From positions 186,001 through 250,000 of the forward strand of contig JAQWTL010000007.1 of assembly GCA_029242715.1 (NCBI GenBank): DNA of 64,000 nucleotides, written 5' to 3'. The notes beneath the pieces were generated by a model. It did no database searches. It saw nothing but the letters and a program-made list of their open reading frames with translations, and was not told the origin of the DNA. The number at the start of each line of letters is the position of its first letter. Position 1 is the stretch's first letter. The stretch is from Phycisphaerales bacterium (GTDB lineage Bacteria > Planctomycetota > Phycisphaerae > Phycisphaerales > SM1A02). The position numbers and the translations under genes are program-made. Below, piece by piece: positions 1 to 64,000 of the stretch.

Positions 1-520
1 CTTCTCCATGTGCTATTGGAAGTACGGAATCGGTTGATTCCGCGTCCAGTCCCTGTGTCCATATGCAGATTGTTTCAGAGGGGTACTCGACTCGTACCCA
101 GCGATCAATGAAACGCGCTGATTCGTTATCAACAAGTGCGACCTGAGGTGTGGGTGGCACGTCCCCGAGTGAAGCGCCGACATCCGGCCCGGGCAACAGA
201 CCTGCCTGGACAGCAATCTGAAAACCGTTGCACGGCGCAATCATCGGGACACCTCGCTCGACTGCACGACGCAAGCTGTCCCAGAGATGCGCACGGATCA
301 CCTGTGCAGCAATCCTGCCTGCCGCAACAGCGTCGCCATAGGAAAATCCGCCAGGCAAACCAACGAGATCCGCTTCGTCCAGCAGTTCAGGGTTGGCAGC
401 AAGCCTGTTGATATGCACCCGGTTTGGTTCTGCTCCGGCGAGCATGAAGGCCTCGCAGAGTTCCTCATCACAGTTGATGCCGGGAGCTGTCAGAATCAGA
501 GCGGTGGGTCGATCTGTCAT
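1..520 (-). CDS. purQ: Phosphoribosylformylglycinamidine synthase subunit PurQ (partial)
   Basis: Glutaminase subunit of FGAM synthase (purine synthesis step 4). It releases ammonia from glutamine for PurL. The gene starts at ATG 520 and runs off the left edge, leaving 173 residues visible. They show a class I amidotransferase core: the LPGGFSYGD oxyanion-hole motif at about residues 55-63, the nucleophile Cys97 in APCNGFQ, and the catalytic His171 in HGE, which lies exactly at the window edge. Only the extreme C-terminus is missing. The gene points away from galE, and purL lies beyond galE on the same strand, so the two subunits of one enzyme are not cotranscribed here. The call is firm. Confidence 0.93.
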   Translation of the reverse strand, partial: MTDRPTALILTAPGINCDEELCEAFMLAGAEPNRVHINRLAANPELLDEADLVGLPGGFSYGDAVAAGRIAAQVIRAHLWDSLRRAVERGVPMIAPCNGFQIAVQAGLLPGPDVGASLGDVPPTPQVALVDNESARFIDRWVRVEYPSETICIWTQGLDAESTDSVLPIAHGE

Positions 521-564
521 GTCTGCATTGTAAGGGCAAGGGCGTTGGGCCTTGAAAAGAACTT

Positions 565-1581
565 GTGCCAACGTCATACTCCCGCTCACCGATGGATCCC
601 GCCGCACCAACCTGCGTACTCGTAACCGGTGGTGCCGGCTACATCGGCTCCCATGCGGCACTGGAGCTGTTGAGAAGTGGCCACCGGGTCATCATCGTGG
701 ACACCCTGGAACGGGGATCACGCGAGACGGTCAAGAGACTCGAGGGGCACGGCAACCTGACCTTCATCCAAGGTAATTGTGGTGATCGTGATCTGCTCGA
801 CACGATCCTGCCTGACGTCGATTGCATCATGCACTTTGCTGCCTATGCAATCGTCGGAGAATCCGTCGAGTTTCCGGATCGTTACAAACGCAACAATGTA
901 GAGGTCACCAGATCCCTGTTGGATGCTGCAATCGCCGCGGGGGTCGGGAAGTTCATCCTATCCAGCACTTGTGCGATCTACGGCAGTCCGACAGCGGATC
1001 AAATGCCGGTAAACGAAGATTGCCCCTTTGATCCGCAGAGCCCCTATGGCCAAAGCAAGATCGATGGCGAGGCGATGCTCTCAGAAGCCACGGAAGGTCA
1101 CTCCCTGGCCAGTGGAGCATTGCGGTTCTTCAATGTGATTGGCGCTGATGACAGTGGCATTCTCCCCGAGCCCGCGCCGAAAGGTCGACTGATATCGACA
1201 TGCATGCAGGCTGCACGAGGCCAACTGAAGACATTCACGATCAATGGCACTGATTATGAAACCAAAGACGGAACCGCCATACGTGACTTCGTACATGTCA
1301 TGGACATCGTCAATGCTCATATCCTGCTCATGAAGAAACTGTCACCTGGCACCATGCAGATCTACAACGTCGGCTGTGGCCACGGGACAAGCGTCCGTGA
1401 AATCCTGGAAGCTGTCGAAAAAGTGACGGGGAAGACGGTCAACACGGTTGAGGGTGAACGACGGCCTGGTGACATACCGGCCATCTGGGCAGACTCGAGT
1501 GCCATACGCCAGGCACTCGACTGGCATCCTCAATACGAGGACATCGAAGCCATGGTCAGAACTTCCTGGCTTGCTGGCTAG
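565..1581 (+). CDS. galE: UDP-glucose 4-epimerase
   Basis: Interconverts UDP-glucose and UDP-galactose in the cytoplasm (Leloir pathway, and galactose for surface glycans). It is an extended short-chain dehydrogenase: the NAD-binding motif TGGAGYIG is at the N-terminus, followed by SSTCAIYG with the catalytic Ser, and YGQSK with the Tyr-Lys pair. The length of 338 residues is normal for the family. The first possible start is GTG 565. ATG 592 (329 residues, closer to the Rossmann strand) is equally plausible, and neither has a strong ribosome-binding site. The gene sits alone between purQ and purL, opposite to both. Its TAG stop overlaps the purL stop in a palindromic CTAG. Confidence 0.9.
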   Translation: MPTSYSRSPMDPAAPTCVLVTGGAGYIGSHAALELLRSGHRVIIVDTLERGSRETVKRLEGHGNLTFIQGNCGDRDLLDTILPDVDCIMHFAAYAIVGESVEFPDRYKRNNVEVTRSLLDAAIAAGVGKFILSSTCAIYGSPTADQMPVNEDCPFDPQSPYGQSKIDGEAMLSEATEGHSLASGALRFFNVIGADDSGILPEPAPKGRLISTCMQAARGQLKTFTINGTDYETKDGTAIRDFVHVMDIVNAHILLMKKLSPGTMQIYNVGCGHGTSVREILEAVEKVTGKTVNTVEGERRPGDIPAIWADSSAIRQALDWHPQYEDIEAMVRTSWLAG

Positions 1582-4475
1582 ATCAACAAGCCGTTGGTCC
1601 AGGCATCCTGCAGTGCATCCATGTCCATGCTGACTTCGCTCATCACGAGTTTGTTGTCATCAGTGAACTGCCCGAGAACCGTAAGTGAATGGCCTTCAAG
1701 CCTGGCTCGCACGTCCTCCAGCATGTCAGGCTGTATCTCCAGCAGATAACGCGAAGGCGTCTCGGAGAAGCAACCCGTGAGCAGATCGTGATTGCCCGCT
1801 ACGGCATTCGCCTCAAGTGTTATGCCAAGACCTCCAGCCATTGCCATCTCAACTGCGGCAACAAGCAATCCGCCTTCGCTGCAGTCATGAGCACTCTGAA
1901 TGATCCCCTGCTCGATGACTGCCGCAACAGCCTTTGCACGTGCCGGCCCGATCTCCAGATCCGTTACCGGCAATGATCGATCACCAAACAGATCCGGATA
2001 GACCTTCAAGACATGCGAACCACCCAGGGCTGCTGTTGTTTCACCGACGCACACGAGCATGTTTCCGGCTCGCTTGGCATCCATCGTGATGCAGCGTTCC
2101 ACATCTTCAACCAGACCCATCCCGGAGATCAGCAAGGTCGGTGGAATACGAATTGTCCTGCCATCCTCGGTCGTGAACTGGTTGTTCAGCGAGTCCTTGC
2201 CCGAAATGAATGGAGCACGGTACGCCTTCGCGCCGTCATAACATCCCTCTGCAGCCCGGACGAGCAGGCCGAGTGACTCGGGATCATTGCAGCCTGGCCA
2301 GCAGAAGTTGTCGAGAATCGCGACACGAGTCGGATCTGTACCGACACATACGAGGTTTCGGATGCATTCGTCGATCGCTGCAAGCACCATCAGGTAAGGA
2401 TCGCTTTCCCATCCAGTTGCCAACCCATTGCCAATGCCAAGCCCACGTGAAGATCCGGCTACCGGCTTGATGACCGCTGCATCACCGGGGCCATTGCCAT
2501 GCACGCCAACCATTGGGCGAATGACGCTGCGACCCTGAACCTCATGGTCATACTGGCGAATGATGCATTCCCTGGAACAGATATTCGGATGTGACAACAG
2601 CGAAAGAAGCAGGGATTCGACTGGTTGCGTGCTGGTTCCTTCACGTTCGATCTCAGGCACCGACCATCGTGCTTCACGTATCAGCTGCGGAATGCCCTCG
2701 TGCAGAAGTTCCATCGACAACCGTCCAACTTCGGTTCCATGGTGTCGCAGGACGAGCTCACGATCTTCATTGCCGAACTGGCCCAGATCGCACATCTCGA
2801 CTTCGTTGGCATCACAGATCTTCTGAAGTGCTGCCACATTTTCAGCAGGCACTGCAAGCACCATTCGTTCCTGGGCTTCAGAGATCCAGATCTCACTGGC
2901 AGTCAATCCCGCGTACTTCAAAGGAGCCTTTTCAAGATCAACCTCGGCACCCAGCTGCTCACCCATTTCACCCACGGCACTGGAAAATCCACCCGCACCA
3001 CAATCCGTGATGGCGCTGTAGAGCGGGCCGTCTTTCTGGTCGCGTGCCTCGAGAATGGCATCAAGCATCTTCTTCTCGGTAATGGCGTTGCCAATCTGGA
3101 CAGCATGTGAGAATTCATCTGCATGCGAATCGGTCAACTCGGCGGATGAGAACGTTGCGCCATGGATGCCGTCGCGGCCCGTTCGGCCACCCATCGCGAT
3201 GATTCGATCGCCCGGCTTCGGATCACCCGCCACCATGTCTCTGGGCATCAATCCGATACAGCCACAGAACACGAGCGGGTTACCGATGTGGCGTTCATCG
3301 AACCAGACAGCTCCGTTGAGTGTCGGAATCCCCATTCGGTTTCCATAATCACGCACGCCGGCAACGACCTGAGAGAGAATTCTCCGTGGCTGCAGGCAGC
3401 CGGCTGGTGGATCGGTTGTATCCAAAGGCGCGACACAGAAGATATCCGTTGCTGCTACCGGCTTCGCAGCCAATCCAGTGCCGATCACATCACGGATGCA
3501 ACCACCAATTCCAGTCGCTGCTCCACCGTATGGCTCAAGTGCAGAAGGATGATTGTGGGTCTCGGCCTTGAAACAGACCGCGTGTTCATCGTCAAACGCA
3601 ATGATCCCGGCATTGTCAACGAATACCGACAGACACCAGTCGATGCCGTCGTCCATGAGTTCGAATGTTGCCGCCGCAACTGTTGACCGAAGCAGGTTGT
3701 CAATCCTCGTGCGACCATCCTCCAGACGAACATGCCCTGGGCGTTCGCCTGAGGGCAGCGGCCCCTCGTAGGCGATGGTGGACTTCAAGGTCTTGTGCAC
3801 GCAATGCTCGGACCATGTCTGCGCCAGCGTTTCCAACTCGATCTCACGAGGATCGCGGCCTGCCTGCTTGTAGTAGCTCCTGATGCCCTGCATTTCCTCA
3901 AGGCTCAGAAACAGGTGACCTTCACGAGATAATCGCTGCAACTCCGCATCATCCAGATCCCGAAGCGGGATGATCGGCATCTCGACGATCCGGTCTGTGC
4001 CCTGTGTAAAAGCATCAGGGTGATATGGACCATCATGAACATTGTGAATCAACGTGTTGGCCAGACAGCGACGAGCGAGATCATTTGCGGAAGCGGCATC
4101 AATCCCGTCCATGTCGTATCGAACACCTGTCCGGATACTGACAGAACGTCCCAGAAGACTTCGAATGGCAAGTTCAACCGCATCGGCGTCTGGATCCATC
4201 ACACCTGGCAGCGGATGAACTTCGATCACAGAATGCTGGCCACTTCCACGGGCGCCCGTGATGGCCTCCTCCGTCACCGGATTGCCAAGCAGATCCTTCT
4301 GGACGGTTTCAAGTTCACCGGCATCCAGATCTCCATCGAGAAGATAGACACGGGCACAGCGAATACTTGATGGAAGCGGGTCAACTCCAGCAGCAGAGGC
4401 TGCTGCCAGCGCAGCACGCCCACGGGCATCATCAACCCCATCCCTTGTCGCAACCTCTATTCGGTGGATCACCAT
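1578..4475 (-). CDS. purL: FGAM synthase PurL with fused tandem PurS-like N-terminus
   Basis: Synthetase subunit of FGAM synthase: ATP-dependent amidation of FGAR with ammonia from PurQ. The 965 residues are longer than the roughly 740 of Bacillus-type PurL and shorter than the roughly 1,300 of the fused E. coli type. The extra N-terminus reads as two PurS-like repeats, the second carrying the PurS signature PGVMDPDADAV. The catalytic part shows TWSEHC, FKAETHNHPS, SGKDSLNN and DCSEGGL. The glutaminase domain is absent and is supplied by purQ. I chose ATG 4475 because the PurS-like strand (VIHRIEV) starts there. An upstream ATG at 4520 overlaps the rnhA stop as ATGA and could be used instead. 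Probably cotranscribed with rnhA. Confidence 0.93.
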   Translation of the reverse strand: MVIHRIEVATRDGVDDARGRAALAAASAAGVDPLPSSIRCARVYLLDGDLDAGELETVQKDLLGNPVTEEAITGARGSGQHSVIEVHPLPGVMDPDADAVELAIRSLLGRSVSIRTGVRYDMDGIDAASANDLARRCLANTLIHNVHDGPYHPDAFTQGTDRIVEMPIIPLRDLDDAELQRLSREGHLFLSLEEMQGIRSYYKQAGRDPREIELETLAQTWSEHCVHKTLKSTIAYEGPLPSGERPGHVRLEDGRTRIDNLLRSTVAAATFELMDDGIDWCLSVFVDNAGIIAFDDEHAVCFKAETHNHPSALEPYGGAATGIGGCIRDVIGTGLAAKPVAATDIFCVAPLDTTDPPAGCLQPRRILSQVVAGVRDYGNRMGIPTLNGAVWFDERHIGNPLVFCGCIGLMPRDMVAGDPKPGDRIIAMGGRTGRDGIHGATFSSAELTDSHADEFSHAVQIGNAITEKKMLDAILEARDQKDGPLYSAITDCGAGGFSSAVGEMGEQLGAEVDLEKAPLKYAGLTASEIWISEAQERMVLAVPAENVAALQKICDANEVEMCDLGQFGNEDRELVLRHHGTEVGRLSMELLHEGIPQLIREARWSVPEIEREGTSTQPVESLLLSLLSHPNICSRECIIRQYDHEVQGRSVIRPMVGVHGNGPGDAAVIKPVAGSSRGLGIGNGLATGWESDPYLMVLAAIDECIRNLVCVGTDPTRVAILDNFCWPGCNDPESLGLLVRAAEGCYDGAKAYRAPFISGKDSLNNQFTTEDGRTIRIPPTLLISGMGLVEDVERCITMDAKRAGNMLVCVGETTAALGGSHVLKVYPDLFGDRSLPVTDLEIGPARAKAVAAVIEQGIIQSAHDCSEGGLLVAAVEMAMAGGLGITLEANAVAGNHDLLTGCFSETPSRYLLEIQPDMLEDVRARLEGHSLTVLGQFTDDNKLVMSEVSMDMDALQDAWTNGLLI

Positions 4476-4519
4476 CGGTTCCAAGGTACCGTCCCGGAAG
4501 CTCTCTCGCCGACCTGACA

Positions 4520-4993
4520 TCAGCCGCCCCGAGCTGCCTCGTCCCGAGCCTGGACGGCCATTCGATCGCAACGTTCATTTTCCTCATGGTCATCATGGCC
4601 ACGGACCCAATGGGTCGTGATCTGGTGGACCTCTCTGGCCTGATCGAGTTCCTTCCAGAGATCGAGATTCAGCACTGGTTTGTTCTTCGGTCGCTTCCAG
4701 CCCCGACGCTTCCACCCCTCGATCCACTCGGCGAGGCCCTTCACCACGTATTGGCTGTCCGAGTAGAGCGACACCCTGCTGGGTACCTTCAACCGCCTGA
4801 GCCCCTCAATCACTGCCAGGAGTTCCATCCGATTGTTGGTAGTGGCCGGTTCGCCACCGTATTCAACCGCTTCCTGCCCACTGGGCAGGCTCCTGAGGAT
4901 GTAAGCCCAGCCTCCGGGGCCTGGATTACCGGAACAGGCCCCATCGGTAAACAGGGCCACCTCGGGTATGGATGTGGGGGCTGGGTCACTCAT
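4520..4993 (-). CDS. rnhA: Ribonuclease HI
   Basis: Cleaves the RNA strand of RNA-DNA hybrids (R-loops, replication primers). The 157 residues match E. coli RNase HI in size. The four carboxylates are in place: Asp17 (FTDGACSGNPG), Glu57 (NNRMEL), Asp79 (YSDSQYV) and Asp143, with the catalytic-loop His133 in VRGHDDHEENE. The basic protrusion (WKRRGWKR) is also present. It lies just upstream of purL on the same strand and is divergent from rpsL across 141 nt. The call is firm. Confidence 0.95.
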   Translation of the reverse strand: MSDPAPTSIPEVALFTDGACSGNPGPGGWAYILRSLPSGQEAVEYGGEPATTNNRMELLAVIEGLRRLKVPSRVSLYSDSQYVVKGLAEWIEGWKRRGWKRPKNKPVLNLDLWKELDQAREVHQITTHWVRGHDDHEENERCDRMAVQARDEAARGG

Positions 4994-5077
4994 GGAGAGG
5001 AGACTATCAGGACAGGCGACTCAAGAGCCCTCCAAGGGGGTTACAGGCACCTGATACCTGGATCGAGAAGTCGCGGC

Positions 5078-5106
5078 TTGGCCTGAAGGCCCCCTGCTGA
5101 TAGACT
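5078..5106 (+). promoter_or_regulatory. Candidate sigma70 promoter of rpsL-rpsG
   Basis: TTGGCC at 5078-5083 matches the -35 consensus at 4 of 6 bases. It lies 17 nt before TAGACT at 5101-5106, a 4 of 6 match to the -10 box. This predicts a start near 5113 and a leader of about 22 nt before the rpsL GTG. Both boxes are imperfect, so the assignment rests mainly on the ideal spacing and position. Confidence 0.4.
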
Positions 5107-5134
5107 GCTGGACTTGATTTTCAGGAGCGACCGC

Positions 5135-5509
5135 GTGCCAACCATCAATCAGCTTGTCCGCAAGCCCCGCAGAACACCCAAGATGAAGTCCCAGTGTCGG
5201 GACCTTGATGCCAGCCCACAGCGGCGCGGTGTCTGCCTGCAAGTTCGCACGGTTACCCCGAAGAAGCCCAACTCGGCGCTTCGTAAGGTGGCAAGAGTCC
5301 GGCTCTCAAACGGCAAGGAAATCACTGCCTACATCGGCGGTGAAGGACACAACCTTCAGGAGCACTCCATCGTGCTCGTCCGTGGCGGTCGTGTCCGTGA
5401 CCTTCCTGGTGTTCGTTACCACGTCGTTCGAGGTTCACTGGATACGCTCGGAGTCGACGACCGCAAGCAGGGTCGTTCCAAGTACGGCGTCAAACGCGCC
5501 AAGAAATGA
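5135..5509 (+). CDS. rpsL: 30S ribosomal protein S12
   Basis: Decoding-centre protein of the small subunit, 124 residues, the same length as E. coli S12. I chose GTG 5135 ([10 protein letters not shown]) over an upstream TTG because AGGAG at 5123-5127 sits 7 nt before it and family members start there. The loop [11 protein letters not shown] is conserved, including the lysine at E. coli position 43 (Met counted). The second streptomycin loop reads [13 protein letters not shown]: residue 88 is Arg where E. coli and most bacteria have Lys. Asp89, the usual methylthiolation site, is kept. First gene of a short str-type unit with rpsG. Confidence 0.97.
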
Positions 5510-5517
5510 TTTTCTTC

Positions 5518-5642
5518 CCTCGGACTCTCAAAGAGCCCGGGGATTCAATTCAACGAACTGCTTACGCAGTTCAAGGCAAGTAATCGCGATCACCCCCTCC
5601 CGTATTGCACGATCGCGGTGAACAAACGGCCCCAAAGGGGGC
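5518..5642 (+). promoter_or_regulatory. Structured rpsL-rpsG intercistronic region
   Basis: The 155-nt spacer holds three possible hairpins. 5518-5542 pairs CTCGG and CTC arms around TCAAA with one mismatch. 5583-5591 pairs with 5611-5619 (core CGCGATC with GATCGCG, about 9 bp, 19-nt loop). 5629-5642 pairs GCCCC with GGGGC. The rpsG ribosome-binding site AAAGGAGGT follows at 5652-5660. None has a U-tract, so they are not simple terminators. In E. coli S7 represses its own translation by binding the same intercistronic spot; a similar role here is inference. Confidence 0.35.
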
Positions 5643-5664
5643 GGATGAGCCAAAGGAGGTCGGC

Positions 5665-6159
5665 ATGGCCGGTCGAATCACGAAATCGGAACAGCAGCTC
5701 AAAGGTGATCCTCGTCATGGGGACAAAGTCCTGAGTCGCTTCATCAATTCGGTCATGGTCGATGGCAAGAAGTCGGTCGCCACTCGTGTGATCTATGACG
5801 CCCTCGACAAGATTCAGGCACGAATCGAAAAAGACAAGCGTGAAAACATGCCTGAGAAGGCCATCGACGCTTTCCACCAGGCCATTGATAACGTCAAGCC
5901 CAATGTCGAAGTCCGCTCCAAGCGTGTTGGTGGTGCCAACTACCAGGTCCCGATGCCGGTGACACAGCGTCGTCGACAAAGCCTGGCTTTCCGCTGGATC
6001 ATCACGGCCGCTCGTGCTGAAAAGGGCAAGCCAATGGCTGATCGGCTCGCTCGCGAGCTCTTCGATGCAGCTAACGGCGAAGGAAAAGCTGTCAACGTTC
6101 GGGAGCAGACCCACCGAATGGCAGAAGCCAACAAGGCCTTCTCCCACTTCGCCTGGTGA
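5665..6159 (+). CDS. rpsG: 30S ribosomal protein S7
   Basis: Primary 16S rRNA-binding protein that organises the 30S head. The 164 residues are slightly longer than E. coli S7 because of a short charged insertion (around RIEKDKRENM). Conserved stretches include MVDGKKS, VEVRSKRVGG, YQVPMPV and the C-terminal HRMAEANKAF. ATG 5665 is preceded by a near-perfect AAAGGAGGT 4 nt away, which settles the start. fusA and tuf, which usually follow in the str operon, are absent; a ThiF/MoeB-type gene starts 28 nt downstream instead. Confidence 0.97.
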   Translation: MAGRITKSEQQLKGDPRHGDKVLSRFINSVMVDGKKSVATRVIYDALDKIQARIEKDKRENMPEKAIDAFHQAIDNVKPNVEVRSKRVGGANYQVPMPVTQRRRQSLAFRWIITAARAEKGKPMADRLARELFDAANGEGKAVNVREQTHRMAEANKAFSHFAW

Positions 6160-6187
6160 TCCAAACTCCGTTCGGATTCGTGTTGTC

Positions 6188-7231
6188 ATGAATGCAAGCC
6201 GTTACCAACGGCAGGTCATCCTGCCACAGGTTGGAGAAGACGGACAGGCAAGATTGGCATCCGCGCGCGTCCTTGTTGCCGGCTGTGGCGCACTCGGATG
6301 CGGGATCGCAGATCTGCTTGCCAGAGCAGGCATTGGTTGCCTCCGCCTGGTCGACCGGGATCTTGTGGAGATGTCGAATCTCCAGAGGCAGGTTCTCTAC
6401 GCCGAATCCGATGTCGGCATGCCAAAGGCCCACGCCGCTGCTGCCCGACTCTCCTCCATCAACTCCTCCATCAAGATTGACGCCCACGTTACGGACATCA
6501 ATCCACGCACGGTTCAGACGCTGTCGGAAGACTGCGATGTCCTTGTGGATGGACTGGACAACTTCGAGACCCGTTACCTGCTCAATGACATGGCGGTATC
6601 AATGGGCATCCCCTACATCTATGGTGGTGCCGTTGGAACAGAAGGACTTTCGTTCCCGGTCCTTCCCGGAGAATCTTCTGCATGCCTTCGATGCCTCTTT
6701 CCAGAGCCACCACCAGCAGGTACCACCGCAACCTGTGATACCGCTGGTGTCCTCGGACCAATCATTGCAACAGTGGCTGCCCATGAAGCGTTGCAGGTAC
6801 TCAAGCTTGTGCTTGATCATGAGGAAGATCTGGACCGATCTCTCGTGAGCTTCGATGCATGGCGCAACGAGATCCGGAGGCTGGCAGCCCCTGCTCCTGA
6901 CGAATCCTGCCCCTGTTGTGGACAAAAACGATTCGAGTGGCTTGATGGCAGTCGGGGAGGCAGTACGACAACGCTTTGTGGCCGAGGCGCCGTTCAGGTA
7001 CTCCCAGGAACGCAGGCTGGCATCGACTTGAGCGACCTGTCTCATCGCCTCGCTCCGCATGGTGACTTTGCTGTCCGCGATGGTGTTCTCAGGGGACAGC
7101 TTCGTGAAGAACGGAGTGACTCCGGTCATCCCGTCGAATTGACGATCTTCGAAGACCTCCGCGCCATGGTCGGTCAGATCGATTCACCTGAACGGGCCAA
7201 GGCGATCTACGACCGGTACGTCGGCGCCTGA
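6188..7231 (+). CDS. MoeB/ThiF-family sulfur-carrier adenylyltransferase
   Basis: E1-like enzyme predicted to adenylate the C-terminal Gly-Gly of a sulfur-carrier protein (MoaD or ThiS type). The 347 residues start with SRYQRQVILP, typical of MoeB/ThiF. GCGALGCG binds ATP, NLQRQVLY carries the catalytic Arg, and two zinc Cys pairs are seen (CLRC and CPCC). TCDTAGVLGP holds the possible catalytic Cys. A C-terminal domain of about 85 residues ends in FEDLRAMVGQIDSPERAKAIYDRYVG, a tail known from MoeB-like proteins, and is not a rhodanese domain. ATG 6188 was chosen because the family start follows directly. No carrier protein lies nearby, so molybdopterin, thiamine or tRNA thiolation cannot be told apart. 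Confidence 0.85.
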   Translation: MNASRYQRQVILPQVGEDGQARLASARVLVAGCGALGCGIADLLARAGIGCLRLVDRDLVEMSNLQRQVLYAESDVGMPKAHAAAARLSSINSSIKIDAHVTDINPRTVQTLSEDCDVLVDGLDNFETRYLLNDMAVSMGIPYIYGGAVGTEGLSFPVLPGESSACLRCLFPEPPPAGTTATCDTAGVLGPIIATVAAHEALQVLKLVLDHEEDLDRSLVSFDAWRNEIRRLAAPAPDESCPCCGQKRFEWLDGSRGGSTTTLCGRGAVQVLPGTQAGIDLSDLSHRLAPHGDFAVRDGVLRGQLREERSDSGHPVELTIFEDLRAMVGQIDSPERAKAIYDRYVGA

Positions 7232-7289
7232 TCCCCTGCCTCCGAGCAACATGGCAATCCCTGCCCTGGTAGCGGTAGGATCCGCCACC

Positions 7290-8021
7290 ATGAACACAAT
7301 CATCGATCTCATGATGGGCCACAGGTCCATTCGCCAGTTCACCGAAGACCCCGTCTCGGATGATCATGTTGAACAAGCTGTAGCAGCAGGACAGATGGCT
7401 TCAACCAGTGGAGCCATCCAGTCCTACTCCGTCTTGCGAGTACGGGATGAGCAGCGACTGGAGAAACTCGTAGCGCTTACTGGCAATCAGACAAAAGTGG
7501 TGAGATGTGGCGCTTTCTTTGTCGTCTGTGGTGACACTCGTCGACACCGGCTCCTGGCCCAGAGAGATGGTGTTCCTTATGACACACGGTGTGAAGCTTT
7601 TCTTCTTGCCGTTGTCGATGCGACAATCTTCGCCCAGAACATGTCGCTTGCATTTGAATCCATGGGGTATGGCATCTGCTACATCGGTGGTCTACGCAAT
7701 GACCTCCCTGCAGTCAGCCAAGTTCTGCAGCTTCCCGAGGGTCTGTATCCACTGTTTGGTCTCTGCGTCGGGCGACCTGCTCAGGATCCCACAATACGAC
7801 CAAGACTCCCACAGCCAACCGTACTCTTTGAAGAGAACTATCCGGACGACTCCTCCATGCTGGCCGGCATGGAAGCCTACGACGCCACCATGCTCGAATA
7901 CTTTCGAGAGAGAGGCGCGGGTGACCGGATCTGGTCTGAGGAGATGTCAGCCAAGTTCAGTGCCCCTCGTCGTGAATCACTGGGCCCCTATTACAGGGAT
8001 CAGGGTGCCAACATGGATTGA
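7290..8021 (+). CDS. Nitroreductase family protein, NfsA-like
   Basis: FMN-dependent NAD(P)H oxidoreductase of the NfsA/FRP group, 243 residues. Family marks are GHRSIRQFTEDPV at the N-terminus, AAGQMASTSGAIQSYSV (FMN phosphate region), the central DATIFAQNMSLAFESMGYGICYIG split over two stretches, and LPEGLYPLFGLCVGRP. ATG 7290 is chosen because GTAGGAT lies 8-9 nt upstream and the family motif begins 10 residues in. Such enzymes reduce nitroaromatics, quinones or flavins; the natural substrate is unknown. Cytoplasmic. 58 nt behind the MoeB-like gene and possibly cotranscribed with it. Confidence 0.88.
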   Translation: MNTIIDLMMGHRSIRQFTEDPVSDDHVEQAVAAGQMASTSGAIQSYSVLRVRDEQRLEKLVALTGNQTKVVRCGAFFVVCGDTRRHRLLAQRDGVPYDTRCEAFLLAVVDATIFAQNMSLAFESMGYGICYIGGLRNDLPAVSQVLQLPEGLYPLFGLCVGRPAQDPTIRPRLPQPTVLFEENYPDDSSMLAGMEAYDATMLEYFRERGAGDRIWSEEMSAKFSAPRRESLGPYYRDQGANMD

Positions 8022-8092
8022 GCCCCCCCATGGGTTCCTTCGACGGTAGGCTGTTGGTGTCTGCTTCAACCGCCACGCCAGAGGAGCTCATC

Positions 8093-9442
8093 ATGCCTAA
8101 CTCTCGTTCAACGCGTCGCCGTTTCCTGAGGACAACTGCGGCTACCAGCCTGGGCGCCACGCTGTTACCTGCCGTTTCCTGGGGCCGCGTGCTTGGTGCC
8201 AATGAACGATTGAACATGGCGGTGATTGGAACCGGAGGCATGGGAACCGGTCATACGAGAAATCTGGTCGGACGCAAGGACAAGGAGAACATCGATGTGA
8301 TTCGTGTCTGTGATGTCTATCGACGACGTCTCAACGAAGCGGAACGAATCATTGGCAAGCCTGGTTCCGGAACAATGGAGTACCGGGAGATCATTGACGA
8401 TCCTGATGTCGATGCGGTCTTGATTGCAACACCGGATCACTGGCACACCAAGATCGCCATCGAGGCGATGGAAAATGGCAAGGACGTCTATTGCGAGAAA
8501 CCTTTGTCGCACACGATTCCTCAGGCACTCGCCTGCAGAGATGCCGTCAAGCGAACCGGCAGAACTCTGCAGGTCGGACCTCAGGGCACGAGTGGTGGCA
8601 ACTTCTGGGCAGCTCGCCAGGCTATTGCAGATGGACGCATCGGAAAACCAACCTGGAGCCAGGGCGCGTATTGTCGAAACTCACGAGGCGGACAATTCAA
8701 CTGGCCCATTCATGCCGATGCCGGACCAAACAATGATCCGGCTTCTGAAGGCTACATCTGGTGGGATCGCTGGCTGGGCCACGAACATGACCTGGCTCCC
8801 GAGACTGACTGGAATGCCGACCACTTCTTCAGGTTCCGAAAATACTTCGCCTACAACGGTGGGTTGGCAACGGATCTGCTGTACCACCGGCTTTCACCAT
8901 TGATCATGGCCATCAGCGGCCATTCAGGGGAATACCCGAAGCGTGTTGTCGCCAGCGGTGGGATCTACCTTGAGAAGGATGAACGGGATATTCCTGACAC
9001 CTTCTTCATGATGGTCGACTACCCCAGTGAGCATACGGTGGTCCTCTCCAGTGTCATGACCAACAATGACACCTGGCCATATGTGATTCGCGGTCAATAT
9101 GGAACGATGGAGTTCGGCGACGGGCTTGATCTATCCGAGCAAAGCCCCTGGGCGGATGAATTCCGGAAAGCCAATGGGATCGAGAGTCGGCAGATCATCG
9201 GTGAAGATGGAAAGAGTCGCCGAGAACCAGCCAATGGCCAGGCCGCCGCACATCTCGATGCGGTCCCACGTCGGGATCACATGGGCAACTTCCTGGATGC
9301 CGTTCGAAACGGCGATCGCCTTGCTTGTGACGTCGACCTTGGATGTAGTGTTATGGTTGCGATCAAGATGGGTGTCGAGGCCTACCGGCAGGACAAGGTA
9401 CTGTTCTGGGATGACCAGACCGAGGAGATCGTGGTTTCATGA
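8093..9442 (+). CDS. Tat-exported Gfo/Idh/MocA-family oxidoreductase
   Basis: NAD(P)-dependent sugar or inositol dehydrogenase-like protein, 449 residues. The twin-arginine leader STRRRFLRTTAAT precedes a hydrophobic stretch, so folded export with bound cofactor is likely. The nucleotide motif VIGTGGMGTGH follows, then DHWHTKIAIEAM and the EKPLSH lysine. The C-terminal domain contains QGAYCRNSRGGQFNW, seen in many planctomycete paralogues. Start ATG 8093 has GAGGAG 7 nt upstream and places the Tat motif correctly; an upstream in-frame ATG would bury it. The stop overlaps the next start (ATGA). Substrate unknown. Confidence 0.9.
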   Translation: MPNSRSTRRRFLRTTAATSLGATLLPAVSWGRVLGANERLNMAVIGTGGMGTGHTRNLVGRKDKENIDVIRVCDVYRRRLNEAERIIGKPGSGTMEYREIIDDPDVDAVLIATPDHWHTKIAIEAMENGKDVYCEKPLSHTIPQALACRDAVKRTGRTLQVGPQGTSGGNFWAARQAIADGRIGKPTWSQGAYCRNSRGGQFNWPIHADAGPNNDPASEGYIWWDRWLGHEHDLAPETDWNADHFFRFRKYFAYNGGLATDLLYHRLSPLIMAISGHSGEYPKRVVASGGIYLEKDERDIPDTFFMMVDYPSEHTVVLSSVMTNNDTWPYVIRGQYGTMEFGDGLDLSEQSPWADEFRKANGIESRQIIGEDGKSRREPANGQAAAHLDAVPRRDHMGNFLDAVRNGDRLACDVDLGCSVMVAIKMGVEAYRQDKVLFWDDQTEEIVVS

Positions 9443-10011
9443 CCAATTCAGATCGACCAAATGAGTTTCATCACGAAACCGTCATTAAAGAGGCGACTTT
9501 TCGAAAGCAGGACATCCTCACGTATCAGTTGACTTCCGCAGCGATTGTCTTCGGATTGACAATCGTCGGAATTCCGTTGTTGCTTTTCGTGATCCCCTTG
9601 ATATTTCTGATCTGGCCAAGAGTGATTGATACCTGGGAATGCACACTCACCAACAGGGCTGTTCATGTCAAGAAGGGTCTGTTCGTGAAAGTGAAGAAGA
9701 CCATTCCACTGGAAAAAATCACGGATGTCGGATCGGTTCAGGGACCGATCATGCGGAAATTCGGTCTTCACGCATTGAGTTTCGAAACAGCAGGTCAATC
9801 CGGAACGGTTGGAGGTGCTCTGGTCAAACTGCTCGGCATCGATGACTCTGACGCGTTCCGCGACCTCGTACTTGACACACGAGATGCCAGCCAGAGCCAG
9901 GGAACCAAATCCATGCCATCAGTGGCAAAGGTCGCCTCTGAAGAGCAGGTTCTCAGCGAGATCCGCGACAGCCTGCTGAGGATTGAAGAGCACTTGAAGC
10001 AATCCGATTGA
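9439..10011 (+). CDS. Bacterial PH-domain (DUF304/bPH2) membrane protein
   Basis: 190 residues. After about 25 N-terminal residues come two adjacent hydrophobic segments (about residues 28-60), then one bacterial pleckstrin-homology-like domain: WECTLTNRAVHVKKGLF, TIPLEKITDVGSVQGPIMR and FGLHALSFETAGQSG match the bPH2/YdbS pattern. A short predicted helix ends the protein (EEQVLSEIRDSLLRIEEHL). Role unknown; bPH2 proteins are membrane-anchored and sometimes linked to stress or envelope functions. Its ATG overlaps the stop of the Gfo/Idh/MocA gene by 4 nt, so the two are translated together. Confidence 0.8.
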   Translation: MTNSDRPNEFHHETVIKEATFRKQDILTYQLTSAAIVFGLTIVGIPLLLFVIPLIFLIWPRVIDTWECTLTNRAVHVKKGLFVKVKKTIPLEKITDVGSVQGPIMRKFGLHALSFETAGQSGTVGGALVKLLGIDDSDAFRDLVLDTRDASQSQGTKSMPSVAKVASEEQVLSEIRDSLLRIEEHLKQSD

Positions 10012-10037
10012 CGTCGGGTGACCAGCCTGCCCAGGCC

Positions 10038-10055
10038 ATTCCAGTAAAGCTGGAA
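10038..10055. terminator. Weak hairpin between convergent genes
   Basis: TTCCAG at 10039-10044 and CTGGAA at 10050-10055 form a 6-bp stem around TAAAG in the 52-nt gap between the convergent PH-domain and DUF493 genes. It is symmetric and could act in both directions, but neither side has a U-tract, so terminator function is doubtful. Confidence 0.25.
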
Positions 10056-10063
10056 CCAGCGGT

Positions 10064-10327
10064 TTAGAGCACCATCTTGATCGCTTCATTTGCCTGAAGT
10101 GATCTGTAAAGCCCCACGCGTTCGGCCTCATCGGCGACTTCCAGGGAGACCACCAGGGTTCGCCAGCGACCCCCCTCACTGGTGTTGCCAGGTTCACATT
10201 CATACGCCTTGCCGGCCATGACCTCCCTTACAGCGGCCTTGAGAGCATCCAAGTCGGCCCCGATGACCCTGTATTCCCACGCGCAGGGGTATTCAAGGTC
10301 CAGTTGCTCCCCCTCGAAATCAGTCAT
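10064..10327 (-). CDS. DUF493 (YbeD-like) protein
   Basis: Small cytoplasmic protein of 87 residues resembling the YbeD/DUF493 ferredoxin-like fold: LEYPCAWEYRVIG near the start, the SEGGRWRTLVVSLEVADEAE strand region, and the family ending LQANEAIKMVL. ATG 10327 is preceded by GGAGG 4 nt upstream, which favours it over an in-frame ATG at 10342. YbeD-type proteins are thought to be small regulatory domains; no function can be assigned here. Transcribed towards the PH-domain gene. Confidence 0.72.
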   Translation of the reverse strand: MTDFEGEQLDLEYPCAWEYRVIGADLDALKAAVREVMAGKAYECEPGNTSEGGRWRTLVVSLEVADEAERVGLYRSLQANEAIKMVL

Positions 10328-10589
10328 CTTGCCTCCTTGCACAAGGCCGCAGCCTGCTTCTCAGTCAACCAAGGTAGCTGACAAAATGGTCTCTAAGCAG
10401 CATTCTGCAGGGATTCTGACCCAAGTCGCATGAAAGAACGATCTCAGCGTGCCCGGGGACCATATCAAAGACATTCGGGCCATAGGAACATGATTTAAAC
10501 AGCCCGAATCGATGTCACCGCAGTACCATTGCCTAGCCCGTGCTGGAAGGCATGGGACTCCCCTATTCGACAACGAAGGAGCTTGAAAC
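10328..10589. other. Divergent intergenic region, 262 nt
   Basis: Separates the DUF493 gene (minus) from the metalloprotease gene (plus), so it must carry both promoters. I see no tRNA, clear -35/-10 pair or long hairpin. AAGGAG about 10 nt before ATG 10590 is the ribosome-binding site of the protease. Confidence 0.5.
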
Positions 10590-13500
10590 ATGTCGAAGCG
10601 TCACCACCTCCTGGTTGCTGGCTGTCTAGCCGCCACAGGCGTGATAGGCACCGAGGCAATCGCCTTACAGGTGCCAACAAATGCCATGCCGGCGGAGACC
10701 GTCATGGCCCCCGGTTCAGGTAGTAGCAAATCCGATTTCCCATCATTCGACAGTGTCACCAAGGACTACTCCAAGGTGACTTCTACTGCTGATGGAAAAG
10801 CGGGAATGTACACCCTGTTTGTAAACGATAAAACTGGAAAGGTCCTGGCAGAAATGCCCAGGAACTTCGAACGACAAAAGGTGTTCATTGCCTTCACCAT
10901 CAAAGGTGGAATCAGTGAGTCCGGCGTTCAGGCAGGCGACATGTACGCCTACTGGAAACGATTCGGAAAACGCCTCGCGTTGATTCAGCCCAACTACGCG
11001 GTACGAACAACTGGCGACACGCAGTCCAAGGCTGGCTACAGGCGAGTCCATACGGATCGCGTGATTCTCGATGTTCCAATCGTGACCATGGGGCCCAAAG
11101 GCGGTCCTGTCATTGATCTGTCCAGCCTTCTGGTCAACCAGTCAACGAAGTTCTTTGGTGGCCGAACAGCAGGCGCCAATACCCGCCTGGCAAAGATCGC
11201 CAAGGCCAAGGCCTTCCCGACGAATGTGGAACTCGCGTTCGAGATGCCTCTTCGTAGTGGCAAGTTCGGAACGATCTACTACTCCTTCGCCGAAATTCCC
11301 GAAAACACCGGCTACAAACCACGTGTAGCAGATGAACGGCTGGGTTACTTCGTGACCTCACACCGTGACATCGGCGATGCCTCCGACGATTCCCCGTGGA
11401 AGCGATATATCAATCGTTGGCATCTTGAGAAGGCGGATCCAAAACTCAAACTGAGCCCGCCCAAGCAACCAATTGTCTTCTACATCGAGCACACGACACC
11501 TGTGCGGTATCGCCGCTGGGTTCGTGACGGCATCCTTGAGTGGAACAAGGCCTTTGAGAATGTCGGCATCATCAATGCCATCGAGGTCTATCAGCAGGAC
11601 GAGGCAACTGGCGCCCACATGGAGAAGGATCCTGAGGACGCCCGCTACAACTTCATCCTCTGGACAAACTCGAACATGGGCTTTGCCATTGGCCCCAGCC
11701 GTGTTCACCCCAAGACCGGACAGATTCTTGATGCTGATATTGTGATGGACGAAGGTTTCATCACTGGTTGGTCCAAGACCTGGGAGGAACTGATCCCCCA
11801 GATGGCGATGGAGAATTTCGGTCCAGAAACCTATTCCTGGCTCGAAACTCGACCCAACTCGGATCCTCGCGTGACCCTGGCTCACCCGTCACAGCAGGAT
11901 TCGATTCGTCAGGATCTGGCACGACAGGCTGTCCTTCGTGCCAACGGCCAACTTCCTGGCCACCACGAGATGATGATCGCAAGCGATCCCACTCTTATGG
12001 GTGATGACCAATATGACGGTCTCTCTGGACGAGTCAGCCAGGTGAACGGTGCCTGTCAGCACGCCTCATGCAAGGCCTTTGATGTTGCACTGTTCCGACT
12101 GAACTATGACCTGCTCATGAATCTGGAGCAGCCGGAATCAAAGGAAGATGATTCGGGCTCCAAGAAGGCCGACCATATCTCCGGAACCTGGAATGGAATG
12201 GTTGAGTTCAATGGTCCTGATGGCATGTCACAAGAGATGTCCTTCAGCATGGATCTTCAGCTCCAGTCCGACAACTCCGTCACTGGTTCGGTCGAAATGG
12301 GCCCCATGGGCTCTCAGGAAATCTCCGGCACATGGGAGCCCAAGTCTTCCACATTGACAATCCTGCCCAATGAGGGCAGAGATGGTGACGATGACCCAAT
12401 GGTTCTCACACTTGAAGACGGTCGATTGACCGGCGAAATGAGTGGTGAAGGCATGTCGATGACACTCTGGGCCGAACGCGACAGCTATGTCGATGGCGGA
12501 TCCTCGGACTCGGATTCCGAGGAAGCAGATGAGGAACTCGACGAGGAAATGGACGAGGAAGACATCGAGATCGATGAAGAAGAGGAATCGGATGAAACCG
12601 AATCATCTTCTGCCAAAACGGGCAAGGCATCTCAAAAGGGTGATGTGCAGCTCATCGATGGTGTCCCCGAATCCTTCATCGGGCCCCAGTTGAAAGACGT
12701 GATCATGCATGAGGTTGGACACACCCTCGGCCTGCGTCACAACTTCAAGGGTTCACGCATCTACGACCTTGATGAGATGAATGCAGAGGAGATGAAAGGC
12801 CGCGCCATCGGTGGTTCGGTCATGGACTACCTCCCTGTGAACATCAATTACGGCGAAAATGCCACCCAGGGTGATTACACCATGGTCACGATCGGACCCT
12901 ATGACTACTGGGTCATTGAGTACGGCTACGCAAAGGACAACAAGAAGGTCCTTGACCGCGTCGCGGAGCCACAGCTCGCCTATGCGACTGATGAAGATAC
13001 TTGGGGACCTGATCCAACCGCACGTCGGTTTGATAATGCCAAGAATCCCCTGGACTATGCTGATTCACAGATTGCACTGGTCAAGCACCTTCGTGGCAAG
13101 ATCATTGAAGACATGGTTGAGGATGGCGAAAGCTGGTCAGAGGCCCGCAAGGCCTATGAACTGCTGCTTGGCAAACATGCTTCCGCTGTTGGCGTCGCCT
13201 CCAACTGGATTGGTGGCAGCTACCTCAATCGTCACAAGAAGGGCGATCCTGATGGACGTCTTCCAATCGAGAACATTCCTGCAGAACAGCAACGAAGAGC
13301 CCTGGCATTCGTTCTGGACAACACCATGCAGGATGAGTGCTACGGCCTGAGTTCCGACTTGCTGCATCGAATGACCGTCGACAAATGGTATGACGATGGT
13401 GGAATGCGATTCCTGTTCCAGGATGAGACATTCCCGGTTCACAGCCGCATCTCCGGAATCCAGTCGATGGCGCTGACCCAGGTTCTCAACCCAACGACTC

Positions 13501-13964
13501 TTCAGCGGATCTATGACAACGAGTTCCGTGCCATGGGCCAGGAAGATGTACTCACGCTTCCTGAAACCATGGAAGAAGTCAAGGTTGTTGTCTGGACTGA
13601 GCTCCAGGATCAACCAGGCTCGAGTGTGAGCAATCAGAATCCCTATGTCTCCAGTCTCCGTCGCAACCTGCAGCGGACACATGTTGATCGTCTGATCGAC
13701 ATGAGCATGCCGTCAAACGGCATGGGCTCTGCCGCTGCTCCGGTTTCAAACCTGAGCCGCATGCAGCTTCGGGAAATTCTGGCTGACATCGAGGAAGTCA
13801 ATACTCGAAAGCTGGATGCCTACTCCAGGGCTCACCTGGCCGAGGCACAATCCAAGATTGAACGAGCACTCGATGCTCAATACCTCTACAACGTTGATGA
13901 CATCAGCGGCGGTGGCATGGACATGGGATTCCTGTTCATGCAGGAGCAGAAGTCAGACGAGTAG
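10590..13964 (+). CDS. Large secreted zinc metalloprotease (metzincin-like, DUF5117/DUF4953 type) with inserted domain
   Basis: 1,124 residues with an N-terminal signal peptide. The zinc motif HEVGHTLGLRH is at residues 707-717, and the Met-turn SVMDYL follows at about 743-748, which together define a metzincin-like site. The N-terminal region (LAEMPRNFERQKVFIAF, then the long beta-rich segment) and C-terminal region fit the family annotated as zinc-dependent metalloprotease DUF5117/DUF4953. Unusual is an insert of about 165 residues (roughly 520-685) directly before the catalytic helix: a beta-rich, Met- and Gly-rich module starting SGTWNGMVEF, then a strongly acidic linker of about 35 residues. 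ATG 10590 follows AAGGAG. Substrate unknown; probably periplasmic or extracellular. A strong terminator follows. Confidence 0.85.
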   Translation: MSKRHHLLVAGCLAATGVIGTEAIALQVPTNAMPAETVMAPGSGSSKSDFPSFDSVTKDYSKVTSTADGKAGMYTLFVNDKTGKVLAEMPRNFERQKVFIAFTIKGGISESGVQAGDMYAYWKRFGKRLALIQPNYAVRTTGDTQSKAGYRRVHTDRVILDVPIVTMGPKGGPVIDLSSLLVNQSTKFFGGRTAGANTRLAKIAKAKAFPTNVELAFEMPLRSGKFGTIYYSFAEIPENTGYKPRVADERLGYFVTSHRDIGDASDDSPWKRYINRWHLEKADPKLKLSPPKQPIVFYIEHTTPVRYRRWVRDGILEWNKAFENVGIINAIEVYQQDEATGAHMEKDPEDARYNFILWTNSNMGFAIGPSRVHPKTGQILDADIVMDEGFITGWSKTWEELIPQMAMENFGPETYSWLETRPNSDPRVTLAHPSQQDSIRQDLARQAVLRANGQLPGHHEMMIASDPTLMGDDQYDGLSGRVSQVNGACQHASCKAFDVALFRLNYDLLMNLEQPESKEDDSGSKKADHISGTWNGMVEFNGPDGMSQEMSFSMDLQLQSDNSVTGSVEMGPMGSQEISGTWEPKSSTLTILPNEGRDGDDDPMVLTLEDGRLTGEMSGEGMSMTLWAERDSYVDGGSSDSDSEEADEELDEEMDEEDIEIDEEEESDETESSSAKTGKASQKGDVQLIDGVPESFIGPQLKDVIMHEVGHTLGLRHNFKGSRIYDLDEMNAEEMKGRAIGGSVMDYLPVNINYGENATQGDYTMVTIGPYDYWVIEYGYAKDNKKVLDRVAEPQLAYATDEDTWGPDPTARRFDNAKNPLDYADSQIALVKHLRGKIIEDMVEDGESWSEARKAYELLLGKHASAVGVASNWIGGSYLNRHKKGDPDGRLPIENIPAEQQRRALAFVLDNTMQDECYGLSSDLLHRMTVDKWYDDGGMRFLFQDETFPVHSRISGIQSMALTQVLNPTTLQRIYDNEFRAMGQEDVLTLPETMEEVKVVVWTELQDQPGSSVSNQNPYVSSLRRNLQRTHVDRLIDMSMPSNGMGSAAAPVSNLSRMQLREILADIEEVNTRKLDAYSRAHLAEAQSKIERALDAQYLYNVDDISGGGMDMGFLFMQEQKSDE

Positions 13965-13992
13965 CGGTACGAATCAAGATCCTTCGTTGAAT

Positions 13993-14033
13993 GAGAACCG
14001 CTCCGGGTACGCCCGGGGCGGTTCTCGCTTTTG
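13993..14033 (+). terminator. Rho-independent terminator after the metalloprotease
   Basis: 15-bp stem: 13993-14007 pairs with 14012-14026 (GAGAACCGC arms extended by CCGGG, one G-U pair) closed by a TACG tetraloop. GCTTTT follows on the plus strand. The clearest terminator in the window; it ends the 10590-13964 transcript before the M24 peptidase gene. Confidence 0.85.
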
Positions 14034-14063
14034 GCCTCCACCTGTTCCATCTACAATCCCTGA

Positions 14064-15218
14064 ATGAAGAAATCTGCAATCCTCATGGCTGGAATCCCCG
14101 CCGTAAACAAGAGCCTCTACCAGGCTCTGCAGTTCAATGTCGGTGACCCTGCTGCGCTGATCCGCTTTGTAGAAGCTGAAGGTGAACGACGGCATCTCAT
14201 CGTCCGTGATATCGAGATGGGCCGGGCCCGTGAGCAGGCTGCCGTCGATTCCGTGTCCTGCCCCGCCGACTTCACGCCCGCCAACGGCCTGTCTGGTGAT
14301 CGTGAAACAGCAACAGCACAGTCTGTTGCCGAGTGCCTTGCTCGTGAAGGTGTGGAACATGTGACCTCGGATCGAACACTCCCCCTGAGCTTCGTGGATG
14401 AACTCCGAGCCAGGAACATGGAGATCGTTTACGACCCTGAACTGGGTGTGCTGGATCGGCGGCAAAAGACCGCGGCTGAAATAGCCGCTTTGAGAGAGGC
14501 GCAACGAGACACCGAGTCAGCCATCAGGATGGCTTGTGAAACCATTGCCACTTCCAGCCCGGGAACAGATGGAATACTCCAGCATGATGGTGATGCACTG
14601 ACCTCGGAACGCATCCGCGAAATGATTGATCTGCACCTGCTTGGAATGGGTTATGAAACCAGTCCGAGCATCGTGGCAGGAGGCGCCTGCGGCGGGGACT
14701 GCCATGAACGCGGTACCGGCCCACTTCGTACAGGTGAACCGATCATCATCGATGTCTTCCCAAGGAACAAGACCTCTCTCTATGTCGGCGACTGTACTCG
14801 CTGTGTTGTTCATGGCGAGGTTCCGCCGACCATCATGGCAATGCACGCGGCGATCATCGAGGCCAAGGCAGCGGCAACTGCGGCAACGCGGGCTGGCGTA
14901 ACCGGTGAACAGGTACACGAAGCGACGCTTGGCGCAATCCATTCGCATGGATTCGCCTCGGGTCTTCCTGGTGAAGAGGATCCGGCTGACCGCATCGCGA
15001 TGACTCATGGAACTGGTCATGGCGTCGGGCTTGATGTTCATGAGCCACCTTTGCTTGATTTTGGCGGCCCCGTTCTTCTTGAGGGTGATGCTCTGACGAT
15101 TGAGCCTGGACTCTACGCACCAGCCATCGGTGGTCTGCGTGTAGAGGACATGGTGATCGTGACGGCATCAGGAGCCGAGAATCTCAATACGCTTCCTGAG
15201 GGACTCACCTGGTCCTAG
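14064..15218 (+). CDS. M24-family metallopeptidase (Xaa-Pro peptidase-like)
   Basis: 384 residues, creatinase/aminopeptidase P fold. The N-terminal half is a non-catalytic creatinase-like domain; the C-terminal half has the five dinuclear-metal ligands in order: Asp in IIIDVFPR, Asp in VGDCTR, His in THGTGHGVGLDVHE, Glu in TIEPGLY and Glu in RVEDMV. Predicted to remove N-terminal residues before proline from peptides in the cytoplasm. No signal peptide. The TAG stop overlaps the stop of the convergent M48 gene in a palindromic CTAG. Confidence 0.9.
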   Translation: MKKSAILMAGIPAVNKSLYQALQFNVGDPAALIRFVEAEGERRHLIVRDIEMGRAREQAAVDSVSCPADFTPANGLSGDRETATAQSVAECLAREGVEHVTSDRTLPLSFVDELRARNMEIVYDPELGVLDRRQKTAAEIAALREAQRDTESAIRMACETIATSSPGTDGILQHDGDALTSERIREMIDLHLLGMGYETSPSIVAGGACGGDCHERGTGPLRTGEPIIIDVFPRNKTSLYVGDCTRCVVHGEVPPTIMAMHAAIIEAKAAATAATRAGVTGEQVHEATLGAIHSHGFASGLPGEEDPADRIAMTHGTGHGVGLDVHEPPLLDFGGPVLLEGDALTIEPGLYAPAIGGLRVEDMVIVTASGAENLNTLPEGLTWS

Positions 15219-17209
15219 CTTGACTCAGTAGAACCGGGCAGGAATGGTGGCATGGGGCAGTCGATCGACTCGGCGACTGCACGAAGTGTTTCAGCCTCTT
15301 CGATGGTTGTCTGGCCATCGTTCAGAATGCACGCTTCACAAGCCTTGATGAAACTGGAACGTTCCGTGAAACGCACCCGTCTTACTTCACGGAGTGCTTT
15401 CCTCAGGATCGAGATCTTGAGCGTTGATGGATCCGGGAATTCGCCTTGCCAACCAAGTTCGGACAAGCCCTGATTGAAAGACGCCTTGGCGAGCTCCATG
15501 TCAGCTGTACCAATACATGCAAGCGTGCCAAGGACCGTCTGGACAGCAGCCTTGCAGGAGGACAGCCGGGCATTCGCCTTGCGCTCGGCACCCGGCTTGT
15601 GGTATCGCTCCTCAAGGTGTCGATCCAGAACAGTATCAACAACCCATTCCCAGCGATCAATTCGACCATCTGCTCGAATCATCGTATCGATGCATTCACG
15701 GAAGGTCTTGTACTGAGAGTCGCTCAGCTGCGACAAGGCTGGGATGCAGATGTCCAGAAGAGGCAAACGCGCCCAGGGATCCAATGAATCGGCCAATGCT
15801 TCCAGTGATTTCAACTGAGCAATTTCCGATTCCTTCAGATATTCCCGGATACGTTCCCATTGAACAGCTCGATCAGAATCATCTTCATCCAGCAGCAAGG
15901 CAAAAATCACAAGCCTGGCTGTAGCCGTCGAATGAGCGGCTTCGTTCAGAGGTTCCGGTATGGATTCGAGTATCTGCCTTGACTGGATCAGGCTTGCCTG
16001 ATCAATCGTACCGATACGCCCTACGGCATCATCGAGTACTGAGCCGAGTATGACTGCACCCATGATGTCGCCTGCAGTACTCCGTTTGGCTGCCTGGCTC
16101 CGATCAGCCGCAGCAACAGGACCCGGAGGTGGTGGCGGCTTGGTGGATATCTGAGTTCTTGCTTCTTGCAACTGCTGGTTGACCTGCTCGAGAGACAACC
16201 CCTCAACCCGGGAAATACGATCAGGCAAAGGCGGGTGAGTTGAAAACATCGAATTCAATGCCTTGGCGAAAAGCATGTGATTGATATCCGATGTCTTCTC
16301 ATGCTGCTCATCTGATTTGAGCCTGCCTCCCATCTGGATCTTGCGCAGAGCGCCGCCAATGCCATCTGGATTTCGCGTGTATTCAACGGCCGATGCATCC
16401 GCCAGGAATTCACGTTGCCGGGAAACCGCCGCCTGGACAAGCCGGCCAAAGAAGGTTCCGATGAAACCGCAGAGCATCAACGCAAGGCCGAAAACGATGA
16501 TCGCCAGGCCGATTCCTCCACCACTGTCATTCTTTGAAGAAGAACGCCGACCGGAACCAAGCATGGCCGGTCCGATGAACCTCAGACAGATCCAACCTGT
16601 GACGCCAAGAACAAGCAGGCCATGGATGACACCGATGAGCCTGATATTGATCCGCATGTCACCATTGAAGATATGACTGAATTCATGGGCGACCACACCC
16701 TGAAGCTCATCACGACTGAGTTTGTCAATGGTCCCGCGATTGAGACTTACGATGGCATCATTGGGAGACCAGCCCGCAGCAAAGGCATTGATCGTCGGAT
16801 CTTCAACGATGTACAACGGCGGAACTGGAGTTCCACTTGCAATGGCCATCTCCTCGACAACATTGATCGCAACACGCTCCGAATGCTCGCGTGTACCTGG
16901 ATCAAGAAGCTTGGCGCCCAGCATCTCTGCAACAACACGCCCACCAGACCTCAACTCCATGATCTTGAAGAGGCTTGATCCACCTACGACGAGAACCACC
17001 AGGGCTGCAACTCCTGCGAGGACGCCACCATTGAAAAACTCGATCTCGATTTGTCCGGATTCCTGATCAGAACCGATGGCATTCATGATCACCATGGCGA
17101 CCACGTACAGAACCCCGATCATGAGGATCAGCCCGATTGTGAAGCACAGCACAAGAAGCCCGGTTCGCTTCCTTGCCCTGTCCTGCTGCTCGAAGAAATT
17201 GATGGCCAT
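15215..17209 (-). CDS. M48-family membrane metalloprotease with C-terminal extension
   Basis: 664 residues. Two N-terminal membrane segments (about 17-42 and 62-80) are followed by the zinc motif HEFSH at 175-179, two more hydrophobic segments, and DASAVEYTRNPDGI with the third ligand region. This is the HtpX/Ste24-like M48 fold. A C-terminal extension of about 300 helical residues ends in the ESIDCPMPPFLPG type tail found in LemA-associated M48 proteases. Predicted to cleave membrane or envelope proteins in quality control. Last gene of the operon with LemA (38 nt upstream); convergent with the M24 gene. Confidence 0.9.
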   Translation of the reverse strand: MAINFFEQQDRARKRTGLLVLCFTIGLILMIGVLYVVAMVIMNAIGSDQESGQIEIEFFNGGVLAGVAALVVLVVGGSSLFKIMELRSGGRVVAEMLGAKLLDPGTREHSERVAINVVEEMAIASGTPVPPLYIVEDPTINAFAAGWSPNDAIVSLNRGTIDKLSRDELQGVVAHEFSHIFNGDMRINIRLIGVIHGLLVLGVTGWICLRFIGPAMLGSGRRSSSKNDSGGGIGLAIIVFGLALMLCGFIGTFFGRLVQAAVSRQREFLADASAVEYTRNPDGIGGALRKIQMGGRLKSDEQHEKTSDINHMLFAKALNSMFSTHPPLPDRISRVEGLSLEQVNQQLQEARTQISTKPPPPPGPVAAADRSQAAKRSTAGDIMGAVILGSVLDDAVGRIGTIDQASLIQSRQILESIPEPLNEAAHSTATARLVIFALLLDEDDSDRAVQWERIREYLKESEIAQLKSLEALADSLDPWARLPLLDICIPALSQLSDSQYKTFRECIDTMIRADGRIDRWEWVVDTVLDRHLEERYHKPGAERKANARLSSCKAAVQTVLGTLACIGTADMELAKASFNQGLSELGWQGEFPDPSTLKISILRKALREVRRVRFTERSSFIKACEACILNDGQTTIEEAETLRAVAESIDCPMPPFLPGSTESS

Positions 17210-17247
17210 GGTGGTGGATCGCCCTACCAGTCATAAATGCCTGCGCA

Positions 17248-17883
17248 TCAACTGAAGCTCACCTTTGGAGCTTTCTTCTCCTCTGGATTCTCGATCTCAA
17301 ACATGTCTGCCTCGGCGAAGTTGAACATCCCTGCAATGATGCTTGAGGGAAACTGCTCACGCCGAACGTTGTAATGCATGACCGAGTCGTTGTAGGCCTG
17401 GCGGGAGAAAGCAACCTTGTTCTCCGTCGTGGTCAACTCTTCCTGGACCTGCATCATGTTCTGGCTGGCCTTCAGATCAGGATACGCCTCCATCGTGACC
17501 ATCAGTCGGCCAAGTGCGCCCGACAATGCGCCTTCCGCTGCAGACAAGGCCTTGACCGTGCCCCCACCAACTGGGTTGGATGAAGCGGCCTTTGCCGCAG
17601 CCATGGCATGGTTGCGTGCCTGGGTCACCTCTTCGAGAGTGCTCTTCTCATGTGCCATGTATCCCTTGGCAGTTTCAACAAGATTCGGGATGAGGTCATG
17701 GCGTCGCTTGAGCTGAACATCAATCTGCGCAAAGGCGTTCTTGACACGGTTCCGATCTTTCACAAGCGAGTTGTACATGCCAATGACAATGGCACCTATC
17801 AGGATGACGGCAGCAACCACCACAATGGCGATGATTGCACCGGTTCCCAGCGCCAGTATTACAGGCAGTGTTGACTCAATCAT
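17248..17883 (-). CDS. LemA family protein
   Basis: 211 residues. One N-terminal transmembrane segment (about 8-35, Ile/Val-rich), then the helical LemA domain: YNSLVKDRNRVKNAFAQIDV, RRHDLIPNLVETAKGYM, and YNDSVMHYNVRREQFPS. LemA proteins are membrane-anchored helical bundles of unclear function, frequently encoded beside M48 proteases, as here. ATG 17883 is chosen over 17910 because GGGGAG lies 8 nt upstream and the hydrophobic segment follows directly. Middle gene of the 15215-20090 operon. Confidence 0.9.
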   Translation of the reverse strand: MIESTLPVILALGTGAIIAIVVVAAVILIGAIVIGMYNSLVKDRNRVKNAFAQIDVQLKRRHDLIPNLVETAKGYMAHEKSTLEEVTQARNHAMAAAKAASSNPVGGGTVKALSAAEGALSGALGRLMVTMEAYPDLKASQNMMQVQEELTTTENKVAFSRQAYNDSVMHYNVRREQFPSSIIAGMFNFAEADMFEIENPEEKKAPKVSFS

Positions 17884-17924
17884 TTCACAGCTCCCCTTTA
17901 CTTGATTCAATGGCTGTTGCGACC

Positions 17925-20090
17925 TCAGTGGTCATGGCCATGACCGTGGTCATGGTGATGATGTTCGTGATCAGGATGTTCGCCATGAGCAACCTGTTTT
18001 TCCATTTCTTCAAACTGATCCCAATCAAGCTTGCGAATATGGCCGTCAGCAAATGTAGCTACGAAATTGCCATCCGCCGTCACCATACTCAGCATCATTC
18101 TGTCCTGAGGCTGGGGAATAAGGTCAAGCTTGCGGGAATCAGGGTAGTAGCGAACGCGGTGTATCAAAGCGTCATTGATACCGTCCTGCCCGATGAGGTC
18201 ATGCAGATTTCCAGGAAGATGGCCCTCATGCGCCATGCTGTACTTTACCATTGCGACATACAAGTTTCGGAGCTCTGCCATGTCCTTCGTTATCCTTGCC
18301 GCTTCGCGAGCATTTGAGATGGCCGGTGCGATCAGGCCAACTGCAAATGAACCGATGAGCACAGGTGAACTACTGATCTCCCCCACGATAGCCGTGACAT
18401 GTGACACAACAGATCGGTGACCCGAGCCGGTGAAAACAAGATCATCACCATCCACAACTTGACGCAACAAGACAGGCCTCACTTCATTGGCAAGAGTGTC
18501 ATAAGCAGGCATGACAGTGTCAATACTTGCACTCGCACCTCGCATCGGCCGAGCATAATTTCCGATTGCCGTCATGAGACCGGCGGTGATGCCGTAGCCA
18601 TTTGAAAGTCTGGTACCCGTGTCCAGGAACTGCATTCGCTGTATATGACGGCCATCAAAGGCCGTGGTTGCCCGAAAAGCCTTGTTGTCCAGAACGGATT
18701 CTGAAGCGTTCATCTGATCAATCGCACTGTGAACCGATTCCGGTGTCATGCCCAGCACCAGGTAATCACCTGAAATGCAACAGGAAATCTGAACCGGAAC
18801 AGGGAGACCGGGAAACGCAAGCGTTATCATCGGCAGGTCATTGTCTGCAGACCACTGAACAAGACGAACATAACCCTTACTCATCTTGTTGCTGGTGATG
18901 TCAAGCGTAGATGCCATCGTCGACATGCTCTCTTGCATGCCTTTGGCATTGGACAGCTTTACAAGAGCAGTCAATGAAAAGAGTCCCCCGCCACCGGTAC
19001 TGTCTGATCTATAGATCGCAACGGTATCGCCGAGGTAGTCGAAGAACTGCGTCTTCAAATCGATCCCGAGGAACATGCGGGCCATCTGCGTACCCATGGC
19101 CACTGGTGACATGGGCTTTCCATTGACCTCGGGGAACTGGCCGGGAGGCGCAACCGCAATGACAAGATTGTCAATGAAATCGGGGATCGCGCTCAGATTC
19201 ACTTTCTGAATATCAAAGACACTTGCGTCCTTGGGCAAGGCACGGAGATCTTCGGGAGTAAGCGACGTGTTGGGCACGAGGCTTCCATAATGCTTCATGA
19301 GATTGGTGACATGGCCACTCATGACGACTGATCCGTCAGTAGTCGAGCCGCAGGCAAGCGAAATGTCCATGGCATCCGGCCCCATCAAGCCAGCCAACTC
19401 AAGCCCTTTGTTAAATGATGAAGCCATGGGATTCATGGACATCAAGGCCTGGAATAAAGGACCCATGCTGGAAAAATTGACCTGGAGACCCATGTTCAGA
19501 CTTGCGCCTTCAGGCAGACCAAATCCTGAAAGATCCGGTTCCGTATTCCCGGGCATCCGGTTGACGCCAAGAACCATTGCCGGCTTGCCTGCAACATTCA
19601 TCCTGCCGCCGTAGATATTTGGCTGGCCCTTTTGGGCCCGCATCTTGTACAGGCCCGGGTGGTCTGCCAGAACACTTCCGAGCTTCGGATCAAGATGCAT
19701 GAGATCATCAAACTCGATGGCCATTTTCTGTACCGAAGCACCGCTGTTTCCGTGAACAGTCAACTGCATGGAAACTGGAGGACCTGGAGCCATGCCCGGA
19801 GCATGGCCAACATCCATTTGCATGTGCATGCGGCTCATGAGCACCTGATAGATGAGATTGGCTGCAGCAAGATCACGTTCGCCCGCATCACCCAGGCTCA
19901 GCCCATTCTGCTCCAAGGCAACAAGTGCATTACGCAGTCCTGCATCGAGGTCATCTGCAAGAACGCCATCAACGCCCGAAGAGAACACAAGTATGGCTGG
20001 CTTTTCAGCGGCTGACAGAGCCTGGCCAAAGAAGCCGGCCCCCATAAAGATCATGAGCAACCAAAAACGGTTCGTAGTAATCATGGCCAA
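17925..20090 (-). CDS. Secreted hypothetical protein with pseudopilin-like C-terminus and His-rich tail
   Basis: 721 residues with a signal peptide (hydrophobic stretch ending ALSA before AEKP). No firm family. The body resembles planctomycete secreted DUF3352-like proteins in its layout. A Met/His-rich patch (MSRMHMQMDVGHAPGMAPG) lies about 110 residues in. The last third has a segment like pseudopilins: IAPAISNAREAARITKDMAE, a helix, and ATFADGHIRKL near the end. The final 20 residues are mostly His, Asp and Gly, a likely metal-binding tail. It is not a pilin, because the pilin-like part is internal and lacks a prepilin leader. First gene of an operon with LemA and an M48 protease (41-nt gap), so envelope maintenance or metal handling is possible. 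Confidence 0.6.
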   Translation of the reverse strand: MAMITTNRFWLLMIFMGAGFFGQALSAAEKPAILVFSSGVDGVLADDLDAGLRNALVALEQNGLSLGDAGERDLAAANLIYQVLMSRMHMQMDVGHAPGMAPGPPVSMQLTVHGNSGASVQKMAIEFDDLMHLDPKLGSVLADHPGLYKMRAQKGQPNIYGGRMNVAGKPAMVLGVNRMPGNTEPDLSGFGLPEGASLNMGLQVNFSSMGPLFQALMSMNPMASSFNKGLELAGLMGPDAMDISLACGSTTDGSVVMSGHVTNLMKHYGSLVPNTSLTPEDLRALPKDASVFDIQKVNLSAIPDFIDNLVIAVAPPGQFPEVNGKPMSPVAMGTQMARMFLGIDLKTQFFDYLGDTVAIYRSDSTGGGGLFSLTALVKLSNAKGMQESMSTMASTLDITSNKMSKGYVRLVQWSADNDLPMITLAFPGLPVPVQISCCISGDYLVLGMTPESVHSAIDQMNASESVLDNKAFRATTAFDGRHIQRMQFLDTGTRLSNGYGITAGLMTAIGNYARPMRGASASIDTVMPAYDTLANEVRPVLLRQVVDGDDLVFTGSGHRSVVSHVTAIVGEISSSPVLIGSFAVGLIAPAISNAREAARITKDMAELRNLYVAMVKYSMAHEGHLPGNLHDLIGQDGINDALIHRVRYYPDSRKLDLIPQPQDRMMLSMVTADGNFVATFADGHIRKLDWDQFEEMEKQVAHGEHPDHEHHHHDHGHGHDH

Positions 20091-20309
20091 TCCCTTCCTC
20101 TTTACTTGATGGGCTCAGCGGATCGACCACCGAACCATCCAGGTGGATGAGTGTACCACCCGAAATGGCAGGTTTCCTTGCCCTTGGCGGAAGCGAATGC
20201 CTTCAAATACCTTGCTCAGGGACCCTGCAGGGAAGTGGAATCTGTCACAATCTCCCGGCAACGCGGATGTTGCCAGAACGGATTGATCTTCTTTTATTGG
20301 ATTTCTCGC
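20091..20309. other. Divergent intergenic region, 219 nt
   Basis: Lies between the start of the His-rich protein operon (minus) and the PP2C sensor gene (plus). Both promoters must be here, but I found no convincing -35/-10 pair. A sigma54-like TGGCAGG and TTGCC pair at about 20166 has the wrong spacing. Confidence 0.45.
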
Positions 20310-22211
20310 ATGTCTCTTCGCTGGAAACTTGTCCTTTCCATTGGCATACCTGTACTGGTTGTGTATGGAATCCTGATCTGGGTCCAGTATTCAACGCTCA
20401 GGGATACCGCCCTGGCTGATGCCCGGACATCCGCAAGATTGGCCTCCGAGTCATGGGCAAACAGTTTCAATGGAGAACTTCATGGGGTGGCTCAGGCAGT
20501 AGACGCCATTGCGTACGCAGTAGCCATGCACACTTCACTTCAGGAAGAAGAGGTCTACCTGCTCAATGAGCAACTCATGGATCAGAACCAACTCGTTGCA
20601 GGTTCTTCGGTGGCATTCAAGCCACGTCAATGGCTTCCCCATGTTGATCAGTACGCTCCTTATTCATGGGAGATCGAAGGCGAGAAAAAACGTCGTGATC
20701 TCGCAAAGGAATACGACTACACGACGCGAGAGTGGTACACGGAAGGCGCAGACGGAACAGCTGGGTGGACTGAGCCCTACGATGGACCCGTCTTCGGATC
20801 CTTGCTGGTCACATACAGCACTCCCGTAGTTCGTGAAGGCCAGGTGATCGGTGTTGTTGCCGCTGATATTGCCCTGCTGCCATTGCAGCAACAGTTGATG
20901 GAATCCGGTCCGGAGGGCATGACCACGATGTTGGCATCCCCTGATGGCAAGTTCATCGTGCATCCGGATCCCGAACGCATCTTTTCAGACTCCGTACAGA
21001 GTGAAGCCGACCGAACAGGTACCGAATCGCTCGCGGCCTGGTCAAGAGATGCAAAGGGTGGGAATGCCGGCTTCCAGCAACTGGCCCGCTACCCCATGAA
21101 TCGGGATCATTGGCTTCTGTACTCTCCGGTCAAGGCCACCGACTGGTCGATGGCCGCGGCTTTTTCCAAAGACGACATCCTTGAGCCTGTTCATCGCCAA
21201 CTCGTACTCAATCTGATTCTGATGGGAGCCGGGCTTCTGACCTTGCTGGCCATCATCACCTTTGCCGGCTTCCGAATCGTACGGCCAGTCCGAAAGCTCG
21301 CAGGGGCCGTGCGAAAACTGGGCGATGGAGATCTTGAAGTTCGAGTGGATCCTCCATCGGGGCGTGATGAGATCGGAGATCTGGCACGCGGCTTCAATGA
21401 GATGACTGAACGTCTGCAAGAGAACATCCGGGTACTGGCACTTGAAACCGCTGCACGTGAACGATTTGAAGGCGAGATGCACGTTGCCAGAAATATTCAG
21501 GAGATGCTCCTTCCAAAGGCCTTTCCTGCATTGCCAGATCGGAACGATGTCGAGGTCTGGGCCCTCAATGAACCTGCACGGGTTGTTGCAGGAGATTTCT
21601 TTGACATCATTGATCATGGTGATCGAATCACAGTCGTGATGGCGGATGTCTCGGGCAAGGGGGCTGGCGCAGCCATGTTCATGTCAATGGCTCATACGAT
21701 CATCCGGATTTTCGATTCTGAAAATCTTCCCTTGACTGATCTGGTTCATCGGCTCAACCAGTGCCTGTACCCCGATTCAAAAGGAACCATGTTCGTCACA
21801 CTTGTGATTCTGCGATACGAACCTTCATCTGGATCAATGGAATTTGTCAATGGAGGTCATCCACAACCAGTCGCAATAAGCAGTGCGGGCTCGGTTCAAC
21901 TTGTCGGCAACTCTACTGGACCACTTGTTGGCGCCATTGAGCAGGCGGACTGGACATCCCTTACACATGTACTTGAACCTGGTGATCGACTTGTCCTGTA
22001 CACCGATGGCGTCACCGAAGCAAGAAACGAATCTGGAGCCATGCTCGGAACAGAAGGCCTTCTGGAAGTCCTGGAACAGGACAGCATGAAAAGGGATACA
22101 TCTGAATTGCTGTGCAAGAATCTCGTCAAGACGATTCACCAACGAGAGCCAGGCGAGCCTTCGGACGATATCACCGTCCTGGTCCTGGGCCGACCACTCC
22201 ACTCATCCTGA
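20310..22211 (+). CDS. Membrane sensor with HAMP and SpoIIE/RsbU-type PP2C phosphatase
   Basis: 633 residues: membrane segment 1 (about 7-28), a periplasmic Cache-like sensor domain (with YDYTTREWYTEG and GPVFGSLLVTYSTPVV), membrane segment 2, a HAMP linker (RPVRKLAGAVRKLGDGDLE to IGDLARGFNEMTERL) and a C-terminal PP2C domain. Metal-binding acidic motifs are AGDFFDI and ADVSGKGAGAAMFM, with YTDGVTEARN late. Predicted to dephosphorylate an anti-anti-sigma (STAS) protein in response to an extracellular ligand and so release a sigma factor. No STAS or anti-sigma gene lies in the window. ATG 20310 is chosen so that the first membrane segment follows; a longer frame upstream has no family match. 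Confidence 0.88.
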   Translation: MSLRWKLVLSIGIPVLVVYGILIWVQYSTLRDTALADARTSARLASESWANSFNGELHGVAQAVDAIAYAVAMHTSLQEEEVYLLNEQLMDQNQLVAGSSVAFKPRQWLPHVDQYAPYSWEIEGEKKRRDLAKEYDYTTREWYTEGADGTAGWTEPYDGPVFGSLLVTYSTPVVREGQVIGVVAADIALLPLQQQLMESGPEGMTTMLASPDGKFIVHPDPERIFSDSVQSEADRTGTESLAAWSRDAKGGNAGFQQLARYPMNRDHWLLYSPVKATDWSMAAAFSKDDILEPVHRQLVLNLILMGAGLLTLLAIITFAGFRIVRPVRKLAGAVRKLGDGDLEVRVDPPSGRDEIGDLARGFNEMTERLQENIRVLALETAARERFEGEMHVARNIQEMLLPKAFPALPDRNDVEVWALNEPARVVAGDFFDIIDHGDRITVVMADVSGKGAGAAMFMSMAHTIIRIFDSENLPLTDLVHRLNQCLYPDSKGTMFVTLVILRYEPSSGSMEFVNGGHPQPVAISSAGSVQLVGNSTGPLVGAIEQADWTSLTHVLEPGDRLVLYTDGVTEARNESGAMLGTEGLLEVLEQDSMKRDTSELLCKNLVKTIHQREPGEPSDDITVLVLGRPLHSS

Positions 22212-22922
22212 TCAACCGTTAGCGGCTGCTGAATCCGCGAAGACAACTGCCTGTTCCGTTGCAATTCCAGCACCTGGAACAGAATGATCGCCAGCCATCA
22301 TCTTTCCAAGCGCGGTGGCCTTGCCCGCTCCGACAACCTGCCACATGATCCGCTGAGCCCGATTGATGCACGGATAGGTCAACGTCATCCGACGACGGTC
22401 CTGATAAAGGCCGCCTGTCAATGCCACGTCCCGATCTGTCACCTTGAGAACATCGTCACCGGGAACCAGTGAAGCGGTATGCCCATCCGGTCCCAATCCA
22501 AGGTGAACAATGTCGAGCACACGTGGGCTTCCACATGATGTGGTCATCAGATCGGAATATCTGTCACAAGCTGCTTCGAGGTCGGAATCGTTCACAGGCA
22601 TTGGAAAGGTGTGAACTGACAACTCCGGCCGCTGAGCCAGAAGGTTCGCCTTGAGATGGGTGTAGTTGCGATCGTCACTACCGTCAGGAGCTATCCGCTC
22701 ATCAACCTGGAAAAGGTGGATCTTCGCCCAGGGGATGTCTTGCTGATCTGAAAGCATGGCGAACATCGGCCAGGGTGAGCGACCGCCTGAGACCGCCATG
22801 GCACAGCAGTCTCGTGCAGAAACCGATTCCCTGATTGCTTCGGCCAACCACTCAGCAGCCTTTGCATCGGTCTGCTCAACGGTTTCATGGACCTCCAGGA
22901 CTGGCGGCCTGTGCGTCGTCAT
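22212..22922 (-). CDS. pgl: 6-phosphogluconolactonase
   Basis: Hydrolyses 6-phosphogluconolactone, the second oxidative step of the pentose phosphate pathway. 236 residues, DevB/SOL type: AVSGGRSPWPMFAML near the N-terminus, VDERIAPDGSDDRNY and the active-site stretch LGLGPDGHTASLVPG. Last gene of the pentose-phosphate operon; its ATG overlaps the stop of the histidine phosphatase gene (ATGA). Convergent with the PP2C sensor, with no gap between the two stops. Confidence 0.93.
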   Translation of the reverse strand: MTTHRPPVLEVHETVEQTDAKAAEWLAEAIRESVSARDCCAMAVSGGRSPWPMFAMLSDQQDIPWAKIHLFQVDERIAPDGSDDRNYTHLKANLLAQRPELSVHTFPMPVNDSDLEAACDRYSDLMTTSCGSPRVLDIVHLGLGPDGHTASLVPGDDVLKVTDRDVALTGGLYQDRRRMTLTYPCINRAQRIMWQVVGAGKATALGKMMAGDHSVPGAGIATEQAVVFADSAAANG

Positions 22923-23515
22923 TCAATGGCCTCCACCACTGCCTGGACGCTCTGATTCCAGACCAGGGTGGTCGTGTATTCATGCTCGTATCCAAGAACG
23001 CAGTAGGTGCCTGTACCAAGGGTAAAACAACGCCCCTCCTGTGGCTGGAGACCCAGCCACTTGGCAGCCATCACTCGCAGGATATGGCCATGTGCAAACA
23101 AAGCCACATCGCCCCCTGCTTCCTTGGCACGCTCGATGACTCGCTGACATCGTCTGCCGACATCTTCTGCCGATTCGCCGCCGGGCGGTTGGCCATTCCA
23201 GATCGTCCAGCCTGGCGCCTGCTTTCGAATGTCGCGGGTAGTTCGTCCTTCGTACTCTCCGTAGTTCCACTCAGCAAGATCTTCACAGAGCTCGGCCTGT
23301 CCAGAAAATCCCGCCAGTTCACATGTTCGGTGCGCACGCTGTCGAGGACTGACGAGGACCAATGAGAAACTCTTGCTGGCAAGTGATCGCCCCAGCAATT
23401 TCGCCATCTCTTCGCCATGTGGAGTCAATGGGATGTCCGTAAAGCTCGTGTGCTGACCAGAGACACTCCATTCAGTCTGCGCATGTCGCAACAACCACAG
23501 GCGTGTACCAATCAT
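22919..23515 (-). CDS. Histidine phosphatase, Shb17-like (possible sedoheptulose-1,7-bisphosphatase)
   Basis: 198 residues, histidine phosphatase (phosphoglycerate mutase-like) fold. The catalytic motif is LLRHAQTEWSVSGQHTSFTD, then SPRQRAHRTCELAG, the acid-base stretch LAEWNYGEYEG, and the second His in FAHGHILRVMAAKWLGL. The combination of TEWS-SGQ-T, EWNYGEYEG and AHGH-LR resembles, from memory, yeast Shb17, which hydrolyses sedoheptulose-1,7-bisphosphate. Its place between zwf and pgl, with ATGA overlaps on both sides, supports a sugar-phosphate substrate. Bacterial annotation usually stops at histidine phosphatase, and the substrate is inference. Confidence 0.8.
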   Translation of the reverse strand: MIGTRLWLLRHAQTEWSVSGQHTSFTDIPLTPHGEEMAKLLGRSLASKSFSLVLVSPRQRAHRTCELAGFSGQAELCEDLAEWNYGEYEGRTTRDIRKQAPGWTIWNGQPPGGESAEDVGRRCQRVIERAKEAGGDVALFAHGHILRVMAAKWLGLQPQEGRCFTLGTGTYCVLGYEHEYTTTLVWNQSVQAVVEAIE

Positions 23516-24918
23516 GTATTCACCAGATCTTCCACGGATTCGAGGACCGGATCATGCCATTTTGCATCCTTGTGCAGAAGATCCTCAGCCTCTGATGGAC
23601 CCCAAGTACCTGGTTCATAAACATGAACAGGCGTTGACTGATCAAGAATCGGGTCAACAACCTTCCATGCCGATTCAACTTCGTCGACTCGAGCAAAGAG
23701 ACCCGGCTCCCCAGCCATGGCATCACCGATCAGTCGCTCATATGCAGACATCTGATCAGGCTCTTCATGCTGCGCAACCATCTCGATCTGCTGGCCGACC
23801 ATTTCTTCTCCGACCTTCTTGGCCCTCGCCCCAATCGCGATCACCGTATTGGGATTGAATTGGAATCGGAAGTAATTACGTTCTGTCTTATGACAATCCT
23901 CGAAGAGCTGCTGGGGCGGCTGCTTCATGTTGACAACAACCTCAGTCGAGGTCACCGGCAGGGATTTGCCGGCGCGGATATAGAAAGGAACATCTGCCCA
24001 TCGCCATGAATCGATATGAAGCCTCAAGGCGACATAGGTCTCGGTCTTCGAACCCGGCTTGACACCCGGCTCGTCGAGATATCCCTTGACCTGGCCCCGT
24101 ACAACATCTGATTTACGTAGTGGCTTGATGGCGTTGAAGAGGCGGACCTTGGCATCTCTGAGTGTTTCCTCTTCACCAGTGGCCGGCGGATCCATTGCCA
24201 GAATTGCCAGAATCTGCATGAGGTGATTCTGAACGACATCCCGGATCGTGCCTGCTTCGTCATAGAAGGCGCCTCTGCCCTGGACACCGAAATCTTCCGC
24301 CATCGTGATCTGGACGGACTTCACGAAGTTCCTGTTGAGTACTGGTTCCAGGAAGGAATTACCGAACCGGAAGTAATTCAGGTTCAGGACAGGCTCCTTC
24401 CCAAGGAAGTGATCGATGCGGTAGATGTTTTCCTCAGGGAATACGGCGTGAACAACACGGTTGAGTTCCTGTGCCGACTTCAGATCCCGGCCAAACGGCT
24501 TCTCGACTACGACACTGGCATTCTCAGCGCAACCTGAAGCTTTCAATGCCTGCGAAACCATCTCGAAGATCGTTGGAGGAATCGCCAGGTAATGAAGGGG
24601 ACATTTAGAATTGCCAAGGGCCTTGCGCAAAGCCTCGAAGGTCTCGGGCTTGGAATAATCTCCACTGACATATGACAGTCGATCAGCAAGACGCTTGAAG
24701 ACCGACTCATCGAGTGGACCTTCCCCGTATGTACTGATGCCATCTCGAGCTCTTTCAATGAGTTGCTCAACGGTCATTTCATTACGAGCAATGCCGATGA
24801 TGGGCACAGAAAGATTTCCTCGATTCTCCATTGAGTACAACGAAGGGAAGATCTTCTTGTGCGCAAGATCGCCCGTGGCACCAAAGAGAACGAAGGCGTC
24901 GCATGTTTTCCGGCTCAT
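23512..24918 (-). CDS. zwf: Glucose-6-phosphate 1-dehydrogenase
   Basis: Oxidises glucose-6-phosphate to 6-phosphogluconolactone, entering the pentose phosphate pathway. 468 residues, normal length. The cofactor motif FGATGDLAHKKIFPSLY is near the N-terminus, VEKPFGRDL follows, and the active-site motif RIDHFLGKE is in place, then FYDEAGTIRDVVQNHLMQIL. Its ends overlap gnd and the phosphatase gene by 4 nt each, so all are translationally coupled. Confidence 0.96.
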   Translation of the reverse strand: MSRKTCDAFVLFGATGDLAHKKIFPSLYSMENRGNLSVPIIGIARNEMTVEQLIERARDGISTYGEGPLDESVFKRLADRLSYVSGDYSKPETFEALRKALGNSKCPLHYLAIPPTIFEMVSQALKASGCAENASVVVEKPFGRDLKSAQELNRVVHAVFPEENIYRIDHFLGKEPVLNLNYFRFGNSFLEPVLNRNFVKSVQITMAEDFGVQGRGAFYDEAGTIRDVVQNHLMQILAILAMDPPATGEEETLRDAKVRLFNAIKPLRKSDVVRGQVKGYLDEPGVKPGSKTETYVALRLHIDSWRWADVPFYIRAGKSLPVTSTEVVVNMKQPPQQLFEDCHKTERNYFRFQFNPNTVIAIGARAKKVGEEMVGQQIEMVAQHEEPDQMSAYERLIGDAMAGEPGLFARVDEVESAWKVVDPILDQSTPVHVYEPGTWGPSEAEDLLHKDAKWHDPVLESVEDLVNT

Positions 24919-25934
24919 TTGGCTGATGCCTTCTCATGGTGGCCGCCGAATTGGAATCGCATTGCGGAGAGCAATTGGTCGGCGAAATCAGCTTCTCCAC
25001 GAGAGGCGAAACGATCAAAGAGTGCGGCAGCAAGAACCGGTGCAGGAGTTCCTTCATCAATGGCGGCCTGCAAGGTCCATCGACCCTCTCCGGAATCAGA
25101 AACGCGTCCGGCAAACTCATGCAGATCAGGACTGTCAAGCAGTGCCTTGGCGGTGAGGTCCAGCAGCCATGATGCAATCACGCTGCCTCGTCTCCAGACT
25201 TCTGCAACATCCGCAAGATCCAGTTTGAACTGGTAGTACTTTGGATCACGAAGGGGAGTCGTCTCAGCATCATTGTCCTGCTTCCGCATTCCTACATCAG
25301 CGTGCTTGAGAATGTTCAGGCCTTCTGCATAAGCCGCCATGATGCCGTACTCGATGCCGTTGTGGACCATCTTCACGAAGTGTCCTGAGCCGGTTGGCCC
25401 GCAGTGAAGATAGCCATGCTCACTGGTGCCACCTTTGGCTTCGCGTCCAGGTGTTCGCTCTGCTTCCTCAATGGATGGGGCCAGAGTGGACAGAATCGGG
25501 TCGATGTGATCGAAAGCCTGATCATCGCCGCCGATCATCATGCAATAGCCACGATCAAGACCCCAGACACCCCCACTGACACCCACATCGACATAGTGAA
25601 TGCCCTTGTCGACAAGTCGCTCGGCACGATCGATGTCATCGCGGTAATACGAGTTGCCGCCATCGATCAGAATGTCGTCCTTTGAAAGCAGTGCAGAAAC
25701 CTGATCTACCATGCCATCGACGAAAGCTGCGGGAATCATCATCCAGACAACTCGTGGGCCGTCCAATGCAGCTACGAATTCCTCAAGGGTCTTGGCGCCT
25801 TTGGCACCTTCGGCGGCGAGTGCATCTACGGATTCCGCACTCACGTCGTAGACCACACAGTCATGGCCGGCCTTCATGAGACGGCGGACCATATTGGCGC
25901 CCATGCGACCCAAGCCAATCATTCCCATCTGCAT
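24915..25934 (-). CDS. gnd: 6-phosphogluconate dehydrogenase, decarboxylating (short, GndA/YqeC type)
   Basis: Converts 6-phosphogluconate to ribulose-5-phosphate with NAD(P)H and CO2. 339 residues, the short form rather than the roughly 470-residue E. coli form. GLGRMGANMVRRL binds the nucleotide; GVSGGVWGLDRGYCMMIGG and GSGHFVKMVHNGIEYGIM contain the substrate and catalytic Lys-His residues. ATG 25934 is chosen because AGGAG lies about 7 nt upstream and the Rossmann motif follows at once. Follows rpiB-tal by 46 nt and overlaps zwf. Confidence 0.94.
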   Translation of the reverse strand: MQMGMIGLGRMGANMVRRLMKAGHDCVVYDVSAESVDALAAEGAKGAKTLEEFVAALDGPRVVWMMIPAAFVDGMVDQVSALLSKDDILIDGGNSYYRDDIDRAERLVDKGIHYVDVGVSGGVWGLDRGYCMMIGGDDQAFDHIDPILSTLAPSIEEAERTPGREAKGGTSEHGYLHCGPTGSGHFVKMVHNGIEYGIMAAYAEGLNILKHADVGMRKQDNDAETTPLRDPKYYQFKLDLADVAEVWRRGSVIASWLLDLTAKALLDSPDLHEFAGRVSDSGEGRWTLQAAIDEGTPAPVLAAALFDRFASRGEADFADQLLSAMRFQFGGHHEKASAK

Positions 25935-25980
25935 TTTCCTGCTCCTTCTTCCTTCTACATCCTGAACGGACCGAATGGCC

Positions 25981-27516
25981 TCAGCTCGTCTGGAGGTTCT
26001 TGCTCTTCTCATCAATCGCGTTCATCAGATCCTTCCATGACTCGTTGAACGAATCACGACCTTCGATCTGAAGACGCTCACCAAGGGCTTCCACATCGAT
26101 GCCCGCGGCCTTGCAACCTTCGACTGTCTTGTCTGCCGCTTCAATGGCAGCATCGTCGAGAGTCCCAGTGACCTTGCCATGATCCGCAAAGGCCAGCAGT
26201 GTCTTTTCAGGAATGGTGTTGACTGTTCCATCGGCTGCGAGTTCCGAGATGTAATACGTGTCTGGCAGCGCAGGATCCTTCGTGCTCGTACTGGCGAACA
26301 GCAGCTTCTGTGGGCTGGCGCCCTTGGCGGCCAACGCTTCCCACCTGGGACCTGAGAAGATCTCACGATAGGCACGCCAACACTGGACAGAAGCCGCGAC
26401 TCCCAACTTGTCCTTGAGATCACCGGAAAGCTCATTCATGGTCGCCTTGTCCCATCGGGACACGAATACGGATGCGACCGAGAAGTTCGTGAGCTCCTCG
26501 CCGGCCTCGGCACGACGCTCAAGGCCCTTGATGTAGGCCTCTGCAGCGCGACGGTACTGCGACTCGGAGAATAGAAGTGTCACGTTGATGTTCAATCCAC
26601 GTGCAATCAATTCCTCGATGGCAGGTGCACCTTCTGGAGTTCCTGGAACCTTGATCATCAAGTTGGGTGTATCAGCTCGCTTGAAGAGCATGTCTCCCTG
26701 GCTGATCGTGGTCTCGGTATCGTTTGCCAGCAAGGGCGAAACTTCCAGAGAGCAGCACCCATCAGTGTGGCCGGAGACATCCCAGATGGTCTTGAACAAT
26801 GAAGCAGCCCGCTTCAGATCATCAATAGCCAGCGTGAAGAAGATCTCTTCCCGGTCCGTTGTGCCCGAAGCTCGCATCGCCTTGATCTCATCGTCATAGA
26901 GATCTGTGTCGGCAATGGCCTTGTCAAAGATCGAGGGGTTTGAAGTCAGGCCCGTAACGGAAAGCTGGTCGATGTACTTCGCCAGTGTGCCGTTGTCAAG
27001 AATGTCGCGTCGAATGTAATCAAGCCAGATCCGCTGGCCTGTCTCGTGCAAGTCATACATTGGATTCATGTGTTGCTCCCTCGCGATCTGGAGGACCTCG
27101 CCGAGTCGACGGCGATGGCGTTCCTCACAGGTGAATTCAGCTTTCAAGTAAGCGGCAACGATCTCCTTGGCAGGTTCCACTCCCATGGTCCTTGCACCAA
27201 GCGTGATTACGTTGACGGCATCATGCTCAACCATCTGGTGAGCCGTATAGATATTCTCGGTTGATGACGCGCGGATCAAAGGCATCTTGTTGGCCGCCAC
27301 AGTGACCCCGGCTCCGCTTCCGCAAAGCAGAATCCCGCGATCGGCAAGACCAGAACCGATTGCCTCGCACAAGGCCCTTGCTGGAACTGGATAATCGATG
27401 GCGTCACCCGTCATCGGACCAACGAACAGAACCTCGTGTCCAAGAGACCTGGCAACCTCGGCCAGTGGTTCAAGCAACGGCCTGCCGGCATGGTCGCTGG
27501 CCAGGGCGACTCTCAT
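25981..27516 (-). CDS. Fusion of ribose-5-phosphate isomerase B and transaldolase
   Basis: 511 residues in one open frame. Residues 1 to about 145 are RpiB: SDHAG near the N-terminus, LLCGSGAGVTVAANKMPLIR with the catalytic Cys, and VEHDAVNVITLGAR with the ring-opening His (the usual HN is HD here). About 149-511 is transaldolase: TGLTSNPSIFDKAI, the Schiff-base Lys in NLMIKVPGTPEG, and FSVASVFVSRWD. Both active sites look intact, so it should both interconvert ribose- and ribulose-5-phosphate and transfer dihydroxyacetone units. A Met at the domain border (MNPMYDLHETGQ) could allow internal initiation of free transaldolase. ATGA overlap with tkt upstream; gnd follows. Confidence 0.93.
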   Translation of the reverse strand: MRVALASDHAGRPLLEPLAEVARSLGHEVLFVGPMTGDAIDYPVPARALCEAIGSGLADRGILLCGSGAGVTVAANKMPLIRASSTENIYTAHQMVEHDAVNVITLGARTMGVEPAKEIVAAYLKAEFTCEERHRRRLGEVLQIAREQHMNPMYDLHETGQRIWLDYIRRDILDNGTLAKYIDQLSVTGLTSNPSIFDKAIADTDLYDDEIKAMRASGTTDREEIFFTLAIDDLKRAASLFKTIWDVSGHTDGCCSLEVSPLLANDTETTISQGDMLFKRADTPNLMIKVPGTPEGAPAIEELIARGLNINVTLLFSESQYRRAAEAYIKGLERRAEAGEELTNFSVASVFVSRWDKATMNELSGDLKDKLGVAASVQCWRAYREIFSGPRWEALAAKGASPQKLLFASTSTKDPALPDTYYISELAADGTVNTIPEKTLLAFADHGKVTGTLDDAAIEAADKTVEGCKAAGIDVEALGERLQIEGRDSFNESWKDLMNAIDEKSKNLQTS

Positions 27517-29522
27517 CAGACAACCCCTTCCATGATCTCAACCAGCGCTTGCACCCGCTCAGCAACATGCTCTGGAGTGAAGCCCAGTTCCTCATAGACC
27601 TTGGGGCCCGGTGCCGATGCACCGAAACGGCTGAGGCCAATGACATCATCCGCAAACTCGTACCACGTCTCTGGAGCTGCCGCTTCAACAGCAACGATGG
27701 GTCGGTCGAATGGGATGAGTTCTGCCTGGGCATCCTCCGGAAGGTCCCTGAAGAGCTCGACGCATGGCATCGATACCACTCTGACATCAATCCCATCTTT
27801 GGCCAGATGCTCGCGTGCCGCCATGGCCAGGGCCACTTCTGATCCCGTAGCGATGATGGTCGCTCGCTCACCATCCGCAACCACCGAAGCGCCTTTGGAG
27901 ACATCGGCCATGGAAGGATCCATGATCGGAAGCCCTTGTCGGGTCAGCACGATGCAGCTTGGGCCGGTGTGTGCAATGGCCTCTCGCCAGGCGCCGATGC
28001 ACTCCTGAGCATCACCGGGCCTGAATGTTCGAAGATCGGGCATGGTTCGCAAGCCCGCAAGTTGTTCGACTGGTTGATGGGTGGGACCATCTTCGCCAAG
28101 TGCGATCGAGTCATGAGTGAATACGAACACGACCGGCAGTTGCATCAGTGATGCAAGACGAACTGGTTCCCGCATGTAGTCGAGGAACGAGAAGAAGGTT
28201 GCACAGTATGGTCTGATGCCACCATGCGCCGCCATTCCATTGCAGATGGCGCCCATGGCGTGTTCCCGGACGCCAAAGTGAATATTGCGGCCGGTCCAGT
28301 CCCCGCTGTTCACATCACCACTTCCAATGATGTCGGTCTTGGTGGAAGGTGCGACATCAGCAGTACCGCCCACCAGCTCTGGAACAGCTGCGGCAAAGGC
28401 ATTGAGCACCTTGCCGCCTGATACTCGGGTTGCAATGGAATCACCTGGCTTGAAAGGAGGCATCTGAGCCGAATCCCAACCAAGCGGGAGCTCCCCTTTC
28501 ATTACACGCTTCAACTCAGCGGCATCCTCCGGATGTGCTGAGCCATACGCCTCCCAGCGAGATTGCCATTCCGCATGAGACTGGGCTCTCTGGGCAGAAG
28601 CATCACGCCAGTGTTTCACAACTGCCTCAGGAACCTCGAATGGAGGCAAGTCCCATCCCAGGGTTTTTCGTGTCGCCTCGACGTTGTCCTCTCCGAGCGG
28701 GGATCCGTGGGCATGGAAGCTGTCCTGGACTGGCGATCCGTAGCCGATGTGACTCCGCACGATGACCAGACTTGGTCGTTCTACTTCAGATTTGGCTTCA
28801 TTGATCCCGGCGTTGAGGGCGTCAAGATCGTTGACGTCATCCACGATGACCACGTGCCATTGGCAGGCCTTGAAGATATCACCAACGTTTTCACTGAGCT
28901 CACGAGGCGCTGGGCCTTCAAGCGTGACCTCGTTCTGATCGAAGAAGACAATCAACTTGCCCAACTTCAGTCGACCAGCAATTGAAATCGCCTCGTAGGT
29001 GACGCCTTCCATGATGTCGCCTTCGCCCGCTGTAACGTAGACATGGTGATCTACGATCTCATGCCCATCGTGGTTGAAACGAGCAGCTAGCATCCTCTCA
29101 GCCATGGCCATTCCGACACCATTGGCAACACCCTGCCCAAGTGGTCCCGTATTGATCTCGATTCCAGGGGTGACATCCATTTCCGGATGGCCAGGCGTTC
29201 GGCTCTCCCACTGACGGAACTGCTTGAGATCATCAATGCCCAGGTCATATCCCGACAGATGAAGCGCGACGTACTGAAGCATGCAGGCATGTCCGCCGGA
29301 CATGATGAACCGATCACGGTCCATCCAATCAGGCGCAGATGGGTCATAACGCATGTGGTTTGACCACAGACTCCAGGCCAGTGGAGCCAGCCCCATGGGC
29401 GTCCCCGGGTGACCTGAATTGGCTTTTTGAACCGAGTCGATGGCCAGAAAACGAATTGCATTAATGCAATCCGAATCGATGCCGGATGGCGTTGTTTGCG
29501 TGCCAGATACCGTTGAAGACAT
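27516..29522 (-). CDS. tkt: Transketolase
   Basis: Thiamine-diphosphate enzyme moving two-carbon units between sugar phosphates. 668 residues, full length. NSGHPGTPMGLAPL, NTGPLGQGVANGVGMA, the cofactor motif AGEGDIMEG, and GEDGPTHQPVEQLAGLR in the pyrimidine domain are all present. First gene of the pentose-phosphate operon, with GAGGGAG upstream of the ATG. Its TGA overlaps the start of rpiB-tal. Divergent from the glucokinase gene. Confidence 0.96.
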   Translation of the reverse strand: MSSTVSGTQTTPSGIDSDCINAIRFLAIDSVQKANSGHPGTPMGLAPLAWSLWSNHMRYDPSAPDWMDRDRFIMSGGHACMLQYVALHLSGYDLGIDDLKQFRQWESRTPGHPEMDVTPGIEINTGPLGQGVANGVGMAMAERMLAARFNHDGHEIVDHHVYVTAGEGDIMEGVTYEAISIAGRLKLGKLIVFFDQNEVTLEGPAPRELSENVGDIFKACQWHVVIVDDVNDLDALNAGINEAKSEVERPSLVIVRSHIGYGSPVQDSFHAHGSPLGEDNVEATRKTLGWDLPPFEVPEAVVKHWRDASAQRAQSHAEWQSRWEAYGSAHPEDAAELKRVMKGELPLGWDSAQMPPFKPGDSIATRVSGGKVLNAFAAAVPELVGGTADVAPSTKTDIIGSGDVNSGDWTGRNIHFGVREHAMGAICNGMAAHGGIRPYCATFFSFLDYMREPVRLASLMQLPVVFVFTHDSIALGEDGPTHQPVEQLAGLRTMPDLRTFRPGDAQECIGAWREAIAHTGPSCIVLTRQGLPIMDPSMADVSKGASVVADGERATIIATGSEVALAMAAREHLAKDGIDVRVVSMPCVELFRDLPEDAQAELIPFDRPIVAVEAAAPETWYEFADDVIGLSRFGASAPGPKVYEELGFTPEHVAERVQALVEIMEGVV

Positions 29523-29708
29523 TTGCCCTTACTCCCTCTTCCACCCGGCCTCAGGGGCCTTTCAGCAGGGAGGTCATGCTACCACGCCAACCGCCCATGG
29601 AACCCCTGTCTAGAGCCCCATCAACATGGCCTTCGTGTAAAGTGATGAGGTTCGGCTCTGCCGGCGACGGAAGCTCCTCGCCCTGCCGGATATGGGAGAT
29701 CTCGAAGC
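29523..29708. other. Divergent control region of the sugar-phosphate cluster, 186 nt
   Basis: Lies between tkt (minus) and the glucokinase gene (plus) and should hold the promoters of both units. No confident -35/-10 pair or operator could be read. GGGAGA about 10 nt before ATG 29709 is the probable ribosome-binding site on the plus side. Confidence 0.45.
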
Positions 29709-30407
29709 ATGAATATCCTGGTCTGCGATATCGGAGGTACCAGCGTCAAGGTGCTGCTTTCAGGCGAATCTGAACGCCGCAAGGTCCCTTCTGGGCCTGA
29801 GATGACGGCGGCAGACATGGTTGAGGCTGTCAAGACACTGGCTGAGGGCTGGTCCTGGGACGCCGTTTCCATCGGATACCCAGGCCCGGTTATCCATGGC
29901 CGTGTGATGTCTGAACCATCCAACCTGGGACCTGACTGGATCGCCTTCGATTTCGAAAAAGCATTCGGTTGTCCCGTGCGGATTGTGAATGACGCTGCCA
30001 TGCAGGCCTTGGGCAGTTACCACGGTGATCGGATGCTGTTTATGGGACTCGGCACCGGATTGGGAACTGCCATGATCGTTGATGGTGTTCTTCAGCCCAT
30101 GGAGGCCGGCCACCTCCCCTACAAAAACAAGAAAACCTACGAGGAATACGTCGGGAAACGAGGCTACGCCGAACTTGGCAAGAAGAAATGGCATGCAACG
30201 GTTCTTGACGTCATTGCCGACTTCAAACGTGCGCTTGAACCGGATTACATCGTCATTGGTGGCGGCAACGCAAAGAAGATCAAACCCGATGAACTGCCGG
30301 ACTACTGTGAGCTCGGCAGCAATGCCAATGCATTCACCGGTGGCTTCAGACTGTGGGATGATGTTGCCAAGAAAAGTGAAACAACTGCTTCCGCGGCCAG
30401 CCAGTAG
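29709..30407 (+). CDS. ROK-family glucokinase, polyphosphate-glucokinase-like
   Basis: Phosphorylates glucose to glucose-6-phosphate using ATP or polyphosphate. 232 residues. DIGGTSVKVLL is the phosphate-binding motif; VNDAAMQALG carries the catalytic Asp; LFMGLGTGLGTAMI and MEAGHLPY follow. The short length, without the ROK zinc-Cys motif, fits the PpgK side of the ROK family, but the phosphoryl donor cannot be told from sequence alone. First gene of the plus-strand unit with pgi and the debranching enzyme. Confidence 0.85.
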   Translation: MNILVCDIGGTSVKVLLSGESERRKVPSGPEMTAADMVEAVKTLAEGWSWDAVSIGYPGPVIHGRVMSEPSNLGPDWIAFDFEKAFGCPVRIVNDAAMQALGSYHGDRMLFMGLGTGLGTAMIVDGVLQPMEAGHLPYKNKKTYEEYVGKRGYAELGKKKWHATVLDVIADFKRALEPDYIVIGGGNAKKIKPDELPDYCELGSNANAFTGGFRLWDDVAKKSETTASAASQ

Positions 30408-30452
30408 AACTGCTGAATGACTGCAAGATTTTCATACGTTGATCAATGTTGA

Positions 30453-32150
<1,698 letters not shown>

Positions 32151-32176
32151 ACTGGTCGACAACAGACACGATCACC

Positions 32177-34159
32177 ATGACTCCACTGCCTGAATACAAG
32201 AATGAATGGCTCCTCACCAACGGTGTGGGTGGCTACGCCATGGGAACATCCCATGGAATCAATGCTCGCCGCTACCACGGCCTGCTTGTGGCAGCAGTTG
32301 ACCCACCGGTGAACAGAGTCGTCGCTTTGCACAGCACCATTGACCAGTTTCATCCAACTTGTGACGATCAGAATTATGTTCCCCTGAGCACTCAGCTCTT
32401 TGGCAACTCGGATACTCCCCACCCGGAAGGTTGGCAGTACCTGGTTGATTTCGATTGTGATCTGCGATCCGCCACTTGGACATGGGTACTGGATGGTGGC
32501 ATCACGATTCGACGTCAACTGGCTCTTGAGCAGGGATGCAATGCCTGCTTGATGGAGTGGAGCGTGCAAGGCCTGACCGATGAATGCATGCTTTCAATCA
32601 GGCCCATGGCTCTGCTTCGTGGATTCCACGATTTGCAGACAAGTGAAAATGCTGGCATTCAAGTCCATGCGCAGGGCACGCGTTGCAGCGTCCAGCGCGA
32701 TGATCTCTGCATGATTCTGAAATCAGATTCCGGCGACTGGGATCCGACAAGCTCATGGTGGAACAACTTCGAATACCCCATGGAAGCTGAACGTGGGCAG
32801 GATCATTGTGAGAACGTGCTCAATACAGGCATTCTTCGAGTCCGCCTGACGCCCAAATCCTCAACTGTTCGAATCCGGACAACCATGCAGGACGCTCTGG
32901 AGACCAGCCAGGCCTTGCCGACCATCAAGACGACTGACATTGTTGCGGATCGCCTCGCTGAAGCCTGCCGTCAATTCATTGTGCGCAGATGCCATGGTGA
33001 CGGTGGCCCCCTTTCCGTAATCGCCGGCTATCCATGGTTTGCTGATTGGGGTCGGGACAGCTTCATCAGCCTCCCGGGACTCTTCCTGAAACATGGTCGC
33101 GTTGATGAAGCGATTTCCCTGTTGAAAGGATTCTCTTCAAGGATCCAGAACGGCATCATTCCAAATCGGTTTGATGACTCGATTGATCACGCCTACTACA
33201 ACACAGCTGATGCAAGCCTGTGGTTCATCAATGCAGTTCATGCGTGTGTTACTGAAGCTGGCGGACTCTCCACTCACAAGGATTTCCCTGCACTCATCGA
33301 CAGTTGCCTGGACATCATTGCCAATTACAGGTCAGGCACGGATTATGGAATCCGTATCGACTTCGATGGTCTGGTGATGGCAGGCGTGCCAGGCGAAGCC
33401 GTCACATGGATGGATGCTCGGATCAACGGACAAGGCGTTACTTCCAGGATCGGTAAGCCCGTTGAGCTTTCCGCACTCTGGTACAACGCGCTTTGTTGTG
33501 TTGCTGACATGATCGAAGATCCTGCAATATCCGCGGAATACAAGGCGTCAGCAGCATTGACTCGCAAGTCGTTTAAGCGATTCTGGAACGACCAGGCGTC
33601 TTGCTGTTATGACCTCCTGGTTCCCAGAAACGGCAACTGGCGAGGCGACGCACGGATACGTCCCAATCAAGTCTTTGCAACAAGCCTGACCTTCCCGCTA
33701 CTTGCAGGACAAGCAGCCAAGCAGGTTCTGGATTGCATTCGCAAGCACCTGTTGACACCCTATGGCCTTCGAACACTTTCTCCGGAGCATCCCGATTACA
33801 AAGGCCGGTATGAAGGTGACATGGCTTCTCGCGACGGCGCCTATCACAACGGAACGGTATGGCCATGGCTGATGGGCGCCTACTGCGATGGACTGCGTGC
33901 AACCTCTCAGGACTCTGACTCATTTGAAATGGATGAAATCATCCGAGACTTGCTGACGCCACTTGTTGAATCGATGGACACCGGTTGTGTCGGTCAGATC
34001 GCCGAGATCTACGATGGAGACGAACCCCATGAACCTCATGGATGTCCTGCACAAGCCTGGTCTGTTGCAGAGCTCGCCAGAAACTGGCCGCCCAGGAACA
34101 GGGACAAGCAGGTCCCGGCAACTGTCACGAACAAGAAGACCGCTCTTCCTGCCAGTTGA
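32177..34159 (+). CDS. Glycogen debranching enzyme (amylo-alpha-1,6-glucosidase type)
   Basis: 660 residues. The N-terminal domain has the family start NEWLLTNGVGGYAMGT and NARRYHGLLVA; the C-terminal (alpha/alpha)6 GH133-like domain has PWFADWGRDSFISLPGL, DASLWFINA and HNGTVWPWLMGAYCDG, with acidic catalytic candidates. Predicted to remove alpha-1,6 branches from glycogen in the cytoplasm. 26 nt after pgi; a terminator follows at 34204. No glycogen phosphorylase gene is in the window. Confidence 0.92.
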   Translation: MTPLPEYKNEWLLTNGVGGYAMGTSHGINARRYHGLLVAAVDPPVNRVVALHSTIDQFHPTCDDQNYVPLSTQLFGNSDTPHPEGWQYLVDFDCDLRSATWTWVLDGGITIRRQLALEQGCNACLMEWSVQGLTDECMLSIRPMALLRGFHDLQTSENAGIQVHAQGTRCSVQRDDLCMILKSDSGDWDPTSSWWNNFEYPMEAERGQDHCENVLNTGILRVRLTPKSSTVRIRTTMQDALETSQALPTIKTTDIVADRLAEACRQFIVRRCHGDGGPLSVIAGYPWFADWGRDSFISLPGLFLKHGRVDEAISLLKGFSSRIQNGIIPNRFDDSIDHAYYNTADASLWFINAVHACVTEAGGLSTHKDFPALIDSCLDIIANYRSGTDYGIRIDFDGLVMAGVPGEAVTWMDARINGQGVTSRIGKPVELSALWYNALCCVADMIEDPAISAEYKASAALTRKSFKRFWNDQASCCYDLLVPRNGNWRGDARIRPNQVFATSLTFPLLAGQAAKQVLDCIRKHLLTPYGLRTLSPEHPDYKGRYEGDMASRDGAYHNGTVWPWLMGAYCDGLRATSQDSDSFEMDEIIRDLLTPLVESMDTGCVGQIAEIYDGDEPHEPHGCPAQAWSVAELARNWPPRNRDKQVPATVTNKKTALPAS

Positions 34160-34203
34160 AACGCCAACTTCTTTGCCAACGGAATCTGCATGAAACCGTA
34201 ACG

Positions 34204-34240
34204 CAGGCGACCGCACCCAAATGGACGCGGTCGCCTGTTT
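34204..34240 (+). terminator. Rho-independent terminator after the debranching enzyme gene
   Basis: CAGGCGACCGC at 34204-34214 pairs perfectly with GCGGTCGCCTG at 34227-34237 around a 12-nt loop. TTT follows, then mixed bases. The 11-bp GC-rich stem is strong; the U-tract is short. Confidence 0.65.
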
Positions 34241-34266
34241 CACATGTCTTTGTGTCATGCCTGAAA

Positions 34267-34287
34267 CTGGAGCCCGTCTCCAGATCG
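34267..34287 (-). terminator. Candidate terminator of the 34302 porin gene
   Basis: On the minus strand CTGGAG-ACGGG-CTCCAG (34283 down to 34267) forms a 6-bp stem followed by TTTCAGG, 18 nt after the porin stop. Stem and U-tract are both short. Confidence 0.4.
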
Positions 34288-34301
34288 CACGCTCTCAGCG
34301 C

Positions 34302-35753
34302 TCAGAAGAGCAATTGCAATTGGGCACGTATCAGAATCTGTCCATTGTTATTCCTGTAATCAGCATCCCAGCCAGTCCCTGAACTCACCCACTTTGCACT
34401 ACCTGGGTTGGTACTGGGATTCAGAGGGTCATTGTTTGCACCAGGACCACTGGCAAGGTGTGAAAACGCGTAACCAAAGTCACCTGAAATCTTGACGTGT
34501 TTATTTCCGGCAGGCCACCAGTTTGCGCCGACGGTCAGTGTCGAATTATGACCTGTCGTACCAGGCAGTGTCAGTGATCCGCGGTAATCCTGAATGTCGC
34601 CTACTTCATATCGTGTAAAGAGTTCCACATCCTCCACAGCCATGATCCCACCTTGGATCACCCAGCCCCAAGAATCAATACTGGGTTGGTCAAAGATGCC
34701 TTGATTGTTCGAGCCATTGCCCCATACGAAGTATGAAAAAGCGGTCCAACCTTCTCCGCCCATCGAAATGTCGGCCGTAAAACCGATGCTGTCACGAGCA
34801 TCGACATTACCAAAATCAAAGAACTCATCTGCATGATCAAAGTTGTACCACTGAAAAGCGGCACCAATCATGAGACCAAATTCGGCGTTCTCATAACCAG
34901 AAAAAGATTTGAACATGCCCCAGTCGCCGGCCAGTTTCACTTCACCACGAGCAGTAATGCTGTTTTCAGAAGAGCGATATGCATGACCGTTGAGCGAAAG
35001 TGGGCCATCGTTATACATGCCTTTGAGTGAAAGCCATTGATTACGCCAACCTAATTCAATGCCCTGCGTCCACCCATATGTAAAAGCGTTGTTGACCATT
35101 GAACGCTCAACAGCAAGTTGGGCACTACTCGACACTAAACTTTCTCGAAGATATGGCGCTTTAAACTGGCCGACTTTGACGTAGATATCATTTTCAAATG
35201 TCTTCTGGATCCATGCGTCCTCGGCATAAAAACCGGCGCCGCCTCCAGTACGGGCATTTCTCGTATTGACAATCTTCATCTTGTATTGCCAAGAGGGATC
35301 GATGATGTGGCCACTGAATTTTAAATTGAATCGTCTTACCTCAAATCCAAATGAGTTTGAAGGCTCATCTGCATTTGCTTGGCGATGATTGAAACTCCAA
35401 CGAATCTGCAACTGTCCATTGATCTTGAGTTTAAAACTGTCATCACTTGTTTGAATATAAAAACCACCGTCATAGCCCGCGTTCATAGTCGAACCCTGAA
35501 GACTTGCTCGAGTATCTGCGTCTGCTAACACATCTTGAACAAGCTCACGAATCTCCTCGGCACGGTGTTCCGTCAGCCAATCAGATTCACGCTCGGCACG
35601 AAGGACATCAACCTCAGCCTTGAGGTTGTTGACCATGTCCCTGAGTTCAGTAATCTCATCATTAGCGGTTGCTGGCATGCTGAGCATCACCATCAAGGCA
35701 GCCCCCAACATGCCTATGAACCCGAAACGTCTCCGATACGCCTTAGTCTTCAT
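34302..35753 (-). CDS. OprO/OprP-type (phosphate-selective) porin, AT-rich copy
   Basis: 483 residues. A signal peptide (hydrophobic, ending MPATAND) is followed by a short coiled-coil (ITELRDMVNNLKAEVDVLRA) and a beta-barrel ending in Phe (RAQLQLLF), the outer-membrane insertion signature. FGFEVRRFNLKFSGHIIDPS and VKVGQFKAPYLRESLVSS are typical of the porin O/P family. ATG 35753 is chosen over 35759 and 35807 because AAGGAG lies 9 nt upstream. It is a paralogue of the next gene upstream, but its DNA is markedly AT-richer. The ion or solute carried is unknown. Confidence 0.87.
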   Translation of the reverse strand: MKTKAYRRRFGFIGMLGAALMVMLSMPATANDEITELRDMVNNLKAEVDVLRAERESDWLTEHRAEEIRELVQDVLADADTRASLQGSTMNAGYDGGFYIQTSDDSFKLKINGQLQIRWSFNHRQANADEPSNSFGFEVRRFNLKFSGHIIDPSWQYKMKIVNTRNARTGGGAGFYAEDAWIQKTFENDIYVKVGQFKAPYLRESLVSSSAQLAVERSMVNNAFTYGWTQGIELGWRNQWLSLKGMYNDGPLSLNGHAYRSSENSITARGEVKLAGDWGMFKSFSGYENAEFGLMIGAAFQWYNFDHADEFFDFGNVDARDSIGFTADISMGGEGWTAFSYFVWGNGSNNQGIFDQPSIDSWGWVIQGGIMAVEDVELFTRYEVGDIQDYRGSLTLPGTTGHNSTLTVGANWWPAGNKHVKISGDFGYAFSHLASGPGANNDPLNPSTNPGSAKWVSSGTGWDADYRNNNGQILIRAQLQLLF

Positions 35754-35772
35754 TTCCATACGCTCCTTGAAG

Positions 35773-35790
35773 AAGGAATGAACATTCCTT
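35773..35790. promoter_or_regulatory. Perfect 18-nt palindrome upstream of the porin start
   Basis: AAGGAATG at 35773-35780 and CATTCCTT at 35783-35790 are exact reverse complements separated by AA. The site lies 20 nt upstream of ATG 35753, within the probable 5' leader. It could be a dimeric operator or an RNA hairpin next to the ribosome-binding site. No factor can be named. Confidence 0.4.
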
Positions 35791-35954
35791 GGAGTGAAGA
35801 AGATCAACTAAAAGCGTTTAGATTCTGTTCAGGTCATTGGCAGGGTCCTGCTAAAGATGCGATTCCAAACAGGACCAAAGGGATACCCCCGCTCAAAACA
35901 GTAAAAATCTGCCCATGAATCGCTTGAGAAATATGACTTGAGGTCCGGACTGAA

Positions 35955-37400
35955 TCAGAATTCGAATTGAATCTGAGCCCTGATCAGCCACTGACCACTC
36001 TGATTGCCGTAGTCAATCTGCCAGCCATTTCCACGACCAGGCCAGAAAGCCACTCCGGGGTTTGTATTCGAATTCTGAAATGCCTCATTGGCCCCCGGCC
36101 CACCGGCCACGTTCGAAAAGGAGTACCCGAAATCACAGGTGACTTTGACCTCCTGAACACCAACTGGCCACCAGTTGAATCCGACGGTCAGAGTCGAGAG
36201 GTGACCTGTTTCACCGGGCAGTTCCAGTGAGCCCCTGTAGTCACCGATATCGCCCAGTTCATAACGTCCGTAAAGCTGGACGTTTTCAAACACGGTCACC
36301 CCACCCTGACCAACCCAACCCCATGAATCAACCGTTGCCTGGTCAAATCCCCGTGTGGGATTATGACCGTTGGCCCAGACAAAGTAGGTAAACGCTGTCC
36401 AGCCCTCATCAAACATGGAGAGATCTACCGTGAACCCCAGGCTTCTGTCTGCCTCCACGTTGCCGTAGACCCATGGTCGATCGGAGTTCTTGAGCATGTA
36501 CCACTCGAAGGCGGCCCCCAGCATGATCCCGAACCCGTCAACGCCTCTGCTTGTCAGAGTTTCGAATTCCGCATGTTTCCCTGCCAACGTCCACTCTGCT
36601 CGGGCAAGGATGCTGTTCATACGGGTGTTGTAGGCCCCGACGTTCAACTGACGAGGACCATCGTTGTACATGGCTCGGATAAACACCGGATCCAGATCCC
36701 AGCCAATCTCAAGCCCTTGAGTCCATGCGTAGGTAAAAGCATGGTTGACCATGGACCGTTCCACTGCCAACTGGAACGAACTCGGGACGATTTCTTCTCG
36801 AAGAAAGTGTCCCTTGTACTGACCAAGTCTCACAAAGATTCCATTCTCAAACTGCTTCTGAATGAATGCATTCTCGACGAAGACCTCTGACTCAGACGAA
36901 TTTGCAAGTGACCTGGTATTGGTTGCAAGGGTCAGGCGATAGGTCAGGGATGGATCAAAGATATGACCATAGAAATGCAGTTTGGATCTGCGAAGCTCAA
37001 AGCCATTGAGATCAGAATCCCCGATGCGCTGCCCCGGCATCTTGTTTCGATGATCGTAAAGCCAGCGAAACTGAAGTTGCCCACGAAGTCTCAGCAGGAA
37101 CTTGCCATCAGATGTACGAAGGTAATAGCCATCGTCATGTCCAATGACACCTCCATCCCCCTGCAAACTGGATCGCGTGTCAGCATCTGACATCACATCA
37201 AGTGCGATGTTCCTGATGTCTTCAGATCTCTCTTGGGTCAGCCATTCGCTGTCGCGGGCGGCCTCCATTTTCTCAACTTGTTTCCAGATGGCATCAATTC
37301 GGGCCTCGATCTCATCATGAGATTCAGAAGCAATGGATCTGGTGCCGCTGAGAGAGATCAGCAGACACATCCACATGAATCGAGATGACAAGGCCTTCAT
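35955..37400 (-). CDS. OprO/OprP-type porin, second copy
   Basis: 481 residues, clearly paralogous to the gene 200 nt downstream: shared blocks include LAVERSMVNHAFTYAWTQG, EGWTAFTYFVWANG, DSWGWVGQGGV, RYELGDIGDYRGSL and the terminal RAQIQFEF. It has a signal peptide, a short helical N-terminal segment (DEIEARIDAIWKQVEKME), then the barrel. ATG 37400 (MKALSSRF) gives a normal signal peptide; ATG 37424 lies only 22 nt from the divergent frame. Neither has a clear ribosome-binding site. GC content is like the rest of the window. Confidence 0.87.
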   Translation of the reverse strand: MKALSSRFMWMCLLISLSGTRSIASESHDEIEARIDAIWKQVEKMEAARDSEWLTQERSEDIRNIALDVMSDADTRSSLQGDGGVIGHDDGYYLRTSDGKFLLRLRGQLQFRWLYDHRNKMPGQRIGDSDLNGFELRRSKLHFYGHIFDPSLTYRLTLATNTRSLANSSESEVFVENAFIQKQFENGIFVRLGQYKGHFLREEIVPSSFQLAVERSMVNHAFTYAWTQGLEIGWDLDPVFIRAMYNDGPRQLNVGAYNTRMNSILARAEWTLAGKHAEFETLTSRGVDGFGIMLGAAFEWYMLKNSDRPWVYGNVEADRSLGFTVDLSMFDEGWTAFTYFVWANGHNPTRGFDQATVDSWGWVGQGGVTVFENVQLYGRYELGDIGDYRGSLELPGETGHLSTLTVGFNWWPVGVQEVKVTCDFGYSFSNVAGGPGANEAFQNSNTNPGVAFWPGRGNGWQIDYGNQSGQWLIRAQIQFEF

Positions 37401-37488
37401 GGAACCGGAACAGAACATGGTCATACGTTAGTGGATCCGGAATTACATGGCCACAGCAGCCCGGGTCCATGATCTGTACCCTGTGCCC

Positions 37489-37776
37489 ATGGCAGGCAGA
37501 TCGAATCATGGCCAGAATCAACAGGCGTATTTCCGTGCCAATCTCATCAGGATCTTCATCCTGCTTCTGATCTGGGCATTCGTTTCGTTCGGCTGTGGAA
37601 TCTTCATGGCGCCATGGCTCAACCAGTGGTATCTGCCTGGCACGGGCTACCCCCTCGGGTTCTGGTTTGCCCAGCAGGGATCCATCTACGTATTCGTCAT
37701 CCTGATCTTCATCTATGTCGTTCTCATGAAAAGACTTGATCGCCGCTACGGCGTTTCAGAGGATGACCAGGCATGA
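37489..37776 (+). CDS. DUF4212 small subunit of a sodium:solute symporter
   Basis: 95 residues with two transmembrane segments (about 20-45 and 62-82). Hallmarks are WAFVSFGCGIFMAPWLNQ, YPLGFWFAQQGSIYVFVI and MKRLDRRYGV. DUF4212 proteins are encoded just before large symporters of the VC_2705 type, as here, with an ATGA overlap. ATG 37489 is preferred because it leaves space for divergent promoters; ATG 37447 is an alternative in the same frame. Confidence 0.85.
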   Translation: MAGRSNHGQNQQAYFRANLIRIFILLLIWAFVSFGCGIFMAPWLNQWYLPGTGYPLGFWFAQQGSIYVFVILIFIYVVLMKRLDRRYGVSEDDQA

Positions 37777-39542
37777 GCGTTCAAGCCTGGACGTTTCTGC
37801 TGGTTGGGGTCACGTTTGCCCTGTACATAGCTATCGCCATCATTTCCAGAGCAAGATCCACAAGGGATTTCTACGTCGCAGACAAGGAAGTCCACCCGAT
37901 CGCCAACGGAATGGCCACGGCAGCAGACTGGATGAGCGCTGCATCCTTCATTGGAATGGCAGGCCTGATCTCGTTCCTTGGTGCTGACGGCGCGGTCTAC
38001 CTCATGGGCTGGACAGGTGGCTATGTCCTTCTCGCTCTTCTGCTGGCACCTTACCTTCGCAAGTTCGGCAGATTCACGGTTCCTGATTTCATTGGTGATC
38101 GATACGAAGCAAAGACCGCTCGAATGGTTGCCGTGGTCTGCGCCATCTTCATTTCCTTCACGTATGTGGCGGGCCAGATGCGAGGGGTCGGGATCGTATT
38201 CAGCCGCTTTCTTGAGGTTGATATCGCGATTGGTGTCGTCATTGGCATGGCGCTCGTATTTTTCTATGCCGTGCTTGGCGGCATGAAGGGCATCACCTAC
38301 ACACAGGTTGCTCAATATTGCGTTCTGATCTTCGCCTTTCTGGTGCCGGCCATATTTCTATCCCTGATGTTTGCCGATACGGCGATTCCTCAGTTGGGAC
38401 TGGGAAGGATGGGAGAAGATGGCCAGTCTCTTCTTCAACGTCTGGATGGCATCAGTACCGAGCTGGGCTTTGGCGCCTATACCGAGTACCAGGGAAGCCT
38501 CATCAATATTGCGGCGATTACCGCAGCTCTGATGCTTGGCACAGCCGGATTGCCACACGTGATCATCCGTTTCTACACGGTCAGAAAAGTAAGAGATGCC
38601 AGATCATCTGCCGGATGGGCGCTGCTTTTCATTGCGATCCTCTACACGACGGCGCCGGCCATAGCCGTCTTCTCACGAACCAATCTGCTTCAATCCATTC
38701 CAGGTACGGCCTACGTCGATGCACCAGAATGGCTTGGAACCTGGGAAGACGTCGGCTTGATCGCATGGAAGGATCATGACCAGGACGGAATCATCACCTA
38801 TGCACCGGGACAGCCATTCAAGGGCAAACCCGACTTTGAGGAAACACCAGGCAGTCAAACTGCAGCAAGAGGTACTTCTGGTGAAAGGCTGGTCAGCAAT
38901 GCTGATACGGATGGAACCAACGAGCTGTATGTCGATCGCGACATCATGGTGCTGGCGAATCCTGAAATCGCTGGACTTCCAAACTGGGTCACAGCACTGG
39001 TAGCAGCAGGTGGATTAGCCGCCGCCCTCTCCACCGCAGCCGGACTGCTGCTCGTCATTTCCTCGGCAGTCTCCCATGACCTGCTCAAGGGCACCATCAT
39101 GCCCGGCATCTCTGAAAAACGAGAACTGTTCGCTGCACGTATTGCTGCAGGCGGCGCCGTCGTGATTGCAGGCCTGATCGGCATCTGGCCGCCGGACTAT
39201 GTGGCAGCCATCGTGGCATTCGCATTCGGCCTGGCCGCGTCCTCTTTCTTCCCCGCCATCGTGATGGGCATCTTCTCCAGACGGATGAATGGCCCAGGAG
39301 CCATCAGCGGCATGATTGCGGGAATCGTTTTCACCACCGCCTATATCCTCTGGTTCAAGTTCATTGAGCCAGGCTCTAATAACCCGGATAACTGGTGGTT
39401 TGGAATTTCCCCGGAAGGCATCGGCGTGATTGGCATGCTCGTGAACTTCGCGGTCGCCATCCCGATTGCCGCTTTGACAAAGCCGCCGTCTGAACCCGTC
39501 CAACGCCTTATCGAGGATATTCGAATACCAGGGGATTCCTGA
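37773..39542 (+). CDS. Sodium:solute symporter, VC_2705/ActP-like large subunit
   Basis: 589 residues, about 13 predicted membrane segments, SSS family. Marks are ARSTRDFYVADKEVHPIANG, ADWMSAASFIGMAG, GTAGLPHVIIRFYTV, and NPEIAGLPNWVTALVAAGGL followed by AAALSTAAGLLLVISSAVSH. It carries an extracytoplasmic loop of about 70 residues containing a DxDxDG-type motif (DHDQDGIITY), characteristic of this subfamily. Probable substrate is a short carboxylate such as acetate, by analogy to ActP; unproven. Translationally coupled to the DUF4212 gene. Confidence 0.92.
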   Translation: MSVQAWTFLLVGVTFALYIAIAIISRARSTRDFYVADKEVHPIANGMATAADWMSAASFIGMAGLISFLGADGAVYLMGWTGGYVLLALLLAPYLRKFGRFTVPDFIGDRYEAKTARMVAVVCAIFISFTYVAGQMRGVGIVFSRFLEVDIAIGVVIGMALVFFYAVLGGMKGITYTQVAQYCVLIFAFLVPAIFLSLMFADTAIPQLGLGRMGEDGQSLLQRLDGISTELGFGAYTEYQGSLINIAAITAALMLGTAGLPHVIIRFYTVRKVRDARSSAGWALLFIAILYTTAPAIAVFSRTNLLQSIPGTAYVDAPEWLGTWEDVGLIAWKDHDQDGIITYAPGQPFKGKPDFEETPGSQTAARGTSGERLVSNADTDGTNELYVDRDIMVLANPEIAGLPNWVTALVAAGGLAAALSTAAGLLLVISSAVSHDLLKGTIMPGISEKRELFAARIAAGGAVVIAGLIGIWPPDYVAAIVAFAFGLAASSFFPAIVMGIFSRRMNGPGAISGMIAGIVFTTAYILWFKFIEPGSNNPDNWWFGISPEGIGVIGMLVNFAVAIPIAALTKPPSEPVQRLIEDIRIPGDS

Positions 39543-39573
39543 AGAGCTCAAAGAACCCTATCTTGGGGTCCCC

Positions 39574-42333
39574 ATGAGTGTCTTTCTTATCCTTGCTGCC
39601 TTCCTGACTGCCGGAGCGCCTTTCAACCCCGAAAGCGCAGCGGAGATCAGAAGTCTTCTTGCATCAAGATGCTTTGCCTGCCATGGCCCTGATCAAGAAG
39701 CACGGAAAGCCGGTATCAGGCTGGATACGGCAGAAGGACAGCAGGCACGACATCCTTCAGGTGCCATCGTATTTCCAGGCCATCCTGACAAGAGCCTCCT
39801 CGCACAACGCATCGAGTCGCATGACCCAGATCTTCGAATGCCTCCCAGTGGACCTCCACTCGATGAAGAAGAGATCCAACTCATTCGTGATTGGATTCGG
39901 CAGGGCGCCCAATGGCCAACACACTGGGCCTGGAAGCCCATCAAGAATCCTGCTGAACCCGAGGTAGCCAATACCCAATGGATACTGGATCCACTTGATT
40001 CATTCATCCTTGCAGATCTCGAAGCAGTTGAAATGGAACCCGCGGAACAAGCCGAGCCAAGCACATGGTTGCGAAGAGTTCACTATGACCTGCTGGGCAT
40101 GCCGCCTTCTCCTGATTTGATTGCTTCATTTGAGCAGGATGCTGCCACTGATCCGATTGCCGCACGTGAACGCATGGTGGACCGCCTTCTTGACTCACCT
40201 CATTTCGGAGAGCATTGGGGCCGGCACTGGCTTGACCTGGTGCGCTATGCTGAAACCTGCGGTCACGAGTTCGATTACCCGATACCTCATGCGTGGAGAT
40301 ATCGAGATTGGGTCATCCGTGCCTTCAACGATGATGTGGCGTATGACCGATTCGTGATTGAACATGTGGCTGGCGACCTGGTTCACGATCCGAGAATCGA
40401 CGAGTCAACCGGATTGGACGATTCCTTGCCCGCTACCGGCTTCTGGTTCCTCAATCAGGGAACGCATGCCCCTGTCGATGTCCAACAGGATGAAGCCGAC
40501 CGCATGGAAAATCAGATCGATGTCTTTGGCAAGGCATTCAGTGGGATCACTCTCAGCTGCGCTCGATGCCATGATCACAAATTCGATCCCATTGGCACGG
40601 ACGAGTACTACGCCATTGGCAGCTACCTTCAGAGTTCTCGTCGTCGAGATGCCTACCTGGATCCGCACGGCAGAATCGAAGCAAAGCTGCAGCAAATTGA
40701 AAATCAGAAGCGTGCAATTGCTCGTGATCTTGCCTCAGGAAGATCGGTTGCCGATGGATCTGCTCCCACAGCCAGCTCCTCGACACTGTTTGAAACCTTT
40801 GATGGATCACTCGAAGATTGGTTTCCAGATGGGCATGCATTCGGCCAACCACTCGAGACGGGTGAGCCGTACATAGAGGATGAGGCCCTATTCATTGCCG
40901 GCTCTGGCCAATGGCACAGCGGCCTCCGTTCGTACCGCGCTCAGGGTGCCATTCGATCACCATCGTTCACGATTGAAAATGACTGGATTCACCATCACGT
41001 CAAAGGGCGTGGTGCTCGCATTCGGATCTACATCGATGGTTTCAGGTTGAATGAATACAACCCGCTGCTGTTCGAGGACTGCCTGAAGCAGGTAGATACA
41101 CCAGACTGGCACCATGTCGCCCAAAGAGTGGGCAAGTATCGCGGACACGTTGCATGGATCGAGTATTCGGATGATGGTGATGGCTGGATTGCCATTGATG
41201 AAATCCAGGCATCGGACAACTCTGCTGAGCCAGTTTGGATTGGCAGTCCTGACAAGCCCGTGGATGGTGTGGATTCCGAGAAGCTGGCGGCAGCACTTGA
41301 AACCATCATCGCGGAGGAGCAGGCGATTGAAACACCTGTCCGTGTTCTTTCGATGACGGATGGAACACCCGAGGATCAGCGTGTCTCCCTGAAAGGCAAC
41401 CATGCGACGCCGGGTCCTCTCGCACCGCGATCCTCGCCGTCCATCATGCGATCGCCAACCACCGTGCCTCCAGACGGATCGGGGCGGTTGCAACTGGCCG
41501 AATCATTGGTATCCAGAACAAATCCACTGACATCGCGAGTGATGGTCAACCGGATCTGGCATTACCTGCTGGGACAGGGACTGGTTGTCACCGTGGATGA
41601 TTTTGGTGCCATGGGACGTCCTCCCTCTCATCCTGAACTTCTTGATCACCTGGCTACCCGTTTCCAATCCCACTGGTCCGTCAAAGAGATGGTGAGAGCC
41701 ATCGTTTTGTCACGCACCTACGGAATGTCTTCACAGGCAAATCCACAATCACTGGAACTTGATCCCAACAACCGGCTCATACATCATCATCCTTTGAAGA
41801 GGATCACGGCAGAATCCATCAGAGATGCCATGCTTTCGGTATCCGGGCAGTTGGACTCCTCCGTTGGAGGGGCCCCAGTAGCAACACATTTGACTGACTA
41901 CATGACGGGAAGAGGTCGTCCCGGAAACAGTGGACCACTTGACGGTGATGGACGAAGAAGCATCTACCTTGAGGTCAGGCGTAATTTCCTGCCGCCGCTT
42001 CTCACGGCATTTGACATGCCAACGCCTTCCCTTACTACAGGAAAACGAACTGTATCCAACGTGCCCGCACAAGCACTTACCCTGATGAACGATCCGTTTG
42101 TCCATGAACAGGCGAAGTATTGGGCAGAGAGGATTCTTCTTGAACATGATTCCAATCAGGACCGGATACGCACGATGTTCATGGAATCATTTGGACGACC
42201 TCCAACACAGAATGAACTCAAGGCCTCGATGGCATTCATTGAAAGTGGTTCCAAAAACGCTGATGATGTGACCTTATGGATGGATCTGGGCCATTCACTC
42301 TTCAATGCGAAGGAGTTCATTTACCTGGACTGA
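39574..42333 (+). CDS. DUF1549/DUF1553 protein with Planctomycete-type heme motif (PSCyt1)
   Basis: 919 residues with a signal peptide. CFACH at 33-37 starts a Planctomycete cytochrome C domain (GIRLDTAEG, LRMPPSGPPLDEEE). DUF1549 follows (WLRRVHYDLLGMPPSPD, HWGRHWLDLVRYAET) with a second CxxCH in SCARCHDHKFDPI. A beta-rich insert of about 150 residues comes next, then DUF1553 (NPLTSRVMVNRIWHYLLGQGL, VSNVPAQALTLMNDPF). Secreted, of unknown function; such genes are abundant in Planctomycetes and nearly always followed by a DUF1501 gene, as here. Predicted to bind heme and possibly move electrons during polymer use. Confidence 0.9.
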   Translation: MSVFLILAAFLTAGAPFNPESAAEIRSLLASRCFACHGPDQEARKAGIRLDTAEGQQARHPSGAIVFPGHPDKSLLAQRIESHDPDLRMPPSGPPLDEEEIQLIRDWIRQGAQWPTHWAWKPIKNPAEPEVANTQWILDPLDSFILADLEAVEMEPAEQAEPSTWLRRVHYDLLGMPPSPDLIASFEQDAATDPIAARERMVDRLLDSPHFGEHWGRHWLDLVRYAETCGHEFDYPIPHAWRYRDWVIRAFNDDVAYDRFVIEHVAGDLVHDPRIDESTGLDDSLPATGFWFLNQGTHAPVDVQQDEADRMENQIDVFGKAFSGITLSCARCHDHKFDPIGTDEYYAIGSYLQSSRRRDAYLDPHGRIEAKLQQIENQKRAIARDLASGRSVADGSAPTASSSTLFETFDGSLEDWFPDGHAFGQPLETGEPYIEDEALFIAGSGQWHSGLRSYRAQGAIRSPSFTIENDWIHHHVKGRGARIRIYIDGFRLNEYNPLLFEDCLKQVDTPDWHHVAQRVGKYRGHVAWIEYSDDGDGWIAIDEIQASDNSAEPVWIGSPDKPVDGVDSEKLAAALETIIAEEQAIETPVRVLSMTDGTPEDQRVSLKGNHATPGPLAPRSSPSIMRSPTTVPPDGSGRLQLAESLVSRTNPLTSRVMVNRIWHYLLGQGLVVTVDDFGAMGRPPSHPELLDHLATRFQSHWSVKEMVRAIVLSRTYGMSSQANPQSLELDPNNRLIHHHPLKRITAESIRDAMLSVSGQLDSSVGGAPVATHLTDYMTGRGRPGNSGPLDGDGRRSIYLEVRRNFLPPLLTAFDMPTPSLTTGKRTVSNVPAQALTLMNDPFVHEQAKYWAERILLEHDSNQDRIRTMFMESFGRPPTQNELKASMAFIESGSKNADDVTLWMDLGHSLFNAKEFIYLD

Positions 42334-42350
42334 TCTCCTCGTAAACTGAA

Positions 42351-43769
42351 ATGACTATGCATGAATGTGGCAGATATCTTCCTCCACCGATCTCACGACG
42401 TGAGATGCTGGCCCGAAGTGCCAGCGGTTTCGGTGCGGTTGCAATGGCCAGCCTGCTGGGCGAAACCCTCTCCGCTGGACTTCCAGCTGACATGCCATAT
42501 CTGGGACCTCACCATGCCCCAAGAGCCAGAAGTGTCATCTTCCTTTACATGGATGGTGGACCATCCCAGATGGACACCTTTGATCCCAAGCCTCAACTGG
42601 CGAAGATGCATGGGCAACCATTTCCAATGGAAATCCAGGCGACTCAGTTCGACAACAACGGACTCACCCTGCAGTCGCCCTGGAAATTCAGCCGGCACGG
42701 TGAATGCGGGCATCCGGTAAGTGAACTCTTTCCGCACGTGGCAACATGTGCAGATGAACTCTGCATCATCCGGTCAATGACAAGCAAGTTCTCAGAGCAC
42801 ACAAATGCCAACTATTTTCTCCACACCGGGCTTGGCCTGGCAGGTCGGCCCACCATGGGCGCGTGGGCTTCGTATGGTCTTGGAAGCGAGTCGCGTGATC
42901 TCCCCGGCTTCGTGGTTCTCAACGGCGGACTGACGCCTCCTGGTGGCCTCGATTGCTTTGGAAACGGCTTCCTGCCAGCTACACATCAGGCCTCGATGCT
43001 CAAACCCGATGAGCATGGCATGGCGTATGTCCGTCCGCTTGAAGAGAACCTGAGCAGACAACAAAGAAAACGGGCCCTCGTGAGTCAACTTGATGCCGCA
43101 AGATCCCAGAAGGGAGATGCCATCGAGTCGGCAATTGCCAACCAGGAGATGGCTTTCCGAATGCAGTGGGCCGTTCCTGAACTGATGGGGATCGATGGCG
43201 AATCAGCCATCACTCGTCGGCTGTATGGGCTCGACACGACCTACGAACCTACAAAGATCTTTGGTCGCCAATGCCTTCTGGCTCGGCGACTCGTTGAGCG
43301 AGGTGTCCGATTTGTTGAACTGACCTGCCCTGCTGTCAATGGGGATCGATGGGATCAGCACGACAACCTGAAAACTGGTCATGAGAACAACGCCCGGGCC
43401 GTTGATCAGCCAATTGCAGGCCTCTTGAAGGATCTCAAGAGCCGCGGACTCCTGGATGAGACCCTGGTGGTGTGGGCCGGCGAGTTCGGGCGTACACCCT
43501 TTGCTCAAGGCGCCGATGGACGTGACCACAATCCATTCGGATACACGATCTGGATGGCTGGCGGAGGCGTACAAGGCGGGACGACATATGGTTCAACGGA
43601 CGAGTATGGATACAAGGCCGTTGAAAACCCAATGGAAATCCATGATCTCCATGCCACGATGCTTCACCTCATGGGCATCGACCACACCCGGTTGACAATG
43701 CCTATTGGCGGGCGGGAAATGCGACTCACTGATGTGCATGGGCACGTTGTAAGCGACCTGCTTACTTGA
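42351..43769 (+). CDS. DUF1501 protein (sulfatase-like fold)
   Basis: 472 residues. The leader SRREMLARSASGFGAVAMAS has the Tat-like pattern. Then come VIFLYMDGGPSQMDTFDPKP, ELTCPAVNGDRWDQHDN, VVWAGEFGRTPFAQGADGRD and HDLHATMLHLMGIDH, all typical of DUF1501. The family is related to alkaline-phosphatase/sulfatase folds but lacks a known activity. Paired with the preceding DUF1549/1553 gene (17-nt gap). Its end overlaps the convergent channel gene by 8 nt. Confidence 0.9.
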   Translation: MTMHECGRYLPPPISRREMLARSASGFGAVAMASLLGETLSAGLPADMPYLGPHHAPRARSVIFLYMDGGPSQMDTFDPKPQLAKMHGQPFPMEIQATQFDNNGLTLQSPWKFSRHGECGHPVSELFPHVATCADELCIIRSMTSKFSEHTNANYFLHTGLGLAGRPTMGAWASYGLGSESRDLPGFVVLNGGLTPPGGLDCFGNGFLPATHQASMLKPDEHGMAYVRPLEENLSRQQRKRALVSQLDAARSQKGDAIESAIANQEMAFRMQWAVPELMGIDGESAITRRLYGLDTTYEPTKIFGRQCLLARRLVERGVRFVELTCPAVNGDRWDQHDNLKTGHENNARAVDQPIAGLLKDLKSRGLLDETLVVWAGEFGRTPFAQGADGRDHNPFGYTIWMAGGGVQGGTTYGSTDEYGYKAVENPMEIHDLHATMLHLMGIDHTRLTMPIGGREMRLTDVHGHVVSDLLT

Positions 43770-44880
43770 GCAAGCCATTCCCGGGTGAATCCATCAGCAG
43801 TGTCTCCTCGCCGTATTGAGCAAGAAGATATCGCCATGAACGGGATTCCATGAATTTCAGCAACGCGACGTTCAGTTCTTCGATATGAGTACTGCTTGAT
43901 GGCACTGCGTAGCAGAGTCTCTCGGGATGAAAATTGCCCTGGATAAGCAAGGGGTAACCGCTTTCGTATTTCTCAATCTGCCAGATGATTGCCGAACGGT
44001 CACCAACGAATACGGTGATGGCTCCGTCAACTACAGCTTCAAGTCCAAGATGAACTGAGTCGTACCCCTCGCTTGGAATGTTATTGTGCGATAGCCAGAC
44101 GCCTGCTTCAGAGCTTTCCAACGAGCCGATTGAAAGGCCCCTGAGATCCTGAACAGTCGATATACGAATGCCAAGACGCCCCATTGTCATGCTCGAGGCA
44201 ATTGTCCCGGTAAAGGCTGACAGAAGTACGATCGAAAGAAAAATCCAGATCAGGCCAATTGCTCGTCCCGCCATTGTTCTTGGAGCCTTGTCACCATAAC
44301 CAACGGTACTCATGGTCACCATGGACCACCAGACACCGCTGCCAAACCCATGCGTCATTTGCCCGCCGAAGTGTTCTTTGTTGTGACGTCTTTCAGCCCA
44401 CCACATGAATATGCCGAACAAAATGCAGATGATCACGAGCGACACTGTCAATTGAAGAAAAGCCGAGTCCCCAAGGTGAGAGAGCACATCCAGAACACTT
44501 CTCACTGGTTCTTTCTTCGTCACTATTGAAAGACCTGTATCCAGATAGGAAGCAGAGAAGTCCATTGTCTCCTCACGGGCACTGGTTCTCGTGATGTCTC
44601 CCACGGCAACATCCACTTCCCTTGCCTCAACCTTGGCCAGGAGTTCAGAGAGACTGTAGGACTCATACTGCCACTTCCATCCGAGTGACTTGGCAACCAT
44701 TTCCCATAACTCAACTGAAATGCCCGACCACTCACCATTGTTCAAAATGGTGAAAGGTGGCTCTTCAGCAACACCTACCCTCAAGATCTTCTTGTCACTG
44801 GATTGGGATGCTGGTTCATACCCCTCTGATACAAGTGGGAAAAAGAGGAGGACGGCGAGCAAACAGATGTATCGGTTCAT
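43762..44880 (-). CDS. GluR0-like ligand-gated potassium channel
   Basis: 372 residues with the order of a prokaryotic ionotropic glutamate receptor: signal peptide (1-20), ligand lobe S1 (about 33-128), membrane helix 1 (about 141-162), pore loop, helix 2 (about 206-231), ligand lobe S2 (about 236-365). The pore has the potassium-channel filter TVGYGD at 192-197. S1 carries GDITRTSAREETMDFSASYL, the amino-acid-binding Arg block of solute-binding proteins; S2 has VGDRSAI with an acidic residue suited to the amino group. Predicted to open for K+ when an amino acid binds outside the inner membrane. Last gene of the 43762-52828 operon, 22 nt after the copper protein. Confidence 0.88.
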   Translation of the reverse strand: MNRYICLLAVLLFFPLVSEGYEPASQSSDKKILRVGVAEEPPFTILNNGEWSGISVELWEMVAKSLGWKWQYESYSLSELLAKVEAREVDVAVGDITRTSAREETMDFSASYLDTGLSIVTKKEPVRSVLDVLSHLGDSAFLQLTVSLVIICILFGIFMWWAERRHNKEHFGGQMTHGFGSGVWWSMVTMSTVGYGDKAPRTMAGRAIGLIWIFLSIVLLSAFTGTIASSMTMGRLGIRISTVQDLRGLSIGSLESSEAGVWLSHNNIPSEGYDSVHLGLEAVVDGAITVFVGDRSAIIWQIEKYESGYPLLIQGNFHPERLCYAVPSSSTHIEELNVALLKFMESRSWRYLLAQYGEETLLMDSPGNGLLK

Positions 44881-44902
44881 GGCCTGAGGGCTCTCTTCAT
44901 CA

Positions 44903-47900
44903 TCAACGACGTCGCTTTACGGTCATTACACCATTCATCATCGGCCAATGGCCTGGAAACGTACAGACATATGGGTAACGGCCGGGCCGATCGGGTGCAA
45001 TGAACAGGACTTCATGAGTCTCGCCCGGCTCGACCAGAGCCAGGACATGCATGATTTCTTTCATGTCCGGAACATAATTCAATGCCACTGCATCTGGCCC
45101 GGTTCCGAGGTTGTCTGCAGCAATACCAACCTTTCGCATGGAGCCGGGTTTGCAGACCAGCAGGTTATGCGGCATGGAATCATCGTTGGTCAACTTGATG
45201 CGAACAGGAGTACCTGCCGTCACATCGAATCGCTTGATGTCATAAATCATTCGATCTGCGACCGTAGCGATATCAACATCCTTGATCTGCCACGCCTGAT
45301 CTTCTTCCGTCCAATAGGTAGAGGGAACAGTCTGAATCGACTCGACGGCAAGCAATTGAAGATCTGGTTGCCCACTGGACGTGACATACGGCATGAGTTG
45401 TTCCATGGCGGCCTGTCCACGCCCCGGAGTCGAGGTCATTGTGAGCATTGCAGCCTCAACGAGCGCACGATCCCAATTGCTTCCAGGCTCGGTCCTGGTA
45501 TTGAACTGTGGTGCAGGAAGATCCGTAGCACTCCAGGTGGCGACTCGATCATTGTCGAGAATCTCGATGGTGTGACCAGTTAATCGCTGGTCATAAGGTC
45601 TTTCACTTCGGCCCCAGATCGTGACCGCATCGATTGGCATGACACTGCCGAGATCGACTTCCCAATAGGGATCCTCATCGTCTTCTCGCGTATGGGTCGA
45701 AGTGCCGTCAGAAAACACGCCGCTCGTCTTTCCGTCCAAGGCAAGGCGGGCGTGGCCCTCCCAGCCAGTACTTGATTGGGTTGCTTCCTTGCCCAAAGCC
45801 GCATTCTTGCCACCACTATCCACCTGTACTTCGGCAAGTGTGATGGTGCCTGGCCTTGGCAGTGAAATGCGAACGAAACGGCCCCGTGGAGTCTGTTTGC
45901 CACCCTCTGTCTCAACACGTTCAGGCAACATGGAAACCGCAAGCTCCCATGCCTGATCTCGTACCTTCAATGCATCATCACGATGCATCAATCGCCGCAT
46001 GGAAGCCAGAAGTTCCCGGCGAGCTCGACGGCTGTCGGGAAGTGTGCCCGCCAACTTCCACGTCTGGTCAAGATCACCATCAGCAATCGCAATGGCTGCC
46101 CACGCCGCTTCCCGCAGACGGGGCGCCGCCTCGGGATCATCGGCAATCTCAAGCAGCAGTGATCTCTGTGCCACGAGATCGGCTCGTGAAACATTGAGCA
46201 GCATGCCCAGTCCATCATCAAGAGCATCTCGATCTGGATTCAACTGCCTCAATCCATGAACAAGTTCACCAGAATGAGTTCGATCTGTTCGTTCAGCCAT
46301 CCACTGGAGTGCTGCTTCACGTTCTGCCAACTGCAGACCTGGCCGCCGAAGGCGTTCGCGTGCCACGAAATGATCCAATGGCTCGGCCAACAACGCTTCT
46401 TCTTCAAGCTGCTGCAGGCGCCAGGCAGCGGTTCCTTCGCCCATCGGGGTGCCCCAGGGCTTGAGCGCCGCAAGTGTGCGGTTGAATGTCACCTCGAAAT
46501 CCTGATCCATGGGCTGGCTTGTTGCCAGGCCTGCCAGCTCAGCCGCGCGAACATCGGGCACGTGGCCCAACGCGGCAACTGCTTCAAGCCGAACCCTCTC
46601 GTTGCGATCAAGAACACCTCGCTCAAGCATCGGGAAAGGGTCATCCACTTCATCCAACCACCATCGCAGCACCCGCATGCCAGCCATGCGGGCATGTGGA
46701 TCATTTGCCGTGAGAACCTGTTCAAGCAACGATTCATCTACATCGTTGTGGCCCTGATGGATCCAGAGCGCTTCCACAAGGTGGTGTTCATAATCGGGAT
46801 CCGTCGGATCAAGATCACTCACCCACGCATCCACTTCTGGAAGAACTTCGCTCGGATCACCTTCCTGCAATGCTCGCCTTGCAAGTGCTCGCGTACGGTT
46901 TTCATACGCTTTCAGGAACTCCAGTAATTCGAGTGTTGATGCACCCTCGATTGCCGGTGGCGTTGATAAAGGCCGGTCCGGATAGGTGATTCGCCACACT
47001 CTTCCGTGTGTGTGATCGCGGCGATCATCACGCACATTGAACTGCATGTGACCCACAATGGGATTGGCCCAGTCCAGAACGTAAAAAGCACCGTCAGGTC
47101 CAACCTGCATGCTGACCGGTCGAAAACTTGTATCCGTGGACTGGAGAAGTTCCATGGGTAGCGCTTCTGTCTTCCAGCCAGAACCGACTTCTTCAAGGTC
47201 ATACCAACGTAAGCCGTGGAAGCCGATGCACTGACTTGAAACAAATCGACCCTGAACATCATCTGGTAAATGACGAGAGCGAATGAACTCACTGCCCGAT
47301 GCGGGACGACGCCCGCCGGGTGTGAACGAACGAATGTTTCGATACGGCCCCTGCCCCTTGATTTCATCGGGATAGGTATGGGCCCCCATCAGATGGGCCA
47401 GGCAGTAGTTGTAACCATTGGATGCGTCTGAAATCACGCTCTGGCCCCAACGATCAATCGTGTGCCCCCAGGGGTTGGCAAAGGGAAAGCTCACGACAAC
47501 GTCGACTTCCTCGGTATCAGGCTTGTAGCGGATGACCCCTCCGTGACGCAGTCGACGAGGTCCCCATGGAGTTTCGATCTGAGTGTGATGAAACGTACCT
47601 TCATTGAAGTACATCGCCCCATCATGTCCCCAAGTGAAAGCCGACATGGCGTGATGGCTGTCCTCGGCACCGAATCCATGCAGGACGATCTCCTGCTCAT
47701 CTGCCACCAGATCTCCATCCGTGTCTCGCAGATGAAGCAGGTTGGGTTGGGAGACCACATAAGCTCCCCCGTCTCCAAGCACAAATCCCGTAGGGATATA
47801 GAGCCCATCGGCGAATATGGTCTGCTTGTCAGCCCGTCCGTCCCCATCGACATCCTCGAAGACCAGCAACTTGTCCCGAGGTGATTCACCTGGTTCAAGG

Positions 47901-48154
47901 TGAGGATAGGTTGGCGCAACGGCTACCCAAAGCCGCCCCCCGCCATCGAATGTCATGGCAATAGGATTCGAAAGCTCTGGAAAATCCTCTTCAGAAGCAA
48001 AGCAGTTGATGGCATATCCATCCGGCAGGATGAATGTGTCCAGAGCAGCCTGCGTTGTTGGAACCGGGCGATCCTCTGGTCGTGTTGGAGCAGGCTCCTG
48101 GCCGAAAGCAACCGTTCCAAGCAGCGTTGTCAAGATCGTGAGGAGACGCATCAA
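44903..48154 (-). CDS. Secreted propeller/HEAT protein with blue-copper C-terminal domain
   Basis: 1,083 residues with a signal peptide. An N-terminal beta-propeller of the PVC membrane-bound dehydrogenase type (FDGGGRLWVAVAPTYPHLE, VFEDVDGDGRADKQTIFADG) is followed by HEAT-like helices, a discoidin-like domain (NAALGKEATQSSTGWEG to YWEVDLGSVMPIDAVTIWG) and a C-terminal cupredoxin. The type I copper ligands are all visible: His in DSMPHNLLV, then Cys, His and Met in VCTFPGHWPMM, with azurin spacing. Predicted to oxidise a sugar-like substrate outside the cell and pass electrons to its own copper site. The start overlaps the SGNH gene stop by 4 nt. Confidence 0.87.
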   Translation of the reverse strand: MMRLLTILTTLLGTVAFGQEPAPTRPEDRPVPTTQAALDTFILPDGYAINCFASEEDFPELSNPIAMTFDGGGRLWVAVAPTYPHLEPGESPRDKLLVFEDVDGDGRADKQTIFADGLYIPTGFVLGDGGAYVVSQPNLLHLRDTDGDLVADEQEIVLHGFGAEDSHHAMSAFTWGHDGAMYFNEGTFHHTQIETPWGPRRLRHGGVIRYKPDTEEVDVVVSFPFANPWGHTIDRWGQSVISDASNGYNYCLAHLMGAHTYPDEIKGQGPYRNIRSFTPGGRRPASGSEFIRSRHLPDDVQGRFVSSQCIGFHGLRWYDLEEVGSGWKTEALPMELLQSTDTSFRPVSMQVGPDGAFYVLDWANPIVGHMQFNVRDDRRDHTHGRVWRITYPDRPLSTPPAIEGASTLELLEFLKAYENRTRALARRALQEGDPSEVLPEVDAWVSDLDPTDPDYEHHLVEALWIHQGHNDVDESLLEQVLTANDPHARMAGMRVLRWWLDEVDDPFPMLERGVLDRNERVRLEAVAALGHVPDVRAAELAGLATSQPMDQDFEVTFNRTLAALKPWGTPMGEGTAAWRLQQLEEEALLAEPLDHFVARERLRRPGLQLAEREAALQWMAERTDRTHSGELVHGLRQLNPDRDALDDGLGMLLNVSRADLVAQRSLLLEIADDPEAAPRLREAAWAAIAIADGDLDQTWKLAGTLPDSRRARRELLASMRRLMHRDDALKVRDQAWELAVSMLPERVETEGGKQTPRGRFVRISLPRPGTITLAEVQVDSGGKNAALGKEATQSSTGWEGHARLALDGKTSGVFSDGTSTHTREDDEDPYWEVDLGSVMPIDAVTIWGRSERPYDQRLTGHTIEILDNDRVATWSATDLPAPQFNTRTEPGSNWDRALVEAAMLTMTSTPGRGQAAMEQLMPYVTSSGQPDLQLLAVESIQTVPSTYWTEEDQAWQIKDVDIATVADRMIYDIKRFDVTAGTPVRIKLTNDDSMPHNLLVCKPGSMRKVGIAADNLGTGPDAVALNYVPDMKEIMHVLALVEPGETHEVLFIAPDRPGRYPYVCTFPGHWPMMNGVMTVKRRR

Positions 48155-49113
48155 TACTCCTCCTCGATGACTTCACAGCCAATGTGACCAGGAGGCATTG
48201 TCCAGATCGTCCGATCAGCTTCCTCCACCAACCTGTCAAGCTGCTTCATCTCATCAGGAAAATTCTTCGACCCATAGGGTTCATGCCGGCGGCCGTAGAC
48301 ATACTCCGTATTCACCGGTCGCCATCGCTGAAAAAACAGTCGGTTCTTGGCGAGCACTGCCTGTCGCAGTGCTTCATGCTGCCGGTTGCCGATATCCACT
48401 TCATCAACATCCATCTCTGCACCAGACTTCTGAACGAGGCCTAGCTGGTCAGCCATTGCACATGTAATGACCCTGTAGCCCTGGCGATTGGGATGTATGC
48501 CATTGATGGTCAAGGCAACTTCATCCCGCTTCATGGTTTCGAGTGTTGGAGTAAAGAGGTCGATGAAGCCCTGCTCATGCGCAACAGCAGCCTGCCTCAT
48601 GGCATCTGAATAAGACTGAAGAACGAAATTGTGTTCATGCCCATCCGGAAGCGGATCGCCAAGATCTTCATGGGCAATTGGCGAGACCAGAATGATCCGA
48701 GGGGGATTCTCATTGTTGTAGTTCTTTGAGAGCCTGGCTTCGATCCACGCATCCAGGTCCTTGCGGAACTTCGGAAGCCCCTCGTCTCCTGAATAGGATT
48801 CGTTCATACCAAAGCATGCAATGATCACATCCGTGTCATGCTGATCCAGCCATTCATCCATTCCAAGAAAGTTCAGTGGCCGTGGCTGAAGCGCCACCTC
48901 ATCGCCGCTCCAGCCGAAATTGCGAATGCTGAGTTCATGGTCTGGATGGCTTGCTTGAAGCAATGATTCAAACTGGCCATCCAACTGCATGCGCTCCGCG
49001 AACGTGTTGCCGACGATGGCTATGCGATCATGAGGCTTGAAGATGGGGGTGCCTGGATCTGGCAACCCTGGCATCAAGACGGCAATGAGCAGGAGTCCGG
49101 TATTGAGCATCAT
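48151..49113 (-). CDS. SGNH-fold protein, probably lacking the catalytic Ser
   Basis: 320 residues with a signal peptide. The SGNH blocks are recognisable: block I IAIVGNTFAERM, block II NFGWSGDEV, block III ACFGMNES and block V INGIHPNRQGY. The Ser of the usual GDS motif is replaced (G35-N36-T37), and the usual Asp of DxxH is Asn (NGIH). Similar GNT-type sequences occur in PVC secreted proteins, so this may be a binding or divergent esterase-like domain. A C-terminal extension of about 90 residues contains EYVYGRRHEPYGSKNFP. Between the two propeller genes in one operon. Confidence 0.8.
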   Translation of the reverse strand: MMLNTGLLLIAVLMPGLPDPGTPIFKPHDRIAIVGNTFAERMQLDGQFESLLQASHPDHELSIRNFGWSGDEVALQPRPLNFLGMDEWLDQHDTDVIIACFGMNESYSGDEGLPKFRKDLDAWIEARLSKNYNNENPPRIILVSPIAHEDLGDPLPDGHEHNFVLQSYSDAMRQAAVAHEQGFIDLFTPTLETMKRDEVALTINGIHPNRQGYRVITCAMADQLGLVQKSGAEMDVDEVDIGNRQHEALRQAVLAKNRLFFQRWRPVNTEYVYGRRHEPYGSKNFPDEMKQLDRLVEEADRTIWTMPPGHIGCEVIEEEY

Positions 49114-49153
49114 TCCGCGAGAATACCAACACCCGGTCAGTCCGTGCAGAAGA

Positions 49154-52100
49154 TCAGTTCATGGAGCTCTGCAGCGTCTTCAAATAGGCCATTACATCCC
49201 GAACCTCCATCGGATTCAGATGTTCCGCCATTCCAGGCATCGCCGAGGCCTCGCCGAAGCCATCCGCGATTTCCGCCTGCGGCTCAAGGATTGAACGGAG
49301 CAAGCTCATCTCATCATGCCGCTGGGCAACACCATCCAGTGATGGGCCAGCGGTGCCTCCCGTTCCCTCGATCACATGGCAACGCATGCAGGAAGCACTG
49401 GCGTGATAGAAAACCAGCTCGCGGCCACGAACCGGGTCGCCTCCTGAAAGGCTCAGTGAATACATTGCTGGATACCCCTGCTCTGGCGTAATGGTCCACT
49501 GTTCAATGGCTTCACGATAGAGATCGCCATCGCGCCTTCGGGCTGCTTCAAGCACATCCAGTGCAAGGTGCGGGTGCTCCTGCTCCAGATTCGACAAACG
49601 ATCGCCCAGGATCCCGGCGGATTTCGGATCTTTCAGTGTTGCGAGGCATTCGATCGCTGCTCTCTGGTGGACAAGGTCCTGGGAATCCAGCCCAGCGATG
49701 ACGAGCGGCAACGCCTGATCTCCTTCCCATCGAGTCACCATTCTCAGTCCTTCTGCCCGAACATTCGGATCCTGGCTGGCAAGTGCGATCTTGATGGCAT
49801 CTGATCTGGAAGACTCATCTCTCACCAGCAATCCCAGCATCGAGATACGGCGTTGACCGGGGGCGGATTCATCCTCCAGCGTTTCCATGAGCATGCTCGA
49901 ATCAAGTTCAAGGCCATGCTCGGCAGCAATCTGGCGAGCTGGCCCCGCAACAACTTCGTCTGATTCTGAAAGCGCGGGCAGGACCCTTGCCATCACAGCC
50001 TTCCATCCCTCCACATCACGCTCACCTTCGATCACCCTGTAGCGCCCCTGAACACGTTCGCGAAGTTCTGGGGAAGGCCATTGCCTCAAAGTCTCCATAG
50101 CTTCCGCTCGAATCACGTCAGGCTTTGATTCATCCAGTGCGAATGCCGCCACGACCTCCGCCCTTGCCGGATCACCGGATTGCATGGCCGCAGAAAGAGA
50201 TCTCCGAGCAACTGCCAATACCGTTCTGTCCGGAATACTCGCTCCAATGGGGCGAACCCATGTACCGTCAGGCAACTGCCAACCTACTGCCAGGTGATCA
50301 CTTCCGTTACCGTCACTATGCCTTGCCTCCAGAACCCATGTCTCACCTGCCCTCATCTCTACAGGTTCTGATACCTGTCCTGGTTCCATGGCCCAGGAGT
50401 CAACAGGAGTCCACCCATGAACTTCTGCAAGTCGTATTCGTTCGGCTGGCCGATCTTCCGGCCAGGCATGAAGCACCGATGCATCATCACTGGTAATGGC
50501 GAAACGATAGGACCCATCGACAGCTGGCACTACGCGACCGGTCATGCGGCTGACGTAACGATCACGGTTTCCAGGCCCCACCATAAATCCAGTGAGATGT
50601 TGAATGGCATCCGGCTCTCTGTCAAAGACAGCATGCTCTGCCAGTTGATCCGGACTCGCTGGATCGGTTTCTTCATAGAACTCGAGAAGAATCTCCTGGG
50701 CTTCTGGTTTGGAATCACCGCTTGAGATCAAAGTAGGCAGGAGATCTGCCAAGGCTTCCTGCCCCTCGATGATCGGAACATCATTGATGGCACGAGCAGC
50801 CTCAGCAGCAATCATGGGATCCGTGTCACGAAGCATCAATGCCACGGCAGGGTCATGCAGCCGGCGAAGTGCCAGCAAAGCGGCAAGACGAACAGGCGGC
50901 ATGGGATCGCCAAGCAACTCCAGGAGTTTTTCTCGATCCATGATTCGGGCAAGTGCAACAACACCGGCATGCCTCAGCCATTCATCCTCGTTGTCATTGG
51001 CCCAGATCATCTCGACGATCGCATCGATGGCCTCTGCATTACCAAGACGGCCAAGTGCCATGGTGGAGTGGTAGACGACACGCGGAGACTCATCAAAGAT
51101 CAGTCCGAGCAGATCCTCGGTTGCTGGTACATATGCCTCATCTCCAAGCACACGTGCTGCCTGTGAACGAATCTCGTCATCATCATCCCAGGCAACGGCA
51201 CGAACAAACTCCAGAGGGTGCTCTTCGTCTCCATCCTCCCAGCTGTCATATCGGGCAATCATTCCCAAAGCCCACATGGCGTGGATCCTCGCCATTCGTG
51301 GTTCATCAGGATCGCCAACCACTGATGCAAGTGCATCAATCGAATTTCTGCCCCGATCTGCCAATTCGTAGTGCGCCTTTTGACGCACGCGTCCATCTGC
51401 ATGATCCAGCAGTTCAATCAGCTCATCCTGATCCAGAACATTCATGCCTGCTGAAACAATTTCAGCCGTCAACTGCAGTTGCTGGCTGTCCTCTTGATCG
51501 CGAGCGTGAAGTCGAAACAGTCTGCCCGTCTTCGAACTTACCCATCCCTCAACCCAATCCGAGATGACCATGTTTCCATCCCAGTCGAAGTCCACATCGG
51601 TGCACAGCACACCCGTGACGAAATCATGTACGTCCTCGACCTGAAAACCTGCGCCATCGGGAACCATTTCCATGGCAATGACACCACTGTTCTTGGGCCC
51701 TCCAAGGAAGTTGCACATGAAGAAGTGATCGTCATAACGACTCGGCAGACCCATTCCCGGATAGAAAGTGAATCCTGAGGGGCCGGATCCAACATGCTTC
51801 AAGGGAGGCAGGCTCCAGGCAGGCCGCCCGGGGTGGGCCGTCTTCCAGAGACCTTCCTGATCCCACGGGCCACGGTTGTTTTCGCCGCCAAGGGTCTGGT
51901 AGTTCATCTCCCAGCCGGTCTCACCGGCCTCTGCGCAGTACACGATCCTGGCACGATCTCCGCCATCGGAATTGTTGTCGCCTGTGAAGAGATAGCCATA
52001 TCGATCAAAGGCCAGTTCCTGTGGATTCCGCAACCCGGTGCAGAAGACTTCCAGGTTGGATCCATCTCGTTCACAGCGGAAGACCGCTCCTGAATGAGGA

Positions 52101-52828
52101 TCCGCCAGGATGCGTCCATCCTCTGTCTCTACGTGGTAACCACGATCTCCATGCGACCAGTAGATTCTGCCATCCGGCCCCCATGCGAACCCATGCATGT
52201 CATGACCTCGCAGAGCATCTCGTACACCGAATCCAGAATGGATCGGTTCTCGAAACTCGGCCGTACCGTCGCCGTCCATATCCTTCAGTCGCCACACATG
52301 TGGAATACACGTGTACCAGACCTCATCGCCATTGACGATCAGGCCCGAACCTGTTCCGTCAAGAACATCATTAAAGCCATCAGCAAACATCGTGACGGTA
52401 TCTGCTCGCCCATCACCATCCGTATCCTCGAGACGGCGGACGCGGTCCTCCATCTCGGTATACCACTGCATTCCATTTTCACGCTTGCTCGCCCACTTCT
52501 CATACTTGGCCATGCGATCTTCAATCGTCTGGGCTGCAAGATCATCCAGCAACCAATAAGGCTGCGACCGATTGTCTTCTACGCCATGTTCCTGTCTGAA
52601 AGATTCCGCAACATAGACTCGCCCATGATCGTCAATGAAGAAGGCAACCGGATCCATGACATCCGGGGTTTCCGCCCATGTCTCGACCACAATGCCAGGC
52701 ACGGGTTTCAAGTCCAGCGCCGGATCTGCCTGCTGCTCCAAATCCTGGGGAAGAAAGAGCGTTGGAATCAATAGGAAAGGAATCATGCTGGGCATCCTGT
52801 TTCGAAAAAGCCAGTGTAGTCCAAGCAT
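49154..52828 (-). CDS. Secreted propeller/HEAT/PA14 protein with C-terminal heme domain
   Basis: 1,224 residues with a signal peptide. Domains in order: PVC membrane-bound dehydrogenase-type propeller (DDHGRVYVAESFRQEHG, DTDGDGRADTVTMFADG), HEAT repeats (about 450-700 and 900-1080), a PA14-like module in between (GSYRFAITSDDASVLHAWPE, GETWVLEARHSDGNGSDHL) and a C-terminal cytochrome c domain (ASCMRCHVIEG, later GMAEHLNPMEVRDVMAYL). ATG 52828 is chosen because AGGAGG sits 5 nt upstream. Predicted extracellular oxidoreductase or adhesin for glycans. First gene of the operon; divergent from cheW with 41 nt between start codons. Confidence 0.88.
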   Translation of the reverse strand: MLGLHWLFRNRMPSMIPFLLIPTLFLPQDLEQQADPALDLKPVPGIVVETWAETPDVMDPVAFFIDDHGRVYVAESFRQEHGVEDNRSQPYWLLDDLAAQTIEDRMAKYEKWASKRENGMQWYTEMEDRVRRLEDTDGDGRADTVTMFADGFNDVLDGTGSGLIVNGDEVWYTCIPHVWRLKDMDGDGTAEFREPIHSGFGVRDALRGHDMHGFAWGPDGRIYWSHGDRGYHVETEDGRILADPHSGAVFRCERDGSNLEVFCTGLRNPQELAFDRYGYLFTGDNNSDGGDRARIVYCAEAGETGWEMNYQTLGGENNRGPWDQEGLWKTAHPGRPAWSLPPLKHVGSGPSGFTFYPGMGLPSRYDDHFFMCNFLGGPKNSGVIAMEMVPDGAGFQVEDVHDFVTGVLCTDVDFDWDGNMVISDWVEGWVSSKTGRLFRLHARDQEDSQQLQLTAEIVSAGMNVLDQDELIELLDHADGRVRQKAHYELADRGRNSIDALASVVGDPDEPRMARIHAMWALGMIARYDSWEDGDEEHPLEFVRAVAWDDDDEIRSQAARVLGDEAYVPATEDLLGLIFDESPRVVYHSTMALGRLGNAEAIDAIVEMIWANDNEDEWLRHAGVVALARIMDREKLLELLGDPMPPVRLAALLALRRLHDPAVALMLRDTDPMIAAEAARAINDVPIIEGQEALADLLPTLISSGDSKPEAQEILLEFYEETDPASPDQLAEHAVFDREPDAIQHLTGFMVGPGNRDRYVSRMTGRVVPAVDGSYRFAITSDDASVLHAWPEDRPAERIRLAEVHGWTPVDSWAMEPGQVSEPVEMRAGETWVLEARHSDGNGSDHLAVGWQLPDGTWVRPIGASIPDRTVLAVARRSLSAAMQSGDPARAEVVAAFALDESKPDVIRAEAMETLRQWPSPELRERVQGRYRVIEGERDVEGWKAVMARVLPALSESDEVVAGPARQIAAEHGLELDSSMLMETLEDESAPGQRRISMLGLLVRDESSRSDAIKIALASQDPNVRAEGLRMVTRWEGDQALPLVIAGLDSQDLVHQRAAIECLATLKDPKSAGILGDRLSNLEQEHPHLALDVLEAARRRDGDLYREAIEQWTITPEQGYPAMYSLSLSGGDPVRGRELVFYHASASCMRCHVIEGTGGTAGPSLDGVAQRHDEMSLLRSILEPQAEIADGFGEASAMPGMAEHLNPMEVRDVMAYLKTLQSSMN

Positions 52829-52869
52829 GGCCGCCTCCTGAACCCGCACTTTCCCTCCCGGGGAGTACC

Positions 52870-53439
52870 ATGCAAGCCTCGATGATCAATCAAGGAAGTC
52901 CAATCAACCCTTCCAGGAAGGCCGTCTCCAGCAGGCACCAGAACGAGGTCGTCCAATGGCTGGAGGCACTGCGGTCACCAGAATCGGCGGCACTCCCTTC
53001 TCATCCAAGCCTGCTCTTTTTCAGGCATGCAGGCGAAGAACTGGCCTTGCCGGCAGTCATCGTAGGAAGCGTCGAAATGGTTGGCTTCACCCACCGCGTT
53101 CCCCACAGGGAAGGACCGACCCTGCGAGGCCTTGCTGCAACGAATGGTGATCTTCTCCCCTTGATCGATCTGTCCAATGCCGTTGGCCTGGATCCTGATC
53201 ATCAGGAAGATGATCGTGTCCCCCGCCTGCTCGTCCTGTCACCACTCCAATCAATCGAATCACGGTGGACAACGATCGTTGACATTGTGCATGGTGTTGA
53301 AATGTCCGATCCAGAGACATGGTCGACATCTGATACGACATCGCCATATGTGAAAGCACTTGTACAGACGCCCCGTGGCACGGCCAAGCTGCTTGAAACC
53401 GACGCACTCCTTGACTCCCTGGCAGCAGTATTCCAATGA
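52870..53439 (+). CDS. CheW-like coupling protein
   Basis: 189 residues with one CheW domain (LLFFRHAGEELALPAVIVGS, RGLAATNGDLLPLIDLSNAV, IVDIVHGVEMSD). An N-terminal extension of about 40 polar residues precedes it. ATG 52870 has GGGGAG 5 nt upstream, whereas the longer open frame upstream has no family match. Predicted to bind the CheA kinase and link it to a receptor. The stop overlaps the cheA start by 4 nt. Confidence 0.82.
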   Translation: MQASMINQGSPINPSRKAVSSRHQNEVVQWLEALRSPESAALPSHPSLLFFRHAGEELALPAVIVGSVEMVGFTHRVPHREGPTLRGLAATNGDLLPLIDLSNAVGLDPDHQEDDRVPRLLVLSPLQSIESRWTTIVDIVHGVEMSDPETWSTSDTTSPYVKALVQTPRGTAKLLETDALLDSLAAVFQ

Positions 53440-55634
53440 GTGGTGACCTCAGTGGATTCTCGATGTTCGATCTCTTCAAGGAAGAAGCCCGCACGCATGG
53501 CGAGGCCATCAGTCGTGGCCTGGTGGAACTGGAATCCAATCCTGCCAACAAGGAGCTGATTGCAGCTCTCATGCGTGCTGCGCATTCACTGAAGGGCGCT
53601 GCACGCATTGTTGGAGTTGACCTGGCTGTTGGTGTTGCACATGCCATGGAAGATGCCATGGTGGCCGTACAGAATGGTGAAGCCGTCATTACGCCAACGC
53701 GGATCGACCAGTTGCTGGCGGCTTCTGATCTGCTGGCCCAACTGATCGAGCTGGAAGAATCAGGCATTGATGACTGGACCATGGCCAACGTGGCAAATGC
53801 GGATTCTCTTGCCACCGATCTCAGAACACCGGTCACTGATGCGGCTTCAGAGGCCGTTGAGCGAAACCAGGACGCCTCGGAGATTCCTGCGGAGGCCTCT
53901 TCTGCCCCAGTTGTGGACGAGGGATCTGTTCGGGTCACTTCCAGTCGCCTCGACCAGATCATGCGACTGGCCGGCGAAAGTCTCGTTGCATCACGGCGTT
54001 TCCAGACCGTCAGAGATCAGTTGATGATGCTGCGAAGAAGACATGGCAAATTCCAGTCGCGTCTCAGAGAAGCAAGACTGCGCGAAGCCGAAACATCGGA
54101 AGAGGCATTGGATCAAGCCCTACGAGAAGCTGCTCGATCCGAACTGGAACTTGCAGAGCACCAGGATCAGTTGGATGTCTTTCTTGGCAAACTCGAGGAA
54201 CTGGCGGATTCCTTGTACAACGAAGTTCTTGGCTCACGCATGCGACCCTTTGATGAGGGCATTTCCATGTTCCCCAGGATGGTGCGAGACCTGTCTCGAG
54301 ATCTGGGAAAGAAAGCCATACTTGAAATTGACGGTGGCGCCGTACCCGTTGATCGAGATGTTCTCCGTGAACTTGAAGCACCCCTGACTCACATGCTTCG
54401 CAACTGCGTCGATCATGGGGTAGAAACCACGGAAGAGCGATTGGCGAATGGAAAACCAGAAATCGCTACAGTCAAATTGAACGCGTACCATCAAGGCGGC
54501 CGTCTTCATGTCCTCATCGAAGATGATGGCAAAGGCATTGATCCTGAAGGCATCCGACGGAAAGTCGTCGATCGCGGCTTCGCTGATGAATCGGTCGCTG
54601 AGGCTTTGACTGACCGTGAACTCTACGAGTTCCTGTTTCTTCCCGGGTTTTCAACTGCAAAGGCTGTCACCGATGTTTCTGGTCGAGGCGTCGGGCTTGA
54701 CGTCGTTCAGACAATGGTCCAATCGATGGCTGGTGGCGTTCGAATCAGTTCGGTCCCCGGAAAAGGGACGACATTCCACCTGACACTCCCGCTTACTAGA
54801 TCCGTTGTACGCGCCCTGATTGCAGATCTGGGAGGCGAGTCATATGCCTTTCCTCTGACGCACATTGACCGTATCGAGAAGATCCAGGAAGAGTCGATCC
54901 AATCCAGCGAAAATGGCCGTGTCGTCGAGGTGGATGGTGATCAATTCAGCCTGCTGGATACCGGAGCGATCATGGAACTGGATCCTGTTCGGCCAAGTCG
55001 CAAGATCCACACGATCATTACTGGTAGTGAGGATGAGGCCGTTGCACTCCAGGTCGATAGCTTCCTTGGGGAAGAAGATCTTCTGGTCCGACCGCTCGAC
55101 AAGCGATTTGGACGAGTCCCACATCTTTCCTCAACCGCTTTTCGTGAAACCGGTGAGCCTGTTCTGATTGTGGATGTCGAAGATGTCCTGCGAAGCGCAC
55201 GACGAGCCGTGGCCGAAGGGGCCTTTGCCACCGACGTGGTGTCTGACACTTCAACTCCAGTTGGCCCACGCGTGCTTGTAGTCGATGACAGCATCACCGT
55301 ACGGGAAGCTCAACGAGCCATTTTGACTCGTCATGGATACGAGGTTGATGTAGCCGTTGACGGTGCAGAGGGCTGGGAGCGACTTCAGCGTGGGCAGTAC
55401 GATCTTCTGATCACTGATGTCGACATGCCCGGAATGAATGGCATCCAATTCGTCCAGACACTACGCGCACAGACTCGCTTCAAGGATCTTCCTGTCGCAA
55501 TGGTTTCCTACAAGGATGAAGAATCACAGCGACAAGAAGGGCTGGATGCTGGCGCGACGGTTTATCTCAGCAAGCACGTCATCAATGACAGTCAGTTCAT
55601 TGATACTGTTCATTCATTACTTAAGCATCAATAG
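53436..55634 (+). CDS. CheA-type hybrid histidine kinase with C-terminal receiver
   Basis: 732 residues: HPt (P1) with phospho-His50 in AAHSLKGAARI; a low-complexity linker without an obvious P2; P3 dimerisation helices; the P4 ATPase (HMLRNCVDHGVE, EDDGKGIDPEG, DVSGRGVGLDVVQTMV); P5 CheW-like domain (SYAFPLTHIDRIEKI); and a receiver with phospho-Asp661 in LLITDVDMPGMNG. The layout matches WspE/FrzE-like kinases. Predicted to phosphorylate its own receiver and the receiver-PP2C protein encoded 14 nt downstream. Coupled to cheW by ATGA. Confidence 0.93.
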   Translation: MSGDLSGFSMFDLFKEEARTHGEAISRGLVELESNPANKELIAALMRAAHSLKGAARIVGVDLAVGVAHAMEDAMVAVQNGEAVITPTRIDQLLAASDLLAQLIELEESGIDDWTMANVANADSLATDLRTPVTDAASEAVERNQDASEIPAEASSAPVVDEGSVRVTSSRLDQIMRLAGESLVASRRFQTVRDQLMMLRRRHGKFQSRLREARLREAETSEEALDQALREAARSELELAEHQDQLDVFLGKLEELADSLYNEVLGSRMRPFDEGISMFPRMVRDLSRDLGKKAILEIDGGAVPVDRDVLRELEAPLTHMLRNCVDHGVETTEERLANGKPEIATVKLNAYHQGGRLHVLIEDDGKGIDPEGIRRKVVDRGFADESVAEALTDRELYEFLFLPGFSTAKAVTDVSGRGVGLDVVQTMVQSMAGGVRISSVPGKGTTFHLTLPLTRSVVRALIADLGGESYAFPLTHIDRIEKIQEESIQSSENGRVVEVDGDQFSLLDTGAIMELDPVRPSRKIHTIITGSEDEAVALQVDSFLGEEDLLVRPLDKRFGRVPHLSSTAFRETGEPVLIVDVEDVLRSARRAVAEGAFATDVVSDTSTPVGPRVLVVDDSITVREAQRAILTRHGYEVDVAVDGAEGWERLQRGQYDLLITDVDMPGMNGIQFVQTLRAQTRFKDLPVAMVSYKDEESQRQEGLDAGATVYLSKHVINDSQFIDTVHSLLKHQ

Positions 55635-55648
55635 GAATCTTGTTGCCC

Positions 55649-56848
55649 ATGACCAGCACAAACACAAATGATGTTGAAGCAACTCCACCAGGAATCAGGG
55701 TCATGCTGGTGGATGATCAGGCCATGATCGGCGAAGCCGTACGACGCATGCTCGCCAGTCAGGATGACATCGAATATCGCTATTGCGACAACCCACTGGA
55801 AGCGATCGAGACCGCTCGCGAGTGGAAGCCAACTGTGATTCTCCAGGACCTCGTCATGCCTGATGTCGATGGACTGGATCTTGTCCGTGATTACAGGGCC
55901 GATGATGCCACCTCACTGGTCCCCATCGTGGTCCTGAGTTCACGAGAGGAAGCCGCTACCAAGGCAGAGGCCTTTGCCCGTGGCGCCAATGACTATCTCG
56001 TCAAGCTTCCGGATCCTGTTGAGATCATTGCAAGGATTCGCCATCATTCCGAAGGTTTCCTGGCAAGGATTCAGAGAGACAGCGCCTACATTGCACTCGA
56101 GGAAAACGAGGCCCATCTTCGCGAAGAACTCTCCAAGGCCGCAGCCTATGTTCAATCGCTTCTCCCTGAACCGATGAATGATCGCGTGCAGACGGATTGG
56201 CGGTTCATCCCATCTGTTTCTCTTGGTGGCGATGCGTTTGGCTACCACTGGCTGGATGATCACCGACTTGCACTGTTCCTGCTGGATGTCTGTGGGCATG
56301 GTGTCGGCCCTGCTCTGCTGTCCATCACAGCGATGAATGTGATTTCCAAGAAGTCGCTCCCAAATATCGACTTCGGTGATCCAGGCGCCGTTCTCTCGGA
56401 ATTGAATAACCGGTTCCAGATGGATGATCACCAGGGAATGTTCTTCACCATCTGGTATGGGGTCTATGACGAACAGAAGAAAAGTCTCGACTGGAGCGGT
56501 GGCGGGCACCCCCCTGCACTGCTGATGAACAAGGGCTCGGATTCACCCCTCCTCCTGGAGTCGGATGGCCCCATGGTCGGTGCCGTGAAGGATCTCCAAT
56601 TCGATACACATACCTGTGATGTCGACCCCGGAAGCCGCCTGGTGCTCTACAGCGACGGCATCTACGAGATCAAGAAGCCTGACAACACGCTTTGGACTCT
56701 GGAGGAATTTGTCGAACTGGTTGCAAGCCAACCCTCCCACGACGTCTCCTCGGTTGATGCCATCATTGGATCAGTCAAAGCCGTCAGTGGACAGAATCTC
56801 TTCGAGGACGACTGTTCAGTCGTCGAGTTCACATTCGCTGAATCCTGA
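55649..56848 (+). CDS. Response regulator with C-terminal PP2C (RsbU-type) phosphatase
   Basis: 399 residues. Receiver domain: MLVDDQAMIGEAVRR, phospho-Asp67 in ILQDLVMPDVDG, the switch stretch VVLSSREEA, and Lys in DYLVKLPDP. After a helical linker comes a PP2C domain with metal-binding residues in SLGGDAFGYHW and LDVCGHGVGPALLS, then SGGGHPPALLM and LYSDGIYEI. Predicted output of the CheA pathway: phosphorylation would switch phosphatase activity on an anti-anti-sigma factor. ATG 55649 is preferred to an upstream TTG at 55640. No STAS or anti-sigma gene is in the window. Confidence 0.92.
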   Translation: MTSTNTNDVEATPPGIRVMLVDDQAMIGEAVRRMLASQDDIEYRYCDNPLEAIETAREWKPTVILQDLVMPDVDGLDLVRDYRADDATSLVPIVVLSSREEAATKAEAFARGANDYLVKLPDPVEIIARIRHHSEGFLARIQRDSAYIALEENEAHLREELSKAAAYVQSLLPEPMNDRVQTDWRFIPSVSLGGDAFGYHWLDDHRLALFLLDVCGHGVGPALLSITAMNVISKKSLPNIDFGDPGAVLSELNNRFQMDDHQGMFFTIWYGVYDEQKKSLDWSGGGHPPALLMNKGSDSPLLLESDGPMVGAVKDLQFDTHTCDVDPGSRLVLYSDGIYEIKKPDNTLWTLEEFVELVASQPSHDVSSVDAIIGSVKAVSGQNLFEDDCSVVEFTFAES

Positions 56849-56945
56849 TTCGAGCAGAGTTCTCGGACGGACCGTGAGTCATTCATGCGCGTATGGAACA
56901 ACCTCTGCTGCCAATCTGACGTTGATTCATGCTTCACGCACAGTT

Positions 56946-56979
56946 GTCCGAAGAAGTAGCTGTCGCCTACTTCCCGGAC
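56946..56979 (+). promoter_or_regulatory. Strong hairpin abutting a start codon
   Basis: GTCCG at 56946-56950 pairs with CGGAC at 56975-56979, and GAAGTAG at 56953-56959 pairs with CTACTTC at 56967-56973 around CTGTCGC. The result is a 12-bp stem with a small 2x1 internal loop. It ends 5 nt before ATG 56985 and would hide the ribosome-binding site. No U-tract follows. Possibly a translational switch. Confidence 0.5.
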
Positions 56980-56984
56980 AGACC

Positions 56985-57386
56985 ATGACCACTGCTGATC
57001 GACCTGCACTCATACGCTGCACACTGTTTCTGTCGGGCCTCGCCTGGATTCTTCCATTCGGTGTTCTCGGACTGTGCGTGTTATTGATAAACGATCTGGG
57101 CAGCGTCGATCCATTCAGCAGCCTGGCATCACACGCCGGTAGTGAGACGATCTCGATTGGCCTGTCATCCATTTTCAAGGGCAATTCACTGGCAGCTTTC
57201 GCAGTTGCCCTGGCAGTCTTTGCAGTCTTTGCCCTGGGCAGCCTGCTGGCGACAGCAAGCCTGTGCACTGGCCGCCTGGCGATGAGATTGGGCGCAAGCA
57301 ACATTCCACTTGCCGTCGGGCTACTGGCAGCCGGTCTTTACCTGGCGATCATTCTTGGCATGGTCCTGGGCGCAACCATCAACTGA
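56985..57386 (+). CDS. Small hypothetical membrane protein
   Basis: 133 residues, three predicted membrane segments (about 10-33, 69-93, 105-131) rich in Ala, Leu and Gly. The loop between the first two (about 35 residues, DLGSVDPFSSLASHAGSE) faces one side. No family recognised. It follows the receiver-PP2C gene by 136 nt on the same strand, with a strong hairpin in front of its ATG. A longer open frame extends upstream, but that part has no coding look and overlaps the previous gene. Confidence 0.6.
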   Translation: MTTADRPALIRCTLFLSGLAWILPFGVLGLCVLLINDLGSVDPFSSLASHAGSETISIGLSSIFKGNSLAAFAVALAVFAVFALGSLLATASLCTGRLAMRLGASNIPLAVGLLAAGLYLAIILGMVLGATIN

Positions 57387-57399
57387 CGTCTTCGTGGGA

Positions 57400-58833
57400 T
57401 CAGGCAAACAGATCGTGCACGACTTTGCCATGCACATCGGTGAGGCGGAAATCCCGGCCCTGGTAGCGATAGGTGAATTGCTCATGGTTCAACCCCATGG
57501 CATGGAGCACCGTGGCCTGCAGGTCATGGACATGTACCGGATTCTCCAATACTGCATAGCCCATGTCATCAGTTCGACCATAGGTCAGACCTGGCTTCAT
57601 GCCGCCTCCGGCCATGATGATGGAAAAGCAATGAGGATGATGGTCTCGCCCAAGAAACTTGGAGCCATTGCGTTCCTCGTTCATCGCCGTGCGTCCAAAT
57701 TCGCCGCTGACGATGACCAGCGTGTCCTCAAGCATCCCACGTTGTTTGAGATCTGCAATCAAGGCGGCAATGGGACGATCAACCTCTCTGCATTTCATTG
57801 GCAACTGGGTAATGATGTCATCATGTGTTCCGGTTCCATGGGTGTCCCAGCCCCAATCAAACAACTGAACAAATCGAACACCTCGTTCTGAGAGACGGCG
57901 TGCGAGCAGGCAGTTGTTTGCAAATGAACTGGCCCCCTTGACAGCGCCATACATTCCAAGCGTGTCTGCCTTCTCATTTGAAATGTCCATGACATCAGGA
58001 ACAGACATCTGCATCTTGAAGGCGAGTTCGAATTGATCGATTCGGGTACGCGTTTCCTGATCGCCATGCTGTGCAAATGCAGCCTCGTTGAGTTCACGCA
58101 GTGAATCCAGGCTCAGGCGCCTCATGGAACGATCCATGCCGTGTGGATCATTCAAGTACAACACGGGATCAGGGCCGCTTCGGCACTGCACACCCTGATG
58201 AACAGAGGGCAGGAAACCTGATCCCCAGGTGCTCTTCCCTGCACTCGGCGCTTTTCCACCTGATACCAGCACCACGAAGCCCGGTAGATCATTGGCCTCC
58301 GAGCCCAGGCCCCACGTCAGCCATGAGCCCATTGATGGACGGCCGAATCGGGGAGAACCCGTGAGGAGAAACAACTGCGCCGGTGCATGATTGAACTCAT
58401 CAGTGTGCATGGACCGCACGATGGTCAGATCGTCGGCGATCGTAGACAGATTCGGAAGCAATTCCGAAAACTCCATCCCACTCTGCCCATGCTGCCTGAA
58501 CTCGTATGGGCTCGCGAGAATTCTGGGGTGGCCCTTGATGAAAGCAAATCGTTCCTGCTGAAAAATCGAATCGGGACAAGGCTGTCCATCGAGATCTTTC
58601 AGGATGGGCTTTGGATCAAGCAGATCGTGCTGTGGAGGCGATCCTGCAAGATGTATGTAAATGATGCGTTTGGCTCTTGGCGCGAAGTGTGAGCTTCCAG
58701 AACCTGTTTCAGCCAGCGCGGGGACATCACCAAGCAAACTTGCCATGGCGAGGCTGCCCATGCCAATCCCGGTGGTGCCAAGAAAATGGCGCCTGGTCAT
58801 ATGTTGCTGGATCTCGTGAATCGGATTCATCAT
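57400..58833 (-). CDS. DUF1501 protein, second copy
   Basis: 477 residues. The leader TRRHFLGTTGIGMGSLAMAS is a good twin-arginine signal. The DUF1501 body includes IIYIHLAGSPPQHDLLDPKP, FDWGWDTHGTGTHDDI, VIVSGEFGRTAMNEERNG and HDLQATVLHAMGLNHEQ. It differs substantially from the 42351 copy, so this is not a recent duplication. Coupled to the preceding DUF1549/1553 gene by an overlap of the start and stop codons. Confidence 0.9.
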   Translation of the reverse strand: MMNPIHEIQQHMTRRHFLGTTGIGMGSLAMASLLGDVPALAETGSGSSHFAPRAKRIIYIHLAGSPPQHDLLDPKPILKDLDGQPCPDSIFQQERFAFIKGHPRILASPYEFRQHGQSGMEFSELLPNLSTIADDLTIVRSMHTDEFNHAPAQLFLLTGSPRFGRPSMGSWLTWGLGSEANDLPGFVVLVSGGKAPSAGKSTWGSGFLPSVHQGVQCRSGPDPVLYLNDPHGMDRSMRRLSLDSLRELNEAAFAQHGDQETRTRIDQFELAFKMQMSVPDVMDISNEKADTLGMYGAVKGASSFANNCLLARRLSERGVRFVQLFDWGWDTHGTGTHDDIITQLPMKCREVDRPIAALIADLKQRGMLEDTLVIVSGEFGRTAMNEERNGSKFLGRDHHPHCFSIIMAGGGMKPGLTYGRTDDMGYAVLENPVHVHDLQATVLHAMGLNHEQFTYRYQGRDFRLTDVHGKVVHDLFA

Positions 58834-61800
58834 CAGCCTCTCGTAAGCACCTCATCCAGATTCAAGAGTACGTTGGCAACCACCACCAGGGCGGCAAGAT
58901 CTGCAGGATCCGCGCTCGATGGTGGTGTTCCTGGCCATTGCAGGAGGATTGCCTCCATTTCCCCAGGTGTATTGAGATATTGCCTCCGGGCAGACTGGGC
59001 GAGTTCCATGAGCAGGCTCAGTTCCTCGGACGTCGGCATTCGGCCCAGGACCAGCCTGAAACCACGCTGCAGACGTGCCGAGTCATCTTCACCGCCCTCT
59101 TCCACCATTCGACTCGCTAGCGCCTTCGCTGCTTCCACATAAACAGGATCATTCAACGTGACCAAAGCCTGCAGAGGCGTATTGGTCTGGATACGTCGGA
59201 CGCTGCAGATTTCCCGACTTGGTGCATCGAACGTTGTCATGCTGGGATACGGGGATGAACGCCGCCAGAATGTGTAGATCCCTCGACGATGTCGTTGACG
59301 ATCCTCACCCTGTGGCCAGTCACGATTGTCATAGGTGACTTGCCAAAGCCCCGCTGGCTGATCTGGAAAAACAGGAGGTCCGTGCAGTTGTGCATCCAGC
59401 AGGCCGGATGCCGCAAGGGCCTGGTCACGAACCGCCTCAGCTTCAAGTCGAACACGAGGGGCATGACTGAGCCAGCGATTCTCAGGATCCAGTTCACGCA
59501 CACCCTGCTGAGGCGCCGGTGAGCGTTGATACGTCTCACTGGTCACGATGAGCCGACAGAGTTCCTTGTGGCTCCAGCCCTGATCCATGAAATCAACCGC
59601 CAACCAGTCAAGCAGATCCGGATGCGTCGGGCGATCTCCCTGTGTTCCAAAATCCTCAAGCGTCACGACAAGTCCACGACCAAACAGGCGTTCCCATGTA
59701 CGGTTCACATGAACACGTGCCGTCAGTGGATTCTCACGTGAAGCAATCCATTTCGCCAACGCCATTCGATCGGGCAGGCGATCCGGCTCCAGTGGATGCA
59801 GAAGTTCGGGAACATGTGGATCAATCTCATCACCAGGTGAAAGGAATGAACCACGTTCGAGCACATGTGTGGTTCGAGCCATTTCCGGTGATACCGACCG
59901 CATTACTGGAACAAGTGCTGCACTCGCCTCAATCGCAGCAATACGCTGATCAATCAATTCACGCTTCTTCAGCAGAGCGGCCAGTTCCTGCCGGGATTCA
60001 ATCTGGACGTTCCGCAGGTACCAATGCTCCAGTCGCGTCTGCCCTGCTGGATCTCTCTGATCCATCGGAGTTCTGATCACAGCCAGAACATCTTCTGGAA
60101 TGACTGGATTCAATAGTGATCGCTGACGAGCCTCGAAGGCCTGAAGTGAATGCAGGCTGGCCTGTTCGATGTGCTCATCTCTGAGAACACCGGCCGCATC
60201 CCAGGCAACTGTTCCGCCAGCCTGTGTAAAAGCCCAGCCATCGATGGCATCTCCTGGCTTGAGGCCGACGACTGCCGGATCCAACTCCAGCCGAACCCAT
60301 TGCCCTGTTTGCGGCAGATCGCCAATACGAATGCGGGATGTCGTCCCCAATTGTCCCCAAGGATTGTGATCCCCACCCCAGAATGCACGGTGCTCCCAGT
60401 CACCTGGCATGTGAAACTGAAGCATGATCTGGGCAGGCGGATCCTCAGGGTCAAGCCATACATGGGCCACGAGTTGATCGCCCTCCTGCAGGACGAGTGG
60501 CAGATAAGCGGATTCGAAGTACTGCTGTCGAACAGTTGTGGGGCCTGAGGCGGATGCCACATGCATGCGACTACCTGAGAAGGCGGGGATCTTCTCATGG
60601 CCCTTCTGCCAGGGCCAGACTTCACCATTGACCTCATTGGCATTTGCCCCGACGGGGAGATCATCATCGATCCAGTAACGGTCTCCTCGTTCCGTGATGG
60701 ATGTCTCACTGAAGATGTGTTCTGTCGCAAGTACTGCCAGTCGATTGTTCAGATCCTCTTCTGCCTGCATTCGTTCCGATTTTGCGATTTCAAGAAGAGA
60801 CTGGTCTGCAAGAGACAGAACGGGCAGCACTGGATGCTCATCTGTTCGATCCGCATCCTGAGTCTGGTTCAGCATGGCAAACAAACCGTAGTACTCGCGA
60901 TGACTGAACGGATCAGATGGATGGTCGTGGCACTGTGCACAGCCGATGGTCAACCCCATCCAGGCCTGCATGGTGGTATTCGTTCGATCAACGATTGCGG
61001 CTATCCGGAATTCCTCGTCATCCGTGCCGCCTTCGTCATTTGTCATGGTGTTGCGATGAAAGGCAGTTGCCAGCACCTGCTCAGGAGTGGAATCATCCAA
61101 CATGTCGCCCGCCAGCTGTTCCACCGTGAACTGATCAAATGGAACATCCTGATTGAAAGCATTGATGACCCAGTCTCGCCATGGCCAGATTGTTCGATCA
61201 GCATCCTTTTCATATCCCCGACTGTCTGCATAGCGTGCATGATCCAGCCAGACACGCGCCCATCTTTCGCCAAAGTGCGGCGAGTCGAGAAGTCTCTGGA
61301 CCTGTCTGTCCCAGGCGCCGGGCTGATCATCCTGAAGAAACAAATCCACTTCCTCTGGAGTCGGCGGAAGGCCGATGAGATCCAGGCTTGCCCGTCGCAG
61401 TAACGTGGCTCGATCTGCCCGGGGCGATGACTTCAAACCAGCACGCTCGACCCTTCTGTTGATGAAGGCATCCACGGGGTGACTCATCATGTCGGGCACG
61501 ACCGGCTGAATGGGCGCAACCCATGCCCAATGTTGTTCCCACTTCGCACCCTGTTTGATCCAACGATGTATGAGCAATCGCTCCTGCGGGGACAAGGCAT
61601 CATGGCCTTCGTCTGCTGGAGGCATTCGAACATCCGGATTGTCCGTTGATATTCGCTGGTAAAGACCACTGGCTGCCGGATCACCAGGAACAACAACCTG
61701 CCCACCATCTCGCATCTCGCCCAGCAGACCGTCCATCGTGTCCAATCGAAGATTGGCCCTTCTGGATTCCTCAGCATTGCCATGACACAGAATGCATCGC

Positions 61801-61895
61801 ATCGCAAGAAGAGGTCTGATCTCACGGTCGAAACTGACCGGATCATCTGCTCCAAGCGGAGAAGCCATCAATGCCATCATGACAGTGGTAAGCAT
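58833..61895 (-). CDS. DUF1549/DUF1553 protein with Planctomycete-type heme motif, second copy
   Basis: 1,020 residues with a signal peptide (MLTTVMMALMASPLGAD). The Planctomycete cytochrome C domain has CILCH at 34-38; DUF1549 follows (LLRRASLDLIGLPPTPEEV, GERWARVWLDHARYADSRGY, then GCAQCHDHPSDPF). A beta-rich insert of about 200 residues comes before DUF1553 (NPLTARVHVNRTWERLFGRG, RRIQTNTPLQALVTLNDPVY). ATG 61895 gives a normal signal peptide; longer in-frame starts overlap the upstream porin gene. Part of a unit with an OprB-like porin upstream and DUF1501 downstream. Confidence 0.9.
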   Translation of the reverse strand: MLTTVMMALMASPLGADDPVSFDREIRPLLAMRCILCHGNAEESRRANLRLDTMDGLLGEMRDGGQVVVPGDPAASGLYQRISTDNPDVRMPPADEGHDALSPQERLLIHRWIKQGAKWEQHWAWVAPIQPVVPDMMSHPVDAFINRRVERAGLKSSPRADRATLLRRASLDLIGLPPTPEEVDLFLQDDQPGAWDRQVQRLLDSPHFGERWARVWLDHARYADSRGYEKDADRTIWPWRDWVINAFNQDVPFDQFTVEQLAGDMLDDSTPEQVLATAFHRNTMTNDEGGTDDEEFRIAAIVDRTNTTMQAWMGLTIGCAQCHDHPSDPFSHREYYGLFAMLNQTQDADRTDEHPVLPVLSLADQSLLEIAKSERMQAEEDLNNRLAVLATEHIFSETSITERGDRYWIDDDLPVGANANEVNGEVWPWQKGHEKIPAFSGSRMHVASASGPTTVRQQYFESAYLPLVLQEGDQLVAHVWLDPEDPPAQIMLQFHMPGDWEHRAFWGGDHNPWGQLGTTSRIRIGDLPQTGQWVRLELDPAVVGLKPGDAIDGWAFTQAGGTVAWDAAGVLRDEHIEQASLHSLQAFEARQRSLLNPVIPEDVLAVIRTPMDQRDPAGQTRLEHWYLRNVQIESRQELAALLKKRELIDQRIAAIEASAALVPVMRSVSPEMARTTHVLERGSFLSPGDEIDPHVPELLHPLEPDRLPDRMALAKWIASRENPLTARVHVNRTWERLFGRGLVVTLEDFGTQGDRPTHPDLLDWLAVDFMDQGWSHKELCRLIVTSETYQRSPAPQQGVRELDPENRWLSHAPRVRLEAEAVRDQALAASGLLDAQLHGPPVFPDQPAGLWQVTYDNRDWPQGEDRQRHRRGIYTFWRRSSPYPSMTTFDAPSREICSVRRIQTNTPLQALVTLNDPVYVEAAKALASRMVEEGGEDDSARLQRGFRLVLGRMPTSEELSLLMELAQSARRQYLNTPGEMEAILLQWPGTPPSSADPADLAALVVVANVLLNLDEVLTRG

Positions 61896-61953
61896 GCGTC
61901 CATTGAACACGCATGACCCGCTACATGGCAAGAGTGAAACCCCAGTAGACGTG

Positions 61954-63621
61954 TCAGAAGGACCAGACTGACCGAATACCCCAGATCCAGGAGTCATCGA
62001 TGCCGGCACCAGTGTCCCGAACGTACTGCAGCACTGGACTGAACTGGACTGAATCAGTCACATTGATGCGCCAGAACAGCTCAAACAGGGTCTGATCTCC
62101 GGGAATCATCGGCAGGCCTGCGTCGAAACGTCCCAATTCCGTAAGCTTGGACCAAGAACCCGCAAAGCCAAGAGAATCCCCCTGACGGCCAAGGAAGTCT
62201 TCGATGCCGAAGCCAGCCGACACGGAAAAGTTCGACGGCGTGACATCATTCTCTCCCCAGCCCACACGACAGAAAACCCCTAATCCTTCCCAGATCTGCT
62301 GATCCATATTGAAGGTCGCACCCCAACCGGAAGCATCCCAGGGATTCTTCCCGGTACCGGTATCACCAATCGAGTTGTACCAGAACATGAAACGATATTT
62401 ACCTTCATTGACCTGGTTCCCATAGTTCAATTCAACATCGAATGTCGACTGCACCATTGTGAACAGGTGATCGGCAGAAAGGTACTCGAATCCTGATGCC
62501 TTGCCAGTGGCCTCCGAGTTCAAGGTGCCGGCTCGGAGAGACCAGCCATCCGTAACCATCCATTCAACAAGTCCGCCAAATCCATATCCTGGAAATGGAT
62601 TCGTGATGCTCTGGTTGAAACCTTCGTACATGAACTGGGTCAGTGGGTTGTATGCAATGGCATTGGCATCAAAGAAGACCTGGTCCTCGAACTTGCCGAC
62701 GACAACAGTCAACTTCTTCTCAAACAGCTGCTGTGCCCAGTAAAGCATCGACAGGTTGAAGTTGCTGCTGATCAGAATATTGTTCATGATCAGGGGCGAC
62801 CCTACCGCCTGGCCAAGAAATGGATCGGTAGGTGTAAATGCGCCCTCTTGGGCCTGAATGTTGTAGACAATCCGACCTGAAGTGTCATCGTCATTCCACA
62901 GGATGATCGCACCATTGACACCGAACCAGAGAACCGAACGCCCATGCTGGTAACCGGGTCGCACCTCCGTGGCATGTTGATAGGTCCAGGCCATGGCTGG
63001 TTCAAAGGAGATGCTCAGAGGGTCCAGTACTTCCTTGCGAAGCAGCAGTATCGACTTGTTGAGTGGATCAAATGGATCGAAATCGAACAGCGGGTTGGAA
63101 ACCTGTGCCAGCTTGTGTTCATCGGTCACCAGACGAAGGCCTTTACCTGTCCAGCCAACCCCGAGTTCTGAGGGACCTTTATCCTTTGAATCCGACTTGC
63201 TGATCTCACGAGGCGAAAACAGATATGGAATAAGCCCTCGAGCTGGCTCCGGAACAGGCATGCTTTCCCCAGGCACCTCTGTCACCATAGGAGGCATGCG
63301 CATTTGTCTATGAGCCTCTCCCGCTCGGTTGTAGACGTGCCATCCACCATGACCCTGACGAACAGGAGAACGGTTGTTTTTCAGAACAACTTCGTTCGGG
63401 CCAAGAACATGAACATGTTCCGGCAGTTCGGAGTCCTCTTCTTCAGCTGATTCCGAATCCGTTTCATCTTCTTTGGTAGGCTTGGTGTCTTCGCCATCCG
63501 AATCAGCTGTTTTTTCAGCTGCCTTATTCGCAGGTGGTGTATCGGATTCGACTTGATCTGCCCAGGCAGGGATACTGATCAGGATCGCCGCAAGCACGAT
63601 TTGCCTAGGAATGCTCCACAT
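61954..63621 (-). CDS. OprB-like (carbohydrate-selective) porin
   Basis: 555 residues. A signal peptide is followed by a strongly acidic, Lys/Glu/Asp/Ser-rich linker (about residues 30-68), then an OprB-type barrel: IVYNIQAQEGAFTPTDP, QLFEKKLTVVVGKFEDQVFF, GGLVEWMVTDGWSLRAGTL and the C-terminal ELFWRINVTDSVQFSPVLQY to a terminal Phe. Predicted outer-membrane channel for sugars. 58 nt ahead of the DUF1549/1553 gene, so probably cotranscribed, suggesting uptake and processing of a carbohydrate. Confidence 0.85.
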   Translation of the reverse strand: MWSIPRQIVLAAILISIPAWADQVESDTPPANKAAEKTADSDGEDTKPTKEDETDSESAEEEDSELPEHVHVLGPNEVVLKNNRSPVRQGHGGWHVYNRAGEAHRQMRMPPMVTEVPGESMPVPEPARGLIPYLFSPREISKSDSKDKGPSELGVGWTGKGLRLVTDEHKLAQVSNPLFDFDPFDPLNKSILLLRKEVLDPLSISFEPAMAWTYQHATEVRPGYQHGRSVLWFGVNGAIILWNDDDTSGRIVYNIQAQEGAFTPTDPFLGQAVGSPLIMNNILISSNFNLSMLYWAQQLFEKKLTVVVGKFEDQVFFDANAIAYNPLTQFMYEGFNQSITNPFPGYGFGGLVEWMVTDGWSLRAGTLNSEATGKASGFEYLSADHLFTMVQSTFDVELNYGNQVNEGKYRFMFWYNSIGDTGTGKNPWDASGWGATFNMDQQIWEGLGVFCRVGWGENDVTPSNFSVSAGFGIEDFLGRQGDSLGFAGSWSKLTELGRFDAGLPMIPGDQTLFELFWRINVTDSVQFSPVLQYVRDTGAGIDDSWIWGIRSVWSF

Positions 63622-63639
63622 GGGCGGCGAGTTTAGCAG

Positions 63640-63657
63640 CCCCGTGGGCTCACGGGG
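63640..63657. promoter_or_regulatory. Perfect hairpin or operator between divergent genes
   Basis: CCCCGTG at 63640-63646 and CACGGGG at 63651-63657 are exact reverse complements around GGCT, in the 77-nt gap between the OprB-like gene and the MFS gene. No U-tract follows on either strand, so an operator is more likely than a terminator. Confidence 0.35.
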
Positions 63658-63698
63658 ACCTGCAATGAAGGGTATCGTGCACCAGGCAGAAGACTTTC

Positions 63699-64000
63699 AT
63701 GAACAATCCCTCTCATCACCACCACCACCATTCGCTTCCGAATCCCGTCACGGGTGAGTTGCAACGAGGTGGTTGGTATTCATGGGTTTTCTGGGGGATC
63801 GTGGCCGTCTTCTATCTCTATGAGTTCTTCGTACGCGTGACGCCCAATGTCATCCTTCCGCAGATCTCCACAGAGCTTTCACTCGATCCTGGAATCGTCG
63901 GTTCTGCGATGTCGACCTATCTCTGGGTCTATGCCCCTACCCAACTGGTAGTTGGTTGGCTCTTTGATCGATTTGGAACAAAGTTTCTGGTTTCAACAGC
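63699..64000 (+). CDS. MFS transporter (partial, N-terminus)
   Basis: 100 residues visible before the right edge. The first membrane segment is WVFWGIVAVFYLYEFFVRV, then VILPQISTELSLDPGIVGSAMS, a second segment, and the MFS loop GWLFDRFGTKF between helices 2 and 3. The N-terminal tail contains six consecutive His (residues 6-11). ATG 63699 is the only start that precedes the family region. Substrate unknown. Confidence 0.85.
   Translation, partial: MNNPSHHHHHHSLPNPVTGELQRGGWYSWVFWGIVAVFYLYEFFVRVTPNVILPQISTELSLDPGIVGSAMSTYLWVYAPTQLVVGWLFDRFGTKFLVST

Follow-up and report, generated by a model that had tools for sequence, protein, structure and literature searches.

A reduced Wsp-type chemosensory cluster with a predicted PP2C phosphatase output in a Phycisphaerales bacterium

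The window, a stretch of 64,000 nucleotides from a Phycisphaerales bacterium, carries a compact three-gene cluster that, judged from its sequence, is a reduced Wsp-type chemosensory system. Its output regulator appears to be a WspR-type receiver and stalk bearing a PP2C domain (SpoIIE/RsbU-type) instead of GGDEF. The first-pass annotation had listed genes for CheW, a CheA-REC hybrid and a receiver-PP2C protein; all three lie where it placed them, tightly packed and in the same direction, and whole-genome searches agreed that no MCP, CheR or CheB gene adjoins them. The cluster and its flanking features are as follows.

52829..52869, no strand: 41-nt divergent stretch shared with a DUF7133/cytochrome c gene (from sequence)
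52870..53439, + strand: CheW-type coupling protein, WspD-like, 189 aa (Pfam CheW, E 4e-10)
53436..55634, + strand: CheA-REC hybrid kinase, WspE-type, 732 aa (Hpt, HATPase_c, CheW, C-terminal REC)
55649..56848, + strand: REC-stalk-PP2C output regulator in the WspR position, 399 aa (REC, E 1e-19; SpoIIE, E 3e-41)
56985..57386, + strand: membrane-type protein without an assigned family, 133 aa, next after the PP2C gene, candidate part of the system

Our assignment of this cluster to Wsp is made because of its ancestry and not because of a full gene set: the equivalents of D, E and R alone remain, and the order wspA-B-C-D-E-F-R with a CheR-TPR protein was not found here. The Wsp ancestry of the kinase and of the receiver domain is evident from sequence comparison. 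The kinase, whose ORF overlaps that of CheW by 4 nt, is 42% identical to WspE of Pseudomonas sp. G34 over 758 columns. In a quick tree (LG+G4), the Wsp CheA clade that includes it (77 Wsp rows) separated with an SH-aLRT support of 100 from eight other CheA of the order, which are 27-37% identical and were labeled flagellar-type without a check of flagellar genes. That tree omits 16 of the 80 loci of our wider scan, those with no output class, as well as 8 of the 16 other CheA. The CheW protein aligned with WspD of the same strain at 32.5% identity over 80 columns (E 2e-8), and the H-kinase_dim match of the CheA, at 18.5 bits, fell below the Pfam cut-off of 23.

Measured against the Wsp system of Pseudomonas, which consists of WspA-F and WspR (Kessler et al. 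2021, PMC8552884, cited in part, as are the other sources below), the window system shares the CheA-REC hybrid and the WspR-type receiver and stalk, whereas gene order, CheR-TPR (checked on locus L093) and two CheW are likenesses found in the loci of relatives. It differs in having PP2C for GGDEF, in a genome without equivalents of WspB, WspC and WspF (one CheW, no CheR, no CheB), and in a receptor encoded on a separate contig beside a UrtA-like gene. The single stand-alone CheW is the one in the cluster; the second CheW-domain protein of the genome is the CheA itself.

The output protein carries the most distinctive feature of the cluster. A domain search found SpoIIE/PP2C in the place of the GGDEF diguanylate cyclase domain, which was absent, and gave no HisKA/HATPase match, so that the protein is also unlike a WspH-type output. 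Residues G194, D195, D213, D336, D387 and D388 of the PP2C domain were invariant across 19 sequences, and the conserved acidic residues among them presumably bind metal. The start of the protein is placed at ATG 55649, with TTG 55640 as an alternative. The receiver and stalk matched WspR in the PDB at 172 bits (3bre) and 165 bits (3i5a), with PleD next at 57, and the protein was 56% identical to WspR of Pseudomonas sp. G34 over 145 aa.

The overall fold could instead suggest that a REC-PP2C adaptor of the RssB family was brought in from elsewhere. In the predicted structure (pLDDT 91.3), a single helix, residues 123-170, links both domains, and a Foldseek search with this model ranked RssB, itself REC-PP2C, at the top (TM 0.46-0.56), whereas WspR came at ranks 7, 8 and 11; RssB was the sole REC-PP2C protein recognized among the PDB matches listed (60 of 200). 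The receiver and stalk, however, scored 43 bits against RssB, compared with 172 against WspR. In a receiver tree whose support was mostly low, the tandem REC-PP2C and REC-HD regulators of L202 formed a sister pair (SH-aLRT 95), and cyanobacterial receivers with PP2C and with cyclase outputs fell into one group. We therefore regard recruitment of an RssB-like adaptor as highly improbable, the least probable of the alternatives weighed here, and favor a WspR-type regulator with an exchanged output. RssB of P. aeruginosa (PDB 3eq2, 3f7a) and RsbU resemble it in that a helical linker connects their sensor or receiver to the PPM/PP2C domain, and linker-driven dimer activation has been proposed as an exchangeable toolkit for such outputs (PMC12143880). 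The window protein differs from both in its WspR-type receiver, for which a CheA/WspE-type kinase would be the expected phosphoryl donor.

The same combination recurs among relatives. A CheA at least 42% identical to that of the window occurred in 43 of 201 genomes of the order, own included (best match among those listed), and we examined the loci of 36 of the 42 other genomes. Their gene order was MCP-CheW-CheR-CheW-CheA/REC-CheB-REC/PP2C, confirmed with Pfam in one locus (L093, CheR-TPR present). REC-PP2C was found in 35 of the 36, CheR in 32 and CheB in 31; 27 had an MCP in the examined stretch. In the wider scan, which covered the best 80 of 561 confirmed Wsp-like loci, a PP2C output was present in 26; the scan was seeded with planctomycete kinases, and its output proportions are not a census. 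The two sets overlap: 7 of the 26 PP2C loci belong to the 36 of the order, and 7 of the 80 wider loci share their contigs with members of the 36. L222 was classed as GGDEF from a sequence match. The outputs of other types were mostly classed by eye, and seven of these regulators were checked with Pfam (L187, L191, L197, L211, L213, the second of L202, and L208), and in L208 a receiver alone was found.

Wsp front ends with other outputs have been described. WspH of Burkholderia likewise places a different output domain behind the receiver of a Wsp front end, but it is a histidine kinase encoded upstream, whereas the window encodes a phosphatase downstream; the paper, on Beta- and Gammaproteobacteria, states that WspR or WspH seems to serve every Wsp system (PMC8552884). 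A Wsp-like cassette of the cyanobacterium Phormidesmis priestleyi also has a non-WspR output in the WspR place, there a class III adenylate cyclase instead of a phosphatase (PMC4971617). For Planctomycetes, WspE-WspRF was reported in all groups of a freshwater survey, which, in the part cited, treats Wsp as a two-component system with a possible role in regulating surface affinity and leaves a PP2C output unmentioned (PMC6461901). Within the portions of the published literature covered, we found no PP2C-output Wsp, the described outputs being GGDEF, kinase and one cyclase.

The cluster had initially been called receptor-less. This holds locally but fails genome-wide: searches found one MCP and one CheA, with the MCP on a different contig from the cluster. 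The MCP was 36% identical to WspA of Pseudomonas sp. G34 over 353 columns, and in a tree it fell among MCPs of the same order, beside operon receptors at a support of only 86 and on a long branch. Directly upstream of it is a gene for a UrtA-like binding protein, an adjacent pair in 4/4 genomes of the genus with both genes. This protein scored 457.1 against the NCBI UrtA model, below the cut-off of 492.75, and matched Pfam Peripla_BP_5 (E 4e-142) and three solved urea-binding proteins (312-320 bits); its best PDB chain was 8tg1, an ‘extracellular ligand-binding receptor’ (411 bits).

The separate contig and the long branch would fit a cluster that works as a receptor-independent relay with another input, to which the remote MCP does not signal. 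Against this, the only MCP and the only CheA found were present or absent together in 6/6 genomes of the genus (a sample of six genomes), with CheA, MCP and the UrtA-like gene all in the same four. The MCP tip, NLLSVNASIEAEKAGEAGRGF, also closely resembles its counterparts in WspA of L233 and in the operon receptors of L093 and L066. We consider such a relay improbable, and dropped it as the main reading because one MCP co-occurs with the kinase; signaling from the remote MCP to the CheA is preferred.

A neighboring receptor and CheR/CheB set just outside any conserved block had been named as evidence against the original interpretation. This is half the case: the conserved block of relatives does include all three, but in the genus of the window they were lost or moved. 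CheR was not found in the organism's own genome (one genome, 96.7% complete), and CheB was found in 0/6 genomes of the genus, own included; in control searches, CheR was matched in 7 genomes and CheB in 6, of 14 searched. Since neither enzyme was found, methylation-based adaptation is unlikely. Counts of methylation motifs in the receptor, considered as a sign of lost adaptation, gave groups without a clear difference. With CheR, CheB and one CheW gone and the receptor gene elsewhere, the cluster might be a decaying Wsp remnant that no longer functions. Three intact overlapping or adjacent ORFs are nevertheless kept, the CheA of three further species in the genus is 72-77% identical, and catalytic and phospho-acceptor residues are retained. 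Decay is therefore very unlikely, and we continue to read the cluster as a working, reduced system.

The first-pass annotation proposed partner switching on a sigma factor as the output. The coupling of a receiver-PP2C protein to a chemosensory kinase stands, and a STAS/anti-sigma target is plausible. A search of the genome for such partners gave nine STAS and three HATPase_c_2 matches, two of the latter (RsbW-like) adjoining STAS genes; by coordinates, none is linked to the cluster. A second PP2C protein noted near 20310 was also located, as an ORF at 20151-22211 with a SpoIIE match at 21618-22193. STAS and/or RsbW-like genes adjoined PP2C-type Wsp clusters in L186, L216 and L232 and lay at the cluster edge in L206, all from lineages other than that of the window. 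Desulfoferrobacter suflitae is a cultured carrier of the REC-PP2C gene with adjoining STAS and RsbW-like genes. Because STAS and RsbW-like genes are present in the genome, and because such genes lie beside PP2C-type clusters in these four loci, a STAS/anti-sigma partner switch is plausibly the most likely target class.

Among the best 80 of 561 loci, this linkage was seen in 4/26 PP2C-type compared with 0/22 GGDEF-only loci (Fisher p 0.11), and in 4/12 non-planctomycete PP2C loci (p 0.011, a split made post hoc). The examined stretches of 35 loci from the order yielded no STAS or RsbW-like gene, nor did the 14 planctomycete loci with a PP2C output in the wider scan. An RsbW-like gene lay near the cluster of L215, whose output is not classified, and weak STAS matches occurred in L203, L226 and L236 (cyclase outputs) and in L250. 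Co-occurrence with RsbW was discarded as a pointer to the target, as neither RsbW type tracks CheA across the six genomes of the genus. Che1 of Shewanella oneidensis similarly brings together chemosensory genes and a sigma-factor partner switch (CrsR/CrsA on RpoS) in one locus; there, CrsR is described as having an anti-sigma domain and CrsA is in the locus, whereas in the window's genome the STAS and RsbW-like genes are unlinked and the operon is Wsp-type (PMC9855816).

The phosphatase could also act on another target, for example a STAS protein of contig 38, whose gene lies in a same-strand series of RsbW-like kinase, STAS and MlaE-like permease (lipid transport) genes. This RsbW type, classed by eye, occurred in 4/4 genomes of the genus with the Che cluster and was the sole HATPase_c_2 match in G156, and no sigma gene was recognized beside either STAS/RsbW pair when ORF starts were read. 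However, the same type is found in G256, a genome without the cluster, and the second pair of the genome, on contig 46, is equally possible as the target. We rate a target outside sigma-factor control as unlikely, but the most credible of the alternatives considered, and retain the sigma-factor partner switch.

The genes flanking the cluster are shared within the genus. The 41-nt gap reported between divergent start codons is right if the DUF7133/cytochrome c gene starts at ATG 52828; GTG 52849 is also possible. This divergent neighbor was kept in 4/4 genomes of the genus with the cluster (the organism's own and three others). Control of the divergent cytochrome operon was set aside, its support being limited to this conserved adjacency; a PP2C output does not bind DNA by itself. 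The 133-aa protein lay directly behind the PP2C gene in 3/3 other cluster-bearing genomes of the genus (67% in L272, 55% in L273 and 41% in L063), had no clear match among the remaining loci of the order or the 80 loci of the wider scan (best 80 of 561), and matched no Pfam family. By ORF clustering, any neighbor beyond the operon was shared by at most 6/36 loci of the order.

Gene content, PP2C for GGDEF, the missing CheR and CheB, and the co-occurrence of two unlinked loci, all read from sequence comparison, thus point to a reduced Wsp pathway that probably works as follows. The remote MCP, probably reading the UrtA-like protein encoded just upstream, would join the single CheW in a core unit and control the CheA-REC kinase, which we infer phosphorylates the WspR-type receiver. 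Dimerization of the receiver would order the helical stalk, pairing and activating two PP2C domains. The active pair may then dephosphorylate a STAS anti-anti-sigma protein, freeing a sigma factor from its RsbW-like kinase. Without CheR and CheB, output would follow occupancy without methylation-based adaptation. We infer the phosphotransfer, the stalk activation, the ligand and the partner-switch target.

A broader and more tentative view, to which we give somewhat less than even odds, is that the Wsp receiver-stalk is a general front end with interchangeable GGDEF, PP2C, class III cyclase, histidine kinase and HD outputs. The PP2C form would be an old cross-phylum branch feeding partner switches; by stripping methylation and re-wiring the pathway to one binding-protein-coupled receptor, this genus may have arrived at a non-adapting switch from a nutrient (urea or amide) to a sigma factor.

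Wsp is a surface-sensing route to cyclic-di-GMP. If the Wsp receiver-stalk does drive phosphatases in more than one phylum, an annotation of ‘Wsp’ would not simply denote a cyclic-di-GMP system. The natural series of outputs on one receiver-stalk would directly test whether, as proposed, phosphatase, cyclase and kinase outputs are interchangeable through coiled-coil linkers (PMC12143880). The genus of the window would provide a minimal version, in which a single receptor, CheW, kinase and output were found and methylation enzymes were not.

The chemosensory genes at 52870-56848 form a real and conserved arrangement, and together they are a variant of the Wsp pathway with a different output, reduced in the window's genus. 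CheW, the CheA-receiver hybrid (CheA-REC) and the receiver-phosphatase protein (REC-PP2C) are all encoded on the same strand; the CheA and CheW genes overlap by four bases, and the gap from CheA-REC to REC-PP2C is 5 or 14 nt, depending on the start chosen for the latter. CheA-REC keeps its AAHSLKG (Hpt) and GRGVGLDVV (ATPase) motifs, the receivers their aspartates and lysine, and PP2C its invariant acidic residues; all of these presumably serve their usual roles in these proteins. One further gene follows:

56985-57386, after the REC-PP2C gene: 133-aa membrane-type protein without a known Pfam family

This protein occupies the same position in all three other cluster-bearing genomes of the genus (41-67% identity), with no clear match outside the genus cluster loci among the other order loci and wider-scan loci compared. 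Elsewhere in the window, a protein with a C-terminal PP2C domain (20151-22211) is the genome's strongest match to the Pfam family SpoIIE; by eye, its N-terminal half resembles an extracellular sensor anchored in the membrane, with HAMP behind it.

Among PDB entries, the receiver and stalk of the output protein match WspR best (3bre, 172 bits; 3i5a, 165), with PleD next at 57; RssB reaches 43. This receiver-stalk region shares 56% of its residues, over 145 aa, with WspR of Pseudomonas sp. G34. Past the stalk, PP2C stands where WspR has GGDEF. In an AlphaFold2 model (mean pLDDT 91.3, pTM 0.72, 19 sequences) a single helix, residues 123-170, joins receiver to phosphatase; a Foldseek search with the model placed P. 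aeruginosa RssB at the top (TM 0.46-0.56) and WspR at ranks 7, 8 and 11. We read this as an output swapped behind a WspR-type receiver; the swap may have run in either direction. The core idea of the first-pass annotation, a chemosensory kinase signaling to a PP2C phosphatase, stands. According to Kessler et al. 2021 (PMC8552884), whose data come from Beta- and Gammaproteobacteria, every Wsp system seems to rely on WspR or WspH; the window's variant has PP2C. Among the matches listed from the open-licence PMC literature, mostly judged by title and start of abstract, we recognised no Wsp system with a PP2C output.

Of 201 genomes searched in the order, 43, the window's own included, have a CheA at least 42% identical to the window's (best match among those listed). 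We compared operons in 36 of the remaining 42, of which 31 belong to the same family and five to another. Wsp genes run in the order wspA-F,R. The 36 loci follow MCP (chemoreceptor), CheW, CheR, CheW, CheA-REC, CheB, REC-PP2C, the same order as read in Pseudomonas sp. G34 (L233) and as described in PMC8552884. In one such locus (L093) every member was Pfam-confirmed, plus a TPR behind CheR. Of the 36 loci, all but one yielded REC-PP2C (35), the lone exception stopping at a contig edge; CheR was found in 32, CheB in 31 and MCP in 27, where several missing genes reflect contig ends and the CheB misses in L082, L090, L095 and L096 may reflect masking by an extra receiver protein. The locus from the window's genus (L063) is without MCP, CheR, CheB and one CheW. 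In three loci of one genus, g6 (L065, L078, L080), the operon start yielded no MCP and instead carries a receiver-containing protein of ~590 aa. The window kinase is 42% identical to WspE of Pseudomonas sp. G34 over 758 columns. A rapidly built tree of 85 sequences separated 77 Wsp kinases from eight other CheA of the order (SH-aLRT 100) and placed the window kinase inside a 25-row planctomycete clade (99) in which all have PP2C output.

The cluster had been described as receptor-less, a claim that fails genome-wide: the 3.2-Mb genome (96.7% complete) encodes a single MCP, on contig 45. CheW domains occur in two proteins only, the CheW and CheA of the cluster; no CheR was found in this genome, and no CheB in this one or any of the other five in the genus. 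The MCP has HAMP and signalling domains, with weak dCache-type matches under cut-offs, and its gene starts where that of a UrtA-like binding protein (Peripla_BP_5, E 4e-142) ends. No urea-transporter gene was recognised among the ORFs listed in 19.5 kb around it (five Pfam-scanned). Across the genus, a small sample of six genomes, CheA (72-100% identity), MCP (62-100%) and the UrtA-like gene occur in the same four; the other two (G225 and G256, 91-92% complete) gave receiver-domain matches only for CheA and weak matches only for MCP. The three distributions agree in 6/6 genomes despite unlinked loci, and the UrtA-like gene immediately precedes MCP in 4/4 carriers, a conserved synteny. An MCP tree with ten WspA from elsewhere as its root groups the receptor of this genus with the order's 36 MCPs, as could happen with any receptor from the order; there it stands beside the operon receptors (support 86) on a long branch. 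It may be a relocated WspA whose methylation enzymes have been lost.

Scanning contigs with the kinase alignment confirmed 561 loci, of which we took the best 80 (seven on contigs also among the 36); because the scan was seeded with planctomycete kinases, output proportions are not census figures. A WspR-type receiver with PP2C was found in 26 of these 80, the seven shared included, and two of the 26 also have a GGDEF one. A further 22 had GGDEF alone, 16 had solely other kinds of output, and in 16 no output was found. Going by record title, 14 of the PP2C carriers are planctomycete loci (counting L181); the others include records named as or assigned to Thermodesulfobacteriota, Acidobacteriota, Lentisphaerota, Elusimicrobiota, Cyanobacteriota and Pseudomonadota. 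L181, titled 'Candidatus Kuenenia stuttgartiensis', looks mislabelled, its DNA being identical over 14 kb to L083 (G060, window's family). Pfam confirmed SpoIIE in L186, L188 and L192 and, behind the same receiver type, class III cyclase in L187, L191 and L197, histidine kinase in L211 and L213, and HD in the second regulator of L202; remaining 'other' outputs were assigned by reading sequences. Output labels change at least 10 times on the kinase tree, leaving the other CheA and two loci with both outputs uncounted. In each of these two, methanotroph-type by record title, a REC-PP2C and a REC-GGDEF protein, both with receivers of WspR type, lie around a single Wsp operon, and its output may be forked:

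L216, 2041-3315 and 12238-13311: the two regulators
L255, 2079-3305 and 12255-13304: the two regulators

At L202 (6494-8985), tandem WspR-type regulators, one HD and one PP2C, have sister receivers (SH-aLRT 95), which looks like duplication followed by output exchange. Cyanobacterial Wsp clusters (L189, L191, L193, L197, L198, L203, L226, L236) pair the receiver with a class III cyclase, Pfam-checked in L191 and L197 only, and cyanobacterial L188 and L192 have PP2C in its place. Published studies describe a cyanobacterial Wsp cassette with class III adenylate cyclase (PMC4971617), report WspE-WspRF in freshwater planctomycetes (PMC6461901) and propose exchangeable outputs driven by the linker (PMC12143880).

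Partner switching, the target suggested by the first-pass annotation, has candidate parts in the genome, with nine STAS and three HATPase_c_2 matches. Two of the latter are RsbW-like and neighbour a STAS gene, one on contig 46 and the other on contig 38; neither tracks the Che cluster across the six genomes. On contig 38 (L022, 7073-8684) the genes for the RsbW-like kinase, the STAS protein and an MlaE-like permease lie in a row on a single strand, an arrangement that would suit a partner switch controlling lipid transport. No STAS or RsbW-like gene was found in the 35 loci searched among the 36 from the order, nor near the 14 planctomycete PP2C loci of the best 80 of 561. Elsewhere, RsbW-like and STAS genes adjoin REC-PP2C convergently in Desulfoferrobacter suflitae (L186), REC-PP2C is followed by a same-strand STAS gene in a Methylococcaceae locus (L216), an RsbW-like gene lies ~450 nt behind REC-PP2C in an acidobacterial locus (L232), and a STAS/RsbW-like pair lies upstream of the cluster in L206. 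This linkage, in 4/26 PP2C versus 0/22 GGDEF-only loci (Fisher p 0.11; best 80 of 561), rises to 4/12 among non-planctomycete PP2C loci (p 0.011), a split chosen after seeing the data. An RsbW-like gene also occurs in L215, a locus without known output, and weak STAS matches in L188 (under the Pfam cut-off), L203, L226, L236 and L250. For S. oneidensis, PMC9855816 ties Che1 to the CrsR/CrsA partner switch on RpoS. On balance, a partner switch is the leading, though unproven, target of the PP2C output.
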